From Nitrosospira multiformis (GTDB lineage: Bacteria; Pseudomonadota; Gammaproteobacteria; Burkholderiales; Nitrosomonadaceae): a DNA stretch of 64,000 bases. Both the position numbers and the translations under genes were made by a program. The notes under the pieces were generated by a model that worked only from the letters and a program-made list of their open reading frames with translations, was not told where the DNA came from and made no database searches. The stretch is from the NCBI RefSeq assembly GCF_900111585.1, contig NZ_FOHI01000005.1:62001-126000 (forward strand). Reading direction: 5' to 3'. This document shows, in pieces, positions 1 through 64,000 of the stretch; position 1 is the stretch's first letter; the number at the start of each line of letters is the position of its first letter.

Positions 1-271
1 CTTTTTTCAGGATAGGACGCGAAGCATTGGCGATGTCTATCTCACCGCGGCAAAATTTCTTGAAGCCTCCTCCCGTGCCTGAAATACCAACTGTGACTTT
101 AGCGGCACCCTTCTTGGCTATTTGAAAATCTTCCGCCACCGCCTCGGTAATGGGAAAAACAGTGCTGGAACCGTCAATTTTTATAACCGGCTCAGCATAC
201 ACAGGGCTGACAGCACCAAGCAGTGCGCCCAATACCACTACTACTATCTCAATACGCATCAATTTCAGCAT
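1..271 (-). CDS. pstS: Phosphate ABC transporter substrate-binding protein PstS, N-terminal part
   Basis: Only the first 90 codons are in the window; the gene continues past the left edge. The start is the ATG at 271, preceded by TAGGAGAACAAG, a good ribosome site. Residues 1-26 form a signal peptide ending PVYA, so the product is periplasmic. The mature start reads [20 protein letters not shown], followed by a [26 protein letters not shown] stretch (split here: [13 protein letters not shown] then [13 protein letters not shown]). This is the phosphate-binding signature of the PstS/SphX family, which hands phosphate to the PstCAB importer. It lies 187 bp downstream of the phosphate-porin gene on the same strand, which supports a phosphate-starvation unit. 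Confidence 0.9.
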
Positions 272-458
272 CTTGTTCTCCTAAAGAGGCTTTATTATTT
301 CCTTTTGCAGGCTTGTTATGACATGAATGGCTCGATCAAAACGGGAGGCGGAGCAAGCTTAAGAAGCTCCAAGCTTTCCTGAGTGTCATTTGGCCATTCT
401 TTGCATTCTTTGTTAAGCCGCTGTCTGTATTTCACCCACTTCCTCAAGCGAACCGGAA

Positions 459-1958
459 TCAGAAGGCTATTTGACTGCGGAACATGAAAGTGTTCAGGTC
501 ATCCGGCTTGCCCCCGCTTGCGGTTACGAGCGGTGAATCCTTGATTTCCAATATCCTGTCGTAATTGAACATGAAGCGAAGATTGTTGTTCACGTACCAG
601 TTCAGGGCAGCAGTAAAGTTTTTCATCTCGCCCGCCCTGAAGGCGCCGTCGTTCAGGTCTACCCCAGCGACACGTGCTGCCAGTTCCCATGCGCCCCATC
701 CGCCCTTGGAAAAGCTGAAGTTCCGGGTCGGTTCCACTCTGTGAAACTTTCCTTCTTTGTACTGGCGCGATTCTCCCGTGAGCGTCCACGCAGCTTCTCC
801 GTACCATCCATGGAAGCTAAGTGAATGCAGGCCGTTTCTACGACCAATCCAGCTATGGGTATACTCACCTCCCGCGCTGAATGGTCCATAGACGCCGCTG
901 GCCTCCAGCCCCAGCATCTTGACGTCCTCGACATTTCCCAAGGCACCCGAATCAATCGGAAAGAGGTTGGTTATATGCGAGGTTTCGTGCCTGAATCTCA
1001 CGCCATTTGAGGGGCCAAATAGCTGGCCGCTGCCACTCGGTCTGCGATAATTTCCTGCCACACCCAAATGGACAATCCTTGTCTTTTCGTCAAGGGGTGC
1101 AAAAGTGATGCGCGAATTGGTTCCCCAACTTTCATCCAGACTGTCGTTATTAGCGTCGATTGACTCCCCAAAAAGACCGACCTGTCCAGTCCAGTTCTTA
1201 CCTCTACTTGACAGATTTACACCGATAGCGCGGTCTACGAGCGGTGCGTTGAGCACATTCATTAACGATCTTTCCATAAACATGAGATCGTTGGAGCTTT
1301 CCTGTAACTCGCGGCTGAAAGCCTGTTTCTGATGGCCGACGTTGACCTTTGCGAAATCCAGCCCTCTATATGAGATAAACATGTCCTTGACGCCGACTTG
1401 GTTATCAGCGAAGTCGATCTGGCTCTTGAAATCCCAATCTTTAAAGAAAGTGCCTGCAAACTCCAGTCGCCCCCGGCGCAGCTCTGCGCCATCATTGGCT
1501 TGAACCGGGACCCCGCCTCTAAAAAAATGATCATTACTACTGTGCGTGTAATCCGTATGAATCCGGCCACCGATCTTGAACTTGAAGTTCTTGTCTGCTG
1601 TTTCAAATTGCAAGCCGTTTTTATCCAGCTTGAGTTGCTTTTCGCTTTCCTTGAAACGTTCCTCAAGGGACTCAACCTTGCCAACGAGCTGCGCACGTTC
1701 CGCTTTTTCTTTTATTCTCGCATTTCTGTCGCCGGGCGCTGGCTGATCAGCTCTCTCTACCTCCGGTGCGGGTAATGCGTTTATTGATGGAGTACCATGG
1801 ACTTTTTCATAGGTACCCAGGGGTTCTCGGTCAGGTCCAGGCTCTGCAAATATATGCTTGGTTTTGGTATCAACATAAAGATCAATCGCAAAAGCCCCGG
1901 ATGATGTGCCGGCTCCCATGACAGCGACCGCTGCTAACATAAGTTTCAAATATTTCAA
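459..1958 (-). CDS. Phosphate-selective porin of the OprO/OprP type
   Basis: 499 residues. An N-terminal signal peptide (about residues 1-24, ending SGAFA) is followed by a short periplasmic stretch and a predicted coiled coil (about 80-115, charged heptads around KVESLEERFKESEKQLKL). Such a coiled coil commonly helps assembly of trimeric porins. From KFKIGGRIHTDYTH onward the protein has the beta-barrel character of the OprO/OprP family, with ELRRGRLEFAGTFFKDWDFK and SQIDFADNQVGVKDMFISY. It ends in phenylalanine (FRSQIAF), as outer-membrane barrels do. It should pass phosphate, or another anion, through the outer membrane. A Pho-box-like site lies about 93 bp upstream of the start, and pstS follows on the same strand. 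Substrate is inferred from family and neighbours. Confidence 0.88.
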   Translation of the reverse strand: MKYLKLMLAAVAVMGAGTSSGAFAIDLYVDTKTKHIFAEPGPDREPLGTYEKVHGTPSINALPAPEVERADQPAPGDRNARIKEKAERAQLVGKVESLEERFKESEKQLKLDKNGLQFETADKNFKFKIGGRIHTDYTHSSNDHFFRGGVPVQANDGAELRRGRLEFAGTFFKDWDFKSQIDFADNQVGVKDMFISYRGLDFAKVNVGHQKQAFSRELQESSNDLMFMERSLMNVLNAPLVDRAIGVNLSSRGKNWTGQVGLFGESIDANNDSLDESWGTNSRITFAPLDEKTRIVHLGVAGNYRRPSGSGQLFGPSNGVRFRHETSHITNLFPIDSGALGNVEDVKMLGLEASGVYGPFSAGGEYTHSWIGRRNGLHSLSFHGWYGEAAWTLTGESRQYKEGKFHRVEPTRNFSFSKGGWGAWELAARVAGVDLNDGAFRAGEMKNFTAALNWYVNNNLRFMFNYDRILEIKDSPLVTASGGKPDDLNTFMFRSQIAF

Positions 1959-2050
1959 AGCTGTGCTCCCAGTTTTAGTCCTTATTGCTCATGTTTACGA
2001 AAAACCGGGGCAAGAATAGGGGAGAGAAATGACTGACTTATTACCCTTTT

Positions 2051-2068
2051 ATAACTGTTTTATGACAA
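2051..2068 (-). promoter_or_regulatory. Pho-box-like PhoB operator upstream of the porin gene
   Basis: On the minus strand the bases read TTGTCAT-AAAA-CAGTTAT. The PhoB consensus is two CTGTCAT direct repeats separated by four A/T bases. The first half matches 6 of 7, the spacer is all A, and the second half matches 5 of 7. It lies about 93 bp upstream of the porin start, a normal promoter distance. I did not find an equally good site in the 187 bp before pstS, so both genes may be transcribed from here. Confidence 0.6.
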
Positions 2069-2194
2069 AAGGCAGGGTTGAGCCATGATGACCGGTGTGA
2101 ATGCCTGAATGTTTTCATTCATGATCGTGACGTAGGACGAGCGGCAAACGGGCTTTTACTTTTGCTGCGCGAGCGCAGTGCTACTTATACTTAG

Positions 2195-2389
2195 GGAGTT
2201 TCAAGAAAAGAACTGGAGGAGCAGCTTACTCCAGGGCCCTCCACCTTACTGGAGGCTGTCCGCCTCTTTCTCAAAGCGAGAATGAGGGTTAATGGGTGCT
2301 ATGCCTAGGGTAGGCCCTATACTGTTTTTCCAGAGCACTACGGATTCAGGGAAACCGACAAGTTCTTCTTCGTGCACCTAGGGGGATAA
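2195..2389 (+). pseudogene. Decayed GNAT-type acetyltransferase fragment
   Basis: One reading frame between stops at 2192-2194 and 2387-2389 contains ELEEQLTPGPSTLLEAVRLF, then an in-frame TAG at 2306-2308, then PEHYGFRETDKFFFVHLGG. The last segment resembles the closing strand of GNAT acetyltransferases (FYE-x-xGF-RETD-x-FFF). No start codon, acetyl-CoA loop or intact domain is left. The frame is preserved across the stop, which suggests recent decay, but the fragment is short and the family call rests on that C-terminal motif alone. Confidence 0.35.
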
Positions 2390-2633
2390 AGGGCCTTTTT
2401 TTCGCGGATCGTAAGGCAAGTTCGAAATGATGTTATTCATGCGCTCGATATAGCCCTCTTTGGTCCTGATATACATGCGTATTCACACAGTTGACTCCAC
2501 ACTAATGAGATTCGGTTCGCACACCATACTGCCGGCCTGTTACAGCCTTTTTAAGGACTCTGACAAAAAACTCGTGGAAAATTAGATGTACACCCTGGCG
2601 CCCGGATATAACAAAACCGGCATCACCTTGTAG
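2390..2633. other. Intergenic stretch, no convincing gene
   Basis: The 675 bp between the porin and the MFS gene hold the Pho-box-like site, the acetyltransferase remnant and this stretch. A 32-residue minus-strand frame (2378-2476, beginning MYIRTKEGYIERMNNI) overlaps the end of the remnant. It has no ribosome site that I can see and no family I recognise, so I do not call it a gene. Confidence 0.5.
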
Positions 2634-3902
2634 ATGGATCGCAGATGGAGGAACAAGTCAGTGAAAGCGGGCCCGGGGCGCAGAATACTTGCCCGTTTAC
2701 TTATTCCTGCGGAGGCTGCTGAAACCGCTTTCCCGTTACTGGCAGCTCGCGCATTGCGCGCTTTTGGCGATGGCTATGTTGCTGTGCTTTTGCCCGCTTA
2801 TCTACTGGCGTTGGGATTTGATCAATTGGACGTAGGCTTTTTAACTACGGCAACGTTAGCCGGGTCAGCTTTGGCGATTCTGGGGATGGGTACAGTTGGC
2901 TACAGATGGACAGCTCGTCGACTGCTGCTATCCGCTGCCTTGTTGATGGCAGTTACCGGCCTTGGTCTTGCGAGCATCTCGTCGTTTTGGCCACTGTTTG
3001 TTGTCGCATTCGTAGGAACACTTAATCCTGGTTCGGGCGATGTAAGCGTGTTTTTGCCACTGGAGCATGCCCACCTGGCACAAGCAGCTCGCGGCAATGC
3101 ACGGACCGCGCTGTTCGCCCGCTATTCGCTTATTGGTTCCCTGAGCGCCGCTGTTGGTGCTTTAGCTGCTGGCATCCCCTCCTGGCTTGTGCCATGGTCC
3201 GGTCTTTCATTAATTGATGGCCTGCGCATAATGTTCTTGCTGTATGGCCTGCTCGGCGGGGTAGTCTGGCTGCTGTATCGAACTCTGCCGGCGTTCGAGG
3301 TCGAGGCGGCTCCACTACCGCAGCCGTTGGGTCCCTCACGCGGCATTGTGTTCAAGCTTGCCATGTTATTCAGCATTGATGCGTTTGCCGGAGGGCTGCT
3401 GGGGAATTCACTGCTGACGCTCTGGCTCTTTGAGCGGTTTGGACTGTCGCTCGGACAGGCCGGAACATTCTTCTTCTGCACCGGACTCTTATCGGCCGGA
3501 TCCCAGCTTGCTGCACCGGCCATCGCACGCAAGATCGGGCTGCTAAACACCATGGTCTTCACTCACATCCCTGCTAGCGTGTGTCTCATTTTTGCTGCAA
3601 TCGCCCCAGATCTCGAGGCCGCGCTCGCCCTGCTGTTTGTACGCAGCGCATTATCGCAGATGGATGTGCCGACACGTACTGTCTACGTAATGGCTGTGGT
3701 CACCCCGGCAGAGCGCGTTGCCGCTGCAAGCTTCACCGCCGTATCCCGAAGCCTTGCTTCGATCGCAAGCCCAACCTTGACCGGTGCCTTGCTGGCCAGC
3801 GGACTGCTGAGCGCGCCGCTGATTGCTTGTGGAGCTTTGAAGATGGCCTATGATCTGGCTTTGCTAATATCCTTCAGGCGCTTGAATGTTCCGCTGGATT
3901 GA
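2634..3902 (+). CDS. Major facilitator superfamily transporter, substrate unknown
   Basis: 422 residues with about a dozen hydrophobic segments from residue 30 to the end, the layout of a 12-helix MFS carrier of the inner membrane. The first helix pair (ARALRAFGDGYVAVLLPAYL, then the GFDQLDVGFLTTA loop) and the cytoplasmic loop GYRWTARR fit the MFS N-terminal half. The second half starts near residue 240 (SIDAFAGGLLGNSLLTLWLF) after a proline-rich central loop. No signature identifies a substrate; related proteins are usually annotated only as MFS transporters. The start at 2634 has no strong ribosome site, and the second half of the first helix would still be intact if a later start were used. 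It stands alone between a decayed gene and a convergent minus-strand unit. Confidence 0.75.
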   Translation: MDRRWRNKSVKAGPGRRILARLLIPAEAAETAFPLLAARALRAFGDGYVAVLLPAYLLALGFDQLDVGFLTTATLAGSALAILGMGTVGYRWTARRLLLSAALLMAVTGLGLASISSFWPLFVVAFVGTLNPGSGDVSVFLPLEHAHLAQAARGNARTALFARYSLIGSLSAAVGALAAGIPSWLVPWSGLSLIDGLRIMFLLYGLLGGVVWLLYRTLPAFEVEAAPLPQPLGPSRGIVFKLAMLFSIDAFAGGLLGNSLLTLWLFERFGLSLGQAGTFFFCTGLLSAGSQLAAPAIARKIGLLNTMVFTHIPASVCLIFAAIAPDLEAALALLFVRSALSQMDVPTRTVYVMAVVTPAERVAAASFTAVSRSLASIASPTLTGALLASGLLSAPLIACGALKMAYDLALLISFRRLNVPLD

Positions 3903-4158
3903 GAATTGAAATAAACGAAAAGTCTGCATTAATTCTTGAAAGTATGAGATACAAACGCACCAACCTTCGATGGGTGGCAAGCATTCGAAGCCGTCAAGGG
4001 TATATTGGTATTGATGGCAGCGAGCGCGGCGTTCGAATTTGCCCACATGATGGCCTCCAAGAGATGGAGATAGTCGATGGGCTTCAGCCATTTTCATCTC
4101 AATCCCGCTACTCGCTACCCGCGTATTTTCCTGGAAACTGCCAGTACCGGGAGAAGGG

Positions 4159-4785
4159 TCAGGCAGTTGCAAGGATGGCGATAACCTCTTCATCCGTTAT
4201 CTGCGGAAAATCCATGTAAAACTGCGCTACTGCATAGAAGTTGATGGGACTGGAAAGACACACTACGCGGTCAGCATTGTTGCGCACTTTTTCCACCGTA
4301 TCGGGCGGTGCCACAGGTACCGCGCAGATCAATTCCCCCGGTTTCTTCGCCCGGAGCGCATGCAATGCGGCTATCATGGTCGAACCGGTAGCCAGCCCAT
4401 CATCGACTACGATCACTATTCGTCCGGCGGGATCGATCGGCGGCCGTACCGGGGTATATTGAGCGCGGCGCTGCCGTATCGTTTCCAGTTGTGTGGAAAC
4501 TTCGTCTTTGATGTATTTCTCATCCGCGCCCACATCGCTGGCGTAACTCGTAAGATAAACCCATCCGGTTTCGTCGACGGAACCAATCGCGAATTCGGGA
4601 TTGCCTGGCGCCCGTACTTTACGCACCAGCACCACGTCCAGTTCACCTTCCAGTTCATCGGCAATAATTTTGGCCATTGGCACCGCACCTCTGGGAATAG
4701 CCAGGACCAGCGGATTTTTACCGCGATATTCTGAAAGCGCTTCCGCAAGCTTCCTGGCTGCTGCCGCGCGATTTTCAAAATACAT
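4159..4785 (-). CDS. Phosphoribosyltransferase-family protein
   Basis: 208 residues from the ATG at 4785, which has GGGGGC a few bases upstream; a GTG at 4800 would add five residues and is less likely. The PRPP-binding loop is VIVVDDGLATGST (about 124-136), with two acidic residues before the glycine-threonine loop as in type I phosphoribosyltransferases. An earlier AIPRGAVPMA (29-38) and LVRKVRAPGNPEFAIG (53-68) match the stand-alone PRTase-like family found in many proteobacteria, whose substrate is not established. It follows polX on the same strand with a gap of about 42 bp, so the two are probably co-transcribed. A link to nucleotide recycling near a repair polymerase is possible but is only inference. 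Confidence 0.8.
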   Translation of the reverse strand: MYFENRAAAARKLAEALSEYRGKNPLVLAIPRGAVPMAKIIADELEGELDVVLVRKVRAPGNPEFAIGSVDETGWVYLTSYASDVGADEKYIKDEVSTQLETIRQRRAQYTPVRPPIDPAGRIVIVVDDGLATGSTMIAALHALRAKKPGELICAVPVAPPDTVEKVRNNADRVVCLSSPINFYAVAQFYMDFPQITDEEVIAILATA

Positions 4786-4827
4786 GTTGCCCCCGATCAC
4801 GTGTTTATTTCAGTATAGGTGAATTTT

Positions 4828-6630
4828 TTACCTGACATTTTTACCTGATCGGATTTGACGCTTGGTTTGCCGTTTGTACGGACCATAGGTGTTGGAGCGC
4901 TGCATCGTGCGGGCAATGAGTACTCGTAATTCCTCGAGAGGGCGAGTGTTGAGCACATCCTGTTTTTCCAGCCAGCCCCGCCTTGCCTGACCGATACCAA
5001 AGCGCAGGTTCGCGAAATCAAAAGTGCTGTGGGCGTCGGAATTGATGCTGACCAGCACCCCTTCCTCCTTGGCCATCTGGCAGTAGATATCGAACAAATC
5101 CAACCGCTCGGGCTGGGCATTGAGTTCGAGGAAGCATCCGCGGCGTCCTGCTTCACGGATAATGCGGGGCATATCGATATCGTAAGGCGGGCGTTGCGGG
5201 ATGAGGCGACCGTTGGGATGCGCAAGAATGGTGAAATGGGGATGTGCCATTGCGCGCAGTATCCGTTCGGTCTGCCTCGCCCGCGGGAGCTCAAATTTGC
5301 TGTGGATTGCCCCTACGACCAGATCGAGTTGCGCCAGAACGTGATCCGGCAGATCCAGGGTGCCATCCTCCAAGATGTCCACCTCGATTCCCTTGAGCAG
5401 GGTAATTCCTTCCAGTTCTTCATTCAGCGCATCGATCTCATCGCACTGGCGCTTCAGCCGTAGAGGATCGAGGCCGCGTGCGATCCTCAGTTCGCGTGAA
5501 TGATCCGTGACGGCAATGTATTCCAGGCCATGCGATTTGCCGGCCAGCGCCATTTCGCGCAATGTGTTATGGCCGTCTGTAGCTTTTGTGTGAGTATGCA
5601 GATCCCCTCGCAAGTCGCATAGCTCGACCAGGTGCGGCAATTTCCGGGTTCGCGCTACGTCTATTTCACCCCTGTTCTCCCGCAACTCGGGTGGAATAAA
5701 GGATAACCCGGCGGCACGATAGACCGATTCCTCGGTCTCGCCCGCGATACGGTTTTTACCCCGGAACACGCCGTATTCGTTGACTTTCAATCCTTTTTTC
5801 TGGGCGATATACCGTACCGCAACATTATGGGCTTTTGATCCGGTAAAATAGTGCAGGGCAGCGCCGTAGCTTTCGTCTGGGACCACGCGCAGGTCCACCT
5901 GCAAGCCGCATTTCAGGACCACGCTGGCGCGAGTGTTTCCGGCAGCAAGTATTTCGGCGACCTCTTCGTACCCCATGAAGTGCTCCATGACAGTATTGCC
6001 CGGTGCGGCGGTGACAACGATGTCGAGATCGCCCACTGTTTCGCGCATGCGCCTGTAGCTGCCGGCGACAGTTGCTTCCTTGACTCGGGGAACGTCTGCC
6101 AGAAACGCGCGCAGCGGCTCCGCGTATTGTGCCGCCACCGCCAGCTTGAAACGCCCTTTCTGATCGGTATGCGCCTCGATCGCTTGGAGGATGTTGAGCT
6201 CGGTTTTCTCGCCAAAACCGGGTAGAGCACGAATGCGTCCCTCACGCGCCGCGCCGTAGAGCTGCTCGACAGTCTGGACATCCAGGTCGTGATAAAGATG
6301 CCGGACCCGCTTCGGCCCAAGGCCGGGTACTTTCAGAAGCTCTGTAACCGCGGGGGGAAGCTCGGTTTGCAGCCGGTCCAGCAAGGCGCAGTGGCCGGTG
6401 GCAACAATTTCTTCGATCTTGCCTGCGAGATCGCGCCCTATGCCGGGAAGCTCTGTCAGGTCTTCCTTGTTTTCGAGCAGTACGTACGCTTCGGTGGAAA
6501 GGGCGCCTATTGCCTGGGCTGCGTTACGGTAGGCGCGTATTCGAAAAGGGTTTGCGCCTTCGATCTCAAGCAGATTGGCAATCTCTTCGAAGACAGCGGC
6601 GATATCGGCATTATGGCTGGGCATGCGCAT
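4828..6630 (-). CDS. polX: DNA polymerase/3'-5' exonuclease PolX
   Basis: 600 residues, the usual length for bacterial PolX. Domains in order: helix-hairpin-helix DNA-binding motifs (about 55-75 LTELPGIGRDLAGKIEE; about 100-115 VPGLGPKRVRHLY), the polymerase-beta nucleotidyltransferase core with GSYRRMRETVGDLDIVV, where the two aspartates bind metal, and a C-terminal PHP domain from about 340. The PHP metal ligands are visible as DLHTHTKATDG, VTDHSRE, GIEVDIL, GAIHSKF, LAHPNGR and NSDAH. Family members fill short gaps in base-excision repair and remove 3' damage with the PHP exonuclease. All catalytic motifs appear intact. It heads a two-gene unit with the phosphoribosyltransferase. The 247 bp upstream, to the divergent archease gene, show no other feature. 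Confidence 0.93.
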   Translation of the reverse strand: MRMPSHNADIAAVFEEIANLLEIEGANPFRIRAYRNAAQAIGALSTEAYVLLENKEDLTELPGIGRDLAGKIEEIVATGHCALLDRLQTELPPAVTELLKVPGLGPKRVRHLYHDLDVQTVEQLYGAAREGRIRALPGFGEKTELNILQAIEAHTDQKGRFKLAVAAQYAEPLRAFLADVPRVKEATVAGSYRRMRETVGDLDIVVTAAPGNTVMEHFMGYEEVAEILAAGNTRASVVLKCGLQVDLRVVPDESYGAALHYFTGSKAHNVAVRYIAQKKGLKVNEYGVFRGKNRIAGETEESVYRAAGLSFIPPELRENRGEIDVARTRKLPHLVELCDLRGDLHTHTKATDGHNTLREMALAGKSHGLEYIAVTDHSRELRIARGLDPLRLKRQCDEIDALNEELEGITLLKGIEVDILEDGTLDLPDHVLAQLDLVVGAIHSKFELPRARQTERILRAMAHPHFTILAHPNGRLIPQRPPYDIDMPRIIREAGRRGCFLELNAQPERLDLFDIYCQMAKEEGVLVSINSDAHSTFDFANLRFGIGQARRGWLEKQDVLNTRPLEELRVLIARTMQRSNTYGPYKRQTKRQIRSGKNVR

Positions 6631-6877
6631 TCCCGTTTGCTTCCGTCGACAAGCACTTTGCTGATTTTACGGGGAAAGTTGCTGGTCGAGGATTCACAAG
6701 GTCAGTTTAGTATATTCATGGGGACGTGCAGGCTCAGCCGGGCAGCAAGGATTCAGGCGCATCCGATTACCCTTGACACCGCAAGGCGGTTCTCCTATAG
6801 CTTGTAGTGTGCACTCCGGTTTTTGTGCCGTTTTAGGGCGATAAAAAGCAAGTGGGAGAGCGCAGATAGGAGAGCCA

Positions 6878-7369
6878 ATGGAAAAGCAAAGGGGAAATTC
6901 TGGAGAGGCCGCGTGGGTTAGACTGAGTGATGGATCAAAGGATAATTTGTGCGTGCCAGGCCAGACTTCATCCTACTTCGAGCATGATGCAGATATCGGC
7001 ATTATCGGACGCGGCGATACGCTGGAGCAGGCATTCGAGACAGCCGCTCAAGCAGTGTTCGGCATAGTCACGCCTTTGGATAAGGTGCAGCCGCAGACTT
7101 CGGTCAAGATAGAGTTCGAAGAATCAGATCACGAACTGGCGCTGGTGACATGGCTGAATCTGTTGCTGGGGAAGGCGCGTGAACTCGGCATGGTTTTCAG
7201 TCGCTTCCATGTGCAGCGCCGGGAAAATCTGTGGTCCACCGAAGCTCTTGGTGAAAAATGGCGCGAAGTAATGGAGCGTGGAGTAGAAGTCAAAGGTGCG
7301 ACGCTGACCATGCTTTCCGTCAAACAGACTGGAGCAATGTGGGAAGCGCGCTGCATAGTGGATGTGTGA
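6878..7369 (+). CDS. Archease, RtcB cofactor
   Basis: 163 residues. Archease activates the RtcB RNA ligase by promoting guanylation of its active-site histidine and allowing multiple turnovers. The family pattern is visible as YFEHDADIGIIGRG (33-46), with H36, D37 and D39 near the metal site, and the acidic C-terminus CIVDV. The start ATG is preceded by GATAGGAGAGCCA. The first 28 or so residues are an extension not seen in minimal archeases of about 140 residues; an internal start is possible but none has a better ribosome site. rtcB begins 56 bp downstream on the same strand, the arrangement in which archease is most often found, so the two form an RNA-repair unit. Confidence 0.92.
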   Translation: MEKQRGNSGEAAWVRLSDGSKDNLCVPGQTSSYFEHDADIGIIGRGDTLEQAFETAAQAVFGIVTPLDKVQPQTSVKIEFEESDHELALVTWLNLLLGKARELGMVFSRFHVQRRENLWSTEALGEKWREVMERGVEVKGATLTMLSVKQTGAMWEARCIVDV

Positions 7370-7425
7370 GATCGGCCCCCGGATGAAACGATATAAATTG
7401 AACGTCAGCAACGGCAGGAGGTGAC

Positions 7426-8853
7426 ATGAATCTGGAGCGCCTACGTCAACTGCAACCTTGCCTGTGGACATTGCCGCGCACACTAGGCGAAGAACGCGGA
7501 GAGGTCCTCTTGTATGGCAGCGCGCCCTTGCTTGTCAGCATGGACGACAAGGTGCTCGAGCAGATCGCCAATGTTGCTTCCCTGCCGGGGCTGGTCGGGG
7601 CGGCAATGACCATGCCGGATGCGCATTGGGGATATGGTTTTCCCATAGGGGGCATTGCGGCTTTCGATGCTGAGCAGGGGGGCGTGATTTCCGCAGGCGG
7701 GGTCGGCTTCGATATTTCGTGCGGCATACGCTGTCTGCGCAGCAATCTGGATCTGGAGGATGCGGTAGAGTATTTTCCCCAACTCGGAAACGCCTTGTTC
7801 CGCGCCATCCCTGCCGGAGTGGGCGAGGAGGGCGAGATCAAGCTGAACCCGGAGCAACTCGACCAGGTGATGCACGGCGGTGCACACTGGGCGGTACAGC
7901 AAGGCTATGGCACCGCGGCAGATCTGGATTATGTTGAAGAACAGGGGCGGGTTGCAGGAGCGATCCCGGATAACGTATCCGAACTTGCCAAAAAGCGTCA
8001 GCGCGGCGAGATGGGCACGCTCGGCTCAGGCAATCATTACCTGGAAGTACAGGTGGTGGATCGCATCTTCGATCCTGCTGTCGCGCTGGCGTTTGGCCTG
8101 CATGAAGGACAAATCCTGATTTCGATACATTGCGGTTCGCGTGGGCTGGGGCACCAGATCGGTACCGATTATCTGGTGCTATTGGCAAAAGCAGCCAGCC
8201 GCTTGGGCATTCATTTACCCGATCGTGAACTCGCTTGTGCGCCTGTCAATTCCCCCGAAGGCCAGCAATATATGGGCGCGATGAATGCTGCGATCAATTG
8301 CGCGCTTGCCAACCGCCAAATCCTGACACATCTCGCGCGCTCCGTATTTACAGAGGTTTATCCCCAGGCCGAGCTTGAAACCTTGTTTGATGTCTCGCAC
8401 AATACCTGCAAGGCCGAAACCCATCAGATCGACGGTGAATCAAGGTTGCTGTATGTGCACCGCAAGGGTGCCACACGCGCATTCGGGCCGGGCCACCCCA
8501 TGCTGCCGGAACGCTACCGCCAGGTAGGACAACCCGTCGTTATCGGTGGAAGCATGGGGACAGGTTCCTACATTCTGGTTGGCGACAGCGAAAATCCCGC
8601 CTTTGCTTCTTCAAGCCACGGTGCAGGTCGGGCCATGAGCCGGCATCAGGCGCTCGCGCGGTGGAAAGGACGCGCGCTGGTGGACGAGTTGGCGCAACAA
8701 GGTATTCTGATCCATACCCGCTCCATGCGGGGTGTGGCGGAAGAAGCTCCGGGCGCCTATAAGGATGTCGATCTGGTGGCGGAAGCCACGGAAGAAGCCG
8801 GACTCGCCCGGCGCGTCGCATTTCTCCGGCCGAAAGTCTGCGTCAAGGGTTGA
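7426..8853 (+). CDS. rtcB: RNA-splicing ligase RtcB
   Basis: 475 residues, full length. RtcB joins RNA 2',3'-cyclic phosphate or 3'-phosphate ends to 5'-OH ends using GTP and Mn2+. Metal-binding residues sit in MPDAHWGYGFPIGG (63-76) and AGGVGFDISCGIR (90-102, with D95 and C99). The GSGNHYLEVQ stretch carries the nucleotide-site asparagine and histidine, and SSHGAGRAMSR holds the histidine (H398) that becomes guanylated. GGAGGTGAC precedes the ATG. In bacteria RtcB is linked to repair of RNA broken by toxins or stress. Together with archease and the stress proteins downstream it suggests a damage-response cluster, but no Rtc regulator (RtcR) is present next to it. Confidence 0.96.
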   Translation: MNLERLRQLQPCLWTLPRTLGEERGEVLLYGSAPLLVSMDDKVLEQIANVASLPGLVGAAMTMPDAHWGYGFPIGGIAAFDAEQGGVISAGGVGFDISCGIRCLRSNLDLEDAVEYFPQLGNALFRAIPAGVGEEGEIKLNPEQLDQVMHGGAHWAVQQGYGTAADLDYVEEQGRVAGAIPDNVSELAKKRQRGEMGTLGSGNHYLEVQVVDRIFDPAVALAFGLHEGQILISIHCGSRGLGHQIGTDYLVLLAKAASRLGIHLPDRELACAPVNSPEGQQYMGAMNAAINCALANRQILTHLARSVFTEVYPQAELETLFDVSHNTCKAETHQIDGESRLLYVHRKGATRAFGPGHPMLPERYRQVGQPVVIGGSMGTGSYILVGDSENPAFASSSHGAGRAMSRHQALARWKGRALVDELAQQGILIHTRSMRGVAEEAPGAYKDVDLVAEATEEAGLARRVAFLRPKVCVKG

Positions 8854-8943
8854 GGGTTAAGGAACGCTGACAAATTCCTCGCCGCCGCGATGGATTTGTC
8901 CGGCGATTCCTTGGCAATATAAAAACTTTTTTCAAGGAGTGAC

Positions 8944-9417
8944 ATGTATCAACGTATCCTGGTTCCAATAGATGGCAGCGCGACCTCCACTCTTGCACTC
9001 CAGGAAGTCTCGAAACTTGCAAAGCAGCACCGCACCCAGGTGGAACTGGTATATGTCATGGCTGATATTCATTTGATGGATGCCAACAGCTACATCAATT
9101 ACGATGAAATGAAGGAATCCCTGGAGAGAACCGGCAGGAGGATATTGGCAGAGGCGCAAACATTGATGCAACAGGCAGGGGTTGCAGCCGAAGTGAAATT
9201 ACTGGAAGCGGGTGGCGAGCGCATTGCCGGCGTAATACTCGAAGAAGCAAGGCGCTGGTCAGCCGAGTTGATCGTAATTGGCACGCATGGCCGTTCCGGT
9301 TTCAGTCGCGTCCTGTTCGGGAGCGTCGCGGAAGGGATGGTTCGTATGGCGGATATTCCCGTGCTGCTCATCCGCGGCGACAAAAGCCAGTTGCGTGAAA
9401 TGGAGCGCGCGACATAG
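8944..9417 (+). CDS. Universal stress protein, UspA family
   Basis: 157 residues, a single Usp domain. The N-terminal MYQRILVPIDGSATSTLAL is the typical first strand and loop. The ATP-binding pattern G-x2-G-x9-G-S is present near the end as GTHGRSGFSRVLFGS, so this belongs to the nucleotide-binding branch. TTCAAGGAGTGAC precedes the ATG, a strong ribosome site. Usp proteins are cytoplasmic and accumulate under starvation, energy stress or low oxygen; the exact role of this one cannot be read from sequence. It lies between rtcB and a ribosome-hibernation-type protein in the same orientation. Confidence 0.92.
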   Translation: MYQRILVPIDGSATSTLALQEVSKLAKQHRTQVELVYVMADIHLMDANSYINYDEMKESLERTGRRILAEAQTLMQQAGVAAEVKLLEAGGERIAGVILEEARRWSAELIVIGTHGRSGFSRVLFGSVAEGMVRMADIPVLLIRGDKSQLREMERAT

Positions 9418-9507
9418 TCCTGGTGGTCCTGGCGGAGGCTCCAGTTTTTCAGGCGGCTTATCTTACGCCTGGTGCAATATGATTCTATCATCGAGAGGAC
9501 ATAAGTC

Positions 9508-10095
9508 ATGAAATTGCAACTTCAAATCACTACACGCGATATTCCCCATTCTGAGGCACTGGAAAACCATATTCGGCAAAAAGCGGAAAAGCTCGAGACT
9601 TTTTATCCCCAGATCATGGGATGCAGGATAGTCGTCGAGGTTCCTCACAAACACAAACACCAGGGCAACCTGTTCAATGTGCGGCTGGACATTACAGTGC
9701 CGGGAAAGGAGCTTGTGGTGACCCGCGAACCGAACGAGGACGTGTATGTTGCGCTGCGCGATGCGTTCGACGCCGCAAAGCGCCAGCTCGAAGACTACGG
9801 GCGGCGCCAGCGCGGTGAAGTCAAGGCGCATGCTCCCGTCCTGCATGGAAAGGTGGTACGGCTGATGCCCGAGGAAGGCTATGGTTTCGTCGAAACTTCG
9901 GGTGGGCAGGAGTTGTACTTTCATCGCGAAAATCTTGCCAACAATAACTTTGAGCAATTGGAAGAAGGAAGCGAGGTGCAATTCCTCGAAGATATCGGCA
10001 GTGAAGGTTTTCAGGCAAAACGCGTCAGCACCGGCAAGCGCCAGATAGAAGAACCCGAAGAAGCAGAGCCACGCTTAACAGGTTCAGCGGATTAG
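9508..10095 (+). CDS. Ribosome hibernation factor-like protein fused to a cold-shock domain
   Basis: 195 residues with two parts. Residues 1-105 are a ribosome-associated HPF/RaiA (sigma-54 modulation) domain: MKLQLQITTRDIPHSEALEN, then EVPHKHKHQGNLFNVRLDI and VYVALRDAFDAAKRQLEDY. Residues about 112-175 are a cold-shock-like OB fold, HGKVVRLMPEEGYGFVETSG with YFHRENLAN, equivalent to the RNP1 and RNP2 RNA-binding strands. The HPF part should bind the 30S decoding region, and the OB fold could add RNA binding. Classic long HPFs carry a different C-terminal dimerization domain, so this is a distinct architecture that occurs in several proteobacteria. A GAGAGGACATAAGTC leader gives a good ribosome site. 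Confidence 0.88.
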   Translation: MKLQLQITTRDIPHSEALENHIRQKAEKLETFYPQIMGCRIVVEVPHKHKHQGNLFNVRLDITVPGKELVVTREPNEDVYVALRDAFDAAKRQLEDYGRRQRGEVKAHAPVLHGKVVRLMPEEGYGFVETSGGQELYFHRENLANNNFEQLEEGSEVQFLEDIGSEGFQAKRVSTGKRQIEEPEEAEPRLTGSAD

Positions 10096-10167
10096 GCTAA
10101 GTCCAGCCCACTCGACCGAAGAATGTAAAGTACAGAGAGCAAGCAGCAAAGGGGATAGGAGACTGCC

Positions 10168-10749
10168 ATGAAAATGGACATAGGCACTGGTGATGGCCTT
10201 ATCATAGTGGATGTGCAAAACGACTTTCTGCCCGGCGGAAGCCTTCCTGTACCGTCGGGAGATGAAGTCATCCCAAATCTTAACCGGTATATCGCAGCTT
10301 TTCTTTTTCGCGAATTACCTATTTTCGCTACCCGCGACTGGCATCCGCCTGATCACTGCTCCTTTCATCAGCAAGGAGGGCCTTGGCCTGCGCACTGTAT
10401 TGCCGGCACGCAGGGCGCGGCATTTCCGGCGAATCTTGAAATCCCCTGTGACACGCATATCGCTTCCAAGGCCACCTCCAGGGAGAAAGATGCTTATTCC
10501 GGTTTTTCGGAGACAGAACTGGATGCCATGCTGAAATCTGCAGGAATTTCCCGCGTTTTCATCGGTGGCCTGGCTACGGATCATTGCGTCCTCAGTACCG
10601 TACGGGATGCCTTGAACCAAGGGTATGACATCTTTGTTCTCCAGGATGCAGTGCGGGGGATGGATGCCGACGCGAGCAGCGCCGCCCTGGAGGAAATGGC
10701 CCATCTGGGCGCAAAACTCATCGATTTCGAAACCATCGTCCCTGAGTGA
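10168..10749 (+). CDS. pncA: Nicotinamidase (isochorismatase family)
   Basis: 193 residues. Nicotinamidase hydrolyses nicotinamide to nicotinate and ammonia in NAD salvage. The cysteine-hydrolase triad is visible as D15 (IIVDVQNDFLPGG), K101 (ASKATSRE) and C140 (GGLATDHCVLST). The metal site is given by D57, H59 and H63 in TRDWHPPDHCSF, and WPAHCIAGTQGAAF is the usual nicotinamidase loop. The start follows GGGGATAGGAGACTGCC. The stop overlaps the GTG start of the nicotinate phosphoribosyltransferase gene (GTGA), so translation is probably coupled and the product nicotinate goes directly to the next enzyme. Confidence 0.94.
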   Translation: MKMDIGTGDGLIIVDVQNDFLPGGSLPVPSGDEVIPNLNRYIAAFLFRELPIFATRDWHPPDHCSFHQQGGPWPAHCIAGTQGAAFPANLEIPCDTHIASKATSREKDAYSGFSETELDAMLKSAGISRVFIGGLATDHCVLSTVRDALNQGYDIFVLQDAVRGMDADASSAALEEMAHLGAKLIDFETIVPE

Positions 10750-12119
10750 ACTCACTCTCCAGCCCGCTGCTGACCGACCATTACCAGTTGACCATGCTGG
10801 AGAGCTACCTTCAGCAGGGAATGCAGGAAACTGCGGTATTCGAGCTGTTTTTTCGCAAGCTTCCCCCGACCCGGAATTTCCTGGTGGCGGCGGGTCTGGA
10901 ACAGGCGCTGGAATTCCTTGAGAACCTGCATTTTTCAGCCGGAGAGTTGGCATGGCTCAGGGCCCGGTTTGGACCCGCCCTTGTAAATTACCTTGAACAA
11001 TTCCGCTTTACCGGCGATGTACATGCAATGCCGGAAGGGACTCTTTTTTTTCCGGATGAGCCCATCCTCCGGATCACGGCGCCACTGCCGCAAGCCCAGT
11101 TCGTTGAATCGCGCCTCATCAACCTGCTGCATTTCGAAACCCTGATCGCCTCAAAGGCAGCACGCTCAGTGCTGGTTGCGCCCGGCAAACTCCTGGTGGA
11201 TTTCGGCATGCGCCGGGCACATGGAGCGGAAGCCGCGTTGCTTGCCGCCCGGGCAAGCTATCTTGCCGGTTTTTCCGGCACATCAACAGTACTTGCGGCG
11301 GCAATATATGGCATGCCTTCGTTCGGCACCGTTGCTCATTCCTACATTCAGGCCCATACAGACGAGACTGCCGCTTTCGAACATCTTGTACGCTGCCATC
11401 CGGAAAACTCGACGCTGCTGATCGATACCTACGACACTGAGGCGGCTGCCATCAAGGTCGTCACCTTGGCCCGCAAACTTGCGCAGGATGGCATCGAGGT
11501 GAGTGGCGTCCGGCTGGACAGCGGCGACCTGGGAATGCATGCACGTTGCGTGCGCCGGATACTCGACGAGGGGAGGCTTGAAAAAACCCGCATCTTTGCC
11601 AGCGGTAATCTGAACGAAAATCGGGTGCAGGAACTGATTTCGTCCGGCGCTCCCATCGACGGCTTTGGCGTGGGTACCGCATTAGACGTGTCGAGCGACG
11701 CGCCGGCGCTGGATTGCGCTTATAAGCTGCAGGAGTACGCCGGCAAGGCTCGCCGCAAACGCTCCGAGGGAAAAGCGACATGGCCGGGTCGCAAGCAGGT
11801 GTATCGCAAATATGACCCGGATGGTCGCGCGGTGCGCGATGTTGTTGCACTGGAAAAGGATGATCCGCATGAGGGCGAGCCTCTAATCGTCCCTATGATG
11901 CGGAATGGGCGGCGCATTGACGGGATCAACGGGAATAGGAAGCTGGAGGCCATTCGCCGGCAAACAGTGGCGAACTATGCCTGCCTGCCGGAACCCCTCA
12001 GATCGCTTGAAACGGCCTGCGCTTACCCGGTCGAAATCTCCCCCTCGCTGCAAGCACTGGCAAAAAAGGTGGATGACGAGTGCGGCCCCATTACCTCTAC
12101 CCGGAACCTTCGCGTCTGA
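10746..12119 (+). CDS. pncB: Nicotinate phosphoribosyltransferase
   Basis: 457 residues from a GTG start that overlaps the pncA stop by four bases. The enzyme joins nicotinate and PRPP to form nicotinate mononucleotide with ATP use. Family motifs are present in order: LLTDHYQLTMLESYLQQGM near the N-terminus, FGMRRAHGAEAALLAARA around 155, the SGVRLDSGDLGMHARCVRR segment near 258 (phosphate binding), IFASGNLNE and GFGVGTALDVSSDAP. The length and the C-terminal region (GKATWPGRKQVYRK) fit the longer NAPRTase type. It completes a two-gene NAD-salvage unit with pncA. Confidence 0.95.
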   Translation: MNSLSSPLLTDHYQLTMLESYLQQGMQETAVFELFFRKLPPTRNFLVAAGLEQALEFLENLHFSAGELAWLRARFGPALVNYLEQFRFTGDVHAMPEGTLFFPDEPILRITAPLPQAQFVESRLINLLHFETLIASKAARSVLVAPGKLLVDFGMRRAHGAEAALLAARASYLAGFSGTSTVLAAAIYGMPSFGTVAHSYIQAHTDETAAFEHLVRCHPENSTLLIDTYDTEAAAIKVVTLARKLAQDGIEVSGVRLDSGDLGMHARCVRRILDEGRLEKTRIFASGNLNENRVQELISSGAPIDGFGVGTALDVSSDAPALDCAYKLQEYAGKARRKRSEGKATWPGRKQVYRKYDPDGRAVRDVVALEKDDPHEGEPLIVPMMRNGRRIDGINGNRKLEAIRRQTVANYACLPEPLRSLETACAYPVEISPSLQALAKKVDDECGPITSTRNLRV

Positions 12120-12186
12120 GCTGGTGTTGGCCTGACCTCCATATCCTGCTGTGCTCGAGGATACCTTCAGAGGAGTATGGGTCGAC

Positions 12187-12891
12187 TCATGCAACTGTCT
12201 CGTTGAGTGTGCCAGCCAGCAGGCCGCGTAACGCATGCCATCGCCAGCCACCCTTGAGAATATGTTTCTGGTTGATCTCCAGTTCGATTCCGACGTAAGC
12301 GTTGGCAGGAAACCGGCGGCGCAGATAGGTGGGGAAACCATTTACCGCTCCGGTGTAGGGATAGTTGCGGCGTACCCTTAAATCGGGCACGTGCGCGGCA
12401 AGGCACGCGCGCCAGCGGGTGCACAGCTCTTGCTCAAGATGGCGTGAGGGATCATAAAGCAGTCCGATATCGGTATTGCGAACCTCCCCATTCAATTCGG
12501 GAGTGAAGCTGTGCGAGGAGATATGGATTACCCTCAGGCCGGAGCGAATGGCATCCGTGATGTTCGCTTCCACCCAAGTGCGATAGGGCAAGTAGTAGTT
12601 CTTCAGAATCTCCTGGCGGACAGCGGCGGGTGTGTTGCGCGTCGCTTCCGAATAAAGCCGAGGGTGACCGATCGAGCGGTTGAGGTCGATCAGCAGACGG
12701 CTTGTTGTGGCGGCAAACAATGGCGAGTGCAGTGCCATGGCAAGTTTTTTAGCCAAGCCCAAAGCGCCGCTGTCATAGCCCCGGTGGCTGTGCAACAAAT
12801 GCTCGTAGCCTTCGAACAGCGGACGGTAGCGCGGTGGAATGCGGTTACCGCCATGTTCACAACTGATTAAAAAATGAATATTCGTCGGCAT
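12187..12891 (-). CDS. N-formylglutamate amidohydrolase family protein
   Basis: 234 residues. The family is zinc-dependent and related to carboxypeptidases; known members hydrolyse N-formylglutamate. SCEHGGNRIPPRYRPLF (10-26) provides the first histidine motif, HRGYDSGALGLA the next loop, LLIDLNRS the conserved arginine-containing strand, and VIHISSHSFTP the second histidine motif; YVGIELEINQKHIL near the end holds the catalytic glutamate. There is no histidine-degradation operon nearby. It is the last gene of a three-gene unit with a GCS2-type amidoligase 21 bp upstream, so the substrate is more likely a product of that ligase than of histidine breakdown. That substrate is inference. Confidence 0.85.
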   Translation of the reverse strand: MPTNIHFLISCEHGGNRIPPRYRPLFEGYEHLLHSHRGYDSGALGLAKKLAMALHSPLFAATTSRLLIDLNRSIGHPRLYSEATRNTPAAVRQEILKNYYLPYRTWVEANITDAIRSGLRVIHISSHSFTPELNGEVRNTDIGLLYDPSRHLEQELCTRWRACLAAHVPDLRVRRNYPYTGAVNGFPTYLRRRFPANAYVGIELEINQKHILKGGWRWHALRGLLAGTLNETVA

Positions 12892-12912
12892 TTCGTTGAA
12901 GTCACGCGCAAC

Positions 12913-14151
12913 TCATTCCAGAAACATGCGGTCTTCGTCCAGGCAATCGCACAGCTCGCGGTAGACCGTCTCCAGCCGCCTCCTGCTGAAGTTGGAACCG
13001 ATCGCATTCAGGATGCGGCGCGCAAGCGGACCCTCTCTTAAAATGGTTTGCAGCGCTTCCCGGCAGCTTTTTCCTTGCCTGGGTTCGACCGGCATCTCAG
13101 ACTCGATGAGATGCCGCCACAGAATGCCAGCCGTGCAATCCGTACCCGGAAAACCCATCAGGCGAAGGTATTCCGCATCATCGATTACGGCTTGTTCTGC
13201 GTCATGGATGCAGTCATGCATGATCCTGACCAATGCTTCCGTGGCGATGGATTGCTGCTCGGCCAGCGGCGTGTAAGCTTCGCTGTAGAGCGCATGCACG
13301 ATATTGATCGCAGCAGCGGCGATGGCAAAGTCAGCACTCGAGCATTCCTGGGTATCGATTACGCGGATCTCGATAGCGTTACGGTCAAAGCGGGGAATTT
13401 CCCCATGCGCATTGAGCCACTCATGCTGTAGCATTTCTTCCGGATCGAGTGCTGCAATTTCGCGGTACATCGGTGCCAGAATTTTTGCTTCATAGGCGGC
13501 GGCACTGGAGACTGTTTCCGGGATTACCCGGCCGATTGTCGAGGGTACCTTCAGCTGGTGCTCGCAGTAATTAGCCATCCGGAAATCCAGGAAACCAGAG
13601 TACCCGCCTTCAGCGATTGGAGAGCTTGCCGCTATTGCCGGAAGAATGGGCAGCAACAGCCGCACCGCGGCGTGAAGCCGTGCAAATTCATCGTCGTTTG
13701 CGAAAGGCATGTTGAGGTGCATGCTTTGCAGGTTGGCCCAGCCGTGCCTTCTGCAGTCGAAGATATGGTCATAGGCCAGATAGATTTCCGCCTGCTCGTG
13801 CGGCCAGAGGCGGGTCTCCGTGCGGGGATTCATCCAGGGGTGCATGCCGGTCGGCATGAGCCGTGCGTTCATCGATTCGAGCACCTTGCTGATCCGCCGG
13901 ATTTCGCCCTGAAACGCGACAGACAGGGAGGAGATGTCTGGCTGCGGGTCGATGTTCTTCAGTTCGAGCAGATGCAGCACCAGCTCGTTCGACCATCCCA
14001 ACTGGCCGTTCCTGGCCTCGGATGCAAACACGCCGGTAAGCTTTCGCAGCAACTCGTCGGCAATGGGAACAACCGCCAGCGTCTTCTGGTCGACAATCAT
14101 GTACTCCAGTTCGATGCCATAACCTGCAAAGGCCGGCAACGCCGCAGTCAT
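12913..14151 (-). CDS. GCS2-family carboxylate-amine ligase (glutamate-cysteine ligase type 2 fold)
   Basis: 412 residues of the glutamine-synthetase-like GCS2 superfamily, which forms amide or peptide bonds with ATP. Visible motifs are YGIELEYMIVD (11-21, metal-binding glutamates), WSNELVLHLLELKN, a substrate loop with HPWMNPRTETRLWPHEQ, LQSMHLNMPFANDDEF, FDRNAIEIRVIDTQECSSAD and a C-terminal LETVYREL. Proteins like YbdK share the fold, but the exact substrate is unknown. The start overlaps the stop of the C39-like peptidase gene (ATGA), and the amidohydrolase gene follows after 21 bp. Genome-context surveys of amidoligases describe such sets, usually with an ATP-grasp partner, as peptide- or protein-modification systems. 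Here that partner is absent. Confidence 0.87.
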   Translation of the reverse strand: MTAALPAFAGYGIELEYMIVDQKTLAVVPIADELLRKLTGVFASEARNGQLGWSNELVLHLLELKNIDPQPDISSLSVAFQGEIRRISKVLESMNARLMPTGMHPWMNPRTETRLWPHEQAEIYLAYDHIFDCRRHGWANLQSMHLNMPFANDDEFARLHAAVRLLLPILPAIAASSPIAEGGYSGFLDFRMANYCEHQLKVPSTIGRVIPETVSSAAAYEAKILAPMYREIAALDPEEMLQHEWLNAHGEIPRFDRNAIEIRVIDTQECSSADFAIAAAAINIVHALYSEAYTPLAEQQSIATEALVRIMHDCIHDAEQAVIDDAEYLRLMGFPGTDCTAGILWRHLIESEMPVEPRQGKSCREALQTILREGPLARRILNAIGSNFSRRRLETVYRELCDCLDEDRMFLE

Positions 14152-14864
14152 GTTGCCTCACCCGGCCCGCCTCGTGTTCGGATGACGAGCAGATTGGCAT
14201 CATGTGTCACGATGCCCAGCAGCACGGAGCACAATACGCGGTCGATGTTGCTCCAGTACTCCTGGGCCGGACCGTATGGATCGGCGACAAGAACGGTACG
14301 CTTCTCGCGGTCATAACCGGTGAGTACGACAAAATGCCCGGCCGGAAAGCCACGCACATCGTCCGGTATGTCATTTGGCCCGTATTCCCGCGGAGCGCGG
14401 TAAAGGAAGGTGGAGCTCAGGCCAGTCAGGATAGGCAGGCCGCGACGTAAAAGGCCGTGGATGAGGGATTGTGAGAGGTCTGTGAGACGTAATCGTCCGC
14501 CTAAACGCAGAAACTCCAGATAGCCCTCCGTGGCCCGTCGCAATCTCGAGTCCGACTTGATCTCGCGTTGCCGTTGCAATCGTTCCGCGATGTCCATGCC
14601 TGATGTGAACCAGGTTGGATCGAAAACCATCAGGTTGTACGTATAGATGGTGGCATGGAAACCGTTTCGCAACGCGTCGCAACCTAAAAAAACGGCAAAG
14701 GTTCCTCCGCCGTTTTCAAGCTTGTGGGTGCGGTCAATGATGGTGTCCAGCCGTTCCGTCTTGCCGAGATAGCTGTAGATGGCATGCAGGCACGTTGGAC
14801 CACATGTCGTTTCATCGGGCTGCGCCAGTGTTTTGACGGGTAAGCGCAGTGTTGTTCTGAGCAT
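14148..14864 (-). CDS. C39-like cysteine peptidase
   Basis: 238 residues, papain-like fold of the C39-like group. The catalytic cysteine is C21 in QPDETTCGPTCLHAIYSYLG, the histidine is in FPAGHFVVLTGYD, and the aspartate follows in VLVADPYGPAQEYW. Unlike bacteriocin exporters there is no membrane or ATPase domain, and there is no signal peptide, so it should act in the cytoplasm. It heads the three-gene unit with overlapping start and stop codons, which means it is made together with the amidoligase. A role in trimming or releasing the ligase product or target is inferred from context only. Confidence 0.82.
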   Translation of the reverse strand: MLRTTLRLPVKTLAQPDETTCGPTCLHAIYSYLGKTERLDTIIDRTHKLENGGGTFAVFLGCDALRNGFHATIYTYNLMVFDPTWFTSGMDIAERLQRQREIKSDSRLRRATEGYLEFLRLGGRLRLTDLSQSLIHGLLRRGLPILTGLSSTFLYRAPREYGPNDIPDDVRGFPAGHFVVLTGYDREKRTVLVADPYGPAQEYWSNIDRVLCSVLLGIVTHDANLLVIRTRGGPGEAT

Positions 14865-14998
14865 GGCAAAATGGGCGGCAAAGGGCGCATGTCAAGACAG
14901 CATCGCTGTAGCGTAAAGAACATGGGGAACATAGAAGCATGGGGATGAGCCATGAGGCTGTTCCCCGGTCGGGCTTGTTCGAAGTCCCCCTATAAAGA

Positions 14999-15049
14999 TT
15001 AGGTGATGCGCTGGAAGAAATCCAGTTCGTAGAGCATGCTCATCAGGCG
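14999..15049 (-). pseudogene. Possible C-terminal remnant of a lost gene upstream of the peptidase
   Basis: On the minus strand a frame ending at TAA (14999-15001) reads RARLMSMLYELDFFQRIT. It looks like a normal protein tail, but upstream it runs straight into the palindromic repeat at 15052 and no body of a gene is left. In related clusters an ATP-grasp ligase gene sits at exactly this place, so this could be the tail of one, cut by the repeat. The evidence is a single short frame and could be chance. Confidence 0.25.
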
Positions 15050-15051
15050 CG

Positions 15052-15085
15052 CTCTCCGCTGGGGGAGAGGAATGGGGAGAGGGTG
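15052..15085. repeat. Dispersed palindromic repeat, copy 1
   Basis: CTCTCC (15052-15057) and GGAGAG (15064-15069) form a small hairpin, followed by AATGGGGAGAGGG. The same arrangement, a CTCTCC/GGAGAG hairpin followed by ATGGGGAGAGGG, recurs at 58755-58795. It belongs to the short GGGGAGAGGG repeats common between genes in many proteobacteria. The rest of the 463 bp from 14865 to 15327 shows no gene. Confidence 0.6.
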
Positions 15086-15327
15086 GCATTCGAAGAATCG
15101 AACGCTTTTCAGCACAGATTTGTCGAAACGTCGGTTTCTAGTTAGGGGACCCGCTCTGGCAGAAGGCACCGAGCTGGCGCCGATCTCGATCTCTCCGCGC
15201 CTGGCCTTTTAGGCAAGCCAGACGCCCAGCGAGACAACCCAGAACAGACGGCAGAGCCGATAATAAGAAGATGACCCTCAGTCATTTTGCCTTGCCACTT
15301 CTCCAGAGGACCTCATTTGCCTATCAG

Positions 15328-17955
15328 TTAGGCGGCTGCCGCCTGCTTCTGAACCCAGAACAGATACATGGTATTGAACGTGTCAGGGTTCTCGGTTTCG
15401 AATATGTGCCAGTGATCGAGATCAGTTTGAGGGACATCATCCGGAAAGCGTTGCCGATACTGGTTAGCCGTGCTTCGCCCAATCGAAAACCCGAGGAATA
15501 TCAAACCAAGCTCCCGAAGATCTTCCTTGATGTGGGGAAGAGTATAACGATTCTCCTGGACATGGAATAGCATGTCGCGACACTCGCTCAAAGTATAGAA
15601 ATCCCTTGCGGATAAAACTTGACGAAATGTGTCTGCATTTTCTAGCGACATCATCTCCTGACGGCACGTCCTGATGTCTTCGGCAGTAGGCTTATATCCT
15701 TTTTGAGCAATAAAACGTTGGGCAAAAGCCAGGTTCGACCGTGCGTACTCGCTATACAGACCGATGCGCATGAAGCCGCCGGGCCGGAGTAAGGAAAGCA
15801 GCTTACGCCACCCGAGGAGAGGGTCGGAAAGATGGTGTAGTACGCCAACTGCTTCGATCACGTCGAAGAGTTTGCTACCTCTCGCCGCTATGCTTTCAGA
15901 ATCGAGGTTCAGGATGTCTGCCTGCGCGTATTCGATATTCCGTACGCACAACTCATCAGTCTTCCTTTTAGCATAACAGAGTGATCTTGAACTAAGATCG
16001 ACAGCAAGAACATTTGCGTTCTTGAATCGCTGTGCGGCGGCAATGGCATGCCGGCCGGTTCCGCATCCCGCGACCAAAACCTTGATGGCGTCTTTGACCC
16101 TTTCATTCCGATGCTCAGGACTGGCAGCCGGTTCAAATCGGGCGTAAGGGAAGAGGTCACTCAGGTAGCGGTCCACTGATTCGCTACCGGCCCGTAACGG
16201 AAGTTTGATCCACCTCGGGTAAGGATTCTCTTCATACTGATTACGCACGCGGCATGAAGTATCGTCTACGATGGCTGTCAAGGAAGGAAGGTGGGACAGG
16301 CTTCGCTCTTCCTTCAGCGGCTCTTGTACCTGTTGCAAGAGCAATGCTGCTATCGAGTCAGGCCAGGAATGGTCGAGAAGTCGTTCAGCAAATGGTAACG
16401 AACGGAGCGGAAAATAAGCTGCCGCCCCTGCAAGCGATAGCGGATGGATGGTTCTGTTGGCTTGCCGTGCAGCAGCGACTTGTGCCTTCAACCTCTGCGC
16501 CTGCTCATATTCCTCTGCCGAATATGAGAAAACGTATTCATTGATGAAGCATTGCCGCGCCAGTGAGCACCAAAATAAGTCCTCTTCCTCCTGCCACTCC
16601 CGACCATCTCCTCGTACCTTGCCGGCCACATTTTCTTCGGCTATGGCTATTTGTAGCAGCCAATAGCGCAGCGACGTCAAAAACTGTTCAAGTTCAATAT
16701 CGCAAACAGGAGTATTTTCCATCAAAGCCCGCAACAGCTCATTATTGAACACTGCAGCAAAGCCGGCTTTACTCGATTCAAATTTACCAAAAAGCTCCTG
16801 ACACGACATCCCGACAGCATGCGCTGTCTTCATTCCGTCGAGATGCTCACGTATGGCACAGTCTCTCTTGATCAGCGAAACAGCGGGGTTTCCAAAATCG
16901 TCTGGCTGGCCCCATGTTTCAGATATAGCTCGAACAAGGAGAGCATGAAGGCGAGGTATGTCATGATCACAGTAAACATTCGCGATGCAATCTGTAAAAC
17001 TCCTCTTTATATCGGAGTCATCGCAAAGTTCAAGAGCGTGCCAGTAATCGATTACGGCATCGTCAGCCTTATGTTGTTGCCACAGCACGTATGCACGATT
17101 GCTATAGGCCCGCGCATATCCAAGGTTCAGCTCAATAGCCCGGCTATAACCGGCTACTGCTTCATCCAATCTCCCCAGTTCACGCAGCACGTTTCCCAGA
17201 TTGTTGTATGCCTCCGGAAACCGCGGTTTGTACAGGATGGCTTTTTCAAAACTTGATACTGCCTCTTCAAATTTACTTTGTTCCACGAGGACATTTCCCA
17301 GATTGTTGAATGCCTCTGCAGAATCTGGCTTCAACAGGAGTACCTTGCGGAAGCTTGATACGGCATCTTCGAGATTCCCCTGCTCTCTATGTACGATACC
17401 GATATTACAGTGAATCTCCGCAAGCTGAGGCTGGATACTGAGAGCCTTTCGATAATTGATCATCGCGTCATCCAGCCTACCCTGCTCCCTAAGAGCGTTT
17501 CCAAGATTGCCATAGGCCTCGGCAAAACGAGGCTCAAGTTTCACGGCAGTCCGGTAAGAGGCGATTGCATCATCCAATTTTCCTTGTTGCCGGAGCGTGT
17601 TACCGAGATTGTTATGCGCCTCAACATAGTTGGGCTCGAACTTCAAGGCTCTCCTGATGAGTTCGATGCCGATATCGATCCTGCCTGCATCCCGGGCCAG
17701 GAGCCCCAGGAAATGCAGTGCATCGGGCTGATTCGGATCAAGCTGAAGTATGGGTTGATAAATTGCTTCCGCTTGAGACAAATTTCCCCTCTTGTGATGC
17801 TCGACTGCGGCTTGAAGGTACTGCAGGATGGATTGTCGTGAAGACGTGCGGGCCAGTGAGTCTGCAGGGTCCGCTTCCGCGTTCCTTTCGCAGCAGTGCT
17901 TGTATTTCTTTCCACTCCCACACGGGCAGGGCTCATTCCGTCCAATCTTTTTCAT
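15328..17955 (-). CDS. SEC-C / TPR / SAM-dependent methyltransferase multidomain protein
   Basis: 875 residues. Residues 5-22 are a SEC-C zinc motif (NEPCPCGSGKKYKHCC). Residues about 42-310 are tandem tetratricopeptide repeats, roughly eight, with the recurring pattern AYxNLGNxLRxQGxLDDAI. A helical linker of unknown fold covers about 320-600. Residues about 620-790 are a class I methyltransferase: motif I VLVAGCGTGRHA (626-637), LAVDLS, AQADILNL and the LLRPGGFMRIGLYS loop. TPR-methyltransferase fusions are found in environmental proteobacteria, often with protein targets, but the target here is unknown. SEC-C motifs elsewhere bind SecB or ribosomes, suggesting action on nascent or exported proteins; that is inference. 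No signal peptide, so cytoplasmic. Confidence 0.85.
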   Translation of the reverse strand: MKKIGRNEPCPCGSGKKYKHCCERNAEADPADSLARTSSRQSILQYLQAAVEHHKRGNLSQAEAIYQPILQLDPNQPDALHFLGLLARDAGRIDIGIELIRRALKFEPNYVEAHNNLGNTLRQQGKLDDAIASYRTAVKLEPRFAEAYGNLGNALREQGRLDDAMINYRKALSIQPQLAEIHCNIGIVHREQGNLEDAVSSFRKVLLLKPDSAEAFNNLGNVLVEQSKFEEAVSSFEKAILYKPRFPEAYNNLGNVLRELGRLDEAVAGYSRAIELNLGYARAYSNRAYVLWQQHKADDAVIDYWHALELCDDSDIKRSFTDCIANVYCDHDIPRLHALLVRAISETWGQPDDFGNPAVSLIKRDCAIREHLDGMKTAHAVGMSCQELFGKFESSKAGFAAVFNNELLRALMENTPVCDIELEQFLTSLRYWLLQIAIAEENVAGKVRGDGREWQEEEDLFWCSLARQCFINEYVFSYSAEEYEQAQRLKAQVAAARQANRTIHPLSLAGAAAYFPLRSLPFAERLLDHSWPDSIAALLLQQVQEPLKEERSLSHLPSLTAIVDDTSCRVRNQYEENPYPRWIKLPLRAGSESVDRYLSDLFPYARFEPAASPEHRNERVKDAIKVLVAGCGTGRHAIAAAQRFKNANVLAVDLSSRSLCYAKRKTDELCVRNIEYAQADILNLDSESIAARGSKLFDVIEAVGVLHHLSDPLLGWRKLLSLLRPGGFMRIGLYSEYARSNLAFAQRFIAQKGYKPTAEDIRTCRQEMMSLENADTFRQVLSARDFYTLSECRDMLFHVQENRYTLPHIKEDLRELGLIFLGFSIGRSTANQYRQRFPDDVPQTDLDHWHIFETENPDTFNTMYLFWVQKQAAAA

Positions 17956-18061
17956 GCTTTCAAGTTTTTAGCCAGTCAAGCTTTAGCATCCTGTCCCTGC
18001 CCCGAAGCGGGGCGAACAAGAGCAACGAGAGCTGTCTGGTTTGCTGAAACAGCAGTTGGGA

Positions 18062-19690
18062 TCATCTTTCATCCAGCAACCGCTCCAGTTTCTTCCAGGC
18101 GTTATCCCCGCTGTCAAAGCCTTCTTTCTCATTGACGAACTCTACGGTGTAAGCCCGCTCCTGCGGCGCCAGCACTTCCTCTTTTTCCTGTAACAGTTTC
18201 AATACGCCCAGATCAGCTTCGGAGGCATCGCTTGATTCGCTTTGCCGTTTTACGATACGGCTTTGCATTGTCTCGGAGGACGCTTTCAGCGATGCAATCA
18301 CAAACGGCACCGATAGTTCATTTGCCAGCATTCGGAAATGCTCGCGCTCTTCCCGTTTCAGAAAGGCGGCATCCACGATTACCGGAAAGCCCGCGGCCAG
18401 CAGTTCTCGCGCCAAATCATGCAGTCGCGCATACGTTCGCACCGTAGCCTCCGCATGATAAATGCCCTCTCTCTGCGAGCGGCTGTCTGCCAACGCCGCC
18501 AATCCGAATAAACGCTTGCGCTCCACATCCGATCGTATGCGTATGGCTTGCAGCCTTTCCAGTGCTGCCTGTGCAAAAGTCGTTTTGCCCGATCCCGGCA
18601 AACCGCGGGTAATCACTAGCGCGGGCTGCTGCCGGGCAAGGCATGCTGTAGCGAGATCAAGAAAACTGCTGCAGGATGCCAGGGCGGCTGCCTTGTCCCG
18701 TTTGGGAAGGTTGCCCTGGCCGGCGCGAACGGCGCTGACCATCGCACGCACTGCGGCACGATAGGCGAGATAGAAACGAAGCAAGGGCAGGCCCCCATAA
18801 TCACCCGTAATTTCCAGATAGGCATTGAGGAAGCGATAGGCAAGTTCAGACTGCTGGCGATGCAGCAGGTCCATGACGGTAAAGGCGACTTCGTTCATTA
18901 CATCGATCCAGCGTAGCGGGGGACTGAACTCGATACAATCGAAAGGAACAGGTCGTCCACGAATCAGCGCAATATTGCCCAGATGCAGGTCACCATGACA
19001 TTCGCGCACAAAACCCCCGGCAAGCCGCCGTTCCAGATGCTCCTTGCGTACGCCATACTCAGTCTCGATCGCCCCGCGCAATCCGGCCACACGGGCTTCA
19101 TTTTCAGTGCCAGCCAACGCTGCTTGTAATTGCTCGAGAGTCTGCAATACTGTCGCATGTGTCGCAGCGGCTGACCCAAGCCCGGCCGCAGGTTCAGCCG
19201 AGGGCAGAGCCTCATGAAAATGCGCGATCGTTGCCGCCAGGCTATCCATATGCTCCGGGAGAATCCTGCCGTGCTCGGCCAGCCTGTCCAGTTGTTGGGA
19301 AGCAGGGAAGCGGCGCATTTTCACTGCATATTCGATAGCCGGTTCAGCACTGATTTCCGGCATTTCAGCCGTACCGCCGAGGGGAATGACATCCAGATAG
19401 AGTTGGGGTGCAAGGCGCCGGTTGAGCCGCAACTCTTCCTCACAATAATGGCGGCGTGATGACAAATCCGTAAAGTCGAGGAAACCCAGATCGACCGATT
19501 TCTTTATTTTGTAGGCATAGCGTCCCGCCAGCAGTACCCAGGAAATATGCGTTTCCACTACCCGCACCCGTTTTACCGGGTGGGGATAGCGGCGAGGATC
19601 CAGCAAGGCAGTGATTAATCTGCCTTGAACATCTCCATCAGCCTGCGGGATATCGAGCGGCCTCTTCGCTTGGGTGATTGAATCTTTCAT
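18062..19690 (-). CDS. Aminoglycoside-phosphotransferase-like / P-loop kinase fusion protein
   Basis: 542 residues. The N-terminal half (about 45-330) is a phosphotransferase (APH/choline-kinase-like) domain with YAYKIKKSVDLGFLDF for ATP-site lysines and the catalytic loop CHGDLHLGNIAL followed by PFDCIEFSPPLRWIDV. The C-terminal half is a zeta-toxin/AAA-like P-loop kinase with Walker A GLPGSGKTT (363-371) and IRSDVERKRLFG. This two-domain architecture is widespread in proteobacteria and usually carries the generic label of aminoglycoside phosphotransferase/ATP-binding protein; no substrate has been shown, and antibiotic resistance should not be assumed. The DHH phosphoesterase gene ends 61 bp upstream on the same strand, so they may be co-expressed. 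Confidence 0.85.
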   Translation of the reverse strand: MKDSITQAKRPLDIPQADGDVQGRLITALLDPRRYPHPVKRVRVVETHISWVLLAGRYAYKIKKSVDLGFLDFTDLSSRRHYCEEELRLNRRLAPQLYLDVIPLGGTAEMPEISAEPAIEYAVKMRRFPASQQLDRLAEHGRILPEHMDSLAATIAHFHEALPSAEPAAGLGSAAATHATVLQTLEQLQAALAGTENEARVAGLRGAIETEYGVRKEHLERRLAGGFVRECHGDLHLGNIALIRGRPVPFDCIEFSPPLRWIDVMNEVAFTVMDLLHRQQSELAYRFLNAYLEITGDYGGLPLLRFYLAYRAAVRAMVSAVRAGQGNLPKRDKAAALASCSSFLDLATACLARQQPALVITRGLPGSGKTTFAQAALERLQAIRIRSDVERKRLFGLAALADSRSQREGIYHAEATVRTYARLHDLARELLAAGFPVIVDAAFLKREEREHFRMLANELSVPFVIASLKASSETMQSRIVKRQSESSDASEADLGVLKLLQEKEEVLAPQERAYTVEFVNEKEGFDSGDNAWKKLERLLDER

Positions 19691-19751
19691 GACGATGATC
19701 GATAACCTGGCCGGCAGGTTTGAGGGTAATGCCCAATATTAACCAGGCGTA

Positions 19752-20705
19752 TTAGCCAAACTGCTCTGCGAAGCGGGCAAGGAAGGTATCGAGCGCGCTT
19801 TCGGGCAAATTGTTGATACCGGCCGCTGCCTTGCGTCCTCCCCCTGTTTCAAACTTCATGCAGAGCATGTCGGCGCCCTGGGGGTTCGCCAATGGCGCTC
19901 GCACACTGATTTTATAGCCACCCGCCCGGTCGATCGTAATGACTGCATGTGCGCATGCCGGATTGTCGTTCGCAAGCTTGTTGGCAAAAACACCGCTTAC
20001 CCGTCTTGCCCATGCCGCATCCGGAAGGAGATAGGCAGCGTGATGCGCATGCTGGAGCAGGGGGCGCAACGATGCGGTCATCCGGGTATCCTCCAGAAAC
20101 CCCGCTGCAAGCTCCTTGAAGGCAGCCGATTCGGCGATAAAATCGAATGGATCGGGGTAGGGCGCCATTGCCTCATACAATGTAAGAGGATGAAAATGAA
20201 GGTCTTCCAGAGTCTCGCCGTAGCTGTTGTAATTAAGGCATTCTCCCAGGTGTGCGAGCTTCTCTATCTGCGGTTGGACGAGTCCATTTTGTAGTGCGAG
20301 TCTATTGGCGCCTTCGCTGATGTTATCCCCAAAGGCTGCGGCAATCGCCCAGAAACGGTATTTTCCTTCCAGATGCCGGTCGACCAGCAGGCTTGTGCAT
20401 ACACCGGCAGATGTATCGATGTGCGTGGTCAAATTGGGATGGAGGGGTATCTCCGCGGCATAATGATGGTCGAAATACTCGACAGCCGCACCGTCCTCCA
20501 ATAGCTGCACGAGGGCAGCACGGTTGCTGTTCAGGGAAATGTCGAGCACCGTCACCCGTTCGCCTGCGTGGGCCTTGACCCGCTCGAGCAGGTGGATATC
20601 GCGCTTTAATCCTGTCACCAATTCTGTTCGAACAGGATTGTTCAGCAGAAGCTGATGGACGGCACAAAGACCGTCTGCATCTCCGTTAAAAACATGATAA
20701 TTCAT
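19752..20705 (-). CDS. DHH-family phosphoesterase
   Basis: 317 residues. Metal-binding motifs of the DHH superfamily appear in order: FNGDADGLCA (D9, D11), VLDISLNSN (D55), and the name-giving FDHHYA (D79, H80, H81). A C-terminal DHHA1-like segment has KFETGGGRKAAAGINNLP, where the GGG-x-x-A-A-G loop binds the substrate phosphate. Related proteins cleave oligoribonucleotides, cyclic dinucleotide products or polyphosphates; which applies here cannot be told. The start ATG at 20705 has no strong ribosome site nearby. Likely in one unit with the phosphotransferase-kinase fusion downstream. Confidence 0.85.
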   Translation of the reverse strand: MNYHVFNGDADGLCAVHQLLLNNPVRTELVTGLKRDIHLLERVKAHAGERVTVLDISLNSNRAALVQLLEDGAAVEYFDHHYAAEIPLHPNLTTHIDTSAGVCTSLLVDRHLEGKYRFWAIAAAFGDNISEGANRLALQNGLVQPQIEKLAHLGECLNYNSYGETLEDLHFHPLTLYEAMAPYPDPFDFIAESAAFKELAAGFLEDTRMTASLRPLLQHAHHAAYLLPDAAWARRVSGVFANKLANDNPACAHAVITIDRAGGYKISVRAPLANPQGADMLCMKFETGGGRKAAAGINNLPESALDTFLARFAEQFG

Positions 20706-20873
20706 ATTGAATTTTCAGATACCCTCGCCCTATGCTGCGTCAATGAACAGGCCTTCGCGCTGTATCTGTGGGATTCCATCGTTCGTTATTTTTCGATTTG
20801 GGTGGCCCGCAGGCCTCGACTATACTCACATCATCAATAAATTTAATCAACCCACCCGCACAATGAGCTCATC

Positions 20874-21665
20874 ATGAAAAAAATCATCCCAGCTGCTGCA
20901 TTGTTTTTCTTGAGTTCCCTGACCCAGGCTGCCATACAGGGAAAGGAAGTCACCTACACCGCCAATGGCACGACACTCAAAGGTTACCTTGCATATGATG
21001 ATGCAATAACACATAACCACCCTGCGGTGCTGGTGGTGCATGAATGGTGGGGCCTCGACGATTACGCACGGAAACGCGCAAAGATGCTGGCGGAACTGGG
21101 CTACACCGCGCTGGCTATCGATATGTACGGCGAGGGCAGGCAGGCTCACCATCCGGATCAGGCCTCCAAATATTCGGGAGAACTGAAGAAAAATCTACCC
21201 TTGGCGAAAAAACGCTTTGAAGCCGCCCTGAGTTTCCTGCAGAAGCAGGAGAATGTCGATCCGAGGAACATCGCGGCGCTGGGTTATTGTTTCGGCGGCA
21301 GCGTCGCCCTGGAAATGGCTCGTCAGGGTGAAGATTTGAAAGGTGTAGCCAGCTTTCATGGCGGTTTGGCGACCGAGCACCCCGCTCAAAGGGGCAAGGT
21401 GAAGGCGCAGATTATCTCTTTTACCGGCATGGCTGATCCCATGATACCGGCCGAGCAGGTAGCGGCATTCAAGCAGGAAATGGAGAATGCCGGAGTAAAC
21501 TACAAGGTGGTTACATTTCCGGGCGCCAAGCATAGTTTTACCAACCCCGAGGCCGATGACTACGGACGCAAATTCAATTTGCCGCTCGCTTATGACGCGC
21601 AAGCTGACAAGGCTTCGTGGAAGGAGACGGAACGTTTCTTGGCGGAGGTATTCAAGGCAAGATGA
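20874..21665 (+). CDS. Secreted dienelactone hydrolase family protein
   Basis: 263 residues, alpha/beta hydrolase. A signal peptide (1-19, ending LTQA) directs it to the periplasm, unlike classical cytoplasmic dienelactone hydrolases. The triad is visible as C139 in ALGYCFGGS (cysteine nucleophile, as in clcD-type enzymes), D188 in GMADPMIP and H220 in GAKHSF. HEWWGLDDYARKRA and DMYGEGR are family signatures. There is no aromatic-degradation operon nearby, so the natural substrate is unknown. A strong terminator-type hairpin lies about 236 bp downstream. Confidence 0.9.
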   Translation: MKKIIPAAALFFLSSLTQAAIQGKEVTYTANGTTLKGYLAYDDAITHNHPAVLVVHEWWGLDDYARKRAKMLAELGYTALAIDMYGEGRQAHHPDQASKYSGELKKNLPLAKKRFEAALSFLQKQENVDPRNIAALGYCFGGSVALEMARQGEDLKGVASFHGGLATEHPAQRGKVKAQIISFTGMADPMIPAEQVAAFKQEMENAGVNYKVVTFPGAKHSFTNPEADDYGRKFNLPLAYDAQADKASWKETERFLAEVFKAR

Positions 21666-21900
21666 TGCGCCCCGGAGTATGCTGGTTTTTGTAGTCTCGA
21701 ATGAGAGAGGGCTGGAAACAGCCTGTACGACGTCTAGGAATTATTCGGCAATCAGGATATTTGCGTACTTCAGGTACAGGCAGGGCGACGCTGGGGCAGT
21801 CATTTATAAGTCCAGTCTTAATCGCTTGAAGGCCCAGGCGCTGATGAAGGAGTACAAAGACTTTGACTGCAGAACCTGCCCGGCCTCCTTCCCAGCATCC

Positions 21901-21938
21901 AGCGGTGAACGCGGGCGCGTTCACCGCTTTCTTTTTAT
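21901..21938 (+). terminator. Rho-independent terminator
   Basis: AGCGGTGAACGC, loop GGGC, then the perfect complement GCGTTCACCGCT, followed by TTCTTTTTATTTTTT: a 12-bp stem and a T-rich tract on the plus strand. It is 236 bp past the hydrolase stop, with no convincing gene in between. Either the hydrolase mRNA has a long 3' end or a small RNA ends here. Confidence 0.85.
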
Positions 21939-21955
21939 TTTTTCACTTTCCCAGT

Positions 21956-22258
21956 TCAGCTTGGGAGTTTGACGCCAAGGATATCTACATGCTCGATTTG
22001 CGGTGGCTCAGCCAGCAAATCGGCTGCATTTGCCATCAGTGCGGCAGCGATGGGACCGGACAAATGCGCTGATCTTCCAGCCTCGTCCACAAATGCATCA
22101 AAAATACCAAAAGTCGATGGGCCGAGCCGCAGGGCAAACCAGATCGGTGTGGTAGTTTCCTGATTTGCCATTGAAAGCCCCTGCTTGAGAAAGCTTTCTA
22201 CGTCCGCTTCCTTTCCCGGTTTAGCTTGTAACCGCACAAACAGCGCAACTGTTACCAT
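21956..22258 (-). CDS. Antibiotic biosynthesis monooxygenase domain protein
   Basis: 100 residues. The start is the ATG at 22258, preceded by AAAGGAAATCAAG, rather than the upstream codons in the same frame. The sequence MVTVALFVRLQAKPGKEADV, then LGPSTFGIFDAFVDEAGRSAHLSGPIA, is the small dimeric ferredoxin-like ABM fold found in quinol and heme monooxygenases (YgiN-like). It likely acts in the cytoplasm on a quinone or an electrophile, but ABM proteins vary widely in substrate. It faces the GlxA-type regulator gene across about 100 bp, so that regulator may control it. Confidence 0.85.
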   Translation of the reverse strand: MVTVALFVRLQAKPGKEADVESFLKQGLSMANQETTTPIWFALRLGPSTFGIFDAFVDEAGRSAHLSGPIAAALMANAADLLAEPPQIEHVDILGVKLPS

Positions 22259-22359
22259 CTTGATTTCCTTTCTCATGTTGAACAATAAGGCTGAGACTTT
22301 AAATATCGGGAGGATTTCTGCCAAGTGGCGATATTGACAATTTTGATATAATTTACGCC

Positions 22360-23367
22360 ATGCGTATTCATATTCTTGCGCTCGACCAGGTTTTTGACAC
22401 TGGATTATCAACGCTCCTGGACACACTGAGTATCGCAAACGATCTCGCGGTTTCTGCCAATGCATTGACGCGATTTGACCTGACTATCGTGGGTGTGCGC
22501 CGCAGTATTCATACCAGTCAGGGATTTTCTGTACCGGTAGTGTCAGTGCTGCGATGTGGCCCTCCGGATGTGGTATTGATTCCCGCGCTTGGGGCAAAAA
22601 TGCCGGAAACGCTGCGATTGGCGCTTGAGCGGCCGGATGTGTGCGAAGCGGGCGATCTTTTGCGACAGTGGTCCAGAGAGGACGTTCTTATCGGCGCCGC
22701 CTGCACTGGAACCTTCGTTCTTGCCGATACTTTGCTTCTCAATGACCGAAGTGCTACCACATCATGGTGGCTTACTCCCTTGTTTCGTGAACGTTATCCC
22801 CGCGTGCGCCTGGAGGAATCGCGCATGGTGGTAAGCTCGCCCGGATTGGTTACTGCGGGTGCTGCCCTGGCACATATCGATCTGGCGCTTTGGCTCATAC
22901 GCCAAAGCAGTCCCACGCTCGCAGAAATGACAGCGCGTTATCTGTTGATAGAACCACGAGCGTCACAGGCAGTTTTTGCAATTCCTGATCACCTTGCACA
23001 TACCGATCCACTGGTTCAGCAATTCGAACGTTGGGCTCGCCACAGGCTGGGTGAACGTTTCTCGCTGAGCGAAGCAGCCAGTGCGACAGGTACAAGCGAG
23101 AGAACGCTTTCGCGCCGGCTAAAGGCCGTCCTGGGAAAATCCCCGCTTTCTTATTTTCAGGATCTTCGTATTGAGCGTGCTGTATATCTCCTGAGAACGA
23201 GCAACGATAATGTAGACGCGATTGCTGCCCAGGTGGGTTATGCGGATGGTACAACCTTGCGCACCCTTCTTCGCCGCAGGGTCGGTCGAACGGTGAGCGA
23301 GCTTCGAACCAGAACCCGGGAGATTTCCAGTTCGTTCAACGACTCTCAAGCACAGGATATCGAGTGA
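22360..23367 (+). CDS. GlxA-type AraC-family transcriptional regulator
   Basis: 335 residues. Residues about 1-185 are a DJ-1/PfpI-like domain (MRIHILALDQVFDTGLSTLL; GAACTGTFVLADTLLLNDRSATTSW, where C is the nucleophile-elbow cysteine, shown in two parts: GAACTGTFVLAD and TLLLNDRSATTSW). Residues about 225-320 hold two AraC-type helix-turn-helix motifs (FSLSEAASATGTSERTLSRR and DNVDAIAAQVGYADGTTLRT). Such regulators sense small metabolites through the N-terminal domain. The gene is divergent from the ABM protein gene, a usual arrangement for a regulator and its target. The ligand is unknown. Confidence 0.9.
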   Translation: MRIHILALDQVFDTGLSTLLDTLSIANDLAVSANALTRFDLTIVGVRRSIHTSQGFSVPVVSVLRCGPPDVVLIPALGAKMPETLRLALERPDVCEAGDLLRQWSREDVLIGAACTGTFVLADTLLLNDRSATTSWWLTPLFRERYPRVRLEESRMVVSSPGLVTAGAALAHIDLALWLIRQSSPTLAEMTARYLLIEPRASQAVFAIPDHLAHTDPLVQQFERWARHRLGERFSLSEAASATGTSERTLSRRLKAVLGKSPLSYFQDLRIERAVYLLRTSNDNVDAIAAQVGYADGTTLRTLLRRRVGRTVSELRTRTREISSSFNDSQAQDIE

Positions 23368-23564
23368 CAAAAAGTATCGCGAAAATAAGCTGTGCCACGT
23401 TCGCACACCGACTACCTGCGCCCGTCATTTGTAGTTCATCCGGGCGTATTGAAAATTCCTGCTTCGATCATCTTTGGGCTATAAAAGATTTAAATCGCCA
23501 AGTTTGCATATATTAGACGCCAGATGGCTTGCTTTCTTCTCGATATCGCTTTATCATCATTTTC

Positions 23565-24023
23565 ATGACTTCTTTTATCTCACCCCTGGCCCGCAAACCG
23601 TTTTCCGCCTCGAACATTCTAGGCGGCAAGCAGATACTCCACGCTGATCCACGTTCGGCGGTCGAGTGGATAGAGCTTGTGCGCAGAGGCATTCCCGCCC
23701 CGGCGATCGATGCAGTTCTGGGGCTTGTGGACCTGCGGCAAGGCGAACTCTCCCGCGCGCTGGATATCCCGGAGCGCACGCTGGTGCGGCGAAAAAAGGA
23801 GGGAGTGCTCAACTGTGAGGAATCCGGCAAATTGCTGCGCCTGGCGCGGGTTGTTGAACGTGCCGGCGAGGTGTTTGAGGACGGATCCCTGGCGTTGGAC
23901 TGGATCAAGTCACCCAATGCCAGCCTGGGGGGGGCCACACCCCTTTCCATGCTGGATACTGATCTTGGCGCCGATTCAGTGATGACTATTCTTGGCCGGA
24001 TCGAGCACGGTATTTTCACTTGA
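23565..24023 (+). CDS. Xre/MbcA/ParS-type antitoxin of a RES toxin pair
   Basis: 152 residues if read from the ATG at 23565; a TTG at 23529 would add 12 residues and neither has a clear ribosome site. The C-terminal half is the antitoxin toxin-binding domain (DUF2384): VFEDGSLALDWIKSPNASLGG ATPLSMLDTD (two blocks), typical of MbcA/ParS. The middle part (LGLVDLRQGELSRALDIPER) is a helix-turn-helix of Xre type that probably binds the operon promoter. The stop overlaps the start of the RES toxin gene by four bases, as in other pairs of this family, which keeps antitoxin and toxin expression coupled. Confidence 0.88.
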   Translation: MTSFISPLARKPFSASNILGGKQILHADPRSAVEWIELVRRGIPAPAIDAVLGLVDLRQGELSRALDIPERTLVRRKKEGVLNCEESGKLLRLARVVERAGEVFEDGSLALDWIKSPNASLGGATPLSMLDTDLGADSVMTILGRIEHGIFT

Positions 24024-24499
24024 AGTTGACGGTGTGGCGTATCGTCACACACCGCTTCGCCGCTTCCGCATTTTCCGGCGAGGGGGCGCGGCTGTTCGGC
24101 GGCCGCTGGAATCGCAAGGGCGAGCCGGTAGTGTACACGGCCCAGAGCAGGTCACTCGCCTTTCTCGAAATGCTCGTCCAGGACGAGGCGCTGCGCGCCA
24201 ATTATCTCCTGATTCCCGCGGAAATTCCTGGCGATATCCCCAGACTGGAAATCGATGCCGAACAGCTCCCTGAGAACTGGCGAACTCTCGAGAGTCGTAG
24301 AAACCTCGAGGAAATCGGCAGCCGGTGGCTGCGTGATGCCAGATACTGCGTGATGGACGTTCCCAGTGTTGTAATCCCCGCTGAGCGAAACCTGCTGCTC
24401 AATCCGGCACACCCCGATTTTCGCAGAATCCGGATAGGTCAACCGGAAAACCTCAAGAGCGATCTGCGGCTACTGCGAAATCTATCCGCAGCAAAGTGA
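24020..24499 (+). CDS. RES-domain toxin
   Basis: 159 residues from a TTG start that overlaps the antitoxin stop (TTGA). The RES domain is named for conserved Arg, Glu and Ser: R in LTVWRIVTHRFAASAFSGEGA, with GGRWNRKGEPVVYTAQS and SLAFLEMLV supplying the further conserved residues, and PSVVIPAERNLLLNPAHPDF near the end. Known members (MbcT, ParT) consume NAD+ or ADP-ribosylate an enzyme. Toxin activity here is inferred from family and from the upstream antitoxin. A UUG start with no own ribosome site would keep toxin synthesis low. Confidence 0.9.
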   Translation: MKLTVWRIVTHRFAASAFSGEGARLFGGRWNRKGEPVVYTAQSRSLAFLEMLVQDEALRANYLLIPAEIPGDIPRLEIDAEQLPENWRTLESRRNLEEIGSRWLRDARYCVMDVPSVVIPAERNLLLNPAHPDFRRIRIGQPENLKSDLRLLRNLSAAK

Positions 24500-24544
24500 A
24501 TAAGGGATATTGCTCGTTGCCTGGTCGATGCAGGAATAGCCGGT

Positions 24545-24988
24545 TCAGTCGCTGACCGGCACATAAACCAGATTGAGGCTTTCCACCTCAACCGGCCATG
24601 GAGCGCGTGGCGGCTTGTCCGGTTCATCCACTTCCAGGCACAACTCTACGTGGCCATCCGAGATCGCGCTGGGGGGAAGAGGAATGGTGTAGGTTGCAGT
24701 TGCTGCTTCATGGTGTAGTGTTCCTGGTGCTCCGTACGGCGATATCGTGCCGAACAAGGTTTCATCCGGCGCAGTGACGCGGATTTCCGCCTGTTTGGGA
24801 AGCGCGCGCGTACGGACTTCAACCCAGACCTTTTCATTGCCGGAAACCGGGCGCGGAAGGGTGAGTTCGATCACGCCTTGTTGCGTCTCGCCCTGCGCAA
24901 AAGCGCCATTTCCCAGTATGGACAAGAATATCAGAACAGCAATTACCGTGGCGAAGCGTAGCTGCCCTCTGCATTTCGCAGCAATCAA
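24545..24988 (-). CDS. Secreted protein coupled to tyrosinase, unknown function
   Basis: 147 residues. A hydrophobic segment (about 12-31, FATVIAVLIFLSILGNGAFA) acts as a signal peptide; the rest is a small beta-rich domain with no family I can name. It contains VIELTLPRPVSGNEKVWVEV and TYTIPLPPSAISDGHVELCL. Its start overlaps the end of the tyrosinase gene by four bases, so it is translated with the enzyme and exported too. Tyrosinases of other bacteria have helper (caddie) proteins that deliver copper, but this one lacks a histidine-rich pattern, so the likeness is positional only. Confidence 0.75.
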   Translation of the reverse strand: MIAAKCRGQLRFATVIAVLIFLSILGNGAFAQGETQQGVIELTLPRPVSGNEKVWVEVRTRALPKQAEIRVTAPDETLFGTISPYGAPGTLHHEAATATYTIPLPPSAISDGHVELCLEVDEPDKPPRAPWPVEVESLNLVYVPVSD

Positions 24989-26685
24989 TGCGCCTCCACA
25001 ACGACGGAAAGTACCTCCGCTTTCGGTTCCGTGCCAAGGGCATGTCCCGCCATCTGTACTCCCGGTTTTACCATTCGCTCCGAAACAATCCGGATATTCA
25101 ACGCCCCGCTGGCTGCAAGCTGCGCGTTCTGCCGCATTGCCTCGATCGTGCCCGATAAAGGCACGGTAAAGGTAACCGGAGCCTGTATGGTGTGATGACC
25201 GAACATCGAGAGGGTGCCGACGTAGTGAGGACTGGAGGGGTCCGTTCGACTGCTCCCATCATCCACCATCACGGCAAAATCATGGTGGTGCGCCAGCGGC
25301 GGCAGCGCCAGGGTGATCTTTGCATACAATCGCGGCGCTTCCGCCTGTGCAGGCAGGCCAAGCAGGGGAGACGGAAGTGTCACGACAGCGCTTGCCGCCT
25401 GCTCTCCACTCACCACGGAGCGGCTGATCTGAGCCCGGGTGCTCTCGGCGGGCACGGCTGTACGCATCAGTGAGGCGAACATGGGAGGCGCGACCACTTC
25501 CTCGCCGGAGCCGGGCTCGTAATCGTAATTGAAATCCCCGATAGTCGCGTAGTCCCCGGCGGTTCTTTTCTTCACCGGCTTTCCCTTTGCATCGCCAAAG
25601 AACAGAAACGGTTCTCTCGACCAGGCGTCGAAATCCGCGCCTTCGGGCAAGGCAGGATATCCCCTCGCCAACTGCTTGCGGGTCCATACGTCCCAAAGCC
25701 GATCGATATTCGCATGGTGCAGGAAAAAAAGCGGGTCGACAGGCGATAGATTGGCCTGCATGAAGCCGCCGTTGTTTGTGGTGTTGCCTTTGGGATCGGT
25801 AAAGATGCCGCCGACGCAATTGTGCACCCTGTTGTGCGGCTGTCCTTCCAGCACGCCAAATCCGGTGAGGGCACTGTGACCGAGGGTCTTGGGGCTGGCA
25901 AAGGTGAGGAAATCGCGAGGGGCCAGCGCATCCAGCAATGTTTGCAGGGAGACGGCCTTCGTTGTTTTTCCATCGAGCTCCGGCTTTTCCCGGGTCGCGC
26001 CGCGCGCCTGTTTCAGATCGAAAAAAAAGCGGCCTCTCGGATCGTTGAGCATATCGAACCACAGATCCTCGGGGGAGCGGATTCCACGGGCGAGGAGCTG
26101 ACCATACTGCGTCTCATCGTCGAATTCACCATTCGGCCCGCAAATGCGCTTCCAGTAATCCGCCCTGGCGATTACCCCGCGAAAGCGGTTCTGAAACTCG
26201 CGCGAATTTGCAATATAGGCCGGGTGAGCGGGGGTGAGCACATCCTCGAACATGACGGCAGGCACGCGTGCCTGAAAGGGACTATTGGGGTCCGTATTCT
26301 CCGTCCAATCCCAATAGGGAAGAGTAAACCCTGGGTCGCCGCTGAGCTCACGGCAAATCTGCTCGAACCAGCCAATATAGCCGCGGTGCCAGACCAGAAA
26401 CCACCAGTTGCCGTGCGGGCAGTCCATCGTGTGAGTGAGCGCAATGCGATACCAGTTGCGGGGATCCTCCGGCGGAAGCTTGAGCATCCTGGCGATAGCC
26501 CTCTTGTAGCTTTCGATGGAGCGCTTTGCCTCCGGATTCAGGACGTTCAAACGCCGATACTTCGCTTTCCCTTGCGCCTGGGCTCCAAAGGGCAGGGCAG
26601 AAGCGCCGATGACGGCAGTCGTCGTCGCCGCAGCTTTCAGGAATGTGCGCCGGGACATGGTGGATGAGAACAATTTTGGCTGCAT
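24985..26685 (-). CDS. Tat-exported tyrosinase/polyphenol oxidase
   Basis: 566 residues, a type 3 copper enzyme that oxidises phenols to quinones. The N-terminus has a twin-arginine motif SRRTFLKAA (11-19) and a hydrophobic stretch ending AQA, so it is folded with copper and exported through Tat. CuA histidines are H85, H91 and H100 (LTHTMDCPHGNWWFLVWHRG). The CuB site is supplied by GQPHNRVHNCVGG and DPLFFLHHANIDRLW. C89 in the C-P-H91 pattern matches the Cys-His thioether bridge of plant and fungal enzymes and is less common in bacteria. About 200 residues after the CuB site form a C-terminal region with EPGSGEEVV, probably a beta domain that shields the active site. The secreted protein gene overlaps its end. 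Confidence 0.92.
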   Translation of the reverse strand: MQPKLFSSTMSRRTFLKAAATTTAVIGASALPFGAQAQGKAKYRRLNVLNPEAKRSIESYKRAIARMLKLPPEDPRNWYRIALTHTMDCPHGNWWFLVWHRGYIGWFEQICRELSGDPGFTLPYWDWTENTDPNSPFQARVPAVMFEDVLTPAHPAYIANSREFQNRFRGVIARADYWKRICGPNGEFDDETQYGQLLARGIRSPEDLWFDMLNDPRGRFFFDLKQARGATREKPELDGKTTKAVSLQTLLDALAPRDFLTFASPKTLGHSALTGFGVLEGQPHNRVHNCVGGIFTDPKGNTTNNGGFMQANLSPVDPLFFLHHANIDRLWDVWTRKQLARGYPALPEGADFDAWSREPFLFFGDAKGKPVKKRTAGDYATIGDFNYDYEPGSGEEVVAPPMFASLMRTAVPAESTRAQISRSVVSGEQAASAVVTLPSPLLGLPAQAEAPRLYAKITLALPPLAHHHDFAVMVDDGSSRTDPSSPHYVGTLSMFGHHTIQAPVTFTVPLSGTIEAMRQNAQLAASGALNIRIVSERMVKPGVQMAGHALGTEPKAEVLSVVVEAH

Positions 26686-27296
26686 GGATTAAACCTTGTT
26701 TATGGTTATTGATTCTGGATAAAGCTGAACGGATAAAATCAGATGGATAAAGCTTGACGGGATGGCGAGCACGGGCACGCAATTTCCCGGAAATGAGAAG
26801 CGACGGGAGGTTAAAAGAATCTTTCCAAAAGAATCTTTCTTTCAGCTATGCCTTTCAGCCTCCTGCCTCGTCCGGCTCAGGCATTTGACATCGCCGCAAA
26901 GAATCAGGATTAGATAACCAAATGGAAGCCAGGAGTAGCTGTAAAATCTTACAGGTAGCGGTTCGTGTTGACGCCATGTAGTTAGGGGGACGATATCTGC
27001 TCGCGGAATGAAACCTCTGGGAAGCGGGAGCAGCAGATAACGGCGCAGGAATCGGAAGTCAGTCCATATCCAATAACAACTCTTCTTCTGCCACAATCTT
27101 GATCAGTGCAGAAAACTCAAGCCCAGACACGAGCTTAGGAAGTTATCAACAGAGCTATCCACGCCAATCGGGGAAAACTTCATTTGGCGTCAAGTTTCAA
27201 AGAAAGCCATCTTTGTCTCTTTCCCACTGTCCAATCCAAATAGATGGCGGAGGTGTTAAAGAGCAAGATAATGGAGGGGAAAGAAGGTCGCCCCTG
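26686..27296. other. Gene-poor stretch upstream of tyrosinase
   Basis: About 610 bp without a convincing gene. Two tandem 14-bp copies of AAAAGAATCTTTC followed by C or T lie at 26813-26840, about 130 bp upstream of the tyrosinase start, where an operator could sit; no regulator is suggested. The 84-residue frame at 26842-27096 on the minus strand has no ribosome site and unusual composition, and I do not call it a gene. Confidence 0.5.
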
Positions 27297-27443
27297 GTGA
27301 CTATGAATGTTTCGCCTCCCGATCTCATGAAGGAATGGGTGGAGACACAAACGCGCCGCTACGCTAATGGGAGCCACTGTGTACGCGAACTGATCCGCAG
27401 AGATCAAGAGTGCGCGGCGAAGATCGCAGCAATGCAACAATGA
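27297..27443 (+). pseudogene. Truncated ParD-type antitoxin remnant
   Basis: The frame from the GTG at 27297 (ATG at 27303) reads MNVSPPDLMKEWVETQTRRY then VRELIRRDQECAAKIAAMQQ and stops. This is the ribbon-helix-helix DNA-binding part of ParD antitoxins (usually MNVSLPDxMKxWVE and VRDLIRRDQERAAKIAAMQ), which normally continue for about 30 more residues that bind the ParE toxin. That part and parE are missing. It may be a non-functional remnant, or a DNA-binding fragment; I think it is a remnant of a lost toxin-antitoxin pair. Confidence 0.6.
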
Positions 27444-27555
27444 ATCCTGAAATCGCCCCTGAACGCGTCGACTCAGCCGGGGCTGCATTCCCCCCATATT
27501 GCTCTCAGAATCTTAGCCTTTTCATCTAGACCGGCTATCGGATCGAGCTACTCGG

Positions 27556-27990
27556 TCAATTACTTCTCAGCAGTATCGTGAGCGACGAATTGTTGTCGAG
27601 GTAATCGAGCAAGGCTGCCCCGAGCGCGTGCGCGACCAAGATAGGTGTGAACTCGAACCGCCCGACTTTGCTCGGCTTTACAAATTTACCGTCAACAATT
27701 TCGCTCAGCCCATAGTACAAACGCGCCACCCCCTCCCGCAGAAAAGCGATATGCGTCCCCACCGTCGAACAGCCAGTTTTCCAGACAGGGTTCGAACCCG
27801 GCTCGCGCTGATAATAATGCACTGCTGCGGTGCCGTCGGTTCCCTTATCAATCATCCTGATGCCGCCGCCCATGCTTTCGTGTGCAGGCTTTCGCCGATG
27901 CTCAATGGGACACCCGGCCCTTCCATAAGCGATTCCTAATAGCCAATAGAAAATAAGTATTGGTAAAGAATATCTTTCCACAAATATCAT
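27556..27990 (-). CDS. Hypothetical protein with an N-terminal hydrophobic segment
   Basis: 144 residues if started at the ATG at 27990; upstream in-frame codons would extend it to 28095. Residues 9-22 (LPILIFYWLLGIAY) form a membrane or signal segment, followed by a polar domain with HESMGGGIRMIDKGTDGTAA and REGVARLYYGLSEIVDG. I recognise no family. There is no clear ribosome site. It lies in a stretch with other decayed genes, so it may itself be a remnant, and it points away from the cytochrome P460 genes. Confidence 0.4.
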   Translation of the reverse strand: MIFVERYSLPILIFYWLLGIAYGRAGCPIEHRRKPAHESMGGGIRMIDKGTDGTAAVHYYQREPGSNPVWKTGCSTVGTHIAFLREGVARLYYGLSEIVDGKFVKPSKVGRFEFTPILVAHALGAALLDYLDNNSSLTILLRSN

Positions 27991-28125
27991 GCGTGACTTG
28001 ATGTGATTCGTATCCACGGACGGCGCCGTGGGAGGGGCGAGCAATGCAGATTGCTCCAGAAAAGCCGCCACAAATGCCTGCAATGGCATAACCACATTGA
28101 ATCTGAAAACAGATAGGAGAATTGA

Positions 28126-28719
28126 ATGAGAACTGGCAAATATTTATTCGGTTTATGGGTTCTAGCTGCGTTGGGAACTTTTTTAATATCTGGTGGCGTT
28201 TCTGCTAAAGAATACTTTACTATCAGTAACAAGGTGCTGGAACGCCCGACTGGATTTCGCGAGTGGATTTACGTGGGCACGCCTCTCACCCCGAATGACA
28301 TGAATTCTGGAAAGGCTAGCTTTCCGGAATTCCACAACGTTTACATCGACCCGGAGAGCTGGGAACACTGGAAAAAAACAGGTAAATTTCGGGAGGGGGC
28401 TATTCTTATCAAGGAGATGACCAGTGTTGGCAGTAAGGCCGCAGCAAGCGGAAAAGGTTATTTCATGGGTGACTTCATAGGCCTGGAAGCGACAATAAAA
28501 AGCAAGCGCGAATTTCCCGATGAGCCCGGCAACTGGGCTTACTTCAGCTTCACTACCGAAGACCACAGATCAGTGAAAAAGACTGCTAACGCTCAGCCGC
28601 AGGCGAATTGCAATGGTTGCCACGAGACATCCGCGGAAGATGACTTTGTTTTTACGCAATATTATCCTGTTCTCCGTGCCGGAAAGGCAAACCCGGAGAA
28701 TGCCGTGGGAGGTAAATAA
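28126..28719 (+). CDS. Cytochrome P460
   Basis: 197 residues, a periplasmic c-type heme protein. Signal peptide 1-27 (SGGVSA before KEY). Heme is bound at CNGCH (162-166). Compared by memory with the Nitrosomonas europaea enzyme, the heme-crosslinking lysine corresponds to K96 (GAILIKEM) and the essential second-sphere glutamate to E121 (YFMGDFIGLEA), both present. Other matches are FHNVYIDPESWEHWKKTGKF and EPGNWAYFSF. Such proteins oxidise hydroxylamine, with nitric oxide yield to nitrous oxide, in ammonia oxidizers. AGATAGGAGAATTGA precedes the start. A second P460-family gene begins two bases after the stop. Confidence 0.93.
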   Translation: MRTGKYLFGLWVLAALGTFLISGGVSAKEYFTISNKVLERPTGFREWIYVGTPLTPNDMNSGKASFPEFHNVYIDPESWEHWKKTGKFREGAILIKEMTSVGSKAAASGKGYFMGDFIGLEATIKSKREFPDEPGNWAYFSFTTEDHRSVKKTANAQPQANCNGCHETSAEDDFVFTQYYPVLRAGKANPENAVGGK

Positions 28720-28720
28720 A

Positions 28721-29338
28721 ATGAAACGCTCGATAGGGAATGCAACCCGGTATACGTATCTGTTTCGAAATAAATCCGTCGCTGTTTTGTTGACCGCGGT
28801 TTTGTTTACGATGGCGTTGCTGCCACACGCGGGAACAGCGATGGCCGACAAGGCGAATTTTTCGTTATATGTCGACAAGTCAGGCAACATCACCTTGCCT
28901 GATGACTTTCAGTTATCCATGATCCATTTAGGTTCCTGGTTTGTGCCGGAGGGCGAGGCAAGCGGTTTCCACAATGTCTACACCGAGCCGGAAACCGCGA
29001 GAGCCTATCTTAAAACCGGGAAATTTCCAGACGGGGCAACACTAGTCAAAGAATTGCGATCATCGGCTGCGAGCAACTACACTACCGGCAAAAATGTCAG
29101 CCATGCAACAAGCGACGTCAAGCAATGGTTCGTAATGATCAAGGATACCAAGGGGCGCTTTGCTAACAATCCTGTCTGGGGCGATGGCTGGGGTTGGGCG
29201 TTGATTAAAACTGATAGCTCAAGTCGAAGTGTCACTGCTGATTATCGTACTGAATGTCTTCCCTGTCATATGCCGGCAAAAAACACCGACTGGATATACG
29301 TCGAAGGCTATCCCATGCTAAGCAAGCCTGATCGGTAA
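28721..29338 (+). CDS. Second cytochrome P460-family protein, variant heme pocket
   Basis: 205 residues from the ATG at 28721, preceded by GGGAGGTAAATAAA. Hydrophobic segment at about 20-42 ends GTAMA, a signal peptide for the periplasm. Heme site CLPCH at 179-183. The crosslinking lysine is kept as K110 (GATLVKEL). By eye the position of the essential glutamate is F137 (VKQWFVMIKD). A hydrophobic residue at that place is known in cytochrome c-prime-beta relatives, which bind nitric oxide rather than oxidising hydroxylamine. It is probably co-transcribed with the first gene and could be an NO-binding partner; that role is inferred. Confidence 0.87.
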   Translation: MKRSIGNATRYTYLFRNKSVAVLLTAVLFTMALLPHAGTAMADKANFSLYVDKSGNITLPDDFQLSMIHLGSWFVPEGEASGFHNVYTEPETARAYLKTGKFPDGATLVKELRSSAASNYTTGKNVSHATSDVKQWFVMIKDTKGRFANNPVWGDGWGWALIKTDSSSRSVTADYRTECLPCHMPAKNTDWIYVEGYPMLSKPDR

Positions 29339-29461
29339 TACAACCGTTTACCGAAAAATGCGACTGGCCCCGTCCGATCCCTGAGCTCCAGCTTATGGAT
29401 GAAGAGCTAATAAACCAGGGATCAACCTTCAGCCAATCCAGAAAACTAAAGCGGCACACTC

Positions 29462-30358
29462 ATGCAGCTACATCAACTCAAGTATTTCGTCGCTGTGGTG
29501 AAAACCGGCAGCATAACCAAAGCTGCCGAGCAGTGCTTTATTTCACAACCTTCGATTAGTCAGCAATTAGCAAAACTGGAAGAGAGTATCGGAAGGAAAT
29601 TGTTCAGCAGAGTGAAAGGTAAATTGATTCTTACCGATCCCGGCCATATATTTTATGAGCAGGCATGCAATATTTTAAAGAACGTGGAGGATGCAAAACG
29701 TCGAGTCAGCGATTTTGACAGCAGCAGCGGTGGTTCCGTGAATATAGGCATTTTGCCAACGCTGGCGCCTTTCATATTGCCGACGACATTGATGGCGCTA
29801 TCAAAAAACTTCCCTGAAGCCATTGTTACGGTGCGCGAAGAAATCTCCGAGGCTTTGATCGCTGCCGCTATATGCGGCGAAATCGATATTCTTGTCGAAG
29901 CTCTGCCATTTGACGAAACCTGCCTGAACGTCGAACCATTATTCTCGGATACATTTTATCTTGCCGTTAACAGGAATAGCCCTCTGGCCGGAATGGAACT
30001 TGTTTCTCTCGATACTCTGGGGGATATGCCTTTTATCCTGCTGGAAAATATTCATTGTTTAACGCGGCAGATCGAACAGTACTGTTTCAATGAACGGTTC
30101 ATGCCGAAGGTGGTGTTCCAGGTTTCACAGTTAAGCACGATTAAGCTGCTAATTGAACTGGACTACGGCGTTTCCATCTTGCCTGCGATCGCGATCGACA
30201 AAGATCCCGGCTCTTGCATACGTTATATCAACCTGGATAGTAAAAGCGAGCCACCTGCCAGAGAGGTAGTGCTGGCCATCAGGAAAGATCGATATTTAAG
30301 CCCGGCGGCAAAATATTTCATTGCTGTCATGAAAGAGCAATACCAGAAGATTTGTTGA
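29462..30358 (+). CDS. LysR-family regulator, OxyR-like
   Basis: 298 residues. N-terminal helix-turn-helix MQLHQLKYFVAVVKTGSITK, QCFISQPSISQQLAKLEESIG, and the substrate-binding domain from about 90 (GSVNIGILPTLAPFILPTTL). Overall resemblance is to the CynR/OxyR group rather than to nitrogen regulators, but the ligand is not known. The two cysteines spaced as in OxyR are not obvious, so a peroxide role is unproven. It lies 123 bp downstream of the cytochrome P460 pair in the same orientation, a place where it could regulate it. Confidence 0.85.
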   Translation: MQLHQLKYFVAVVKTGSITKAAEQCFISQPSISQQLAKLEESIGRKLFSRVKGKLILTDPGHIFYEQACNILKNVEDAKRRVSDFDSSSGGSVNIGILPTLAPFILPTTLMALSKNFPEAIVTVREEISEALIAAAICGEIDILVEALPFDETCLNVEPLFSDTFYLAVNRNSPLAGMELVSLDTLGDMPFILLENIHCLTRQIEQYCFNERFMPKVVFQVSQLSTIKLLIELDYGVSILPAIAIDKDPGSCIRYINLDSKSEPPAREVVLAIRKDRYLSPAAKYFIAVMKEQYQKIC

Positions 30359-30694
30359 GCAGTCGGGCCAGGAAAATCGCGCCGGAAGCGGCCCCATTTT
30401 TTGCATTGAGTATCGCCATTCGCGGGTTCTACTCGCACTACACGTGATTGCATTATTCTGGGTAGACCGAGCATGGACAGAGCAATATCTCCTGCCGTGT
30501 TTCGATTGCAGGCAACAAATGAGGACGAGGGACGCGCGAGTTGGGCTGGCTTTCTCATCGACTGGGATTAAGAGTCCCGTCTGTGCGCATTGCAGTTATT
30601 TGGCAACGGGAATACCGGCAATGCGGTAATAATAAGGGGTGCAAGGATGGGTAATGAAAGAAAACGTCCTGAAATCATCCATTTACATGGTGTG
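30359..30694. other. Intergenic stretch
   Basis: About 336 bp with no gene. Just after the regulator stop GGGCC and GGCCC flank about 20 bases and are followed by CATTTTTT (30364-30412), a weak possible terminator. The remainder up to the tRNA gene shows nothing I can name. Confidence 0.4.
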
Positions 30695-30785
30695 TGGCGG
30701 AGAGAGAGGGATTCGAACCCTCGGTACGGTTGACCCGTACGCACGCTTTCCAGGCGTGTACCTTAAACCACTCGGCCATCTCTCC
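30695..30785 (-). tRNA. tRNA-Ser (anticodon GGA)
   Basis: On the minus strand the gene starts GGAGAGATGGCCGAGTGG, has the anticodon loop CTGGAAA with anticodon GGA, a long variable arm typical of serine tRNAs (TACGGGTCAACCGTA), a T-loop GGTTCGAATCC, and ends CTCTCTCCGCCA with the CCA encoded. It reads UCC and UCU codons. It is 155 bp from the divergent apt gene. Confidence 0.97.
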
Positions 30786-30940
30786 TGTTGAGGGTTCCAG
30801 GAAAGGAACCCGGCAAAGGGCGCAAAGGATACACCAGAACGCTATCCCCGGCAACTTTACGGTAGTATAGCCGAAAGCGACTCATCCGTATCGGCGGCCT
30901 CCGAATCCTTTGACCCAAAAAACCAGAAACAGGAAGTAGC

Positions 30941-31468
30941 ATGCAGATCAAATCCCGCATCCGCACTATCGCCCATTATCCCCATGAAGGCATCATGTTT
31001 CGGGATATCACTACGCTGCTGAAAGACTCGGTCGGGTTGCGCGCGACGGTTCAGGAAATCGCCAGCCGCTACAAGACCATGAAAATCGACAAAGTGGCCG
31101 GGATTGAATCACGCGGCTTCATTATCGGTGCGCCGGTTGCCTACGAGCTTGGCGTGGGGTTTGTGCCAGTGCGCAAGAAGGGCAAGTTGCCTGCCGAAAC
31201 ACGTGGGCGCGATTATCAGCTGGAATATGGCAGCGACCGCATCGAGATTCATGTGGATGCGATTCAGAAGGGCGAGCGGGTACTGCTGGTGGATGATCTG
31301 ATTGCTACCGGTGGGACGGCGGAGGCTGCCGCTGGCTTGATACAGGAGATGGGCGGCGAGGTGGTGGAGTGTGGTTTTGTCATCGATCTGCCGGATATCG
31401 GGGGCAGGGCGCGGCTGGAAGACCAGGGCCTCAAGGTGTTTGCACTGTGCGAGTTTGAGGGGAACTGA
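30941..31468 (+). CDS. apt: Adenine phosphoribosyltransferase
   Basis: 175 residues, standard length. The enzyme salvages adenine with PRPP to AMP. Signatures: IAHYPHEGIMFRDITTLLKD (11-30), the purine site IESRGFIIGAPVAYELGVGF, KLPAETRG (mobile loop) and the PRPP loop LLVDDLIATGGTAEA around 116-130. ACAGGAAGTAGC precedes the start. A single gene unit next to tRNA-Ser. Confidence 0.96.
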   Translation: MQIKSRIRTIAHYPHEGIMFRDITTLLKDSVGLRATVQEIASRYKTMKIDKVAGIESRGFIIGAPVAYELGVGFVPVRKKGKLPAETRGRDYQLEYGSDRIEIHVDAIQKGERVLLVDDLIATGGTAEAAAGLIQEMGGEVVECGFVIDLPDIGGRARLEDQGLKVFALCEFEGN

Positions 31469-31537
31469 TCTCTGCCCGGGATGGACCTATAATAATTTAT
31501 ATAAACGCATTATCTATGATCAAGAAGGGTACTCATA

Positions 31538-32146
31538 GTGTGTGTTGTCCTGCTGCTCATCTTCATACTGGCTCCGGTCGCGTCTTTAGCCGCTCAAGCC
31601 CAGGATTATGCGGCGTGGTCAAAAAAGAACCTTGATGGTTCGTGGACGCGGACCACGGAGATTGCTGTTGCCACCTCATCTCTTCCCTCTCTGGAGCCTA
31701 AGGATATCGGCAAATTTTGTCCGACCTATAAACACTTGCCACACGAAAAAAGGATTCAGTTCTGGGTGGGTCTGCTTTCGTCCATGGCGGAATTCGAAAG
31801 TAACTTTAATCCTAAAGCGGCTGCCAGAGGGCCCTCCAAAGATGTATTCAGAAGGCGGGATACAAATCGAGGGCTGCTGCAAATATCAAAACAAAGCGCA
31901 AACCAGCCGGGCTATAGCTGTGGCATCAAGAAAGCAAAACATCTGCACGATCCCGCCATTCATCTCCCATGTGCGGTAAAGATATTGTCTAAATGGGTGG
32001 GTGCGGATCATGTAATAGCGTCATATAAGGGGAATAAAAAAAACAGGGGTGGAGGACGCTATTGGGCTGTGCTCCAGGAAAAAAATGGCCGCCTGCCTGC
32101 AATATCAAGTTTCACCAGAAACCTGCCAGTCTGTCGGAAGGGCTGA
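31538..32146 (+). CDS. Lytic transglycosylase-like (SLT-fold) secreted protein
   Basis: 202 residues from a GTG start with AAGAAGGG ten bases upstream. Signal peptide 1-22 (LLLIFILAPVASLAAQA), so periplasmic. The catalytic region reads LLSSMAEFESNFNPKA, with E as the likely acid and the E-S motif typical of SLT folds, then NRGLLQISKQSAN (the GLLQI motif) and DPAIHLPCAVKILSKWV. It should cleave peptidoglycan glycan strands. It is shorter than housekeeping lytic transglycosylases and lacks peptidoglycan-binding domains, so it may act in a restricted process. Confidence 0.8.
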   Translation: MCVVLLLIFILAPVASLAAQAQDYAAWSKKNLDGSWTRTTEIAVATSSLPSLEPKDIGKFCPTYKHLPHEKRIQFWVGLLSSMAEFESNFNPKAAARGPSKDVFRRRDTNRGLLQISKQSANQPGYSCGIKKAKHLHDPAIHLPCAVKILSKWVGADHVIASYKGNKKNRGGGRYWAVLQEKNGRLPAISSFTRNLPVCRKG

Positions 32147-32226
32147 ATGAATCCCGGCGGCATTGGTTTGATGCTTTTGGGGATAGGCGGCATCACCCCA
32201 TCAAGTTCAGGTACCAGGCCACGTTT

Positions 32227-33921
32227 CTAGAACCGGAAGTTGTACTGGACGTAGAACAGGTCAGGCGAGACGCGTGGCGCCTGCGCTTTCAGAAAATCGC
32301 CCGCAAACAGTTTCGAATATCCTATTAGCACGTCTCCATGCCGGTCGACGTGTATGTTGAAACGGAAGTCGATCTCGTCCCCTACGTAACTGCCGGATTG
32401 GCCGGTTGCGTCTCTAAGGGTGGGGGCGCCGGCGGCGTTGTACAGGAAATCGCGCTTGTTCGCGAGATAGAAGCGGTGGTACTGGGCGGTGAAATGGGCC
32501 CAGGGCAGGGGGTGCAGATTGAGCTGGGCGTTGAAGTCGTGAATGTTCTGCCTGCCGACGCGATCGATCCATCCGAGGTAATAATTGCCGAAGGGAAAAA
32601 GCTGGTTGAAGGTTGTGCGGCTGCCATCGGTCAGGTTATTGTCACCGGAGGCAAAGTCGTAGCGCAGCCAGAATTGCGGATTCAGCGGCTCTCCCTTGAA
32701 GTGGTAGCCGGCACCGGAGGCGACGGCAAAGGCCGAGATATCCTGGTTGGAATACTGTCCGAACTGGTACATGCCCTCCAGTTCGTACAGGAACTGGTTG
32801 TAGTCTCCCGCTAGGCGGCTGCCGAGGGTATGCGTGATCGAATCGCCCCTGACACCGGCTCTGCCGACGGCAAGGTTGCGGTTGTCATCCAGGCTCAGAA
32901 AATAGAAATCGGCCAACTGCCCTTTCATGGGCTTGTATGTTCCCCATAAACCGAAGAATTCGCGCTTTTCATCCCAGTTATCGAAGCTGTTTCTTTCGGT
33001 CACCATGGGGCGTACCCAGAATGCATCCAGGTCGAACGTGGGTGTGCGCCAGAATCCCTTCACCCCCTGGAAAGTGCGGCGGGTGTTGACCCAATCGAGC
33101 GTGGAAATCAGCCGCTGCGAGCCATAAAGCAATTCCTGCCGCCCCACGCGCAGATAAGCCGGACCGTCCTTGATGTTGGCGATCTTGATGTCGGCAAAAA
33201 CATTCAGCATATCCGTGTGATTGGCATCCGTAGCTAACGGCCCCAATGCCTGGCCGAAGGTACGTGCGTCCAGAAACTCCGCGAACAGCCGGATCCGGTT
33301 CTGATACCAGAAATCGGCATGAAAGCGGCTGCGGACCATGTGGTAGTTGTCGCTGGTATTGGTCAGGCGCGCATCGGATTCCCGCGTATACCGGTACCAG
33401 AAGCTGCCCCCAAATGATAAAAGGAAGTCGTCGCCAAGATGGATGCGCTTGATGGGATCGAAAATATCCTTCTCATGTTCCGACTTTTCGAGATAGCGGA
33501 AATCGATATCGAAAGCCGGCGTGGTCATGAGGGCATAGAGCGCATGGGGGGAGACGGGTGGGCCTTCACGCTTGTTGCCGGTTATATGATCCCAAAGCGA
33601 GTAGTATCCCGGTCCTGGGGGAGCGATGATAAACATGCCCGGGCGGGATGGGGCAGTCACGGGCGGCACTTTCGACCAGTCGAACCGGCCGCTGCTCCCG
33701 TCACTGCTCGTTGCAGGTGCCGGTGCTTCCGATGTTGTCTGGGCTACGGGGGTGCTACCGGCGGGAGCAGGGTCTGCCGCAGAAACCTGGAGCGTGAGGC
33801 CGAGCACGCCTGCCAGGCCGGACTTCACAATCCACTTTAATGCGCGCTGTGGAGAGGCTGAAAAGCAAGTGGTGTTTTTGGCAGGTGTGAATGAAGCAGG
33901 CAGGCAATCAGGCAGATGCAT
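32227..33921 (-). CDS. Alginate-export-type outer-membrane porin
   Basis: 564 residues. A signal sequence lies in the first 48 residues (SGLAGVLGLTLQVSA), then a proline-rich stretch, and from about 105 a beta-barrel domain typical of the alginate_exp family (AlgE-like): RESDARLTNTSDNYHMVRSR, FHADFWYQNRIRLFAEFLDA, LRVGRQELLYGSQRLISTL. It ends YNFRF, with terminal aromatic. AlgE exports alginate, but in non-mucoid bacteria family members are general or unknown-substrate porins. No alginate operon is visible. Convergent with the SLT-fold gene 80 bp away. Confidence 0.85.
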   Translation of the reverse strand: MHLPDCLPASFTPAKNTTCFSASPQRALKWIVKSGLAGVLGLTLQVSAADPAPAGSTPVAQTTSEAPAPATSSDGSSGRFDWSKVPPVTAPSRPGMFIIAPPGPGYYSLWDHITGNKREGPPVSPHALYALMTTPAFDIDFRYLEKSEHEKDIFDPIKRIHLGDDFLLSFGGSFWYRYTRESDARLTNTSDNYHMVRSRFHADFWYQNRIRLFAEFLDARTFGQALGPLATDANHTDMLNVFADIKIANIKDGPAYLRVGRQELLYGSQRLISTLDWVNTRRTFQGVKGFWRTPTFDLDAFWVRPMVTERNSFDNWDEKREFFGLWGTYKPMKGQLADFYFLSLDDNRNLAVGRAGVRGDSITHTLGSRLAGDYNQFLYELEGMYQFGQYSNQDISAFAVASGAGYHFKGEPLNPQFWLRYDFASGDNNLTDGSRTTFNQLFPFGNYYLGWIDRVGRQNIHDFNAQLNLHPLPWAHFTAQYHRFYLANKRDFLYNAAGAPTLRDATGQSGSYVGDEIDFRFNIHVDRHGDVLIGYSKLFAGDFLKAQAPRVSPDLFYVQYNFRF

Positions 33922-34149
33922 AGCGGGATTTCAGGGACTTCGGAAAAAATGCCCGCAACTATAGCAAAGTCAGCGTGGATTTTAAACTGATGAGCAAAGC
34001 ATGCATTGGTCTGTTGCTATCTGAATTGCATTCACGCTGGCATGACATGATGACATGCCTGGGCTTATTGCCTGCCAGAATCCGGTGTGTCGGGATTTTC
34101 GGATGTTCGGATGAACAGGTTCCGAAAGATTCCGACACAGGTTGCGCCT

Positions 34150-34563
34150 CTACCTGTAAAACTTCCCCTCGCGCTCCGGCTGGTAGATGATCTCCTCTAT
34201 CCGTACCTTGATAGTACCGCCCCCCGGACGCGGCCACTCTATCTCGTCGCCCGTGGAAAGCCCAAGCAGGGCGCTGCCAACCGGCGCAAGCACGGAAATT
34301 TTATCACCGGACCCGTCAACATCTTTTGGATAGACCAGCGTCAGGCGGAAGTCCTGGCCTGAGGAATCGATGCTGAACCGTACTGTGGAGTTCATGGTTA
34401 CCACCGTGGGTGGTATTTGCTCGGGCTCGACGATTTCGGCGCGTTCGAGCTCGGCTTGCAGTTCCGCGCTGCCAGGAACCGCGTTGGCCGGAAGCGACTC
34501 GAGCAAGGTCTCCAGCCTGTCCAGGTCCTGGGATGTCAATATGATGTGCGGTCTGCTATTCAT
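34150..34563 (-). CDS. rnk: Regulator of nucleoside diphosphate kinase (GreA/GreB C-terminal family)
   Basis: 137 residues. Rnk binds RNA polymerase like the transcription elongation factors GreA and GreB. The N-terminal helix LTSQDLDRLETLLESLPANA replaces the coiled coil, and the C-terminal FKBP-like part reads TVRFSIDSSGQDFRLTLVYP, VLAPVGSALLGLSTGDEIEW and EEIIYQPE. An MNSRPHIILT start is typical of Rnk. The ATG follows GAAACGAGGTTGAA. Confidence 0.9.
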   Translation of the reverse strand: MNSRPHIILTSQDLDRLETLLESLPANAVPGSAELQAELERAEIVEPEQIPPTVVTMNSTVRFSIDSSGQDFRLTLVYPKDVDGSGDKISVLAPVGSALLGLSTGDEIEWPRPGGGTIKVRIEEIIYQPEREGKFYR

Positions 34564-34893
34564 TTCAACCTCGTTTCAAGTTCGGTCATCGCCCCTTATT
34601 TCCCCTTACTACGTTGGCGGCGCTTACTACTGCTGTCTTCCTGATTTCCAGTGCCGGTTCTCACCGGAGTTTTGATCGGGCCGATCGGATAGGATGCCAC
34701 TGATTCTATCATCAAATGTCATGATATTACCGGAGCAGCAGCGGGAGTTCTATGCTGCTTTTATGAGCACTCCCGCTCGTCAGGATTAACGAATCACGTA
34801 CCGTTCGCCTTTGACCCCTCATCGTATTGAGCGTAGAGTCGAGTAACGAGCATACGACGAGCACATAATTTCTTTTTTTGAGGAGTGGTGGCC
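34564..34893. other. Intergenic stretch
   Basis: About 330 bp between the divergent rnk and O-methyltransferase genes. No gene, repeat or clear hairpin seen; the two promoters should be here. Confidence 0.5.
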
Positions 34894-35574
34894 ATGCAAT
34901 CTCCAACTATTGTAAATCCCTCCCAATTGGACCCCGTCAATCCGGCAATCGAAAAGTATATGCGCAGCCTGGTGGGCCGAACTGATCATCCAGTGTTGAC
35001 CGAAATGGAGGCGCTTGCTGCTAAAAACAATTTTCCCATCGTTGGCCGCCTGGTCGGCGTTTTTCTGGAGACACTGGCGAAAACGATCGATGCCAAACGT
35101 ATTTTCGAGTTCGGCAGCGGCTACGGCTATTCAGCTTACTGGTTCGCAAAAGCAGCCGGGGCGGATGGAAAGGTGATCTGTACCGATGGCGATCCTCAGA
35201 ACAAGGAGAAAGCGGAACAATATCTCAAGTCTGCCAATCTGCTGGAGAGGATCGATTTTCGTACTGGCATCGCCCAAGAGATATTCGGGCAGACCGAAGG
35301 AGTATTCGATATCTGCTACAACGATGCGGACAAGGGGGATTATCCGGAAATCTGGCGTATGGCAAAAGAAAGGATTCGCCCAGGCGGGCTGTATGTTGCG
35401 GACAACGTCCTTTGGCACGGAAGGGTGGCGGTGGAACATTATGTCGATATTGTTCCCGGATGGACCGAAGCTATTCTTGAGCACAACAGACTGATCTTCA
35501 ACGATCCGGAATTTGATGCTTTCATAAATCCGACGCGGGACGGTGTCGTCGTGGCGCGAAGAAAGTCACAATGA
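34894..35574 (+). CDS. O-methyltransferase family 3 protein
   Basis: 226 residues from the ATG at 34894, chosen because GAGGAG lies eight bases before it; GTG codons at 34885 and 34888 are less likely. SAM-binding motif IFEFGSGYGYSAYWFAKAAG (about 69-88), then VICTDGDPQN and DICYNDADKGDYPEIW, where D residues bind the catalytic metal as in catechol and caffeoyl-CoA methyltransferases, and GGLYVADNVLWHGRV. It should methylate a small-molecule hydroxyl group, probably a catechol. No pathway genes are next to it. Confidence 0.85.
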   Translation: MQSPTIVNPSQLDPVNPAIEKYMRSLVGRTDHPVLTEMEALAAKNNFPIVGRLVGVFLETLAKTIDAKRIFEFGSGYGYSAYWFAKAAGADGKVICTDGDPQNKEKAEQYLKSANLLERIDFRTGIAQEIFGQTEGVFDICYNDADKGDYPEIWRMAKERIRPGGLYVADNVLWHGRVAVEHYVDIVPGWTEAILEHNRLIFNDPEFDAFINPTRDGVVVARRKSQ

Positions 35575-35764
35575 CACGCTATTTGTAATCCATCTCCAAT
35601 GCCAAGGCCCTGAATCTCTGGAGAGAGCAGGGCTGCTGAAAAATATCGAAATAAAATATCGAGGGCTCAAACCCGGCGGCGCAAATCGAAAGAAAATTTT
35701 TATAATTTTTTGTTGTATTTCTGAATGAGATGTGTAAAACTGGTTTCCAGTAAAGTTGTAGCGC

Positions 35765-35862
35765 GAAACTAGGGTTCCGGCTTCTTTTCTCGAAGTGTCT
35801 GGTCCGAGAGTTTCCGGCTTCGTCACGACGAGGCTCCACGGAGGGATAAAAGCCCGGGAGAT
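35765..35862 (+). promoter_or_regulatory. Guanidine-I riboswitch (ykkC/yxkD type)
   Basis: The transcript contains the conserved blocks of the guanidine-I aptamer in order: CTAGGGTTCCG (35769-35779), CTGGTCCGAGAG (35799-35810), then CACGGAGGGATAAAA and AGCCCGGGAGA (35838-35861). The variable stretches between them hold the self-complementary P1b/P2-type arms, CTTCTTTTCTCGAAG and the CCGGCTTCGTCACG region. The match to the B. subtilis ykkC block pattern is nearly base for base. It lies 265 bp before the permease start. Such aptamers bind guanidinium and turn on downstream genes. Whether control is by terminator or by translation is not clear: I see no strong terminator between 35863 and 36127, and a GTG with AAAAAGGAGAC before it (35919) begins a 65-codon frame of unknown use. 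Confidence 0.96.
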
Positions 35863-36127
35863 CATGTAGTTATTACATTGATTCCTGGGATTTTAACTGC
35901 CGAAAAAGGAGACCTGTCGTGTACTCTCCCTCCGTATTTTTCCACATTTCTGCAATTGTCGCGCATGGCTTGGATGCTTTCGGCATTCCCGGGTCTGCGT
36001 CCATACTCCTCGATCTTCATGTTTTTCCGGCTGGTACTTCCGGGTACCCCGCTTTTAGCGCTTCCGGGGAGAGGTCGGCGTGTCATTGGCAGAACAAAAT
36101 CTTCCCGCTTGTTTAGAAAGGGTTATC

Positions 36128-37654
36128 ATGCCTGTAGAGGAAAGCCGCGGCGCCGTTGTCCCTCCCGCTCCTCCTGATACACCTCCTGCTTCTGCCCCTG
36201 ACGTTGCGCTCGTTACAGGCGACAAGCTTCACCGCAGTATGAGCGTATGGAACAGCTTTACGCTCGGGTTCGCGGTTGTTTCCCCAGTGGTGGGGCTTTA
36301 CGCCATCATCAGCGTCCAGACCACTGTGACAGGAGGCGGATGGTTTGGCGCACTGGCTACCTGTCTCGTCATGCAGTTGCTCGTAGCCACAGTCTACGCC
36401 GAGCTGTCTTCACAATTCCCCATTGCAGGGGGCGCATACAAATGGGCGCGCCAACTTGGGGGGGCGACTACCGGGCAATTTGCCGGTGTCATCTACGTCA
36501 GTTCCACTATCGCCATGCTCACCACCACCGCCTATACGGGTGGCGTCTGGCTTGCCCTGTTTTTTGGAGCTGAGAGCGAAACCGGTCCGGCATTCGTGAT
36601 CTGGGGTGCAGTATTCCTCCTCCTGTGCACCATTATCAACCTGGTTAACGTCAATATCTTCAAGCTGGTCATCACAATGGGAGTTTATGCGGAAGTTGTC
36701 GGCTCCCTGGGCGTGGCGCTGCTGCTATTCCTGTTTTTCAGGCAGCATTCTTTTTCCGAACTGTTCCAGCATCTCGGCACAGGCACGGCGCCAGACCAGT
36801 TATCCGCGTTTCTTGCAGCGCTGGCGATCGCCGGGTGGGCATTCATCGGTTTTGACGCCTGCTCCACCATTGCGGAGGAAACGCACGAACCCAAGAGGAT
36901 GGTTCCGCGTGCAGTCTTCTTCTCTTTATGCATGGTGGGATCGGTGGTGCTTTTCAACTCCGCCGCGCTGACACTGGCGTTCGATCGCGAGGCACTGATT
37001 ACTGCGAGCGCCACTTCTGATCCGATTACGCCTGTGATTACCGGCAGTTTTGGCGAGTGGGTGGAAAAACCATTTTTAGCGATCGTCATGGTCGCATTCC
37101 TGGCTTGCGGCGCCTCGGTGGTGAAATATACCTCGCGTATCGTGTATTCCATGGCGCGCGAAGGCAATATGCCCGCTGTTCTCAGCCGGCTGGGGCCCGA
37201 CAAGACGCCCCGTAACGCTGTTATCTCTACCGTATCGCTGGCAGGATTGGGATTGCTGTTCGGATTGAATGATGGCGCCGTGGCTACCGTGATTGCCTTC
37301 GGTACAGGGGGGCTTTACGCCATGTTTTCCATGACGACCGGCGTGGGTTTATTCACCCGGCTTACCGGGCGCTGGAATCCGGCATTGGGTGAGTTGAAGC
37401 TTGGCGTCTGGGGGTTGCTGATCAACACAGCCGCTTTTATCTGGTCTGTATTCGAACTTGTCAATATTGCCTGGCCGCGTCCCTATGCAACGGCTCCCGA
37501 TGCCCCGTGGTGGCAGCTTTGGGCGGTACCCCTGGTGCTGGGCAGCATTCTCGGCATTACGGCGCTCTATATCCTGATAAATAAGATGCGCAAAAAATCC
37601 ACTTCACACAGCACGCAGAGGGAAGCGAAAACACCGCATCGATCTACAAATTGA
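36128..37654 (+). CDS. APC-superfamily permease, probable guanidine transporter
   Basis: 508 residues from the ATG at 36128 (AGAAAGGG upstream); an upstream frame would add 16 residues. About 12 to 14 helices with the first-helix SVWNSFTLGFAVVSPVVGLY and AELSSQFPIAGGAYKWARQL, typical of the amino acid/choline branch. It is the first gene after the guanidine-I riboswitch and is followed by the guanidine-degradation genes 43 bp away, so import of guanidine or a guanidine compound is the natural role. The substrate is inferred from the riboswitch, not from a residue signature. Confidence 0.88.
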   Translation: MPVEESRGAVVPPAPPDTPPASAPDVALVTGDKLHRSMSVWNSFTLGFAVVSPVVGLYAIISVQTTVTGGGWFGALATCLVMQLLVATVYAELSSQFPIAGGAYKWARQLGGATTGQFAGVIYVSSTIAMLTTTAYTGGVWLALFFGAESETGPAFVIWGAVFLLLCTIINLVNVNIFKLVITMGVYAEVVGSLGVALLLFLFFRQHSFSELFQHLGTGTAPDQLSAFLAALAIAGWAFIGFDACSTIAEETHEPKRMVPRAVFFSLCMVGSVVLFNSAALTLAFDREALITASATSDPITPVITGSFGEWVEKPFLAIVMVAFLACGASVVKYTSRIVYSMAREGNMPAVLSRLGPDKTPRNAVISTVSLAGLGLLFGLNDGAVATVIAFGTGGLYAMFSMTTGVGLFTRLTGRWNPALGELKLGVWGLLINTAAFIWSVFELVNIAWPRPYATAPDAPWWQLWAVPLVLGSILGITALYILINKMRKKSTSHSTQREAKTPHRSTN

Positions 37655-37697
37655 GTTGGATACACCTGAAAAACTATCGTGATGAGGAGAAAGAGAG

Positions 37698-38429
37698 ATG
37701 AATCAACCGGATGCATATTTGTGGGAACAACATATTCCCGGTGGTTGCCACTGGTCCGGCATTCTGCGGCGCGGTACCACGCTGCGCATGACGGATGTCA
37801 ACGGTTGCGCCAATGCCTCGGTATTGTTCTTCAATCAGGAAGAAAAACTGGAGCGCTACAACATGGCCGATACGCTTAAATCCCAGCACACTTTCCGCCT
37901 GACCAAGGGACATGCCTGTCATTCGGATATGGGAAGGATATTCTGCTGCATTACCGCCGATAGCGTGGGTTGGCACGATACTGTCTGCGGCCTGAGCGAC
38001 GCCGAACTAATACGCCGGAAATACGGCACTGCACGGTATCAGGAGCACCGCAACCAGATGTTCCGCAATGGACTGGACGGCATGCTGATCGAGCTTGGCA
38101 AATGGGGTTTGGGTATGCGGGACGTAGTATCCAATATCAATTTCTTCAGCAAGGTGACCGCCAATTCAGCCGGTGAACTCACCTTCCATTCCGGCAACAG
38201 CAAAGCGGGAGATCATGTGGATTTGAGTTTCGAAATGGATACGCTGGTCGTGTTATCTGCTGCGCCGCATCCTCTCGACCCCTCCACGACGTACCAGCCC
38301 GGTGCAGTCAATCTCGCTGCTTTTGCAACGCCATCCTCGATGATTGCCGAATGCGCGCATATTTCCGAAAACCAGCGTGCCCGGCAAAACACTGGATGTT
38401 TATATGCTTGTCATGGAGGTGCGGCATGA
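37698..38429 (+). CDS. DUF1989 protein, carboxyguanidine deiminase subunit (UAAP1-like)
   Basis: 243 residues. One of two DUF1989 proteins formerly called urea carboxylase-associated proteins; pairs of these form carboxyguanidine deiminase, which converts carboxyguanidine to allophanate and ammonia. Family signatures: [67 protein letters not shown] and [11 protein letters not shown]. Cysteine and histidine residues in H-x-C-H and HDTVCG likely form a zinc site. AAAGAGAG precedes the ATG. The stop overlaps the next start (ATGA), so both subunits are made together. Assignment of subunit letter is left open. Confidence 0.9.
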
Positions 38430-39124
38430 ATGCGAATTTCAAGAACAAGAAGAGTTTTGTTGAAAGCATGTTCGATCCTGATGCGGCAGTGGTGGATGAA
38501 ATCTGCCCCGCGGGAGAACCATGGGTCAAGATCATCAGGGAGGGGCAGGTATTCCGGATTGTGGATCTGGAAGGCAACCAGGCCGTCGATACCTTGTTTT
38601 ACAACGCTTCGCACGCGGTGGAGCGCTATAGCGCAACCGATACCATACGCAGGCAGAAGAAGGTCTATCTGACTACCGGCAGCAAGCTGTACTCGAATTA
38701 TGGCAACGTAATGCTCACCATCGTTGCGGATACATGCGGACGACATGACACCTTGGGGGGGGCATGCGCGGCGGAGAGCAATACGGTGCGGTATGCGCTG
38801 GAAAAATTTCCCATGCACAGTTGTCGCGATAACTTTCTGCACGCGCTGGCGCATGAACCGGAGTGCCAGCAGCTGGGTATCAGCAAGCGCGATATTCCGA
38901 GCAATATCAATTTCTTCATGAACGTGCCAGTGACGGAAGAGGGTGGCCTGGAATTCGTGGATGGCGTCTCCGCACCTGGCAAATACGTGGAAATGAAGGC
39001 CGAAATGGATGTGGTGGTACTGATTTCGAACTGCCCGCAACTGAACAATCCATGCAACGCCTACAATCCCACACCCATTCGATTGCTGGTTTGGGACGAT
39101 CCCAGTGAGATGAGCTTTACATAG
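38426..39124 (+). CDS. DUF1989 protein, carboxyguanidine deiminase second subunit (UAAP2-like)
   Basis: 232 residues from the ATG at 38426 (GGAGGTGCGGC upstream, overlapping the previous stop). Pattern: [122 protein letters not shown]. The [17 protein letters not shown] segment holds conserved metal-ligand residues of the family. With the preceding protein it should form the heteromeric deiminase that acts between the carboxylase and allophanate hydrolase. The next gene starts 45 bp downstream. Confidence 0.92.
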
Positions 39125-39169
39125 TCCAGTTTCTATCCCGGCCGTTTTTCACTCAACCGAGAATAAATC

Positions 39170-42100
39170 ATGTTTGAAAAAGTATTGATAGCCAATCGCG
39201 GCGCCATTGCCTGTCGGATTATCCGCACCCTGCGGCGTATGGGGGTAAGGAGCGTTGCAGTCTATACCGAGGCAGATGCGCTATCGCGGCATGTGATCGA
39301 AGCCGATGAAGCCTACTGCATAGGCAGCGGAGTCGCCGCGGAAAGCTATCTGCGCGCCGAAAAGATCCTGGAGGTTGCGAGCCATGCGGGGGCAAATGCA
39401 ATTCATCCAGGATATGGCTTCCTCAGTGAGAAAGCTGAATTTGCCGAGCAATGCGCTGACCATGGTATTTCCTTCATTGGCCCCACCCCCCACCAGATGC
39501 GCGCATTCGGCTTGAAGCATACGGCGCGCGAACTGGCGCTGCAGAACCAGGTACCGCTGCTGCCAGGCACAGGCTTGCTCGAAGACCTGGATGATGCCTT
39601 GCGCCAGGCAGCCCATATCGGTTACCCGGTCATGCTGAAAAGCACGGCGGGAGGTGGCGGGATCGGCATACGTTTGTGCTGGAACAAGGAAGAGTTGAGT
39701 GCAAACTACGACTCGGTGAAATACCTGGCGCAGAACAATTTCAAGGACGCCGGGCTGTTTCTCGAAAAATATGTCGAGAAGGCACGCCATATCGAGGTGC
39801 AGATATTCGGTGATGGCAAGGGTGGAGTGATCGCACTGGGTGAGCGTGACTGCTCGATGCAGCGGCGTAACCAGAAGGTGATCGAAGAAACGCCGGCGCC
39901 TGACCTGCCGTCGCGCGTGCGCCAGGCGTTGCTGGATGCGGCGGTACGTTTGGGCAAGTCAGTCAGTTACCAGTCCGCGGGTACGGTGGAGTACATTTTC
40001 GATGCCTCCGCCGCAGAATTTTATTTCCTGGAGGTGAATACGCGGCTGCAGGTCGAGCATGGGGTAACTGAGGAAGTGACCGGCATTGACCTGGTGGAAT
40101 GGATGGTTCGGCAAGCCGCTGGAGATTTGCCGCCTCTGGATTCATTCGATATCCAGCCGCAGGGAGCCTCCCTCCAGGTACGCGTGTACGCGGAAAATGC
40201 GGTCAAAGATTTTCAACCTTCCTGCGGTATTCTCACTGCCGCAGAGTTTCCGTCTCCGTCTGCGGCGCGCGTGGAAACCTGGGTGGAACGCGGTGTCGAT
40301 GTCACGCCATTTTATGATCCCATGCTGGCAAAAATCATCGTGCACGCGCCGGACCGGGAGCAGGCCATTGCGCGGCTGCTGGAAGCCCTGGACGTGACGG
40401 CATTGCACGGGGTAGAAACCAACGTCGGTTATCTCAGGCAGACTCTGCGCAGTGATGCGTTTCGGAGCGCGCAACACACGACGAGCTTTCTGAACAGTTT
40501 TCGTTATACCGCCCATACGATCGATGTCCTCAGTCCGGGCGTGCAGACTACAGTGCAGGATTATCCCGGGCGGACAGGATACTGGAGCATCGGCGTGCCG
40601 CCATCGGGACCGATGGATGGTCTGGCGTTCCGTCTGGCCAATCGTCTCGCCAATAACAGCGAGGATAAGGCCGGGTTGGAGATTACGCTTTCTGGCCCAG
40701 TATTGCGCTTCAACTGTGACAGCGTTATCGCTGTTTGTGGCGCGCCGATGGAGGTGCGCCTGGATGGTGAACCGCTTGCCTATTGGCAGGCGCATCGCAT
40801 CAAGGCCGGTTCGTTGTTGCAGTTCGGTAAACTCGTAAATCATGGGTGTCGCGCTTATCTGGCGGTGCAGGGAGGAATTCGGGTTCCCGATTATCTGGGC
40901 AGCAAATCCACGTTCACCCTCGGTCACTTCGGTGGGCACGCAGGTCGCACGCTCCTCACCGGTGACGTGCTGCATATCTTTGAAACCAGAAAAGACGGTG
41001 ATGGCGGATTTGAGCAGGGGCTGCCGGAGGAATTGGTGCCGTGCTACACCGACAGCTGGAAAATGGGGGTGTTGTATGGGCCCCACGGTGCGCCGGATTT
41101 TTTCACTGAGGAGGATATCGAAACCTTCTTCGCCACTGATTGGGAAGTGCATTACAACTCCAATCGCACCGGCGTGCGGCTGATCGGCCCTAAGCCCCAT
41201 TGGGCGCGCAGTGACGGCGGTGAAGCAGGATTGCATCCCTCCAATATCCACGACAACGCCTATGCCGTAGGTACCGTAGATTTTACCGGGGATATGCCCG
41301 TGATACTCGGTCCCGATGGTCCCAGCCTTGGCGGCTTCGTGTGCCCGGTTACCATCATCCAGGCCGAATTGTGGAAGATGGGACAGCTCAAGCCGGGCGA
41401 TCGCGTGCGCTTCCACAGGATGTCGATGGAGCAGGCGTTGGGGCTGGAGCTGCAACAGGATGCAAGGATAAAAGACTTCGGGGTTCCGCAAAACGTTTCA
41501 TCCGAGGCGGAGCAGGGCGCAACCACCGAATCCACGCCTGTGCTCCACTTCATCCCGCAAAGCGACGGCCAGGTGCAGGTCGTATATCGCCAGGCAGGCG
41601 ACAAGAATCTGCTGGTCGAGTATGGTCCGCTCGAGCTCGATCTCAATTTGCGCTTCCGCGCGCACGCCCTGATGGATTGGGTGCAGAAAACGTGCAATGA
41701 CGGGGAACTGGAAGGCATTCTGGATCTGACGCCCGGCATCCGTTCGCTGCAAGTGCATTTCGATTCCCGCGTACTCCCAGGCGATAAGCTGCTGGAAATG
41801 CTGGTCAGCGCGGAAAAGAAATTGCCCGATATCGATGATATGGAGGTTCCGGCACGCATCGTCCATCTTCCACTGTCGTGGGATGATGCTGCCACCCGGC
41901 TGGCGATAGAAAAATACATGCAGTCGGTGCGCAGTGATGCCCCCTGGTGCCCGAGCAATATCGAGTTCATCCGCCGGATCAACGGCCTCGACAGCATCGA
42001 GGAAGTGCAGCACATCGTATTTTCCGCGAATTATCTTGTCATGGGGCTGGGTGACGTCTATCTGGGTGCGCCGGTTGCCACACCTGTGGACCCGCGTCAT

Positions 42101-42808
42101 CGGCTGGTGACCACGAAGTACAATCCTGCGCGTACCTGGACGCCCGAGAATGCGGTTGGCATAGGCGGTGCCTACTTGTGCATATACGGGATGGAAGGTC
42201 CCGGAGGCTACCAGTTTGTGGGCCGCACGGTGCAGATGTGGAACCGCTACCGCCAGACAGCCGACTTCAAGGAAGGAAAACCCTGGTTGCTGCGTTTCTT
42301 TGACCAGATCCGTTTCTATCCGGTTAGCGAAAGTGAACTGCTCAAGCTGCGCAAGGATTTCATTACCGGACACTTCAAGCTGAAGATCGAGGAAACAACA
42401 TTCAGTTTGAAACAGTACAACGCTTTCCTGAAAGAAAATGCGGCATCCATCAGCGCTTTCAAAGCAAAACAGCAGGCTGCGTTTGAAGCCGAGCGTGAAC
42501 GCTGGAAGGCCGAAGGCAAGGCTGAGTACGTGAGCGAGGTTACACTCGAGGAAGCAGATGCGCAGGGCGAACTGGATTTGCCCTCCGGTTCCCAGGTTGT
42601 GAGTGCGCATGTAACCGGCACGGTATGGAAACTGCTCGTCAAGGAAGGGCAGCGTGTCGAAATGGGAAATCCGGTGGTAGTGGTGGAGTCCATGAAAATG
42701 GAATTTTCTGTGGAAACGCCGGTCAGCGGTACGGTACGACAGCTGTTCTGCAAGGAGGGGAGCCATATATCCGCCGGACAGATGTTGCTTATCGTTCAGG
42801 AGGAGTGA
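39170..42808 (+). CDS. Biotin-dependent guanidine carboxylase (urea carboxylase family)
   Basis: 1212 residues, multi-domain. Residues 1-445: biotin carboxylase with ATP-grasp fold ([67 protein letters not shown]). Residues about 455-1000: the two domains related to KipA/KipI, the carboxyltransferase of this family ([53 protein letters not shown]). Residues about 1135-1212: biotinyl domain, biotin on K1176 in [10 protein letters not shown]. It carboxylates guanidine with ATP and bicarbonate. The family is often annotated as urea carboxylase; the riboswitch and deiminase genes argue for guanidine as real substrate. No urease genes are in the window. Confidence 0.93.
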
Positions 42809-42810
42809 AT

Positions 42811-44706
42811 ATGAACAAGCTTGATCTCCTGGGCGATATCCCGTCCCTGCTGCAACGTTATGCCGCTGGGGAACTGACTCCTACCGGAATGGTAGAGGCG
42901 GTGCATGCGCTGATCCACGACGATCCCGACAATGTGTGGATACACAAGCTGCCCTTGGAATCACTGCGGCAATATTCCCGGAAAGTGGAAGAAAAAGGGA
43001 TGGCTGCACTGCCTTTATATGGCATCCCCTTCGCTATCAAGGATAATATCGATCTCGCGGGCGTTCCAACTACTGCGGCTTGCCCGGCGTTTGCCTACAC
43101 GCCGCGACGCAGCGCAACGGTGGTGCAGAGACTGATCGACGCGGGCGCGATTCCCATCGGCAAGACCAATCTCGATCAGTTTGCCACCGGGTTGAATGGC
43201 ACCCGCTCTCCCTATGGTGTCTGCCGCAACGCCTTCAACCCCGAATACATCTCCGGTGGATCAAGCTCGGGTTCAGCAGTGGCTGTAGCGAAGGGCTGGG
43301 TATGCTTCAGCCTGGGAACCGATACCGCGGGCTCCGGCAGAGTACCCGCTGCCTTCAATAATCTCATCGGGCATAAACCCACCAAGGGCTGGCTTTCCAC
43401 GCGCGGTGTCGTATCCGCCTGCCGCTCGCTGGATTGCGTCTCCATCTTTGCCTTTACTGCTGCCGATGCGGAGCGAGTTCTCGAAGCCGCCGCGAGCTAT
43501 GATGATGAAGACATTTATTCCCGCCAGAGAGAGAACAGCGATGATCCTGCCTCGCAAAACCTTCGACAGCGTTTCCGTTTTGGCATACCGCGCCGGCAGC
43601 AATTGCAATTCTTTGGCAATTCGGAAAGTGCCAGGTTATTCGAGGAGGCGATAACGCAACTGCAAGCATTGGGTGAGGAGGTCATCGAGATCGATTTTTC
43701 GCCCTTTCTGGAAGCAGCGCACCTGCTTTATGGGGGGCCATGGGTAGCCGAGCGTTATGCCGCCATTCAGAAATTTTTTGATCTGCATAGCGATGAGGTA
43801 ATTTCGCCGGTACGAGAGATCATTGCCGGCGCACACCGATTCTCGGCTGCAGATGCCTACAACGGCTTGTATCGCTTGCGTACGCTTAAACGTCAGGCTG
43901 ACCGTACCTGGTCTGAAGTGGATTGTCTGTTGACGCCTACTGCTGGGACCATTTATCGCATAGAGGAAATGTTGGCAGATCCGATTCGCTTGAACACGAA
44001 TCTGGGTTACTACACCAACTACATGAATCTGCTAGATTATTCAGCAGTAGCGGTGCCCGCGGGGTTTCAGAAGGATGGATTGCCGTTTGGCGTAACCCTG
44101 GTGGCCCCAGCCCATCGGGACGTCTCGCTGTTGCATCTTGCCGCACGTCTGCAACAGGCTTACGCACTGCCCGTGGGGGCTACCGATATTCCGCTGGAAA
44201 AAGAGGTTTTGCCAGAAAAGGTATCTTTTCAACGCCTGGCACAACCGGAGCAACCAGCTCTCGTGCGTGTAGCGGTCTGCGGTGCGCATTTGTCCGGTCT
44301 GCCATTGAATCCTCAACTGACCGGCCGCGACGGGCGCCTGATAGCAAGTACCACAACCTCCCCCGACTATAAATTCTACGCGCTTCCGGGAACACCACCG
44401 CTTCGCCCCGGACTGGTGCGAGTGGATAAGAACGAGCGAGGGTTCGCGATTGAAGTCGAGGTATGGGAACTGCCAGCAAGCGAATTTGGCAGCTTTGTGG
44501 CAGGCATACCTGCTCCGCTGGGAATCGGCACCATTACCCTTGCGGGCGGCGAATCCGTGCAGGGTTTCTTATGCGAGGGCTACGCGGTAGCGGATGCAAA
44601 GGATATCAGTCAGTTCGGGGGATGGCGCCGCTATATGCAATCAACGGCTCATCCCATTGAATGTTTCGCCGGGAGCAGGAGAAAAGCTGCTCCCGGCGAA
44701 AGATAA
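42811..44706 (+). CDS. atzF: Allophanate hydrolase
   Basis: 631 residues from the ATG at 42811 (CAGGAGGAGTGAAT upstream), two bases after the carboxylase stop. Amidase-signature domain: K77 in AIKDNIDLAGVPTT, S151 in ISGGSSSGSAVAVAKG, S175 in GTDTAGSGRVPAAFNN, spaced 74 and 24 residues as in AtzF. From about 470 a C-terminal domain follows, as in other allophanate hydrolases, ending YDGGWRxY-type FGGWRRYM. The final ~20 residues (STAHPIECFAGSRRKAAPGE) are read across the antisense of a broken gene and look like a chance extension. It yields ammonia and CO2 from allophanate, the last step of guanidine use. Confidence 0.95.
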   Translation: MNKLDLLGDIPSLLQRYAAGELTPTGMVEAVHALIHDDPDNVWIHKLPLESLRQYSRKVEEKGMAALPLYGIPFAIKDNIDLAGVPTTAACPAFAYTPRRSATVVQRLIDAGAIPIGKTNLDQFATGLNGTRSPYGVCRNAFNPEYISGGSSSGSAVAVAKGWVCFSLGTDTAGSGRVPAAFNNLIGHKPTKGWLSTRGVVSACRSLDCVSIFAFTAADAERVLEAAASYDDEDIYSRQRENSDDPASQNLRQRFRFGIPRRQQLQFFGNSESARLFEEAITQLQALGEEVIEIDFSPFLEAAHLLYGGPWVAERYAAIQKFFDLHSDEVISPVREIIAGAHRFSAADAYNGLYRLRTLKRQADRTWSEVDCLLTPTAGTIYRIEEMLADPIRLNTNLGYYTNYMNLLDYSAVAVPAGFQKDGLPFGVTLVAPAHRDVSLLHLAARLQQAYALPVGATDIPLEKEVLPEKVSFQRLAQPEQPALVRVAVCGAHLSGLPLNPQLTGRDGRLIASTTTSPDYKFYALPGTPPLRPGLVRVDKNERGFAIEVEVWELPASEFGSFVAGIPAPLGIGTITLAGGESVQGFLCEGYAVADAKDISQFGGWRRYMQSTAHPIECFAGSRRKAAPGER

Positions 44707-44913
44707 GCTACCAGGTGAACCTATACCCCAACTAAAAGAGTTGGTTTCAATCCCGCTGCAGGTTGCCGGAGGGCACAATGGGATTGGATCAAGGAAGGTA
44801 CCAGTAGAAGTACCTGCATCGGCTGCTTGTGTATAGCCTGGTGCCAATGCTGCCAGGAAGGTCACACCTACCCAAAGCGGATGACGTTGCAACTTGGTAA
44901 ATTTGTTATTCAT
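44641..44913 (-). pseudogene. Truncated secreted protein of the PEP-CTERM/choice-of-anchor type
   Basis: 90 residues. Start ATG at 44913 with AAGAGGTGAAAA before it. Signal peptide 1-31 (WVGVTFLAALAPGYTQA). The mature part GTFLDPIPLCPPATC, NSFSWGIGSPGSLSFAG, FSPAPGETFNGM resembles the start of choice-of-anchor domains that occur in exosortase-dependent proteins, which normally run for more than 150 residues and end in an anchor. Here the frame stops at 44641, inside the allophanate hydrolase gene on the other strand. Most likely the start of a gene cut off by a rearrangement. Confidence 0.55.
44664..44701. terminator. Strong hairpin at the 3' end of the guanidine operon
   Basis: TTTCGCCGGGAGCAG, an 8-base loop, then the perfect complement CTGCTCCCGGCGAAA: a 15-bp stem. 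No T tract follows on either strand (plus reads GATAAGC). It lies inside the last codons of the allophanate hydrolase gene and could stabilise or end transcripts of both converging genes, without being a classical intrinsic terminator. Confidence 0.5.
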
Positions 44914-45177
44914 TTTTCACCTCTTATTTGTCTTTGTTGTTGATAAACACAGCATCAATTACTTGTCATACTCCGCCATCGCAAATGGTAGTCGCCAGGT
45001 ACGCTAGGGCTTCCAGATTAAATATAGGTCAGTTATAAAAGAATTTTTTTCCTTTTCTGCTTCCCTTTTTACCCCTTGAAAAGTTTTTAGCTTGGCCCAA
45101 TTGGAAGTGCCGTTGCATAAAGCCTCTCCGCTGCATAAAGCTCCCTTTTGCAGCATCCAGACAGGTAACCTGTCATG

Positions 45178-45396
45178 CTAGCCTTCATCAAGGCCAAGAG
45201 CTTTCTTTCCTGACAAAGGCTCAATGTACTGCACGCGTATCACATGAACCTCTCCTGATACCGGAGATCGGCGATGAGGTTTCTGCTCAGATCCCCCTTC
45301 CTCCGCAAGTCTGTTTGTTGCCGTCCACAATATGGCGGGCTGTGCGTTTGAAACACGTGTGGTTGAGGAGACTCCATAAACATTAACGCTAATCAC
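45178..45396 (-). pseudogene. Possible CHASE-domain fragment
   Basis: A 72-codon frame that contains GEVHVIRVQYIEPLSGKKALGLDEG (as VIRVQYIEPLSGKK and ALGLDEG), resembling the CHASE sensory domain pattern yIEP-x-x-GN-x-xALGxD of membrane sensor kinases and diguanylate cyclases. Nothing else of such a protein, such as membrane helices or output domain, is left. The 647 bp between 44914 and 45560 otherwise show no gene. Short likeness, moderate to low certainty. Confidence 0.35.
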
Positions 45397-45560
45397 GCCG
45401 AGCGGGCGGACTCGTGCGGATTGACGTACCGAGACTGGAGCGGCGAGGTTTTCTACAGAATAGTCTTGTCAGACTATTGCAGATTGGGGGAGATGTTCCA
45501 TACTTAATTTAAGCATGAATAAAAGGGCCATCACTTTATATTCTGGGGAAGGAAGATGAA

Positions 45561-46334
45561 ATGAAGATCAAGCAAATAATTCAACTTACTGCCTTAGCAT
45601 TTTTTACATCGAGTTTCTTCCATGCGCAAGCAGCTCCCACACCAGTCGCGGAGTATCGCTTTAATAACTCATTTGCTTCCGCAGTGCTTGGAGCCCCTGC
45701 TATTGTTCCTGTCGATCCAATGGGACAGAGCAATTTTCAGACGGATTCAGTTTTTGGGAGAAGTCAACCGGTATATAGCTTTAATGGGGACGCCAACCCA
45801 CCTGGCAACCAGGCGGGGTTATATCTGAGCACCGATGGTCTTTTAACGACAAATAACGTTTACTCTGTCGATTTGATATTCAAGTTCAACGAGGGCGAGA
45901 ATCATTGGCGACGGATTATCGATGTACAAAACCGTCAATCTGATACCGGATTCTATGTAAGTCCTGAAAACCGGCTGCAGATTTATCCGGTTAGCAACGG
46001 TTCGACCCCATTTACTAATAATGAGTATCACGAGGTTCTTCTAACTAACGATAATGGCGCGGTTAGATATTATTTGGATGGAGTGTTGCAGAACACCAGT
46101 AATACCCATTTAATGGATATTGACTCGAACAACCGGATGAACTTTTTCTTGGACAATGTAGCGGGAGCAGCGCAAACCGAGTACTCGGATGGAAGTGTTG
46201 CTCTAATAAGGATTTATAATGAGGCCTTAACTGCACCTCCGCTCCCTATTCCTGAACCCGAAACCTATGCCATGATGCTGGCTGGACTGGGTTTACTTGG
46301 TTTCATCGCGTGGCGAAAGGATAGTACTAAGTAA
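45561..46334 (+). CDS. PEP-CTERM protein with a LamG-like (concanavalin-type) domain
   Basis: 257 residues. Signal peptide 1-24 (ALAFFTSSFFHAQA). The body, residues 28-225, has the beta-sandwich pattern of laminin G/concanavalin-like domains: VAEYRFNNSFASAVLG, LTTNNVYSVDLIFKFNEG, WRRIIDVQNRQSDTGFYVSP, HEVLLTNDNGAVRYYLDGVL, VALIRIYNEAL. The end is an exosortase sorting signal, IPEPETYAMMLAGLGLLG, one more hydrophobic run and a basic tail (WRKDSTK). Such proteins are exported and placed on the surface by EpsH-type exosortases. The sugar-binding role of the domain is inferred. Confidence 0.9.
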   Translation: MKIKQIIQLTALAFFTSSFFHAQAAPTPVAEYRFNNSFASAVLGAPAIVPVDPMGQSNFQTDSVFGRSQPVYSFNGDANPPGNQAGLYLSTDGLLTTNNVYSVDLIFKFNEGENHWRRIIDVQNRQSDTGFYVSPENRLQIYPVSNGSTPFTNNEYHEVLLTNDNGAVRYYLDGVLQNTSNTHLMDIDSNNRMNFFLDNVAGAAQTEYSDGSVALIRIYNEALTAPPLPIPEPETYAMMLAGLGLLGFIAWRKDSTK

Positions 46335-46450
46335 GGTAACGCGAAGCGAGTTCTGCGAATTTAGGCATTAATAATTTTCGGATTAGGCACTGAGGAAAAG
46401 TGCAAACGCTCAATTCACTTTGTTATTAGCGGACTGATGATTCTTCAACG

Positions 46451-46479
46451 CTCATTCTCCGTAGTACGGAGAATGAGCG
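46451..46479. terminator. Perfect hairpin downstream of amoC
   Basis: GCTCATTCTCCGTA, one base, then TACGGAGAATGAGC: a 14-bp perfect inverted repeat centred 37 bp past the amoC stop. No T tract follows in either direction. It may protect or end the amoC transcript; amo transcripts are known to be stable. Confidence 0.55.
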
Positions 46480-46500
46480 GGTAACATGGAAAAACAGAGG

Positions 46501-47310
46501 TCAGATGCGGTTCAGGATAGCCTTGCTCTGATTATTCCAGACCACGTCAGTCAGATTGGAAAAACGGGTGATCATCTGCGCTGCTATGCCGCCGGCGAAC
46601 AGACCCGACCAGCTCAGGATCACAAAACCCCAGTGCAGCGGGGCGCTGAAAAGCTCTTCCATGAACCAGAATGCATGCCCCCATTCGTTAAAACCGACGT
46701 TGGGAAGGATCATCAGAGGGCCTGCAATCGCCATTACCAGGGGAAACGAGACGCCTCTGGCGTACAGCGGCAAGCGGGTTTTAGCGTACAGGAAGGTTGC
46801 CACTCCACAGGTGATGTACATCGGGAAGGAGCCATAAAAAACAACGATATGGCTTGGCGTGAAGCTGGTATCGCGAATGATCACCTGGTGCCAGGAGGCA
46901 TCCTGCTCGGTGAAGAAGCTGCCACCCCAATAAACCCCGAAGAGGTATATGCCAGCCCACATCAGCAAGTAGAAGTTACGCTTGATCTCCAGTTTGGGAT
47001 CGAGGTTGTCCAACTGCTCCCTGGTATCCCGGGTTCTCCAGATCCAGCTCCAGGTAATCAGGGCAAAGATCGGCATCACGATCATGTGCACCCGCCACAA
47101 GCCCATCCAGACTTTTTCAAATTCGGGCTCCATCGAATCCATGCCGTGTGAATAAGCAAAGGTTCGCTGATACCAGATCCAGAATATTGCCACTGTCAGC
47201 ATTGCTAACAACCCCATCTTGTAATACTTCGAGTCGTACCACCGTGACATGTCGTAATCGCGGTCCGACTCGACACCTGCCATCCTGGCGGTTTTTAATG
47301 CCGTTGACAT
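46501..47310 (-). CDS. amoC: Ammonia monooxygenase subunit C, stand-alone copy
   Basis: 269 residues, full length with about six membrane helices. AMO oxidises ammonia to hydroxylamine in the intracytoplasmic membranes. Copper ligands of the PmoC/AmoC metal site are present as D137, H141 and H154 (DASWHQV... SHIVVF), with the spacing of 4 and 13 seen in PmoC. AmoC hallmarks include [18 protein letters not shown] and [18 protein letters not shown]. No amoA or amoB is next to it, so this is a singleton copy; ammonia oxidizers carry such extra copies and in Nitrosomonas europaea one is stress-induced. TAGGAGACATCAAA precedes the ATG. The upstream 330 bp are repeats. Confidence 0.97.
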
Positions 47311-47347
47311 TTTGATGTCTCCTATTCCGTTAGATAAGAACGATTAC

Positions 47348-47668
47348 TGCTGGACGGATGTTCAGAGTCCTGTGTATGAATGTTCAGAGTGATGCTTCTG
47401 AACCGGGCTTGCGCCGTGGACAGGTGGGCAGAGTCCTGCTGCTGGACGGATGGTCAGAGTCCCACTACTGGACGAGTACTCAGAGTCCGATTGGAAGGAT
47501 GGATGAAGTTCAGCATTCTGCTGCTGAACAGATACTGCTGGTGGTCCGGTGGACGGGAATTCAGAGTCCTGCTACTGGACGGATGGTCAGAGTCCCACTG
47601 CTGGACGGGTGCTCAGAGTCCGATTGATGGATAGTTCGAGTCCTGCATCGGGCAGGCACTTACAGTCC
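47348..47668. repeat. Degenerate 26-bp tandem repeats upstream of amoC
   Basis: About ten units with core CTGGACGG-x-TGGTCAGAGTCC, for instance at 47463-47488 (CACTACTGGACGAGTACTCAGAGTCC, 26 bases given here as CACTACTGGACGAG and TACTCAGAGTCC). CAGAGTCC recurs exactly 52 bp apart at 47429 and 47481, and at 47562 and 47614. A larger block of about 70 bp is duplicated 133 bp further (47429-47502 and 47562-47632). Frames in it are open in more than one phase, but with no ribosome site, so I take them as chance. The array occupies most of the space between amoC and the next minus-strand gene, where the amoC promoter should be. Confidence 0.85.
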
Positions 47669-47784
47669 TTTTTACAGAACTTATCTGTTGGAGTCAACCC
47701 CCTTTCAGAAAGTTCCAGTAGCAGATCACGGATCACTCCTCGCAAACGGTGAGCTTCAGAAGTGCCTTCGGATCCCGCAAGCGA

Positions 47785-48414
47785 TCACCCAAATATTCTC
47801 TTCCAGTTCGAGAGGACGATCACGATAAAAAGGAACATCAGTGCCTGTGGCCAGTACTTGGCCGCATAGTCTTTCCAGTCGGTCCCGACTTTGATCGGTA
47901 TCTGTAACCTGAATTCGGTACCAGCGGGACGTTTACCATCGAGGTAGAGCGCGTATTGCCCAACCGAATCAAACTTGAATGCCTGAGTGAGAGTACCGGA
48001 TGCGTACGCCTGCGGTGGTATTGACAGCAATTCCTGCTCCCCATTTTTGTCCGACAGTTTGACCAACCGAAGCGCCAAGGGAACATGACGGGCAGATTCA
48101 GGATAAAGCAAATCCAGCGTCACATTGAGTGTGCCCGGGCTTGGCACTTTGCCGCAGAGCACGGGAACCGCCTTGGCGCTGGTTGGATCATCCGGTATTT
48201 CGTAGTCACTGGGGATGAAGTAGGCAGAATAGCCTACGAGCAGGGCCTCGGTTTCGATGGTGCAGGTGCCGCCGCGATAGCCTTTTGGATATGTTGAAGA
48301 CCGATCTCCCTGAGAACTCACATGAAACTGTGCTCCCACCGCCACCATCAGCGCCACAAATCCTGTTACAACCAGAAGCCGCATACGCGGCGGCAATCTA
48401 CGCCAAAAATCCAT
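47785..48414 (-). CDS. Membrane-anchored protein with periplasmic domain, unknown
   Basis: 209 residues. N-terminal helix about 12-30 (LLVVTGFVALMVAVGAQF), a periplasmic beta-rich region of about 150 residues with two cysteines (GGTCTIETE and PVLCGKV) that could pair, and a C-terminal helix YWPQALMFLFIVIVLSNWKR. The layout with a short cytoplasmic tail recalls membrane partners of monooxygenases, and amoC lies about 470 bp downstream on the same strand. But the copper motifs of PmoD/AmoD are not seen, so I do not assign it to amoD or amoE. The nearest matches cannot be given without a search. Confidence 0.65.
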   Translation of the reverse strand: MDFWRRLPPRMRLLVVTGFVALMVAVGAQFHVSSQGDRSSTYPKGYRGGTCTIETEALLVGYSAYFIPSDYEIPDDPTSAKAVPVLCGKVPSPGTLNVTLDLLYPESARHVPLALRLVKLSDKNGEQELLSIPPQAYASGTLTQAFKFDSVGQYALYLDGKRPAGTEFRLQIPIKVGTDWKDYAAKYWPQALMFLFIVIVLSNWKRIFG

Positions 48415-48578
48415 GCCGTTCTTTCCTGTTCGATGCTCTGGATGTTCCAGTGTACGTTGCAGTTGTTTAAGTCACAATTAGTATTCTGCTTTGATCAGGT
48501 TCAACAATAGACAATTGACAGTCGTAACAGAGATGGATCACAAGCGCAGGTCTCTTCCAGCTCTCTTTCAGTTATTGC

Positions 48579-49283
48579 CTACTGCAAGTCTGAATAATAT
48601 TGCATCTTGATCCGGTCGATATAGTCTCTGAGATTTTCCTTCGATAAGCCATATTCCTTGAGCGGGGATTCGATGGGGCAAGCGATGGTATTGATCAGGA
48701 AGCCGAAGGCGCTGGCGTCCAGCGTGGTGGGTTTATCCCCGAGAAAATATTTGTTGTCGCCGAGGCATGCGGAGAGTGCATCTATATCCTGCATCCCGAG
48801 CTCAAAAATCTCTTCGGGTTTATGGCGGCCCATGCCATGCCCATAAATTTGACGCCGAATCTTGTAGCGGTAGATAACTGCTGCGACATCCCGGATTGCT
48901 GGGGGCAAGACGTCAAAGATGGCTTTCTTATTGACCTGCCAGTTCACATCCGTATACTGCCAGCGGGTATACATGGTTGCCCAGAAAAGATGCTCTTCGA
49001 CCAGGCGCTGCATTGCCAGGGACAGTGCAGTCTCTGCGGGATTCAACCCTTCGTCGAGGTCTTTATACTTGTCTTTGAGATGCCGAATGATGAAGCGGGA
49101 ATCCGCTAATTTGATGTTTCCATCTTTTATATACGGCAATTTACCCTTTGGCGCGAATAGTGGAAGCGTTGTTTTGATTGCATATTCGATCCCTGCCATA
49201 CGCAAATATGTCTCTGTTTTGCAACAGAAATGACTTAAATTCGGATTACCCCAGGTACGCTCAAACTGGTACAGTATCAACAT
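48579..49283 (-). CDS. Glutathione S-transferase-fold protein, metaxin/Fax-like
   Basis: 234 residues. The thioredoxin-like half has NPNLSHFCCKTETYLRMAGI and KLPYIKDGNIKLADSRFIIR, the latter matching the cis-proline and D-S-R glutathione-site pattern of the metaxin/failed-axon-connection group. The helical half includes RLVEEHLFWATMYTRWQYTD and KYFLGDKPTTLDASAFGFLI. Substrate is unknown. It is divergent from the HxlR regulator gene across about 167 bp, and that regulator could control it. Confidence 0.87.
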   Translation of the reverse strand: MLILYQFERTWGNPNLSHFCCKTETYLRMAGIEYAIKTTLPLFAPKGKLPYIKDGNIKLADSRFIIRHLKDKYKDLDEGLNPAETALSLAMQRLVEEHLFWATMYTRWQYTDVNWQVNKKAIFDVLPPAIRDVAAVIYRYKIRRQIYGHGMGRHKPEEIFELGMQDIDALSACLGDNKYFLGDKPTTLDASAFGFLINTIACPIESPLKEYGLSKENLRDYIDRIKMQYYSDLQ

Positions 49284-49450
49284 GGCTGTTCTCCATCTTG
49301 TTAGTCAGCATTCTTCTCATCAGCTTGCCTTGGCATGGGACAGCAGCCTAGCCTACTATGTTGCGAACTGCAAGTGACTATATTAAAGTTCACCTGCAAA
49401 TGTTATAACCCGTAAGTGTTACAAGTTATGGATGGGTGAAGGAGGAAGCT

Positions 49451-49873
49451 GTGACAGGTGGTGCGGAAGCGCGTAATGGCACAACATTCAAGCGCTCCTC
49501 ATGTCCCATTACCAATGGATTGAATATCTTTGGCGACAAATGGACGCTTCTGGTCATTCGCGACCTGGTGCTCGGTAAGCGTCGTTATGCCGATTTTATC
49601 TCGTCGCCGGAAAATATCGCCTCGAACATCCTTTCCGATCGCCTGAAGAGATTGGAGACGGCGGGCCTTGTCTCCCGGCGGGTATATCAACAGAAACCTG
49701 TTCGCTACGAATACGTTCTTACAGAGAAGGGCAACGATCTCAAGCCCATTCTGGAAGCAATAAGCAGATGGGGCAAGAAGCACTGTCCTGGCACCGACGT
49801 GTTTCGCCCTGTCGATCAGCCCGCATTACGAGTTTCAAAAACAGGAAGTGCAAACAGCGATTTTAAGGGTTGA
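49451..49873 (+). CDS. HxlR-family transcriptional regulator
   Basis: 140 residues from the GTG at 49451 (AAGGAGGAAGCT before it); a GTG at 49436 is also possible. The winged helix-turn-helix is read in CPITNGLNIFGDKWTLLVIR, DLVLGKRRYADF, NILSDRLKRLETAGLVSRRV and YEYVLTEKGNDLKPILEAI, all standard HxlR. Members sense electrophiles or redox via a cysteine; C in SSCPIT is at the usual place. The stop abuts the start of the permease gene with no gap, so they share a transcript. The divergent GST-like gene is a likely target. Confidence 0.88.
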   Translation: MTGGAEARNGTTFKRSSCPITNGLNIFGDKWTLLVIRDLVLGKRRYADFISSPENIASNILSDRLKRLETAGLVSRRVYQQKPVRYEYVLTEKGNDLKPILEAISRWGKKHCPGTDVFRPVDQPALRVSKTGSANSDFKG

Positions 49874-52381
49874 ATGAACATTCTAAAGCTATCTCTTCGC
49901 ATGCTTGCGCGCGACTGGCGCGCGGGCGAGTTGCGCGTGCTGGTATTTGCGCTGGTCATTGCAGTGGGTGGGATGACCACTGTCGGTTTTTTTGCCGATC
50001 GCGTGCAGGTGGCGCTTTCGCGCCAGGGCAACCAGTTGCTGGGGGCGGATCTGATCATTTTTTCGGATCACCCTCTGGCGCCGCATTACGCCGAGGAAGC
50101 AAAACGCCGTGGTCTGTCGATTTCCACTGCCATCAAGTTCCCCAGCATGACTGCGAAAGGGGAGGAAAGCCTGCTGACGGAAATCAAGGCCGTGACGGAA
50201 GGCTATCCGCTGCGTGGCGAATTGCGCATCAGCGAGGATTTCAGCAACGGAACTCCGCCTGCTGAGCGTGTGACCCATATTGCCAATAGGATTCCGTCCC
50301 CAGGCACGGCGTGGGTGGACGAGAAGCTCATGATCGGCTTTTCTCTCAAACGGGGAGACAGGATCGAGGTGGGATCATCCCGGTTTGCTGTGGATGCGCT
50401 GATAACGCAGGAACCGGATTATTCGATCGGTTTTCTCAACCTGAGGCCGCGTGTGCTGATCAATGAGGCTGATCTGGCTGCGACGGGGTTGATTCAGCAG
50501 GGCAGCCGTATTGGCTACCGCCTGCTTGTTTCCGGCGACTCGGGCGACGTGGAGGAGTTCCGCAAGTGGGCCGAGCAACGCCTGATGCTGGGGGAGAAAA
50601 TCGAGGGCATCCGTGACGCGCGGCCCGAAATCAGGTCGGCTCTGGAACGGGCGGAAAAATTCCTGAGCCTGACTGCGCTGGCGAGCGTGGTGCTGGCGGC
50701 CGCCGCTGCGGCACTGGCAGTGCGCCGCTTCACTCAACGCCACCTGGACGGCTGTGCAGTGATGCGCTGCCTCGGCGCAAGCCAGGACGCCATGCTGCGT
50801 CTCTATCTGTATCATTTTCTCACCCTGGGGTTCGTTGCCAGCAGTCTGGGTTGTCTTCTCGGTTTTGTCGCCCAGCAGGTTCTTACCTATTGGCTTTCGG
50901 GATTGGTTGAAGCCGAACTACCATGGCCCACGGTATGGCCGGGCGTGCATGGAGTGCTGACTGGAACGGTGCTGTTGCTTGGCTTTGCGCTGCCTCCGCT
51001 GCTCGGCCTGCGCAGCGTCCCGGCGCTGCGTGTCATGCGCCGGGACATCGGAATGCCGCCGCAGGGACTCGCCGGCTATGGGCTGGGACTGGGCGTGCTG
51101 GCGCTGCTGTTCCTGTGGAAAGCGGGTGATTTGCGGCTCGGTGCCTCCGTCATTGGCGGTTTCATCGTGGCAATAGCGGTTTTTGGCGTACTCGGATTCC
51201 TGTTGATGAGAATGCTGGCCCATATCCGCAACCAGGCGGGTGGCGCGTGGCGCTATGGCCTGGCAAGTATCCGTCGTCGCGCCGCCGCGAGTGTGCTGCA
51301 GGCTGTGGCCCTCGGATTGGGATTGATGGCGCTATTGGCGCTGACACTGATCCGGGACGATCTGCTGAGAAACTGGCAGACCAGCCTGCCTCCCGATGCT
51401 CCCAACCATTTTCTGGTAAATATCCAGGAGGACCAGCTGGAGTCGTTGACGGCGTTTTTCAAAGAGCGCGGGATGCAACTGCCGAAGGTTTTTCCCATGG
51501 TTCGAGGCCGTCTTACCGAGATCAATGGCAAGGCCATCGCTTCCGAGAATTATGCCGATATTCGCGCAAAGCGGCTGGTAGAGCGGGAATTCAACCTCTC
51601 GTGGGCGAGCGAGATGCAAAGCGACAACCAGATCGTCAAAGGCCGCTGGTGGAAACCTGAGGACCCGGGAGAAGAGGAAATCTCGCTCGAAGAGGATATT
51701 GCCAAGACCATCGGGATCCACGTGGGCGACACACTGACTTATGATATAGCGGGTAGCGTGTTTTCCGCCAAGGTTACAAGTTTGCGGAAAGTGAACTGGG
51801 ATTCATTCCGGGTAAACTTTTTCGTTGTGACGCCGCCCGGCGTGCTGGAGCAATATCCGGCAAGCTATGTGACGAGTTTTTATCTTCCATCCACGCATGT
51901 GGAATTGACGAACCAGCTGGTCAAGGAATTTCCCAATCTGCTCGTGCTGGATGTGGCTGCCATCCTTACTCAGGTTCAAAGAATGATCGAACAGGTGACC
52001 AAGGCCGTCGAATTCGTGTTCCTGTTTACGCTGTTGGCAGGGGTGGCGGTACTCTATGCCGCCATCGTCTCCACCCAGGATGAACGCATTCAGGAGGCGG
52101 CCATATTCCGCACGCTGGGTGCAAGGCGCAAGCAGCTGGCGCGGGCTTGGGCGGCCGAATTTGCCATATTGGGAGGCCTTGCCGGCTTTTTCGCGGCGGC
52201 GGGAGCAAGCGCACTCGGTTATGTCGTTGCGGAATATGCGTTGAATCTCACTTATACCTTCAATTCGTGGATTTGGCTCATCGGTATAGGCGCGGGAGCC
52301 GCAGGCGTGACCCTGGCGGGACTGCTCGGTACGCGCGCCGCGCTTTCAACGCCACCGCTCATGACCTTGCGCAGGATCTGA
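49874..52381 (+). CDS. FtsX-family ABC transporter permease (YbbP-like)
   Basis: 835 residues. An N-terminal helix, a long periplasmic domain (about 50-255), then two blocks of membrane helices (about 260-440 and 700-835) with the FtsX motifs EKFLSLTALASVVLAAAAAA and QEAAIFRTLGARRKQLARAW. YbbP-like permeases pair with a YbbA-type ATPase and are thought to move lipids or lipoproteins across the periplasm. The ATPase is not encoded next to it. The gene begins directly at the stop of the HxlR gene. Confidence 0.87.
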   Translation: MNILKLSLRMLARDWRAGELRVLVFALVIAVGGMTTVGFFADRVQVALSRQGNQLLGADLIIFSDHPLAPHYAEEAKRRGLSISTAIKFPSMTAKGEESLLTEIKAVTEGYPLRGELRISEDFSNGTPPAERVTHIANRIPSPGTAWVDEKLMIGFSLKRGDRIEVGSSRFAVDALITQEPDYSIGFLNLRPRVLINEADLAATGLIQQGSRIGYRLLVSGDSGDVEEFRKWAEQRLMLGEKIEGIRDARPEIRSALERAEKFLSLTALASVVLAAAAAALAVRRFTQRHLDGCAVMRCLGASQDAMLRLYLYHFLTLGFVASSLGCLLGFVAQQVLTYWLSGLVEAELPWPTVWPGVHGVLTGTVLLLGFALPPLLGLRSVPALRVMRRDIGMPPQGLAGYGLGLGVLALLFLWKAGDLRLGASVIGGFIVAIAVFGVLGFLLMRMLAHIRNQAGGAWRYGLASIRRRAAASVLQAVALGLGLMALLALTLIRDDLLRNWQTSLPPDAPNHFLVNIQEDQLESLTAFFKERGMQLPKVFPMVRGRLTEINGKAIASENYADIRAKRLVEREFNLSWASEMQSDNQIVKGRWWKPEDPGEEEISLEEDIAKTIGIHVGDTLTYDIAGSVFSAKVTSLRKVNWDSFRVNFFVVTPPGVLEQYPASYVTSFYLPSTHVELTNQLVKEFPNLLVLDVAAILTQVQRMIEQVTKAVEFVFLFTLLAGVAVLYAAIVSTQDERIQEAAIFRTLGARRKQLARAWAAEFAILGGLAGFFAAAGASALGYVVAEYALNLTYTFNSWIWLIGIGAGAAGVTLAGLLGTRAALSTPPLMTLRRI

Positions 52382-52426
52382 TCGAATGTTTCCGTCTTGC
52401 CGCTTTGCCTCAAACGGATAGACGGA

Positions 52427-53584
52427 ATGAGCCGCTGCGTTGCCCATCTCGATATGGATGCTTTTTACGCCTCGGTCGAGTTGAAGCGATACCCGCAATT
52501 GCGCGGGTTACCGGTGGTAATCGGCGGAAGCGCGGAGCAGCAGCCAGAACTTTTCAACGGTAAGCCGCGTTTTGCAAAACTGAAAGGTTATGCGGGACGG
52601 GGTGTGGTAACCACCGCCACTTATGAGGCTCGCGCTTTCGGCGTTTCCTCCGGCATGGGCTTGATGAAAGCGGCACAGTTGGCCCCGGAGGCTATCCTGC
52701 TGCCTGCCGACTTCAGCGCTTACCGCCGTTATTCGAATCTGTTCAAAACAGCCGTTGCCTTGGTTGTGCCTCATATAGAGGATCGCGGTATCGATGAGAT
52801 TTACATCGATCTCAGTGGCTCGACCGAGGACATCGTGACTCTTGCCCGACGCATCAAGCAGGCTGTGCGGAAAAGCACCGGGTTGTCCTGTTCTATTGGC
52901 GTGGCGCCAAACAAGCTTCTGGCAAAAATCTGTTCAGACCTTGAAAAGCCGGATGGTCTCACTCTCCTGGACATGGCGGATGTTCCAGTCAGAATCTGGC
53001 CTCTTCCCGTCCGTAAAATTAATGGCATCGGTCCGAAAGCAAACCAGAAACTGGCAGCGTCAGGTATTTTCACCATCGGCGATCTGGCACAGGTCGACAT
53101 TGCTTTCCTGCACGCGCGGTTCGGGCGCAGTAACGGCTCCTGGCTGTACGAGGCTTCCCGCGGTATTGACGAGCGTCCTGTCGTGACTCATGCGGAGCCC
53201 AGATCAATCAGCCGCGAGACGACTTTCGAGCGGGATCTGCATGCGCGTCGCGATCGTCCCATCCTTTCGGAAATTTTCACCGGCCTATGCACGGGTGTTG
53301 CCGAGGATCTCCAACGCAAGGGCTATGCTGCCCGTACCATTGGCATCAAATTGCGATATGAAGATTTTCGCACCGTAACCCGTGACATCACACTCCCAGT
53401 CCCCACGGCGAACGCCGCCGCCATTCGCAAGGCAGCCCAGGAATGCCTGCGGCGCGTCTCTCTTGAGCAGAAAATGCGACTGCTTGGCGTTCGCGCCAGC
53501 GGATTGTGTTCCGAGACGCCGGTGCAGAGCGCAGGCATGAGTCAGCAAAGGGAACTCCCCCTGGCTGTCCTGGATATCCGATAA
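52427..53584 (+). CDS. dinB: DNA polymerase IV (Y family)
   Basis: 385 residues from the ATG at 52427; an upstream start would add ten residues. Pol IV copies past damaged bases with low fidelity. Catalytic acidic residues are visible in AHLDMDAFYASVEL (D at 9 and 11) and EDRGIDEIYIDLSG (with D and E), then ISRETTFERDL for the little finger start. YRRYSNLFKTAV and the HhH segment INGIGPKANQKLAASGIFTI are family features. The C-terminus (LPLAVLDIR) resembles the beta-clamp binding end. No LexA box was searched for with care. Confidence 0.95.
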   Translation: MSRCVAHLDMDAFYASVELKRYPQLRGLPVVIGGSAEQQPELFNGKPRFAKLKGYAGRGVVTTATYEARAFGVSSGMGLMKAAQLAPEAILLPADFSAYRRYSNLFKTAVALVVPHIEDRGIDEIYIDLSGSTEDIVTLARRIKQAVRKSTGLSCSIGVAPNKLLAKICSDLEKPDGLTLLDMADVPVRIWPLPVRKINGIGPKANQKLAASGIFTIGDLAQVDIAFLHARFGRSNGSWLYEASRGIDERPVVTHAEPRSISRETTFERDLHARRDRPILSEIFTGLCTGVAEDLQRKGYAARTIGIKLRYEDFRTVTRDITLPVPTANAAAIRKAAQECLRRVSLEQKMRLLGVRASGLCSETPVQSAGMSQQRELPLAVLDIR

Positions 53585-53724
53585 AGAAGTGTGCATACAG
53601 ATTGCTCGTGGCCCAAGTGGCCCGGTCAAATATGGGCGATAATCCTTCCTTTTTTCTTATTGACCAGCGTGGGCAGTGTGCTTAGCTGCTTGAAGCTTGC
53701 TTTCACCCGATTTATCCATTCTCC

Positions 53725-54879
53725 ATGCCAACAAAAAAAACACTGGCTCGCTTCGCAATCATCATTGCAATTCTCACGGTAGCGGGTTATGCAATATGGT
53801 TTGCAACGCGTCCGGCGCCCATAGAGGTTGAACTTGCGACCATCAAGCGGAGTACAGTGGAAGCCACCGTGGTGAATACACGTGCCGGAACAGTGACCGC
53901 ATGCCGGCGTGCCAAGCTTGCGCCAGCGGCAGGAGGGCAGATTGTCAAGTTGCAGGTCAAGGAGGGTGACAGGGTCAAGAAAGGACAGGTATTGCTGGAA
54001 TTATGGAATACGGATTTGACCGCTCAGCGCGATCTCGCATGGCGTCAGCTCATCACCGCGGAAGAGCGGCGCCGCGAAGCCTGTATCATTGCAGCCCATG
54101 CCAGCCGTGAGGCAGAGCGTGCGCGTCAACTCGCCGAGAGAGGCTTCGTCAGCGCACAGAACCGGGAGAATGCTGATGCCGACGCACGCGCCCGCCAGGC
54201 AAGCTGCGATGCGACGACTGCCGATGTGAAGCGGGCGCGGGCTCAGGTCGAAGTAACGGAGGCGGGGCTGGAACGCACTGTTCTGGTTGCTCCATTTGAT
54301 GGCATCGTGGCGCTTGTCACCGGGGAACTGGGTGAATATGCCACCCCATCACCCCCGGGGATTCCCACGCCGCCGGCTGTTGATCTGATCGATGATAGCT
54401 GTCTGTATGTTACCGCTCCAATGGATGAAGTCGATGCACCCAAGCTGAAGATCGGGCAACTCGCCCGCATTACGATCGATGCCTTGCCCAGCCAGATCTT
54501 CCCCGGCAAGGTGCGGCGGGTGGCGCCGTATGTCACGGAGGTAGAGAAGCAGGCGCGCACGGTGGATATCGAAGTGGATTTCGAAGAAATACCGAAACGG
54601 CCGTTGCTGGTGGGATATAGCGCCGATGTCGAAGTAGTGATCGAGCGGCATGAGAATGTGCTGCGCGTGCCTACCCAGGCGATCCGTCAGGGCGGCAAGG
54701 TGTTGTTGGTGAACGAGGAGAACAGATTGGTTGAACGCAGGCTGGAAACAGGACTTGCCAACTGGGCATTTACCGAAGTCACCGGTGGCCTGGAGGAAGG
54801 CGATCGCGTGTTGCTGTCATCAGAGGCAAAGGAAATCAAAGCCGGTATACAAGTGCGGGAGAAGGTTGCCGAGCAGTGA
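53725..54879 (+). CDS. Periplasmic adaptor (HlyD/MacA-type) of an efflux system
   Basis: 384 residues. An N-terminal membrane anchor about 8-27 (FAIIIAILTVAGYAIWF), then lipoyl-like halves (VKLQVKEGDRVKKGQVLLEL and VLVAPFDGIVALVTGELGEY) around a helical hairpin of 100-190 rich in A/R/E, then beta-barrel PRLKIGQLARITIDA-like region and IRQGGKVLLVNEENRLV. It should bridge an inner-membrane exporter to an outer-membrane channel. No outer-membrane factor is encoded next to it. The ATPase gene follows 40 bp downstream. Confidence 0.9.
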   Translation: MPTKKTLARFAIIIAILTVAGYAIWFATRPAPIEVELATIKRSTVEATVVNTRAGTVTACRRAKLAPAAGGQIVKLQVKEGDRVKKGQVLLELWNTDLTAQRDLAWRQLITAEERRREACIIAAHASREAERARQLAERGFVSAQNRENADADARARQASCDATTADVKRARAQVEVTEAGLERTVLVAPFDGIVALVTGELGEYATPSPPGIPTPPAVDLIDDSCLYVTAPMDEVDAPKLKIGQLARITIDALPSQIFPGKVRRVAPYVTEVEKQARTVDIEVDFEEIPKRPLLVGYSADVEVVIERHENVLRVPTQAIRQGGKVLLVNEENRLVERRLETGLANWAFTEVTGGLEEGDRVLLSSEAKEIKAGIQVREKVAEQ

Positions 54880-54919
54880 ATCAATGGGGTGATCCATTGA
54901 TTCACTTCACCAGAATAGA

Positions 54920-55624
54920 ATGATTCTCCTTACTGACATTTCGCGTGTTTTCCATATGGGAGACCAGGGGGTACGAGCGCTCGATGGGGTCGATCTTGAA
55001 ATCGATACCGGAGAGTATGTTTCCATCATGGGTCCCTCGGGGTCGGGCAAGTCGACTCTGCTCAACGTTATCGGCTTGCTCGATCAGCCAGACGGTGGAC
55101 GCTATGAACTCGACGGAAAGGATGTAACCGATCTGTCCGAGATCGAGAAGGCGCGTGTTCGCAGGGAAAAAATCGGCTTCGTGTTCCAGTCGTTTCATCT
55201 TGTGCCGCGATTGACTGCCGCGGAAAACATCGAGCTACCGTTGATCCTGGAGGGAATTCCACCCGCCGAGCGAAAGTCGCGCGTGGATGAGGCGCTGCGG
55301 GGGTTCAATCTGCAGGATCGGGCGGCGCACCGGCCTTCCGAGCTGTCAGGGGGGCAGCGTCAGCGCGTTGCCATCGCGCGTGCGACCATCCTGCGACCCA
55401 CTGCCTTGCTGGCGGATGAGCCAACAGGTAATCTCGACCACCGTATTGGTGCGGAAGTCATGGTGTTGCTCGAAGGCTTGCATGAGGCGGGAACAACATT
55501 GATCGTGGTGACGCATGATCGCGAATTGGGGGCGAGGGCACAGCGCCATATCGCGATGCTTGATGGAAAAATTGTATCCGACGAGAGGCAGGGTAAATTT
55601 CCAGGAGGCAACAGTCTTGCATGA
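54920..55624 (+). CDS. ABC transporter ATPase (MacB/LolD type)
   Basis: 234 residues. Walker A GPSGSGKST (38-46), Q-loop FVFQSFHLVPRLTAAENIEL, signature LSGGQRQRVAIARA and Walker B ALLADEPTGNLD, all intact. The segment FHLVPRLTAAENIELPLILE is typical of MacB/LolD ATPases that power FtsX-type permeases. The cognate permeases are encoded after the nuclease gene. Substrate unknown: macrolides, lipoproteins or peptides are possible. Confidence 0.95.
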   Translation: MILLTDISRVFHMGDQGVRALDGVDLEIDTGEYVSIMGPSGSGKSTLLNVIGLLDQPDGGRYELDGKDVTDLSEIEKARVRREKIGFVFQSFHLVPRLTAAENIELPLILEGIPPAERKSRVDEALRGFNLQDRAAHRPSELSGGQRQRVAIARATILRPTALLADEPTGNLDHRIGAEVMVLLEGLHEAGTTLIVVTHDRELGARAQRHIAMLDGKIVSDERQGKFPGGNSLA

Positions 55625-55796
55625 TCTGCATCCATTTACCGTTTTCAGGACTTCAGGAGCACTGCAATACATCCTATGGCAACAATAAATTGTTTATAAT
55701 GAACTTGGCAGATTTTGTACTATCACAGCTCCCTGTCCTGGCAGTTGCGCATTCACAGGTTCGGTTCTTTCGGGGAGATGGATCGAGGCGCCTGCA

Positions 55797-56270
55797 ATGC
55801 CGCATATTCTGGTTGCTCTGGCAATCGGGTTTTTCAGTTTTCTTCCTTGCCTGGCTTATGCTGACCTCACCGGTCAGGTAATTCATGTTGCGGATGGAGA
55901 CACTCTTACCCTTGTAATAAACAAGGAATGGGTAAGGGCACGCCTTGCGGGTATCGATGCGCCTGAAGCGAATCAGCCTTTTGGCAAGCTTTCCAGGGAA
56001 TCTCTCTCCGATCTCTGTTTCTGGCAGCAGGTTACGGTTATTCCGAAAGGAAAAGACCAATATGGCCGCATGTTTGCCCAAGTCCTCTGTGGTGAGGTTG
56101 ATGCCGGGGCCGAGCAGGTACGGCGCGGCATGGCCTGGGTTTATGATCACTATGTAAAAGACAATGACCTCCAGCCCCTTCAGGACGATGCGAAGGCTGC
56201 AAAGCGTGGGTTGTGGGCCGATCCCTATTCAAAGCCGCCATGGAAATGGCGTGAGGTGTGGCAGGAATGA
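55797..56270 (+). CDS. Secreted thermonuclease-like nuclease (SNase family)
   Basis: 157 residues. Signal peptide 1-22 (LAIGFFSFLPCLAYA). SNase fold with VADGDTLTLVINKEWVRARL (D and R of the active site) and GIDAPEANQPFGKLSRE, then DQYGRMFAQVLCGEVDAGAE with R, and RRGMAWVYDHY near the end. It should cut nucleic acids in the periplasm or outside. It lies between the ATPase and the first permease gene of an exporter, with 9 bp to the permease start; this insertion is unusual and may only mean co-expression. Confidence 0.9.
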   Translation: MPHILVALAIGFFSFLPCLAYADLTGQVIHVADGDTLTLVINKEWVRARLAGIDAPEANQPFGKLSRESLSDLCFWQQVTVIPKGKDQYGRMFAQVLCGEVDAGAEQVRRGMAWVYDHYVKDNDLQPLQDDAKAAKRGLWADPYSKPPWKWREVWQE

Positions 56271-56279
56271 AGATTTGAC

Positions 56280-57488
56280 GTGAAGCTTCGCGATACGTTG
56301 AGTCTCTCCATCAGAACCGTTGCCAGCTACCGCACCCGTTCGTTGCTCATCATTCTGGCAATGTCATTGGGGGTGGCAGCAGTGGTCGTACTGACCGCCC
56401 TGGGGGATGGGGCTCGTGGCTATGTGGTTCGCCAGTTTTCATCCGTCGGAACCAATCTCATCATCGTCTTGCCCGGGCGGGCCGAAACTTCCGGCGGCTT
56501 CCCTGGCGCAGCGTTGGGGCAGACTCCACGCGACCTGACACTGGAAGATGCGCGATCGCTTGTCCACCTGCCGCAGATCAGGCGGTATGCGCCGCTCAAC
56601 GTCGGTGTTGCCGAACTTGCCTCCGCCGGACGCCTGCGTGAAGTGACGGTGCTGGGAAGCACAGCGGATATACTGCCGATAAGGCACATGAATCTCGCGC
56701 AGGGCAGTTTTCTTGCGCGGGAAAAAGGAAGCGAGCGCAGCGCGCAAATCGTTCTGGGTGCCCAGCTCGCACAGGAATTCTTCCCCCAAAACAGCCCCAT
56801 TGGTCAACGGGTAAGGCTGGGTGACCGGCGCTTTCTCGTTTCCGGCGTGCTTGCGCCGCAAGGCGAAACGATGGGTTTCAATACCGATGAAATCGTCATC
56901 ATTCCTATCGATTATGCCCAAGCCCTGTTCAACACCTCGTCCCTTTTTCGTATTCTGGTCGAAACCAGAAGCCGCAGCGACCTTTTGCCCGCCAAAGAAG
57001 CAATTCGGAACATTTTAAAGCAGCGGCACGATGGGGAAGAGGACATTACGGTCATTACACACGATGCTGTACTTGCCACTTTTGACCGCATTCTGCGGGC
57101 GCTGACGCTCGGTGTAGGGGGAATCGCCGCCATCAGCCTCGCGGTAGCCGGCATATTGGTAATGAATGTCATGCTGGTGTCGGTCAGTCAACGCACCTCT
57201 GAAGTCGGTTTGTTGAAAGCCCTCGGCGCGCCTTCCTCTGAGATCCACCGTTTGTTTCTTGCCGAGGCGTTGTGGCTGTCATTGGCGGGCGGGATAGCAG
57301 GATTCGCATTGGGACAATTTGGTAGTTTGCTGATCCGCCTGGCTTATCCGCAGCTTCCTGCGTGGCCGCCCCTATGGGCCAATATTGCCGGGGTGGGGGT
57401 GGCCTTTGTAACAGGTCTGCTGGCTAGCCTTTTACCGGCAGCGCGTGCCGCCAGGCTCGACCCCGTGCGCGCACTGAGTGGAAAATAA
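56280..57488 (+). CDS. MacB-like ABC permease, first copy
   Basis: 402 residues from a GTG start. One N-terminal helix (SYRTRSLLIILAMSLGVAAV), a periplasmic MacB_PCD domain of about 200 residues (from GARGYVVRQFSSVGTNLIIV), and three helices at the C-terminus around GGIAAISLAVAGILVMNVML, SEVGLLKALGAPSSEIHRLF and ARLDPVRALSGK. This is the FtsX fold of MacB without the attached ATPase. It pairs with the next gene, which is about the same length, to make a hetero-dimer. GCAGGAATGAA lies upstream at a poor spacing. Confidence 0.92.
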   Translation: MKLRDTLSLSIRTVASYRTRSLLIILAMSLGVAAVVVLTALGDGARGYVVRQFSSVGTNLIIVLPGRAETSGGFPGAALGQTPRDLTLEDARSLVHLPQIRRYAPLNVGVAELASAGRLREVTVLGSTADILPIRHMNLAQGSFLAREKGSERSAQIVLGAQLAQEFFPQNSPIGQRVRLGDRRFLVSGVLAPQGETMGFNTDEIVIIPIDYAQALFNTSSLFRILVETRSRSDLLPAKEAIRNILKQRHDGEEDITVITHDAVLATFDRILRALTLGVGGIAAISLAVAGILVMNVMLVSVSQRTSEVGLLKALGAPSSEIHRLFLAEALWLSLAGGIAGFALGQFGSLLIRLAYPQLPAWPPLWANIAGVGVAFVTGLLASLLPAARAARLDPVRALSGK

Positions 57489-57530
57489 GCGGAAATAAGG
57501 AAATGGATATAAGGGTATGAAGGGAGCGGC

Positions 57531-58730
57531 ATGAGTGTTATCGATACGCTGCGTTTCGCCCTGCGCTCGCTCACCGCACATCGCCTGCGCACCTTGTTGT
57601 CCGCAACCGGAATCGGCATCGGGATTGCGGCGGTTATCCTCCTGACTTCCATTGGGGAAGGAATTCACCAGTTCGTGATTTCGGAGTTCACCCAGTTCGG
57701 CACCAATATCATTACGGTCACGCCGGGAAAAATCAAGACTCACGGCAGATCGCTGGGTGCGATCGGGAGCGCCCGGCTCCTGACGATCGAGGATGCGCTG
57801 TCGTTGAAAAACTCCCGGTATGTTCAGCACGTCAACGCAGGCGTAATGGGCAATGCGGAAATACGGGCGCGTGGACGGAGCCGGCGGGTCACGGTCTATG
57901 GTGAAAGCCCGGATTTTGCGCATACATTCAACATGAAGGTCGCAAGCGGGCGGTTTCTGCCGGAGGATGATCCTCGCAATCCTCGCGCCTATGTGGTGCT
58001 GGGTTCCAAAGTGCGCACGGAATTGTTCGGCAGTGAGAATCCTCTGGGCGCTACCCTGCAGGTCGGCCTATCGCGCTTTCGCGTGATAGGTGTCATGGAA
58101 TCGAAGGGGCAGGTGCTGGGATTCGATCTGGACGATACGGTCTTTCTTCCCACTAGCCGCGCACTGGAAATTTTCAACCGCGAAGGTGTAATGGAAATCA
58201 ACATTGCCTACCGGCCAAGCGCGCCACTGGAAGCTGTAGTGGAGGATATACGCCGCATCCTCGTTTCAAGGCATGGGCGGGAAGATTTCACCATCACCCC
58301 CCAGCAGCAAATGCTGAATACGTTGAATACCGTTCTGGATGTATTGATTTTCGCGGTTGCCGCGCTGGGAGGGATTTCCCTGCTGGTAGGGGCTGTCGGC
58401 ATGGTCACGCTCATGCATATTGCCGTGACTGAACGCGTTGCCGAAATCGGTTTGCTCACCGCCCTGGGGGCGACCCGTGCCCGCGTCCGCATTCTGTTTC
58501 TGACGGAATCCACAGTGCTCGCCACGTTGGGCGGCTTAGGGGGACTGGCTACAGGCGTGGGAATAGCATGGTTGCTGAAATCCCTGGCGATCGGCCTGCC
58601 CGTGCAGATTCCATGGAATTACACCACCAGCGCACTCGGAATTTCTGTGCTGGTCGGCCTCGCCGCCGGCGTTATTCCCGCCATGCGAGCGGCACGGTTG
58701 AATCCGATTGAAGCGCTTCGGGCCGAATAG
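57531..58730 (+). CDS. MacB-like ABC permease, second copy
   Basis: 399 residues. Same layout as the upstream permease: an N-terminal helix in RTLLSATGIGIGIAAVILLT, the periplasmic domain (EFTQFGTNIITVTPGKIKTH), and C-terminal helices with GGISLLVGAVGMVTLMHIAV, AEIGLLTALGATRARVRILF and MRAARLNPIEALRAE. The two permeases are similar in order of motifs, likely an old duplication, and with the ATPase and adaptor form a complete exporter apart from the outer-membrane channel. Confidence 0.92.
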   Translation: MSVIDTLRFALRSLTAHRLRTLLSATGIGIGIAAVILLTSIGEGIHQFVISEFTQFGTNIITVTPGKIKTHGRSLGAIGSARLLTIEDALSLKNSRYVQHVNAGVMGNAEIRARGRSRRVTVYGESPDFAHTFNMKVASGRFLPEDDPRNPRAYVVLGSKVRTELFGSENPLGATLQVGLSRFRVIGVMESKGQVLGFDLDDTVFLPTSRALEIFNREGVMEINIAYRPSAPLEAVVEDIRRILVSRHGREDFTITPQQQMLNTLNTVLDVLIFAVAALGGISLLVGAVGMVTLMHIAVTERVAEIGLLTALGATRARVRILFLTESTVLATLGGLGGLATGVGIAWLLKSLAIGLPVQIPWNYTTSALGISVLVGLAAGVIPAMRAARLNPIEALRAE

Positions 58731-58754
58731 ATTTTCCGTTCACCCTGATGTAGC

Positions 58755-58795
58755 TCCCTCTCCCACATGTGGGAGAGGGATGGGGAGAGGGAGGC
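58755..58795. repeat. Dispersed palindromic repeat, copy 2
   Basis: A perfect 26-bp palindrome (58755-58780) with halves TCCCTCTCCCACA and TGTGGGAGAGGGA, followed by TGGGGAGAGGGAGG. It shares its second part with the copy at 15052-15085. It lies just after the stop of the second permease and could also stop its transcription. Confidence 0.7.
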
Positions 58796-58857
58796 TTTGG
58801 CCTCTCCGCCGCTCAGTTGGTTTCTTTACACCTGTTCATCTTGGGTTCCCTACCTCC

Positions 58858-58880
58858 GTTCACCTTGAGCCTGTCGAGGG
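58858..58880. repeat. Short dispersed repeat, first copy
   Basis: GTTCACCTTGAGCCTGTCGA followed by GGG. The reverse complement of a nearly identical stretch occurs at 62834-62857. This GTTCxCC-TGAGCCTGTCGA sequence is known in many bacterial genomes between genes; its role is not known. Confidence 0.6.
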
Positions 58881-58936
58881 ACGAGATTCCTTCTTGCGCC
58901 CACAAAAGAACAGCAGAATAAAAGATAAGGGGATTT

Positions 58937-59236
58937 TTAATCGTCGGAAGCCTGTTTGTTCCTGCGCAGCCACCGAAAAAAGAAAACATAAATAAAGGCC
59001 GGAACAAACGGAAGAATCCACGGGAACATCTGCGAAAACCAGGCGGAATAGAAGCTATCCATGTAGCGGGCTTTGGCCGTGGAGCAGGCGCTGGCATCCG
59101 GAAGGCGGCAGGCCAGATCGATTTCGTAAGAAACCTGGACATGAGCGCGCCACAGCCAGTAAGCCATTGATGCGGCAAAAACGATCAGCATAAGGACAAG
59201 CCAGTTTACCCGGCCTTCTTGTCGCATGGAACGCAT
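58937..59236 (-). CDS. Small membrane protein, unknown
   Basis: 99 residues from the ATG at 59236 with GGAGAAAA just before it. Two hydrophobic helices (about 11-29, NWLVLMLIVFAASMAYWLW, and about 69-87, WILPFVPAFIYVFFFRW) flank a segment with two cysteines (DLACRLPDASACSTAK). I recognise no family. The strong ribosome site and clear two-helix shape favour a real gene. A BT1-type transporter gene ends 142 bp upstream on the same strand. Confidence 0.65.
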   Translation of the reverse strand: MRSMRQEGRVNWLVLMLIVFAASMAYWLWRAHVQVSYEIDLACRLPDASACSTAKARYMDSFYSAWFSQMFPWILPFVPAFIYVFFFRWLRRNKQASDD

Positions 59237-59378
59237 TTTTTCTCCACTCCATGAATGATGCTTCCGAGGGAAGCAAGCACGCTTTGAAAATATTCTGGAT
59301 AACCCACAGGCTGACCTCTGTGGACAATATTCTGATTGTCCCCAAGGCCAGATTTGTTACCCTTTTCACTCCAATACC

Positions 59379-61061
59379 TCACGCATTGCGGAAGCGCGAA
59401 TACCTGAGCAGGAAGATAGCCAGTAGTGGCAGTACGAGGCCAATTACGGTCACTGAAACCAGCAGCGGACCAAGTTCGCTGTAATCCGCAGGAACAGTAA
59501 CCTTCCCGGTATCGGGGTCCGTCACTTCGCGCGTTACCATGAAAATCTGGTTCATGTACTTTGTTCCAAGCTGCGACGCGGACAGGGCAAGGTTGGTGAA
59601 CGAAGCCATCACCGCGAAGAAGGTAGCCTTGAGCGCCTCCGGCGCGGAGTTGGCAATCCACGCCAGCATCGGGATCATTGCAATCTGACCCAGGGGGGAT
59701 TCCAGCGCCGTATCGATCACCGCGATAAAGCGCGCATCCACCACGCCGTTCGTCAAGGACGCCGTCCATTCGTGCAAACCGTAATACATCCCGATTATGG
59801 GCAGGGACAAGAAGGTACCGACGATGGTAAGCCAGCCGATAATATAGGCAATCGAACGTTCAGCCATGAATCGCCGAAAGATGAACATTCCCGCCAGAGT
59901 CAAGGTCGCGCCGATCAGGGATAGTGTCGCCAGAAACTGCTGATCAAAACCAAGGTGATCGATCATCCACCAGGTTGAACCAGCCCCCGGCCCGGGTATG
60001 GCGCGGAACACGAATATCAGGATTGCCGTGCCCACCAGCACATTGCGTGCCTCGGGCTCCAGTTCGCCCGTCAGCCGCCACATCAGGAATAAGACGATGG
60101 CCATGGAAACCAGGAAGATGATTTCCTCTCCCCCGGGTATCTGGCTCAGGCCTACACTCAGGGAGACTGCCGTGAAAGCCAATCCGCCGCCAAGTATCCA
60201 CCAGTTCACCGGAGGAGGATCGGGGTTAACCCCAAGCAGCGCTTCGGATTCCATCCGGCTATGTCCCTGCGCCACAAGACGCTTAATATCTCGCCGCCTC
60301 AACCATGAGGCGAACAGAACACCGGTAACGGAAACCAGCGGGATGATCAGGGCAAGCTCATAGACGAACAGGTACGCCGCAGCCTTGCCCGCCTCGGGTA
60401 ACTCACCCACGCCTTGCAACACATAAACATTCACCACCGAGACCAGAATCCCCCCGCTGATGATCGCGACCCGGCCCAGCGTCTGCATCGTGACATGCAT
60501 GGATTTGCGGCTTTCGAGCGTTAACGGGTTTCCGTCCTTGTCGACTCGGGGCACGGCTTCAACCGTCATCGCATCCGCCACCACATCTTGAAGGACGTAG
60601 CCAATGGGCGCGAGCAATGCGGCGGTAACGTACCACGCTTCCACGGTAGCAATAGCGCGCATCTCCTCTAGGTGTCCAAGCAACCCGATCATGATGAGCA
60701 GGCTCAACGTGATCAAGCCGGCACCCAGATACACCAACAGGCTCTTCCACCGCCACATGAGGTCGACGAGGTGCCCGAGCGGCATCTTCAACGCCCATGG
60801 CAACATCATCCAGAACCCGAGCGCCGCAAGAAATTCGGCCGAAAGCCCTAACCGCTCCTTGACGTAAAATGTGCCGACAATGCCCGTCAGTCCGGAAATG
60901 CCAGCGGCTACGTACACCATGAGCGGAGGCAGATAGGACAACCGCATTTCACGGCCCAGCGCGAAAATATTCTCGTCCAGCCAGCCGCCGACAGTAGTGA
61001 GGAAACCCATGGCTGGCCGCACGGTTGTGGCCACCGCGCTTTTATCGGGAGATTGATTCAT
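59379..61061 (-). CDS. Folate-biopterin transporter (BT1)-type MFS protein
   Basis: 560 residues with about 12 to 14 hydrophobic helices. The N-terminal ALKMPLGHLVDLMWRWKSLL, PIGYVLQDVVADAMTVEAVP and the late LEALKATFFAVMASFTNLAL-like (PEALKATFFAVMASFTNLAL) segments match the BT1 family of the MFS, known from parasites, plants and cyanobacteria for folate or pterin transport. In betaproteobacteria the substrate is not established. A charged loop (about 280-300, LRRRDIKRLVAQGHSRMESE) splits the two halves. It is followed by the small membrane protein on the same strand. Confidence 0.82.
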   Translation of the reverse strand: MNQSPDKSAVATTVRPAMGFLTTVGGWLDENIFALGREMRLSYLPPLMVYVAAGISGLTGIVGTFYVKERLGLSAEFLAALGFWMMLPWALKMPLGHLVDLMWRWKSLLVYLGAGLITLSLLIMIGLLGHLEEMRAIATVEAWYVTAALLAPIGYVLQDVVADAMTVEAVPRVDKDGNPLTLESRKSMHVTMQTLGRVAIISGGILVSVVNVYVLQGVGELPEAGKAAAYLFVYELALIIPLVSVTGVLFASWLRRRDIKRLVAQGHSRMESEALLGVNPDPPPVNWWILGGGLAFTAVSLSVGLSQIPGGEEIIFLVSMAIVLFLMWRLTGELEPEARNVLVGTAILIFVFRAIPGPGAGSTWWMIDHLGFDQQFLATLSLIGATLTLAGMFIFRRFMAERSIAYIIGWLTIVGTFLSLPIIGMYYGLHEWTASLTNGVVDARFIAVIDTALESPLGQIAMIPMLAWIANSAPEALKATFFAVMASFTNLALSASQLGTKYMNQIFMVTREVTDPDTGKVTVPADYSELGPLLVSVTVIGLVLPLLAIFLLRYSRFRNA

Positions 61062-61180
61062 TGCTGCGGAAGGAAAGAAAGATTAGTATCTGGCACGGAA
61101 ACGTTTTCGATTTTTCTGACTTCAAGGATGAAGCGCGGCACGACAGTTAATATTGCATGTTACGCTGGCCGGCTCTGCGG

Positions 61181-62236
61181 TTATTGCTCTACGGCTGAGA
61201 CAACCTGTTCCCGGACTCGGTTCCAGTAACTGGTTGCAACAAAGCCGTTGGCGCAGGTCAGGGTTGTCAATGTCATTATCCGGTATACCTCGCTTCGAGG
61301 TGCTTTGACATTGACGGCGGGATCGAACAGATCAGGCGCGACTGCGACACGTTTCAGGGTTTCCCCCGCCAGCAGGATAGGCCAGATGCAGGCCAGCCGT
61401 TGACGAATTTCCGAGACAGGAATCGCCATGGTATAAATCCAGCCCTGATCCAGGTGCTCGATGGCCATCCAGATGAGGCGGTCGAGAACCGGTTTGAATT
61501 TTGGCAGGTTGCTGTCATTCAACAGGTCCGCAGGCTTCAGGCCTACCTCATCGAGAAGTGATTCGGGAATATAACAGCGGCCATTGTGCAGGTCCCGGCC
61601 GATATCCTTCAGAATGTTGGTGAGTTGCAGCCCTTTCCCGAACCTTACCCCGATGGCTGCCATCTCCTCCACATCCCATCGTCCCATCGTCGGCCGATGA
61701 GCACAAATCATCCTGGTCCAGAAATCCCCGACACAACCTGCGACATAGTAAGTGTACCGGTCCAGGTCGTCCAGGGTGGATAGCGCCGCTAAATGGTCAC
61801 TTGATTGATCGGGGAAGCGGTTCAAGTCCATTTCCATCCCTTCGGTGAGCACCTTTATAACCCACTGGATGCGCTTCCGGTCATCGGGCGAACACTCCTC
61901 GTACAGCCTGAAACAATCCTCCAGCCGCTGCAGAAGAACGCTTTCTCCCGAGTCTTTCTGATGAGGGACCAGCGCGCTCTGAATCTCCTGAACCGCTTTC
62001 CAGTCGACTCCTGGCGTCATGAATTGCTCACGGAACTGGTTCAGGTATTTCAGACGCTCTGCCCGGTCGATCAGATCCGTATCTGCAATGGTATCGGCGG
62101 CACGCGCAAACAGATACGCCAGGCCCATCTGGTCGCGCACTCCGATAGGCAGCGCATTGAGCGTGAGATAAAACGAACGGGAAACCTGCTTGAGAATGTC
62201 GTGCAGCAGCTCGTGTTTGGTGGAGGGGGCAGTCAA
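61181..62236 (-). CDS. Squalene synthase (farnesyl-diphosphate farnesyltransferase type)
   Basis: 351 residues. The isoprenyl synthase fold carries both aspartate-rich motifs: DTIAD (48-52, in ARAADTIADTDLIDRAERLK) and DIGRD (211-215, in LQLTNILKDIGRDLHNGRCY). YTYYVAGCVGDFWTRM sits before the second motif. The single long enzyme resembles the eukaryote-like squalene synthase rather than the split HpnC/HpnD pair. Product squalene would lead to hopanoids, but no hopene cyclase is in the window. A C-terminal helix (TTLTCANGFVATSYW) may touch the membrane. Confidence 0.87.
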   Translation of the reverse strand: MTAPSTKHELLHDILKQVSRSFYLTLNALPIGVRDQMGLAYLFARAADTIADTDLIDRAERLKYLNQFREQFMTPGVDWKAVQEIQSALVPHQKDSGESVLLQRLEDCFRLYEECSPDDRKRIQWVIKVLTEGMEMDLNRFPDQSSDHLAALSTLDDLDRYTYYVAGCVGDFWTRMICAHRPTMGRWDVEEMAAIGVRFGKGLQLTNILKDIGRDLHNGRCYIPESLLDEVGLKPADLLNDSNLPKFKPVLDRLIWMAIEHLDQGWIYTMAIPVSEIRQRLACIWPILLAGETLKRVAVAPDLFDPAVNVKAPRSEVYRIMTLTTLTCANGFVATSYWNRVREQVVSAVEQ

Positions 62237-62402
62237 GGATGGAAATTCCGGAACCGTTAACGCAAAGAGCAGAACATTACCTGCTCTCCTACTGGAGGGT
62301 CAAGATGACGTGTTAAGGTAAGAGTTCTCCTTCATAGACCAAATAGAAGGGAATATCGCAGGAGTATGGTAGATTATTGAGAACCGTTGACACACTTTTA
62401 GC

Positions 62403-62741
62403 ATGTCCAAAAGCAGAAGCAGGCGCCTCAGAAAAAAACTCCATCTGGATGAATTCCAGGAATTCGGCTTCGAGATTTCATTTTCATTGCCTGAAAATCT
62501 TGATAGCGAGAAACTGGACGATTTTTTTGATCAATTTATCACGGAGGCCATTGAGAACAACGGTTTGGTGTTTGGGGGTGGTATCGGGGGAAATAGCGGA
62601 GGTTTTGTAACATTAGGCAAACGAGGAAGCGCTACTGAAGAGCATAGAGACCGGGTAAAAAGCTGGTTAGTTGCGCATCCTATGGTAGCTGATGTCCAGA
62701 TCGGAGAGCTTGTTGATGCATGGCATGGGTATGATGAGTAA
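62403..62741 (+). CDS. yggL: YggL family 50S-associated protein (DUF469)
   Basis: 112 residues, the family length. KSRSRRLRKKLHLDEFQEFGF at the N-terminus (basic, split: KSRSRRLRKK LHLDEFQEFGF), GLVFGGGIGGNSGGFVTLGK in the middle, and VAHPMVADVQIGELVDAWHG at the end are all typical. YggL proteins associate with the large ribosomal subunit. Single gene, divergent from the squalene synthase. Confidence 0.93.
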   Translation: MSKSRSRRLRKKLHLDEFQEFGFEISFSLPENLDSEKLDDFFDQFITEAIENNGLVFGGGIGGNSGGFVTLGKRGSATEEHRDRVKSWLVAHPMVADVQIGELVDAWHGYDE

Positions 62742-62833
62742 AAAGGCTCGAGCGAAGCGGAATCCGACAAGAAGCAGGCAGAATCATTAGCTGGACTGCT
62801 CTTCGACAATTTTGTTCTGAGCACTGTCCGTCT

Positions 62834-62857
62834 CTTCGACAGGCTCAGGCGAACGGG
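62834..62857. repeat. Short dispersed repeat, second copy
   Basis: CTTCGACAGGCTCAGGCGAA followed by CGGG, the inverse orientation of the copy at 58858-58880. It lies between convergent yggL and the PEP-CTERM gene. Confidence 0.6.
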
Positions 62858-62872
62858 CTACCGAGCGAAAAT

Positions 62873-62918
62873 CGAATTAAAAATTTGCCGGTAGTGCATG
62901 CGCCTATCCGGCAAATTT
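62873..62918 (-). terminator. Rho-independent terminator of the PEP-CTERM dehydrogenase-like gene
   Basis: On the minus strand AAATTTGCCGG, a 16-base loop, then CCGGCAAATTT, followed by TTTAATTCGATTTT. The 11-bp stem begins at the stop codon of the gene. The T-rich tail fits an intrinsic terminator on this strand. Confidence 0.75.
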
Positions 62919-64000
62919 ACGTGAACGCGCCTCCCGCAGCTTTCCCCCTTCGCCTCGCCCATACTCCAATCAAACCCATTCCCGCCAGCATCATCGCGTA
63001 GCTTGCAGGCTCGGGTATAAGGGTGATTCTCCCGACCTGCCCATTGAGGCTTACCAGATAAAGGTTGCCGGAAGCATCCTCGCCGAATGAGGTGATATTC
63101 CCCGAAATGCCGGTTGGGGAGAGCAGTTCGGCAGTGCGGTCGGTGAGGTCGGTAATGCCTGAGCCGGTAAAGCGGAAGGACATTACTTTATCGTTCACGA
63201 AGTCCGCAAAGAAGTAGGTGCCTTCCAGGCCGGGGATTTCTGAGCCGCGGTAGACATAGCCCCCAATGACTGAACCGCCATCCGCGGTATGGTTATATTC
63301 AAAGATGGGCGGGGTATGGTTGGGAATCTGTGGATCGTTGGGAAAATTCACCAGCGTTCCCTCGAATCTGCGCCACCCATAGTTCGCTCCGGCAGCGCCG
63401 ATATCGATTTCCTCGCGTGCGTTCTGCCCGACGTCACCGATGTAGAAAGTACCGTTTTCCCGGTCGAAACTGTTGCGAAACGGGTTGCGCAATCCATACG
63501 CATATATCTCCGGATTGCCGCCTGTGATATTTCCATCCGGTATTGCATAGCCATACTGCGTGGGGTCATTGGGCAGGCGATCAGATGAAACATCGACCCG
63601 CAAAATTTTACCGAGATTGCTGGACAGGTTTTGTGCGCGATTACCAGGATCGTCCCGGAGGCCGCCGTCTCCTGTGGCTATGTAAAGATTCCCCCGCTCG
63701 CCGGGCCTGAAGCCGAGCCATCCGGCCTTGTGATTGTTGAACTCAGGTTGCTGCACAGTGAGCACTGTTTGCCGGCTGGTGATATCTGCCACGTTCGGCT
63801 GCGTCGCACTTACCTGATACGTCGCAACCACGGTATTGAGCGAGGTCTTGTCGATGTAATCGACATAAAATCGACGGTTGCTGGCAAAGTTGGGATCGAA
63901 TGCCATGCCCAGCAGGCCGCGTTCCCCCTCGGTATTGACCGAGCCTGACAGATCGAGAAATGGTGTTGGCCGCACACTCCCATTCTGGAGGATTTTGATC
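62917..64000 (-). CDS. PEP-CTERM protein with a glucose/sorbosone-dehydrogenase-like domain, 5' part missing
   Basis: The frame stays open through the right edge (the last bases read IKILQNGS before VRPTPFLDLSG), so the N-terminus is outside the window; 361 residues are seen. It is a soluble-quinoprotein-type beta-propeller: GERGLLGMAFDPNFASNRRF, GNLYIATGDGGLRDDPGNRA, NLGKILRVDVSSD, EIYAYGLRNPFRNSFDR, YIGDVGQNAREEID and FFADFVNDKVMSF. Such domains use PQQ to oxidise sugars. The end IPEPASYAMMLAGMGLIG and a basic tail are an exosortase sorting signal. So it should sit on the cell surface. Enzyme activity is inferred from the fold only. Confidence 0.92.
   Translation of the reverse strand, partial: IKILQNGSVRPTPFLDLSGSVNTEGERGLLGMAFDPNFASNRRFYVDYIDKTSLNTVVATYQVSATQPNVADITSRQTVLTVQQPEFNNHKAGWLGFRPGERGNLYIATGDGGLRDDPGNRAQNLSSNLGKILRVDVSSDRLPNDPTQYGYAIPDGNITGGNPEIYAYGLRNPFRNSFDRENGTFYIGDVGQNAREEIDIGAAGANYGWRRFEGTLVNFPNDPQIPNHTPPIFEYNHTADGGSVIGGYVYRGSEIPGLEGTYFFADFVNDKVMSFRFTGSGITDLTDRTAELLSPTGISGNITSFGEDASGNLYLVSLNGQVGRITLIPEPASYAMMLAGMGLIGVWARRRGKAAGGAFT

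Follow-up and report, generated by a model that had tools for sequence, protein, structure and literature searches.

A predicted amidoligase gene set widespread in bacteria has its ATP-grasp ligase encoded in trans in Nitrosospira

Three closely packed genes in Nitrosospira multiformis raise the question of where the ATP-grasp ligase that normally accompanies such genes is to be found. The window, by which we mean the whole stretch of 64,000 nucleotides analysed here, carries on its minus strand, as first gene of the operon, a gene for a C39-like cysteine peptidase or transferase (14148–14864, 238 amino acids (aa); PF13529 Peptidase_C39_2, 2.1e-12), followed by genes for a GCS2-fold carboxylate–amine ligase (12913–14151, 412 aa; PF04107, 2.8e-21) and a zinc hydrolase resembling N-formylglutamate amidohydrolase, here termed FGase (12187–12891, 234 aa; PF05013, 2.5e-24). 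All three genes are intact, with Pfam matches above the cut-offs. The stop end of the C39-like open reading frame (ORF) overlaps the GCS2 ORF by 4 bp, 21 bp separate GCS2 from FGase, and no ATP-grasp gene adjoins the trio in the window, all in keeping with the first-pass annotation, which had described an overlapping or nearly overlapping trio lacking this partner. On one side the trio is flanked by nicotinate phosphoribosyltransferase and nicotinamidase genes (NAD salvage) and on the other by a gene for a SEC-C/TPR/methyltransferase protein.

The family-conserved residues, including those expected to be catalytic, are retained in the trio proteins of the window. In the C39-like protein these are Gln15, Cys21, His177 and Asp195, which are invariant across 41 homologues; in GCS2, the GxExE motif (E14 and E16) and further acidic and histidine residues are invariant in 11 diverse homologues; and in FGase, which is related to the solved structure 2odf (E 2e-16), His36, Arg37, His123, His127, Glu203 and Glu205 are invariant in ten homologues, in which Glu12 and His13 are nearly so. 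The predicted structure of the C39-like protein (pLDDT 92.9) has as its nearest solved folds the peptidase domains of PCAT1 and ComA and the phytochelatin synthase Alr0975, all equally close (Z about 16). A role as a bacteriocin-processing peptidase of the PCAT/ComA kind was nevertheless rejected for this stand-alone protein of 238 aa, which has no ABC domain, no clear transmembrane segment and no apparent signal-like N terminus; the conserved gene set around it contains no exporter, although the fold is still common to PCAT/ComA.

The first-pass annotation had left three possibilities for the ligase, namely that the system works without it, that it is encoded elsewhere or that it was lost, and had proposed a search of the rest of the genome for a RimK-like ligase. 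That search proved productive. RimK-domain matches lie at five places in the genome, one of which is an intact gene encoding an ATP-grasp protein with an RLAN domain (contig C20, 64874–66440, 521 aa; RLAN 2.2e-43, RimK 1.3e-12), the trio itself being on contig C13. The ATP-grasp partner of the trio is not lost; it is encoded elsewhere in the same genome, and of the three possibilities it is the second that stands and the loss that falls away, with the rider that the gene in trans may be a replacement copy. Among the other places, L002 was rejected as the partner, as a probable GshB gene behind GshA, as was L005, which by sequence and position is Ddl-like in a mur/fts cluster; the matches at L003 and L004 fall within two long ORFs (750 aa and 863 aa). 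In its structural model (pLDDT 90.2), the ATP-grasp part of the RLAN protein comes nearest to ArgX/LysX (Z 28.4) and then RimK (Z 27). Hydropathy gave no clear transmembrane segment in the trio proteins or in the RLAN–ATP-grasp protein, and all four look cytoplasmic.

Directly upstream of the RLAN–ATP-grasp gene lies an unrelated gene for a membrane protein of unknown family (MEM496; L006:8437–9927, minus strand) with one transmembrane segment by hydropathy, the stop of which here overlaps the ATP-grasp ATG. MEM496 occupies this position in every RLAN-bearing Nitrosospira genome examined except G004, and in G005 it is present without RLAN.

A scan of genome_contigs (one genome per species, 84,980 species) yielded the best 80 relatives of the ATP-grasp protein, and their loci show where such a gene usually sits. 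In 64 of these 80 nearest-relative loci, the order on one strand is C39, RLAN–ATP-grasp, GCS2, and in 49 of the 80 FGase is the fourth gene; in one locus C39 is placed last. The statement that such sets normally include an ATP-grasp ligase is well founded, although the first-pass annotation had suggested looking for the gene on the SEC-C side of the peptidase, whereas the operons carry it on the GCS2 side, flanked by the peptidase and GCS2 genes. This order extends from Thiobacillus and Nitrosomonas to Planctomycetota; those of the 80 loci that depart from it belong to Nitrosospira, to a clade of Gallionella type and to a single Nitrosomonas, or lie on a few contigs that are short or odd. In a genome from another family of the same order (G050), C39, RLAN, GCS2 and FGase are contiguous, with overlaps at the C39/RLAN and GCS2/FGase junctions. 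Among environmental bacteria the four-gene set occurs widely, in Pseudomonadota, Planctomycetota, Thermodesulfobacteriota and Nitrospirota, in partial form in Fibrobacterota and reordered in Chlamydiota, and no fifth gene recurs beside the four across phyla in the relatives' loci. In a class-wide sample of 370 genomes, all 16 that are positive for C39 also have RLAN, compared with 91 of 370 overall (hypergeometric 6e-11, kinship ignored); the two genes are adjacent in 15 of the 16, the genome of the window being the sole split one.

Variants of the operon were also seen. The Nitrosomonas operons at L098, L100, L101, L105 and L109 have no FGase beside GCS2, and at L100 an FGase gene turns up some 5 kb further downstream, so that this gene, too, is subject to relocation. 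The Gallionella-type loci (L097, L099, L103, L104, L108, L115 and L129) carry a lone RLAN–ATP-grasp gene, and a genome-wide search of these RLAN-only genomes, mostly metagenome-assembled genomes (MAGs), did not find GCS2.

GCS2 and FGase carry the names of glutathione synthesis and histidine degradation, and genes of those kinds might simply have been mistaken for a system. We consider this very improbable. No hut or glutathione gene was found beside the trio among the neighbours scanned, as had been noted at the outset; on contig C10 the genome has a separate GshA gene (PF08886, 6e-204), behind which lies a RimK-domain gene that is probably GshB; and GCS2 falls far under the cut-offs of the curated NCBIfam models for GshA and YbdK (at best 47 bits against a cut-off of 371, and 46.6 against 176.4). 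FGase was rejected as a histidine-degradation enzyme, having no NCBIfam match at 0.001, and the identical gene order in distant phyla also argues against this reading.

Upstream of the peptidase gene, a short tail-like frame (14999–15049) had been read as what is left of an ATP-grasp gene. A short ORF does exist there, the frame being the end of a 56-codon ORF with a GTG start (14999–15169), but this ORF has no Pfam match, matches neither the RLAN–ATP-grasp protein nor the homologue sets, and is disrupted by indels in the close relatives G003 and G008. These two genomes are without the SEC-C gene, and their DNA similarity to the window ends at about position 15102, which indicates that the SEC-C gene is an insertion and that the ORF spans its edge. 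On this comparison the ORF is a non-conserved spacer crossing the insertion boundary. In the operons, moreover, the ATP-grasp gene sits downstream of C39, not upstream, and that one was lost here with the frame as its last trace is scarcely credible. The palindrome at 15050–15070, at which the frame begins and which lies inside the longer ORF, occurs once in the whole genome, which rules out a repeat dispersed over the genome or the end of a mobile element.

The SEC-C/TPR/methyltransferase gene itself (15328–17955, minus strand) is part of an insertion of about 2.7 kb found in G000 and G007, with a breakpoint near 15102, and absent at the equivalent site in G003 (L066) and G008 (L067). Beyond it, at 18062–19690 on the minus strand, is a gene for an APH-like kinase domain fused to an AAA_33 P-loop kinase domain, conserved beside the trio within the genus.

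We then compared 23 genomes of the genus (Nitrosospira according to records L084 and L085). The trio is intact in eight of them, the genome of the window and seven others, and, leaving aside the SEC-C gene, it has the same neighbours in all but G019 and G020, where genes intervene on the nicotinate side: directly behind FGase, and ahead of the nicotinate gene, stands a pair of large genes encoding 633 aa and 807 aa (L069:11244–15628 in G019 and L068:3732–8114 in G020). All eight genomes have an intact RLAN gene, always at a separate locus and mostly behind MEM496. Two observations had been named beforehand as speaking against a missing partner: the tail frame indeed matched nothing, whereas no genome examined had the intact trio without RLAN. 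RLAN is also found without an intact trio in six Nitrosospira genomes, with no C39 or GCS2 matches in four (G004, G006, G009 and G010) and with C39 and only a stub of GCS2 in two (G015 and G022); in G016, GCS2 and RLAN are both fragmented. In-frame stops occur in some RLAN matches and, in those read, lie upstream of the conserved start. The co-occurrence of trio and RLAN within the genus has a hypergeometric probability of 0.006, with kinship ignored and the genomes few and related. The dependence is one-sided: the trio is never found without RLAN, and RLAN is found without the trio. Because the ATP-grasp gene persists where the trio is gone, in the four genomes without C39 or GCS2 and in the Gallionella-type genomes, it may serve some independent function.

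This persistence, the position of the Nitrosospira RLAN gene next to MEM496 and an RLAN tree unlike that of the trio would also fit a trio that is self-sufficient, with GCS2 as the only ligase needed and the RLAN–ATP-grasp protein serving another process. We think this unlikely, given that no genome examined, in Nitrosospira or in the class sample, has an intact trio without RLAN and that in other organisms the RLAN gene is inserted between those for C39 and GCS2. The reading that we prefer, and hold to be probable, is that the trio is three quarters of the conserved four-gene amidoligase set and that this cytoplasmic cassette of two ligases and two hydrolases works with an ATP-grasp enzyme encoded elsewhere. 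Joint action of the products in one pathway was assessed through co-occurrence and gene order.

How the split arose is suggested by phylogeny. Trees of C39, of GCS2 and of the two concatenated group Nitrosospira with the operons of Nitrosomonas (support 99–100), whereas the ATP-grasp tree places Nitrosospira with L093 (support 99/94; the row was identified as L093 from an earlier tree). The RLAN data reject a grouping of Nitrosospira with Nitrosomonas (AU test, p = 0.013; 0.036 in a quicker tree), and C39 plus GCS2, which unite the two (100), reject Nitrosospira with L093 (p = 0.003); these p values are optimistic, the groups having been chosen partly after a tree was viewed, and L093 is a single MAG. 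Since the trees conflict, the trans ATP-grasp gene was possibly acquired separately, and replacement in trans is favoured: with moderate support, the data suggest that the trio was inherited with the Nitrosomonas operon and that the ATP-grasp gene is of other ancestry, rather than having simply moved. Tentatively, then, in an ancestor of Nitrosospira the operon ATP-grasp gene may have been replaced by a homologue from another lineage, encoded in trans and making a product useful alone, on which the trio acts as a dispensable second module. If true, this would explain why the trio never occurs without the ligase while the ligase occurs without the trio. The Nitrosospira RLAN genes also form one clade nested within operon-borne RLAN genes (100%), as would be expected if the ATP-grasp gene had been translocated out of the operon with no replacement; the conflict just described counts against such a move, which would refine the preferred reading rather than compete with it and which we regard as conceivable but doubtful.

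Compared with the RLAN (PF14401) plus RimK operons of Thiobacillus, Nitrosomonas, Aromatoleum and Planctomycetota (among L086–L163), the genome of the window has the same four subfamilies with conserved active sites, and its three genes are in the same order. What sets it apart is the ATP-grasp gene, which neighbours a membrane-protein gene on a different contig and probably has another ancestry. All four subfamilies are thus present with their conserved family residues, and in none of the eight trio-bearing Nitrosospira genomes are they contiguous in one operon; theirs is a split variant. In a second RLAN clade the partner of the ATP-grasp gene is a GNAT–DUF3335 fusion (for example at L169, L170, L183 and L186), again with a C39-like enzyme followed by RLAN–ATP-grasp. 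These pairs differ in their GNAT acetyltransferase domain, in showing neither GCS2 nor FGase within the short flanks and in an RLAN protein only 41–45% identical. Given this pairing, the shared core looks to be the C39-like enzyme and RLAN, with GCS2 plus FGase, or GNAT, as alternative additions. The cassette for synthesis of N-acetylglutaminylglutamine amide (NAGGN), for its part, combines a GNAT/ATP-grasp fusion, an asparagine-synthase-like amidotransferase and an M42 peptidase; beside the four genes here, as noted above, no additional family is recurrent across phyla.

The LysX/ArgX–LysW and RimK–RpsF ligases share the ATP-grasp fold and give the best solved-structure matches (Z 26–28), but the enzyme here has an extra N-terminal RLAN domain and other partner enzymes, and no LysW or RpsF substrate was identified. 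The glutathione and phytochelatin pathway uses the same enzyme folds (a GCS2-fold GCL, the ATP-grasp GshB and the papain-fold phytochelatin synthase), an analogy only, given the sub-threshold GCS2 and the separate glutathione pathway noted above. Our literature search found no paper describing the RLAN set and no tested function for the four-gene set; Iyer et al. (2009) reportedly cover RLAN and amidoligase neighbourhoods.

The substrate of ArgX and LysX is a carrier protein, whose carboxylate they join to an amino acid. The best reading of the cassette is a role in peptide synthesis or conjugation. Gene content, gene order, conservation, the partner in trans and the conserved active-site residues are observed; from there we infer the chemistry, step order and product as follows. 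The two ATP-dependent ligases would build a short amide-linked peptide stepwise, or add amino acids to the end of a carrier or protein. The RLAN enzyme, in the fashion of LysX, ArgX and RimK, would activate a carboxylate, C-terminal or in a side chain, as an acyl phosphate for attack by an amino acid; GCS2 would catalyse formation of a second amide, with a glutamate-type carboxylate as its probable site; the C39-like enzyme would cleave or transfer the peptide through an acyl-cysteine; and FGase would take off an N-acyl (glutamyl-type) group. Linked ligases that act in succession have been described before (PMC4431377).

The case is an ordinary but informative one: the predicted amidoligase set is widespread, and this genus encodes its ATP-grasp enzyme in trans. 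It also carries a caution, that an operon that looks incomplete can still belong to a complete system. The Nitrosospira split amounts to a natural dissection of the four-gene set, and the one-sided dependence suggests that the ATP-grasp product comes first and that the trio acts afterwards.
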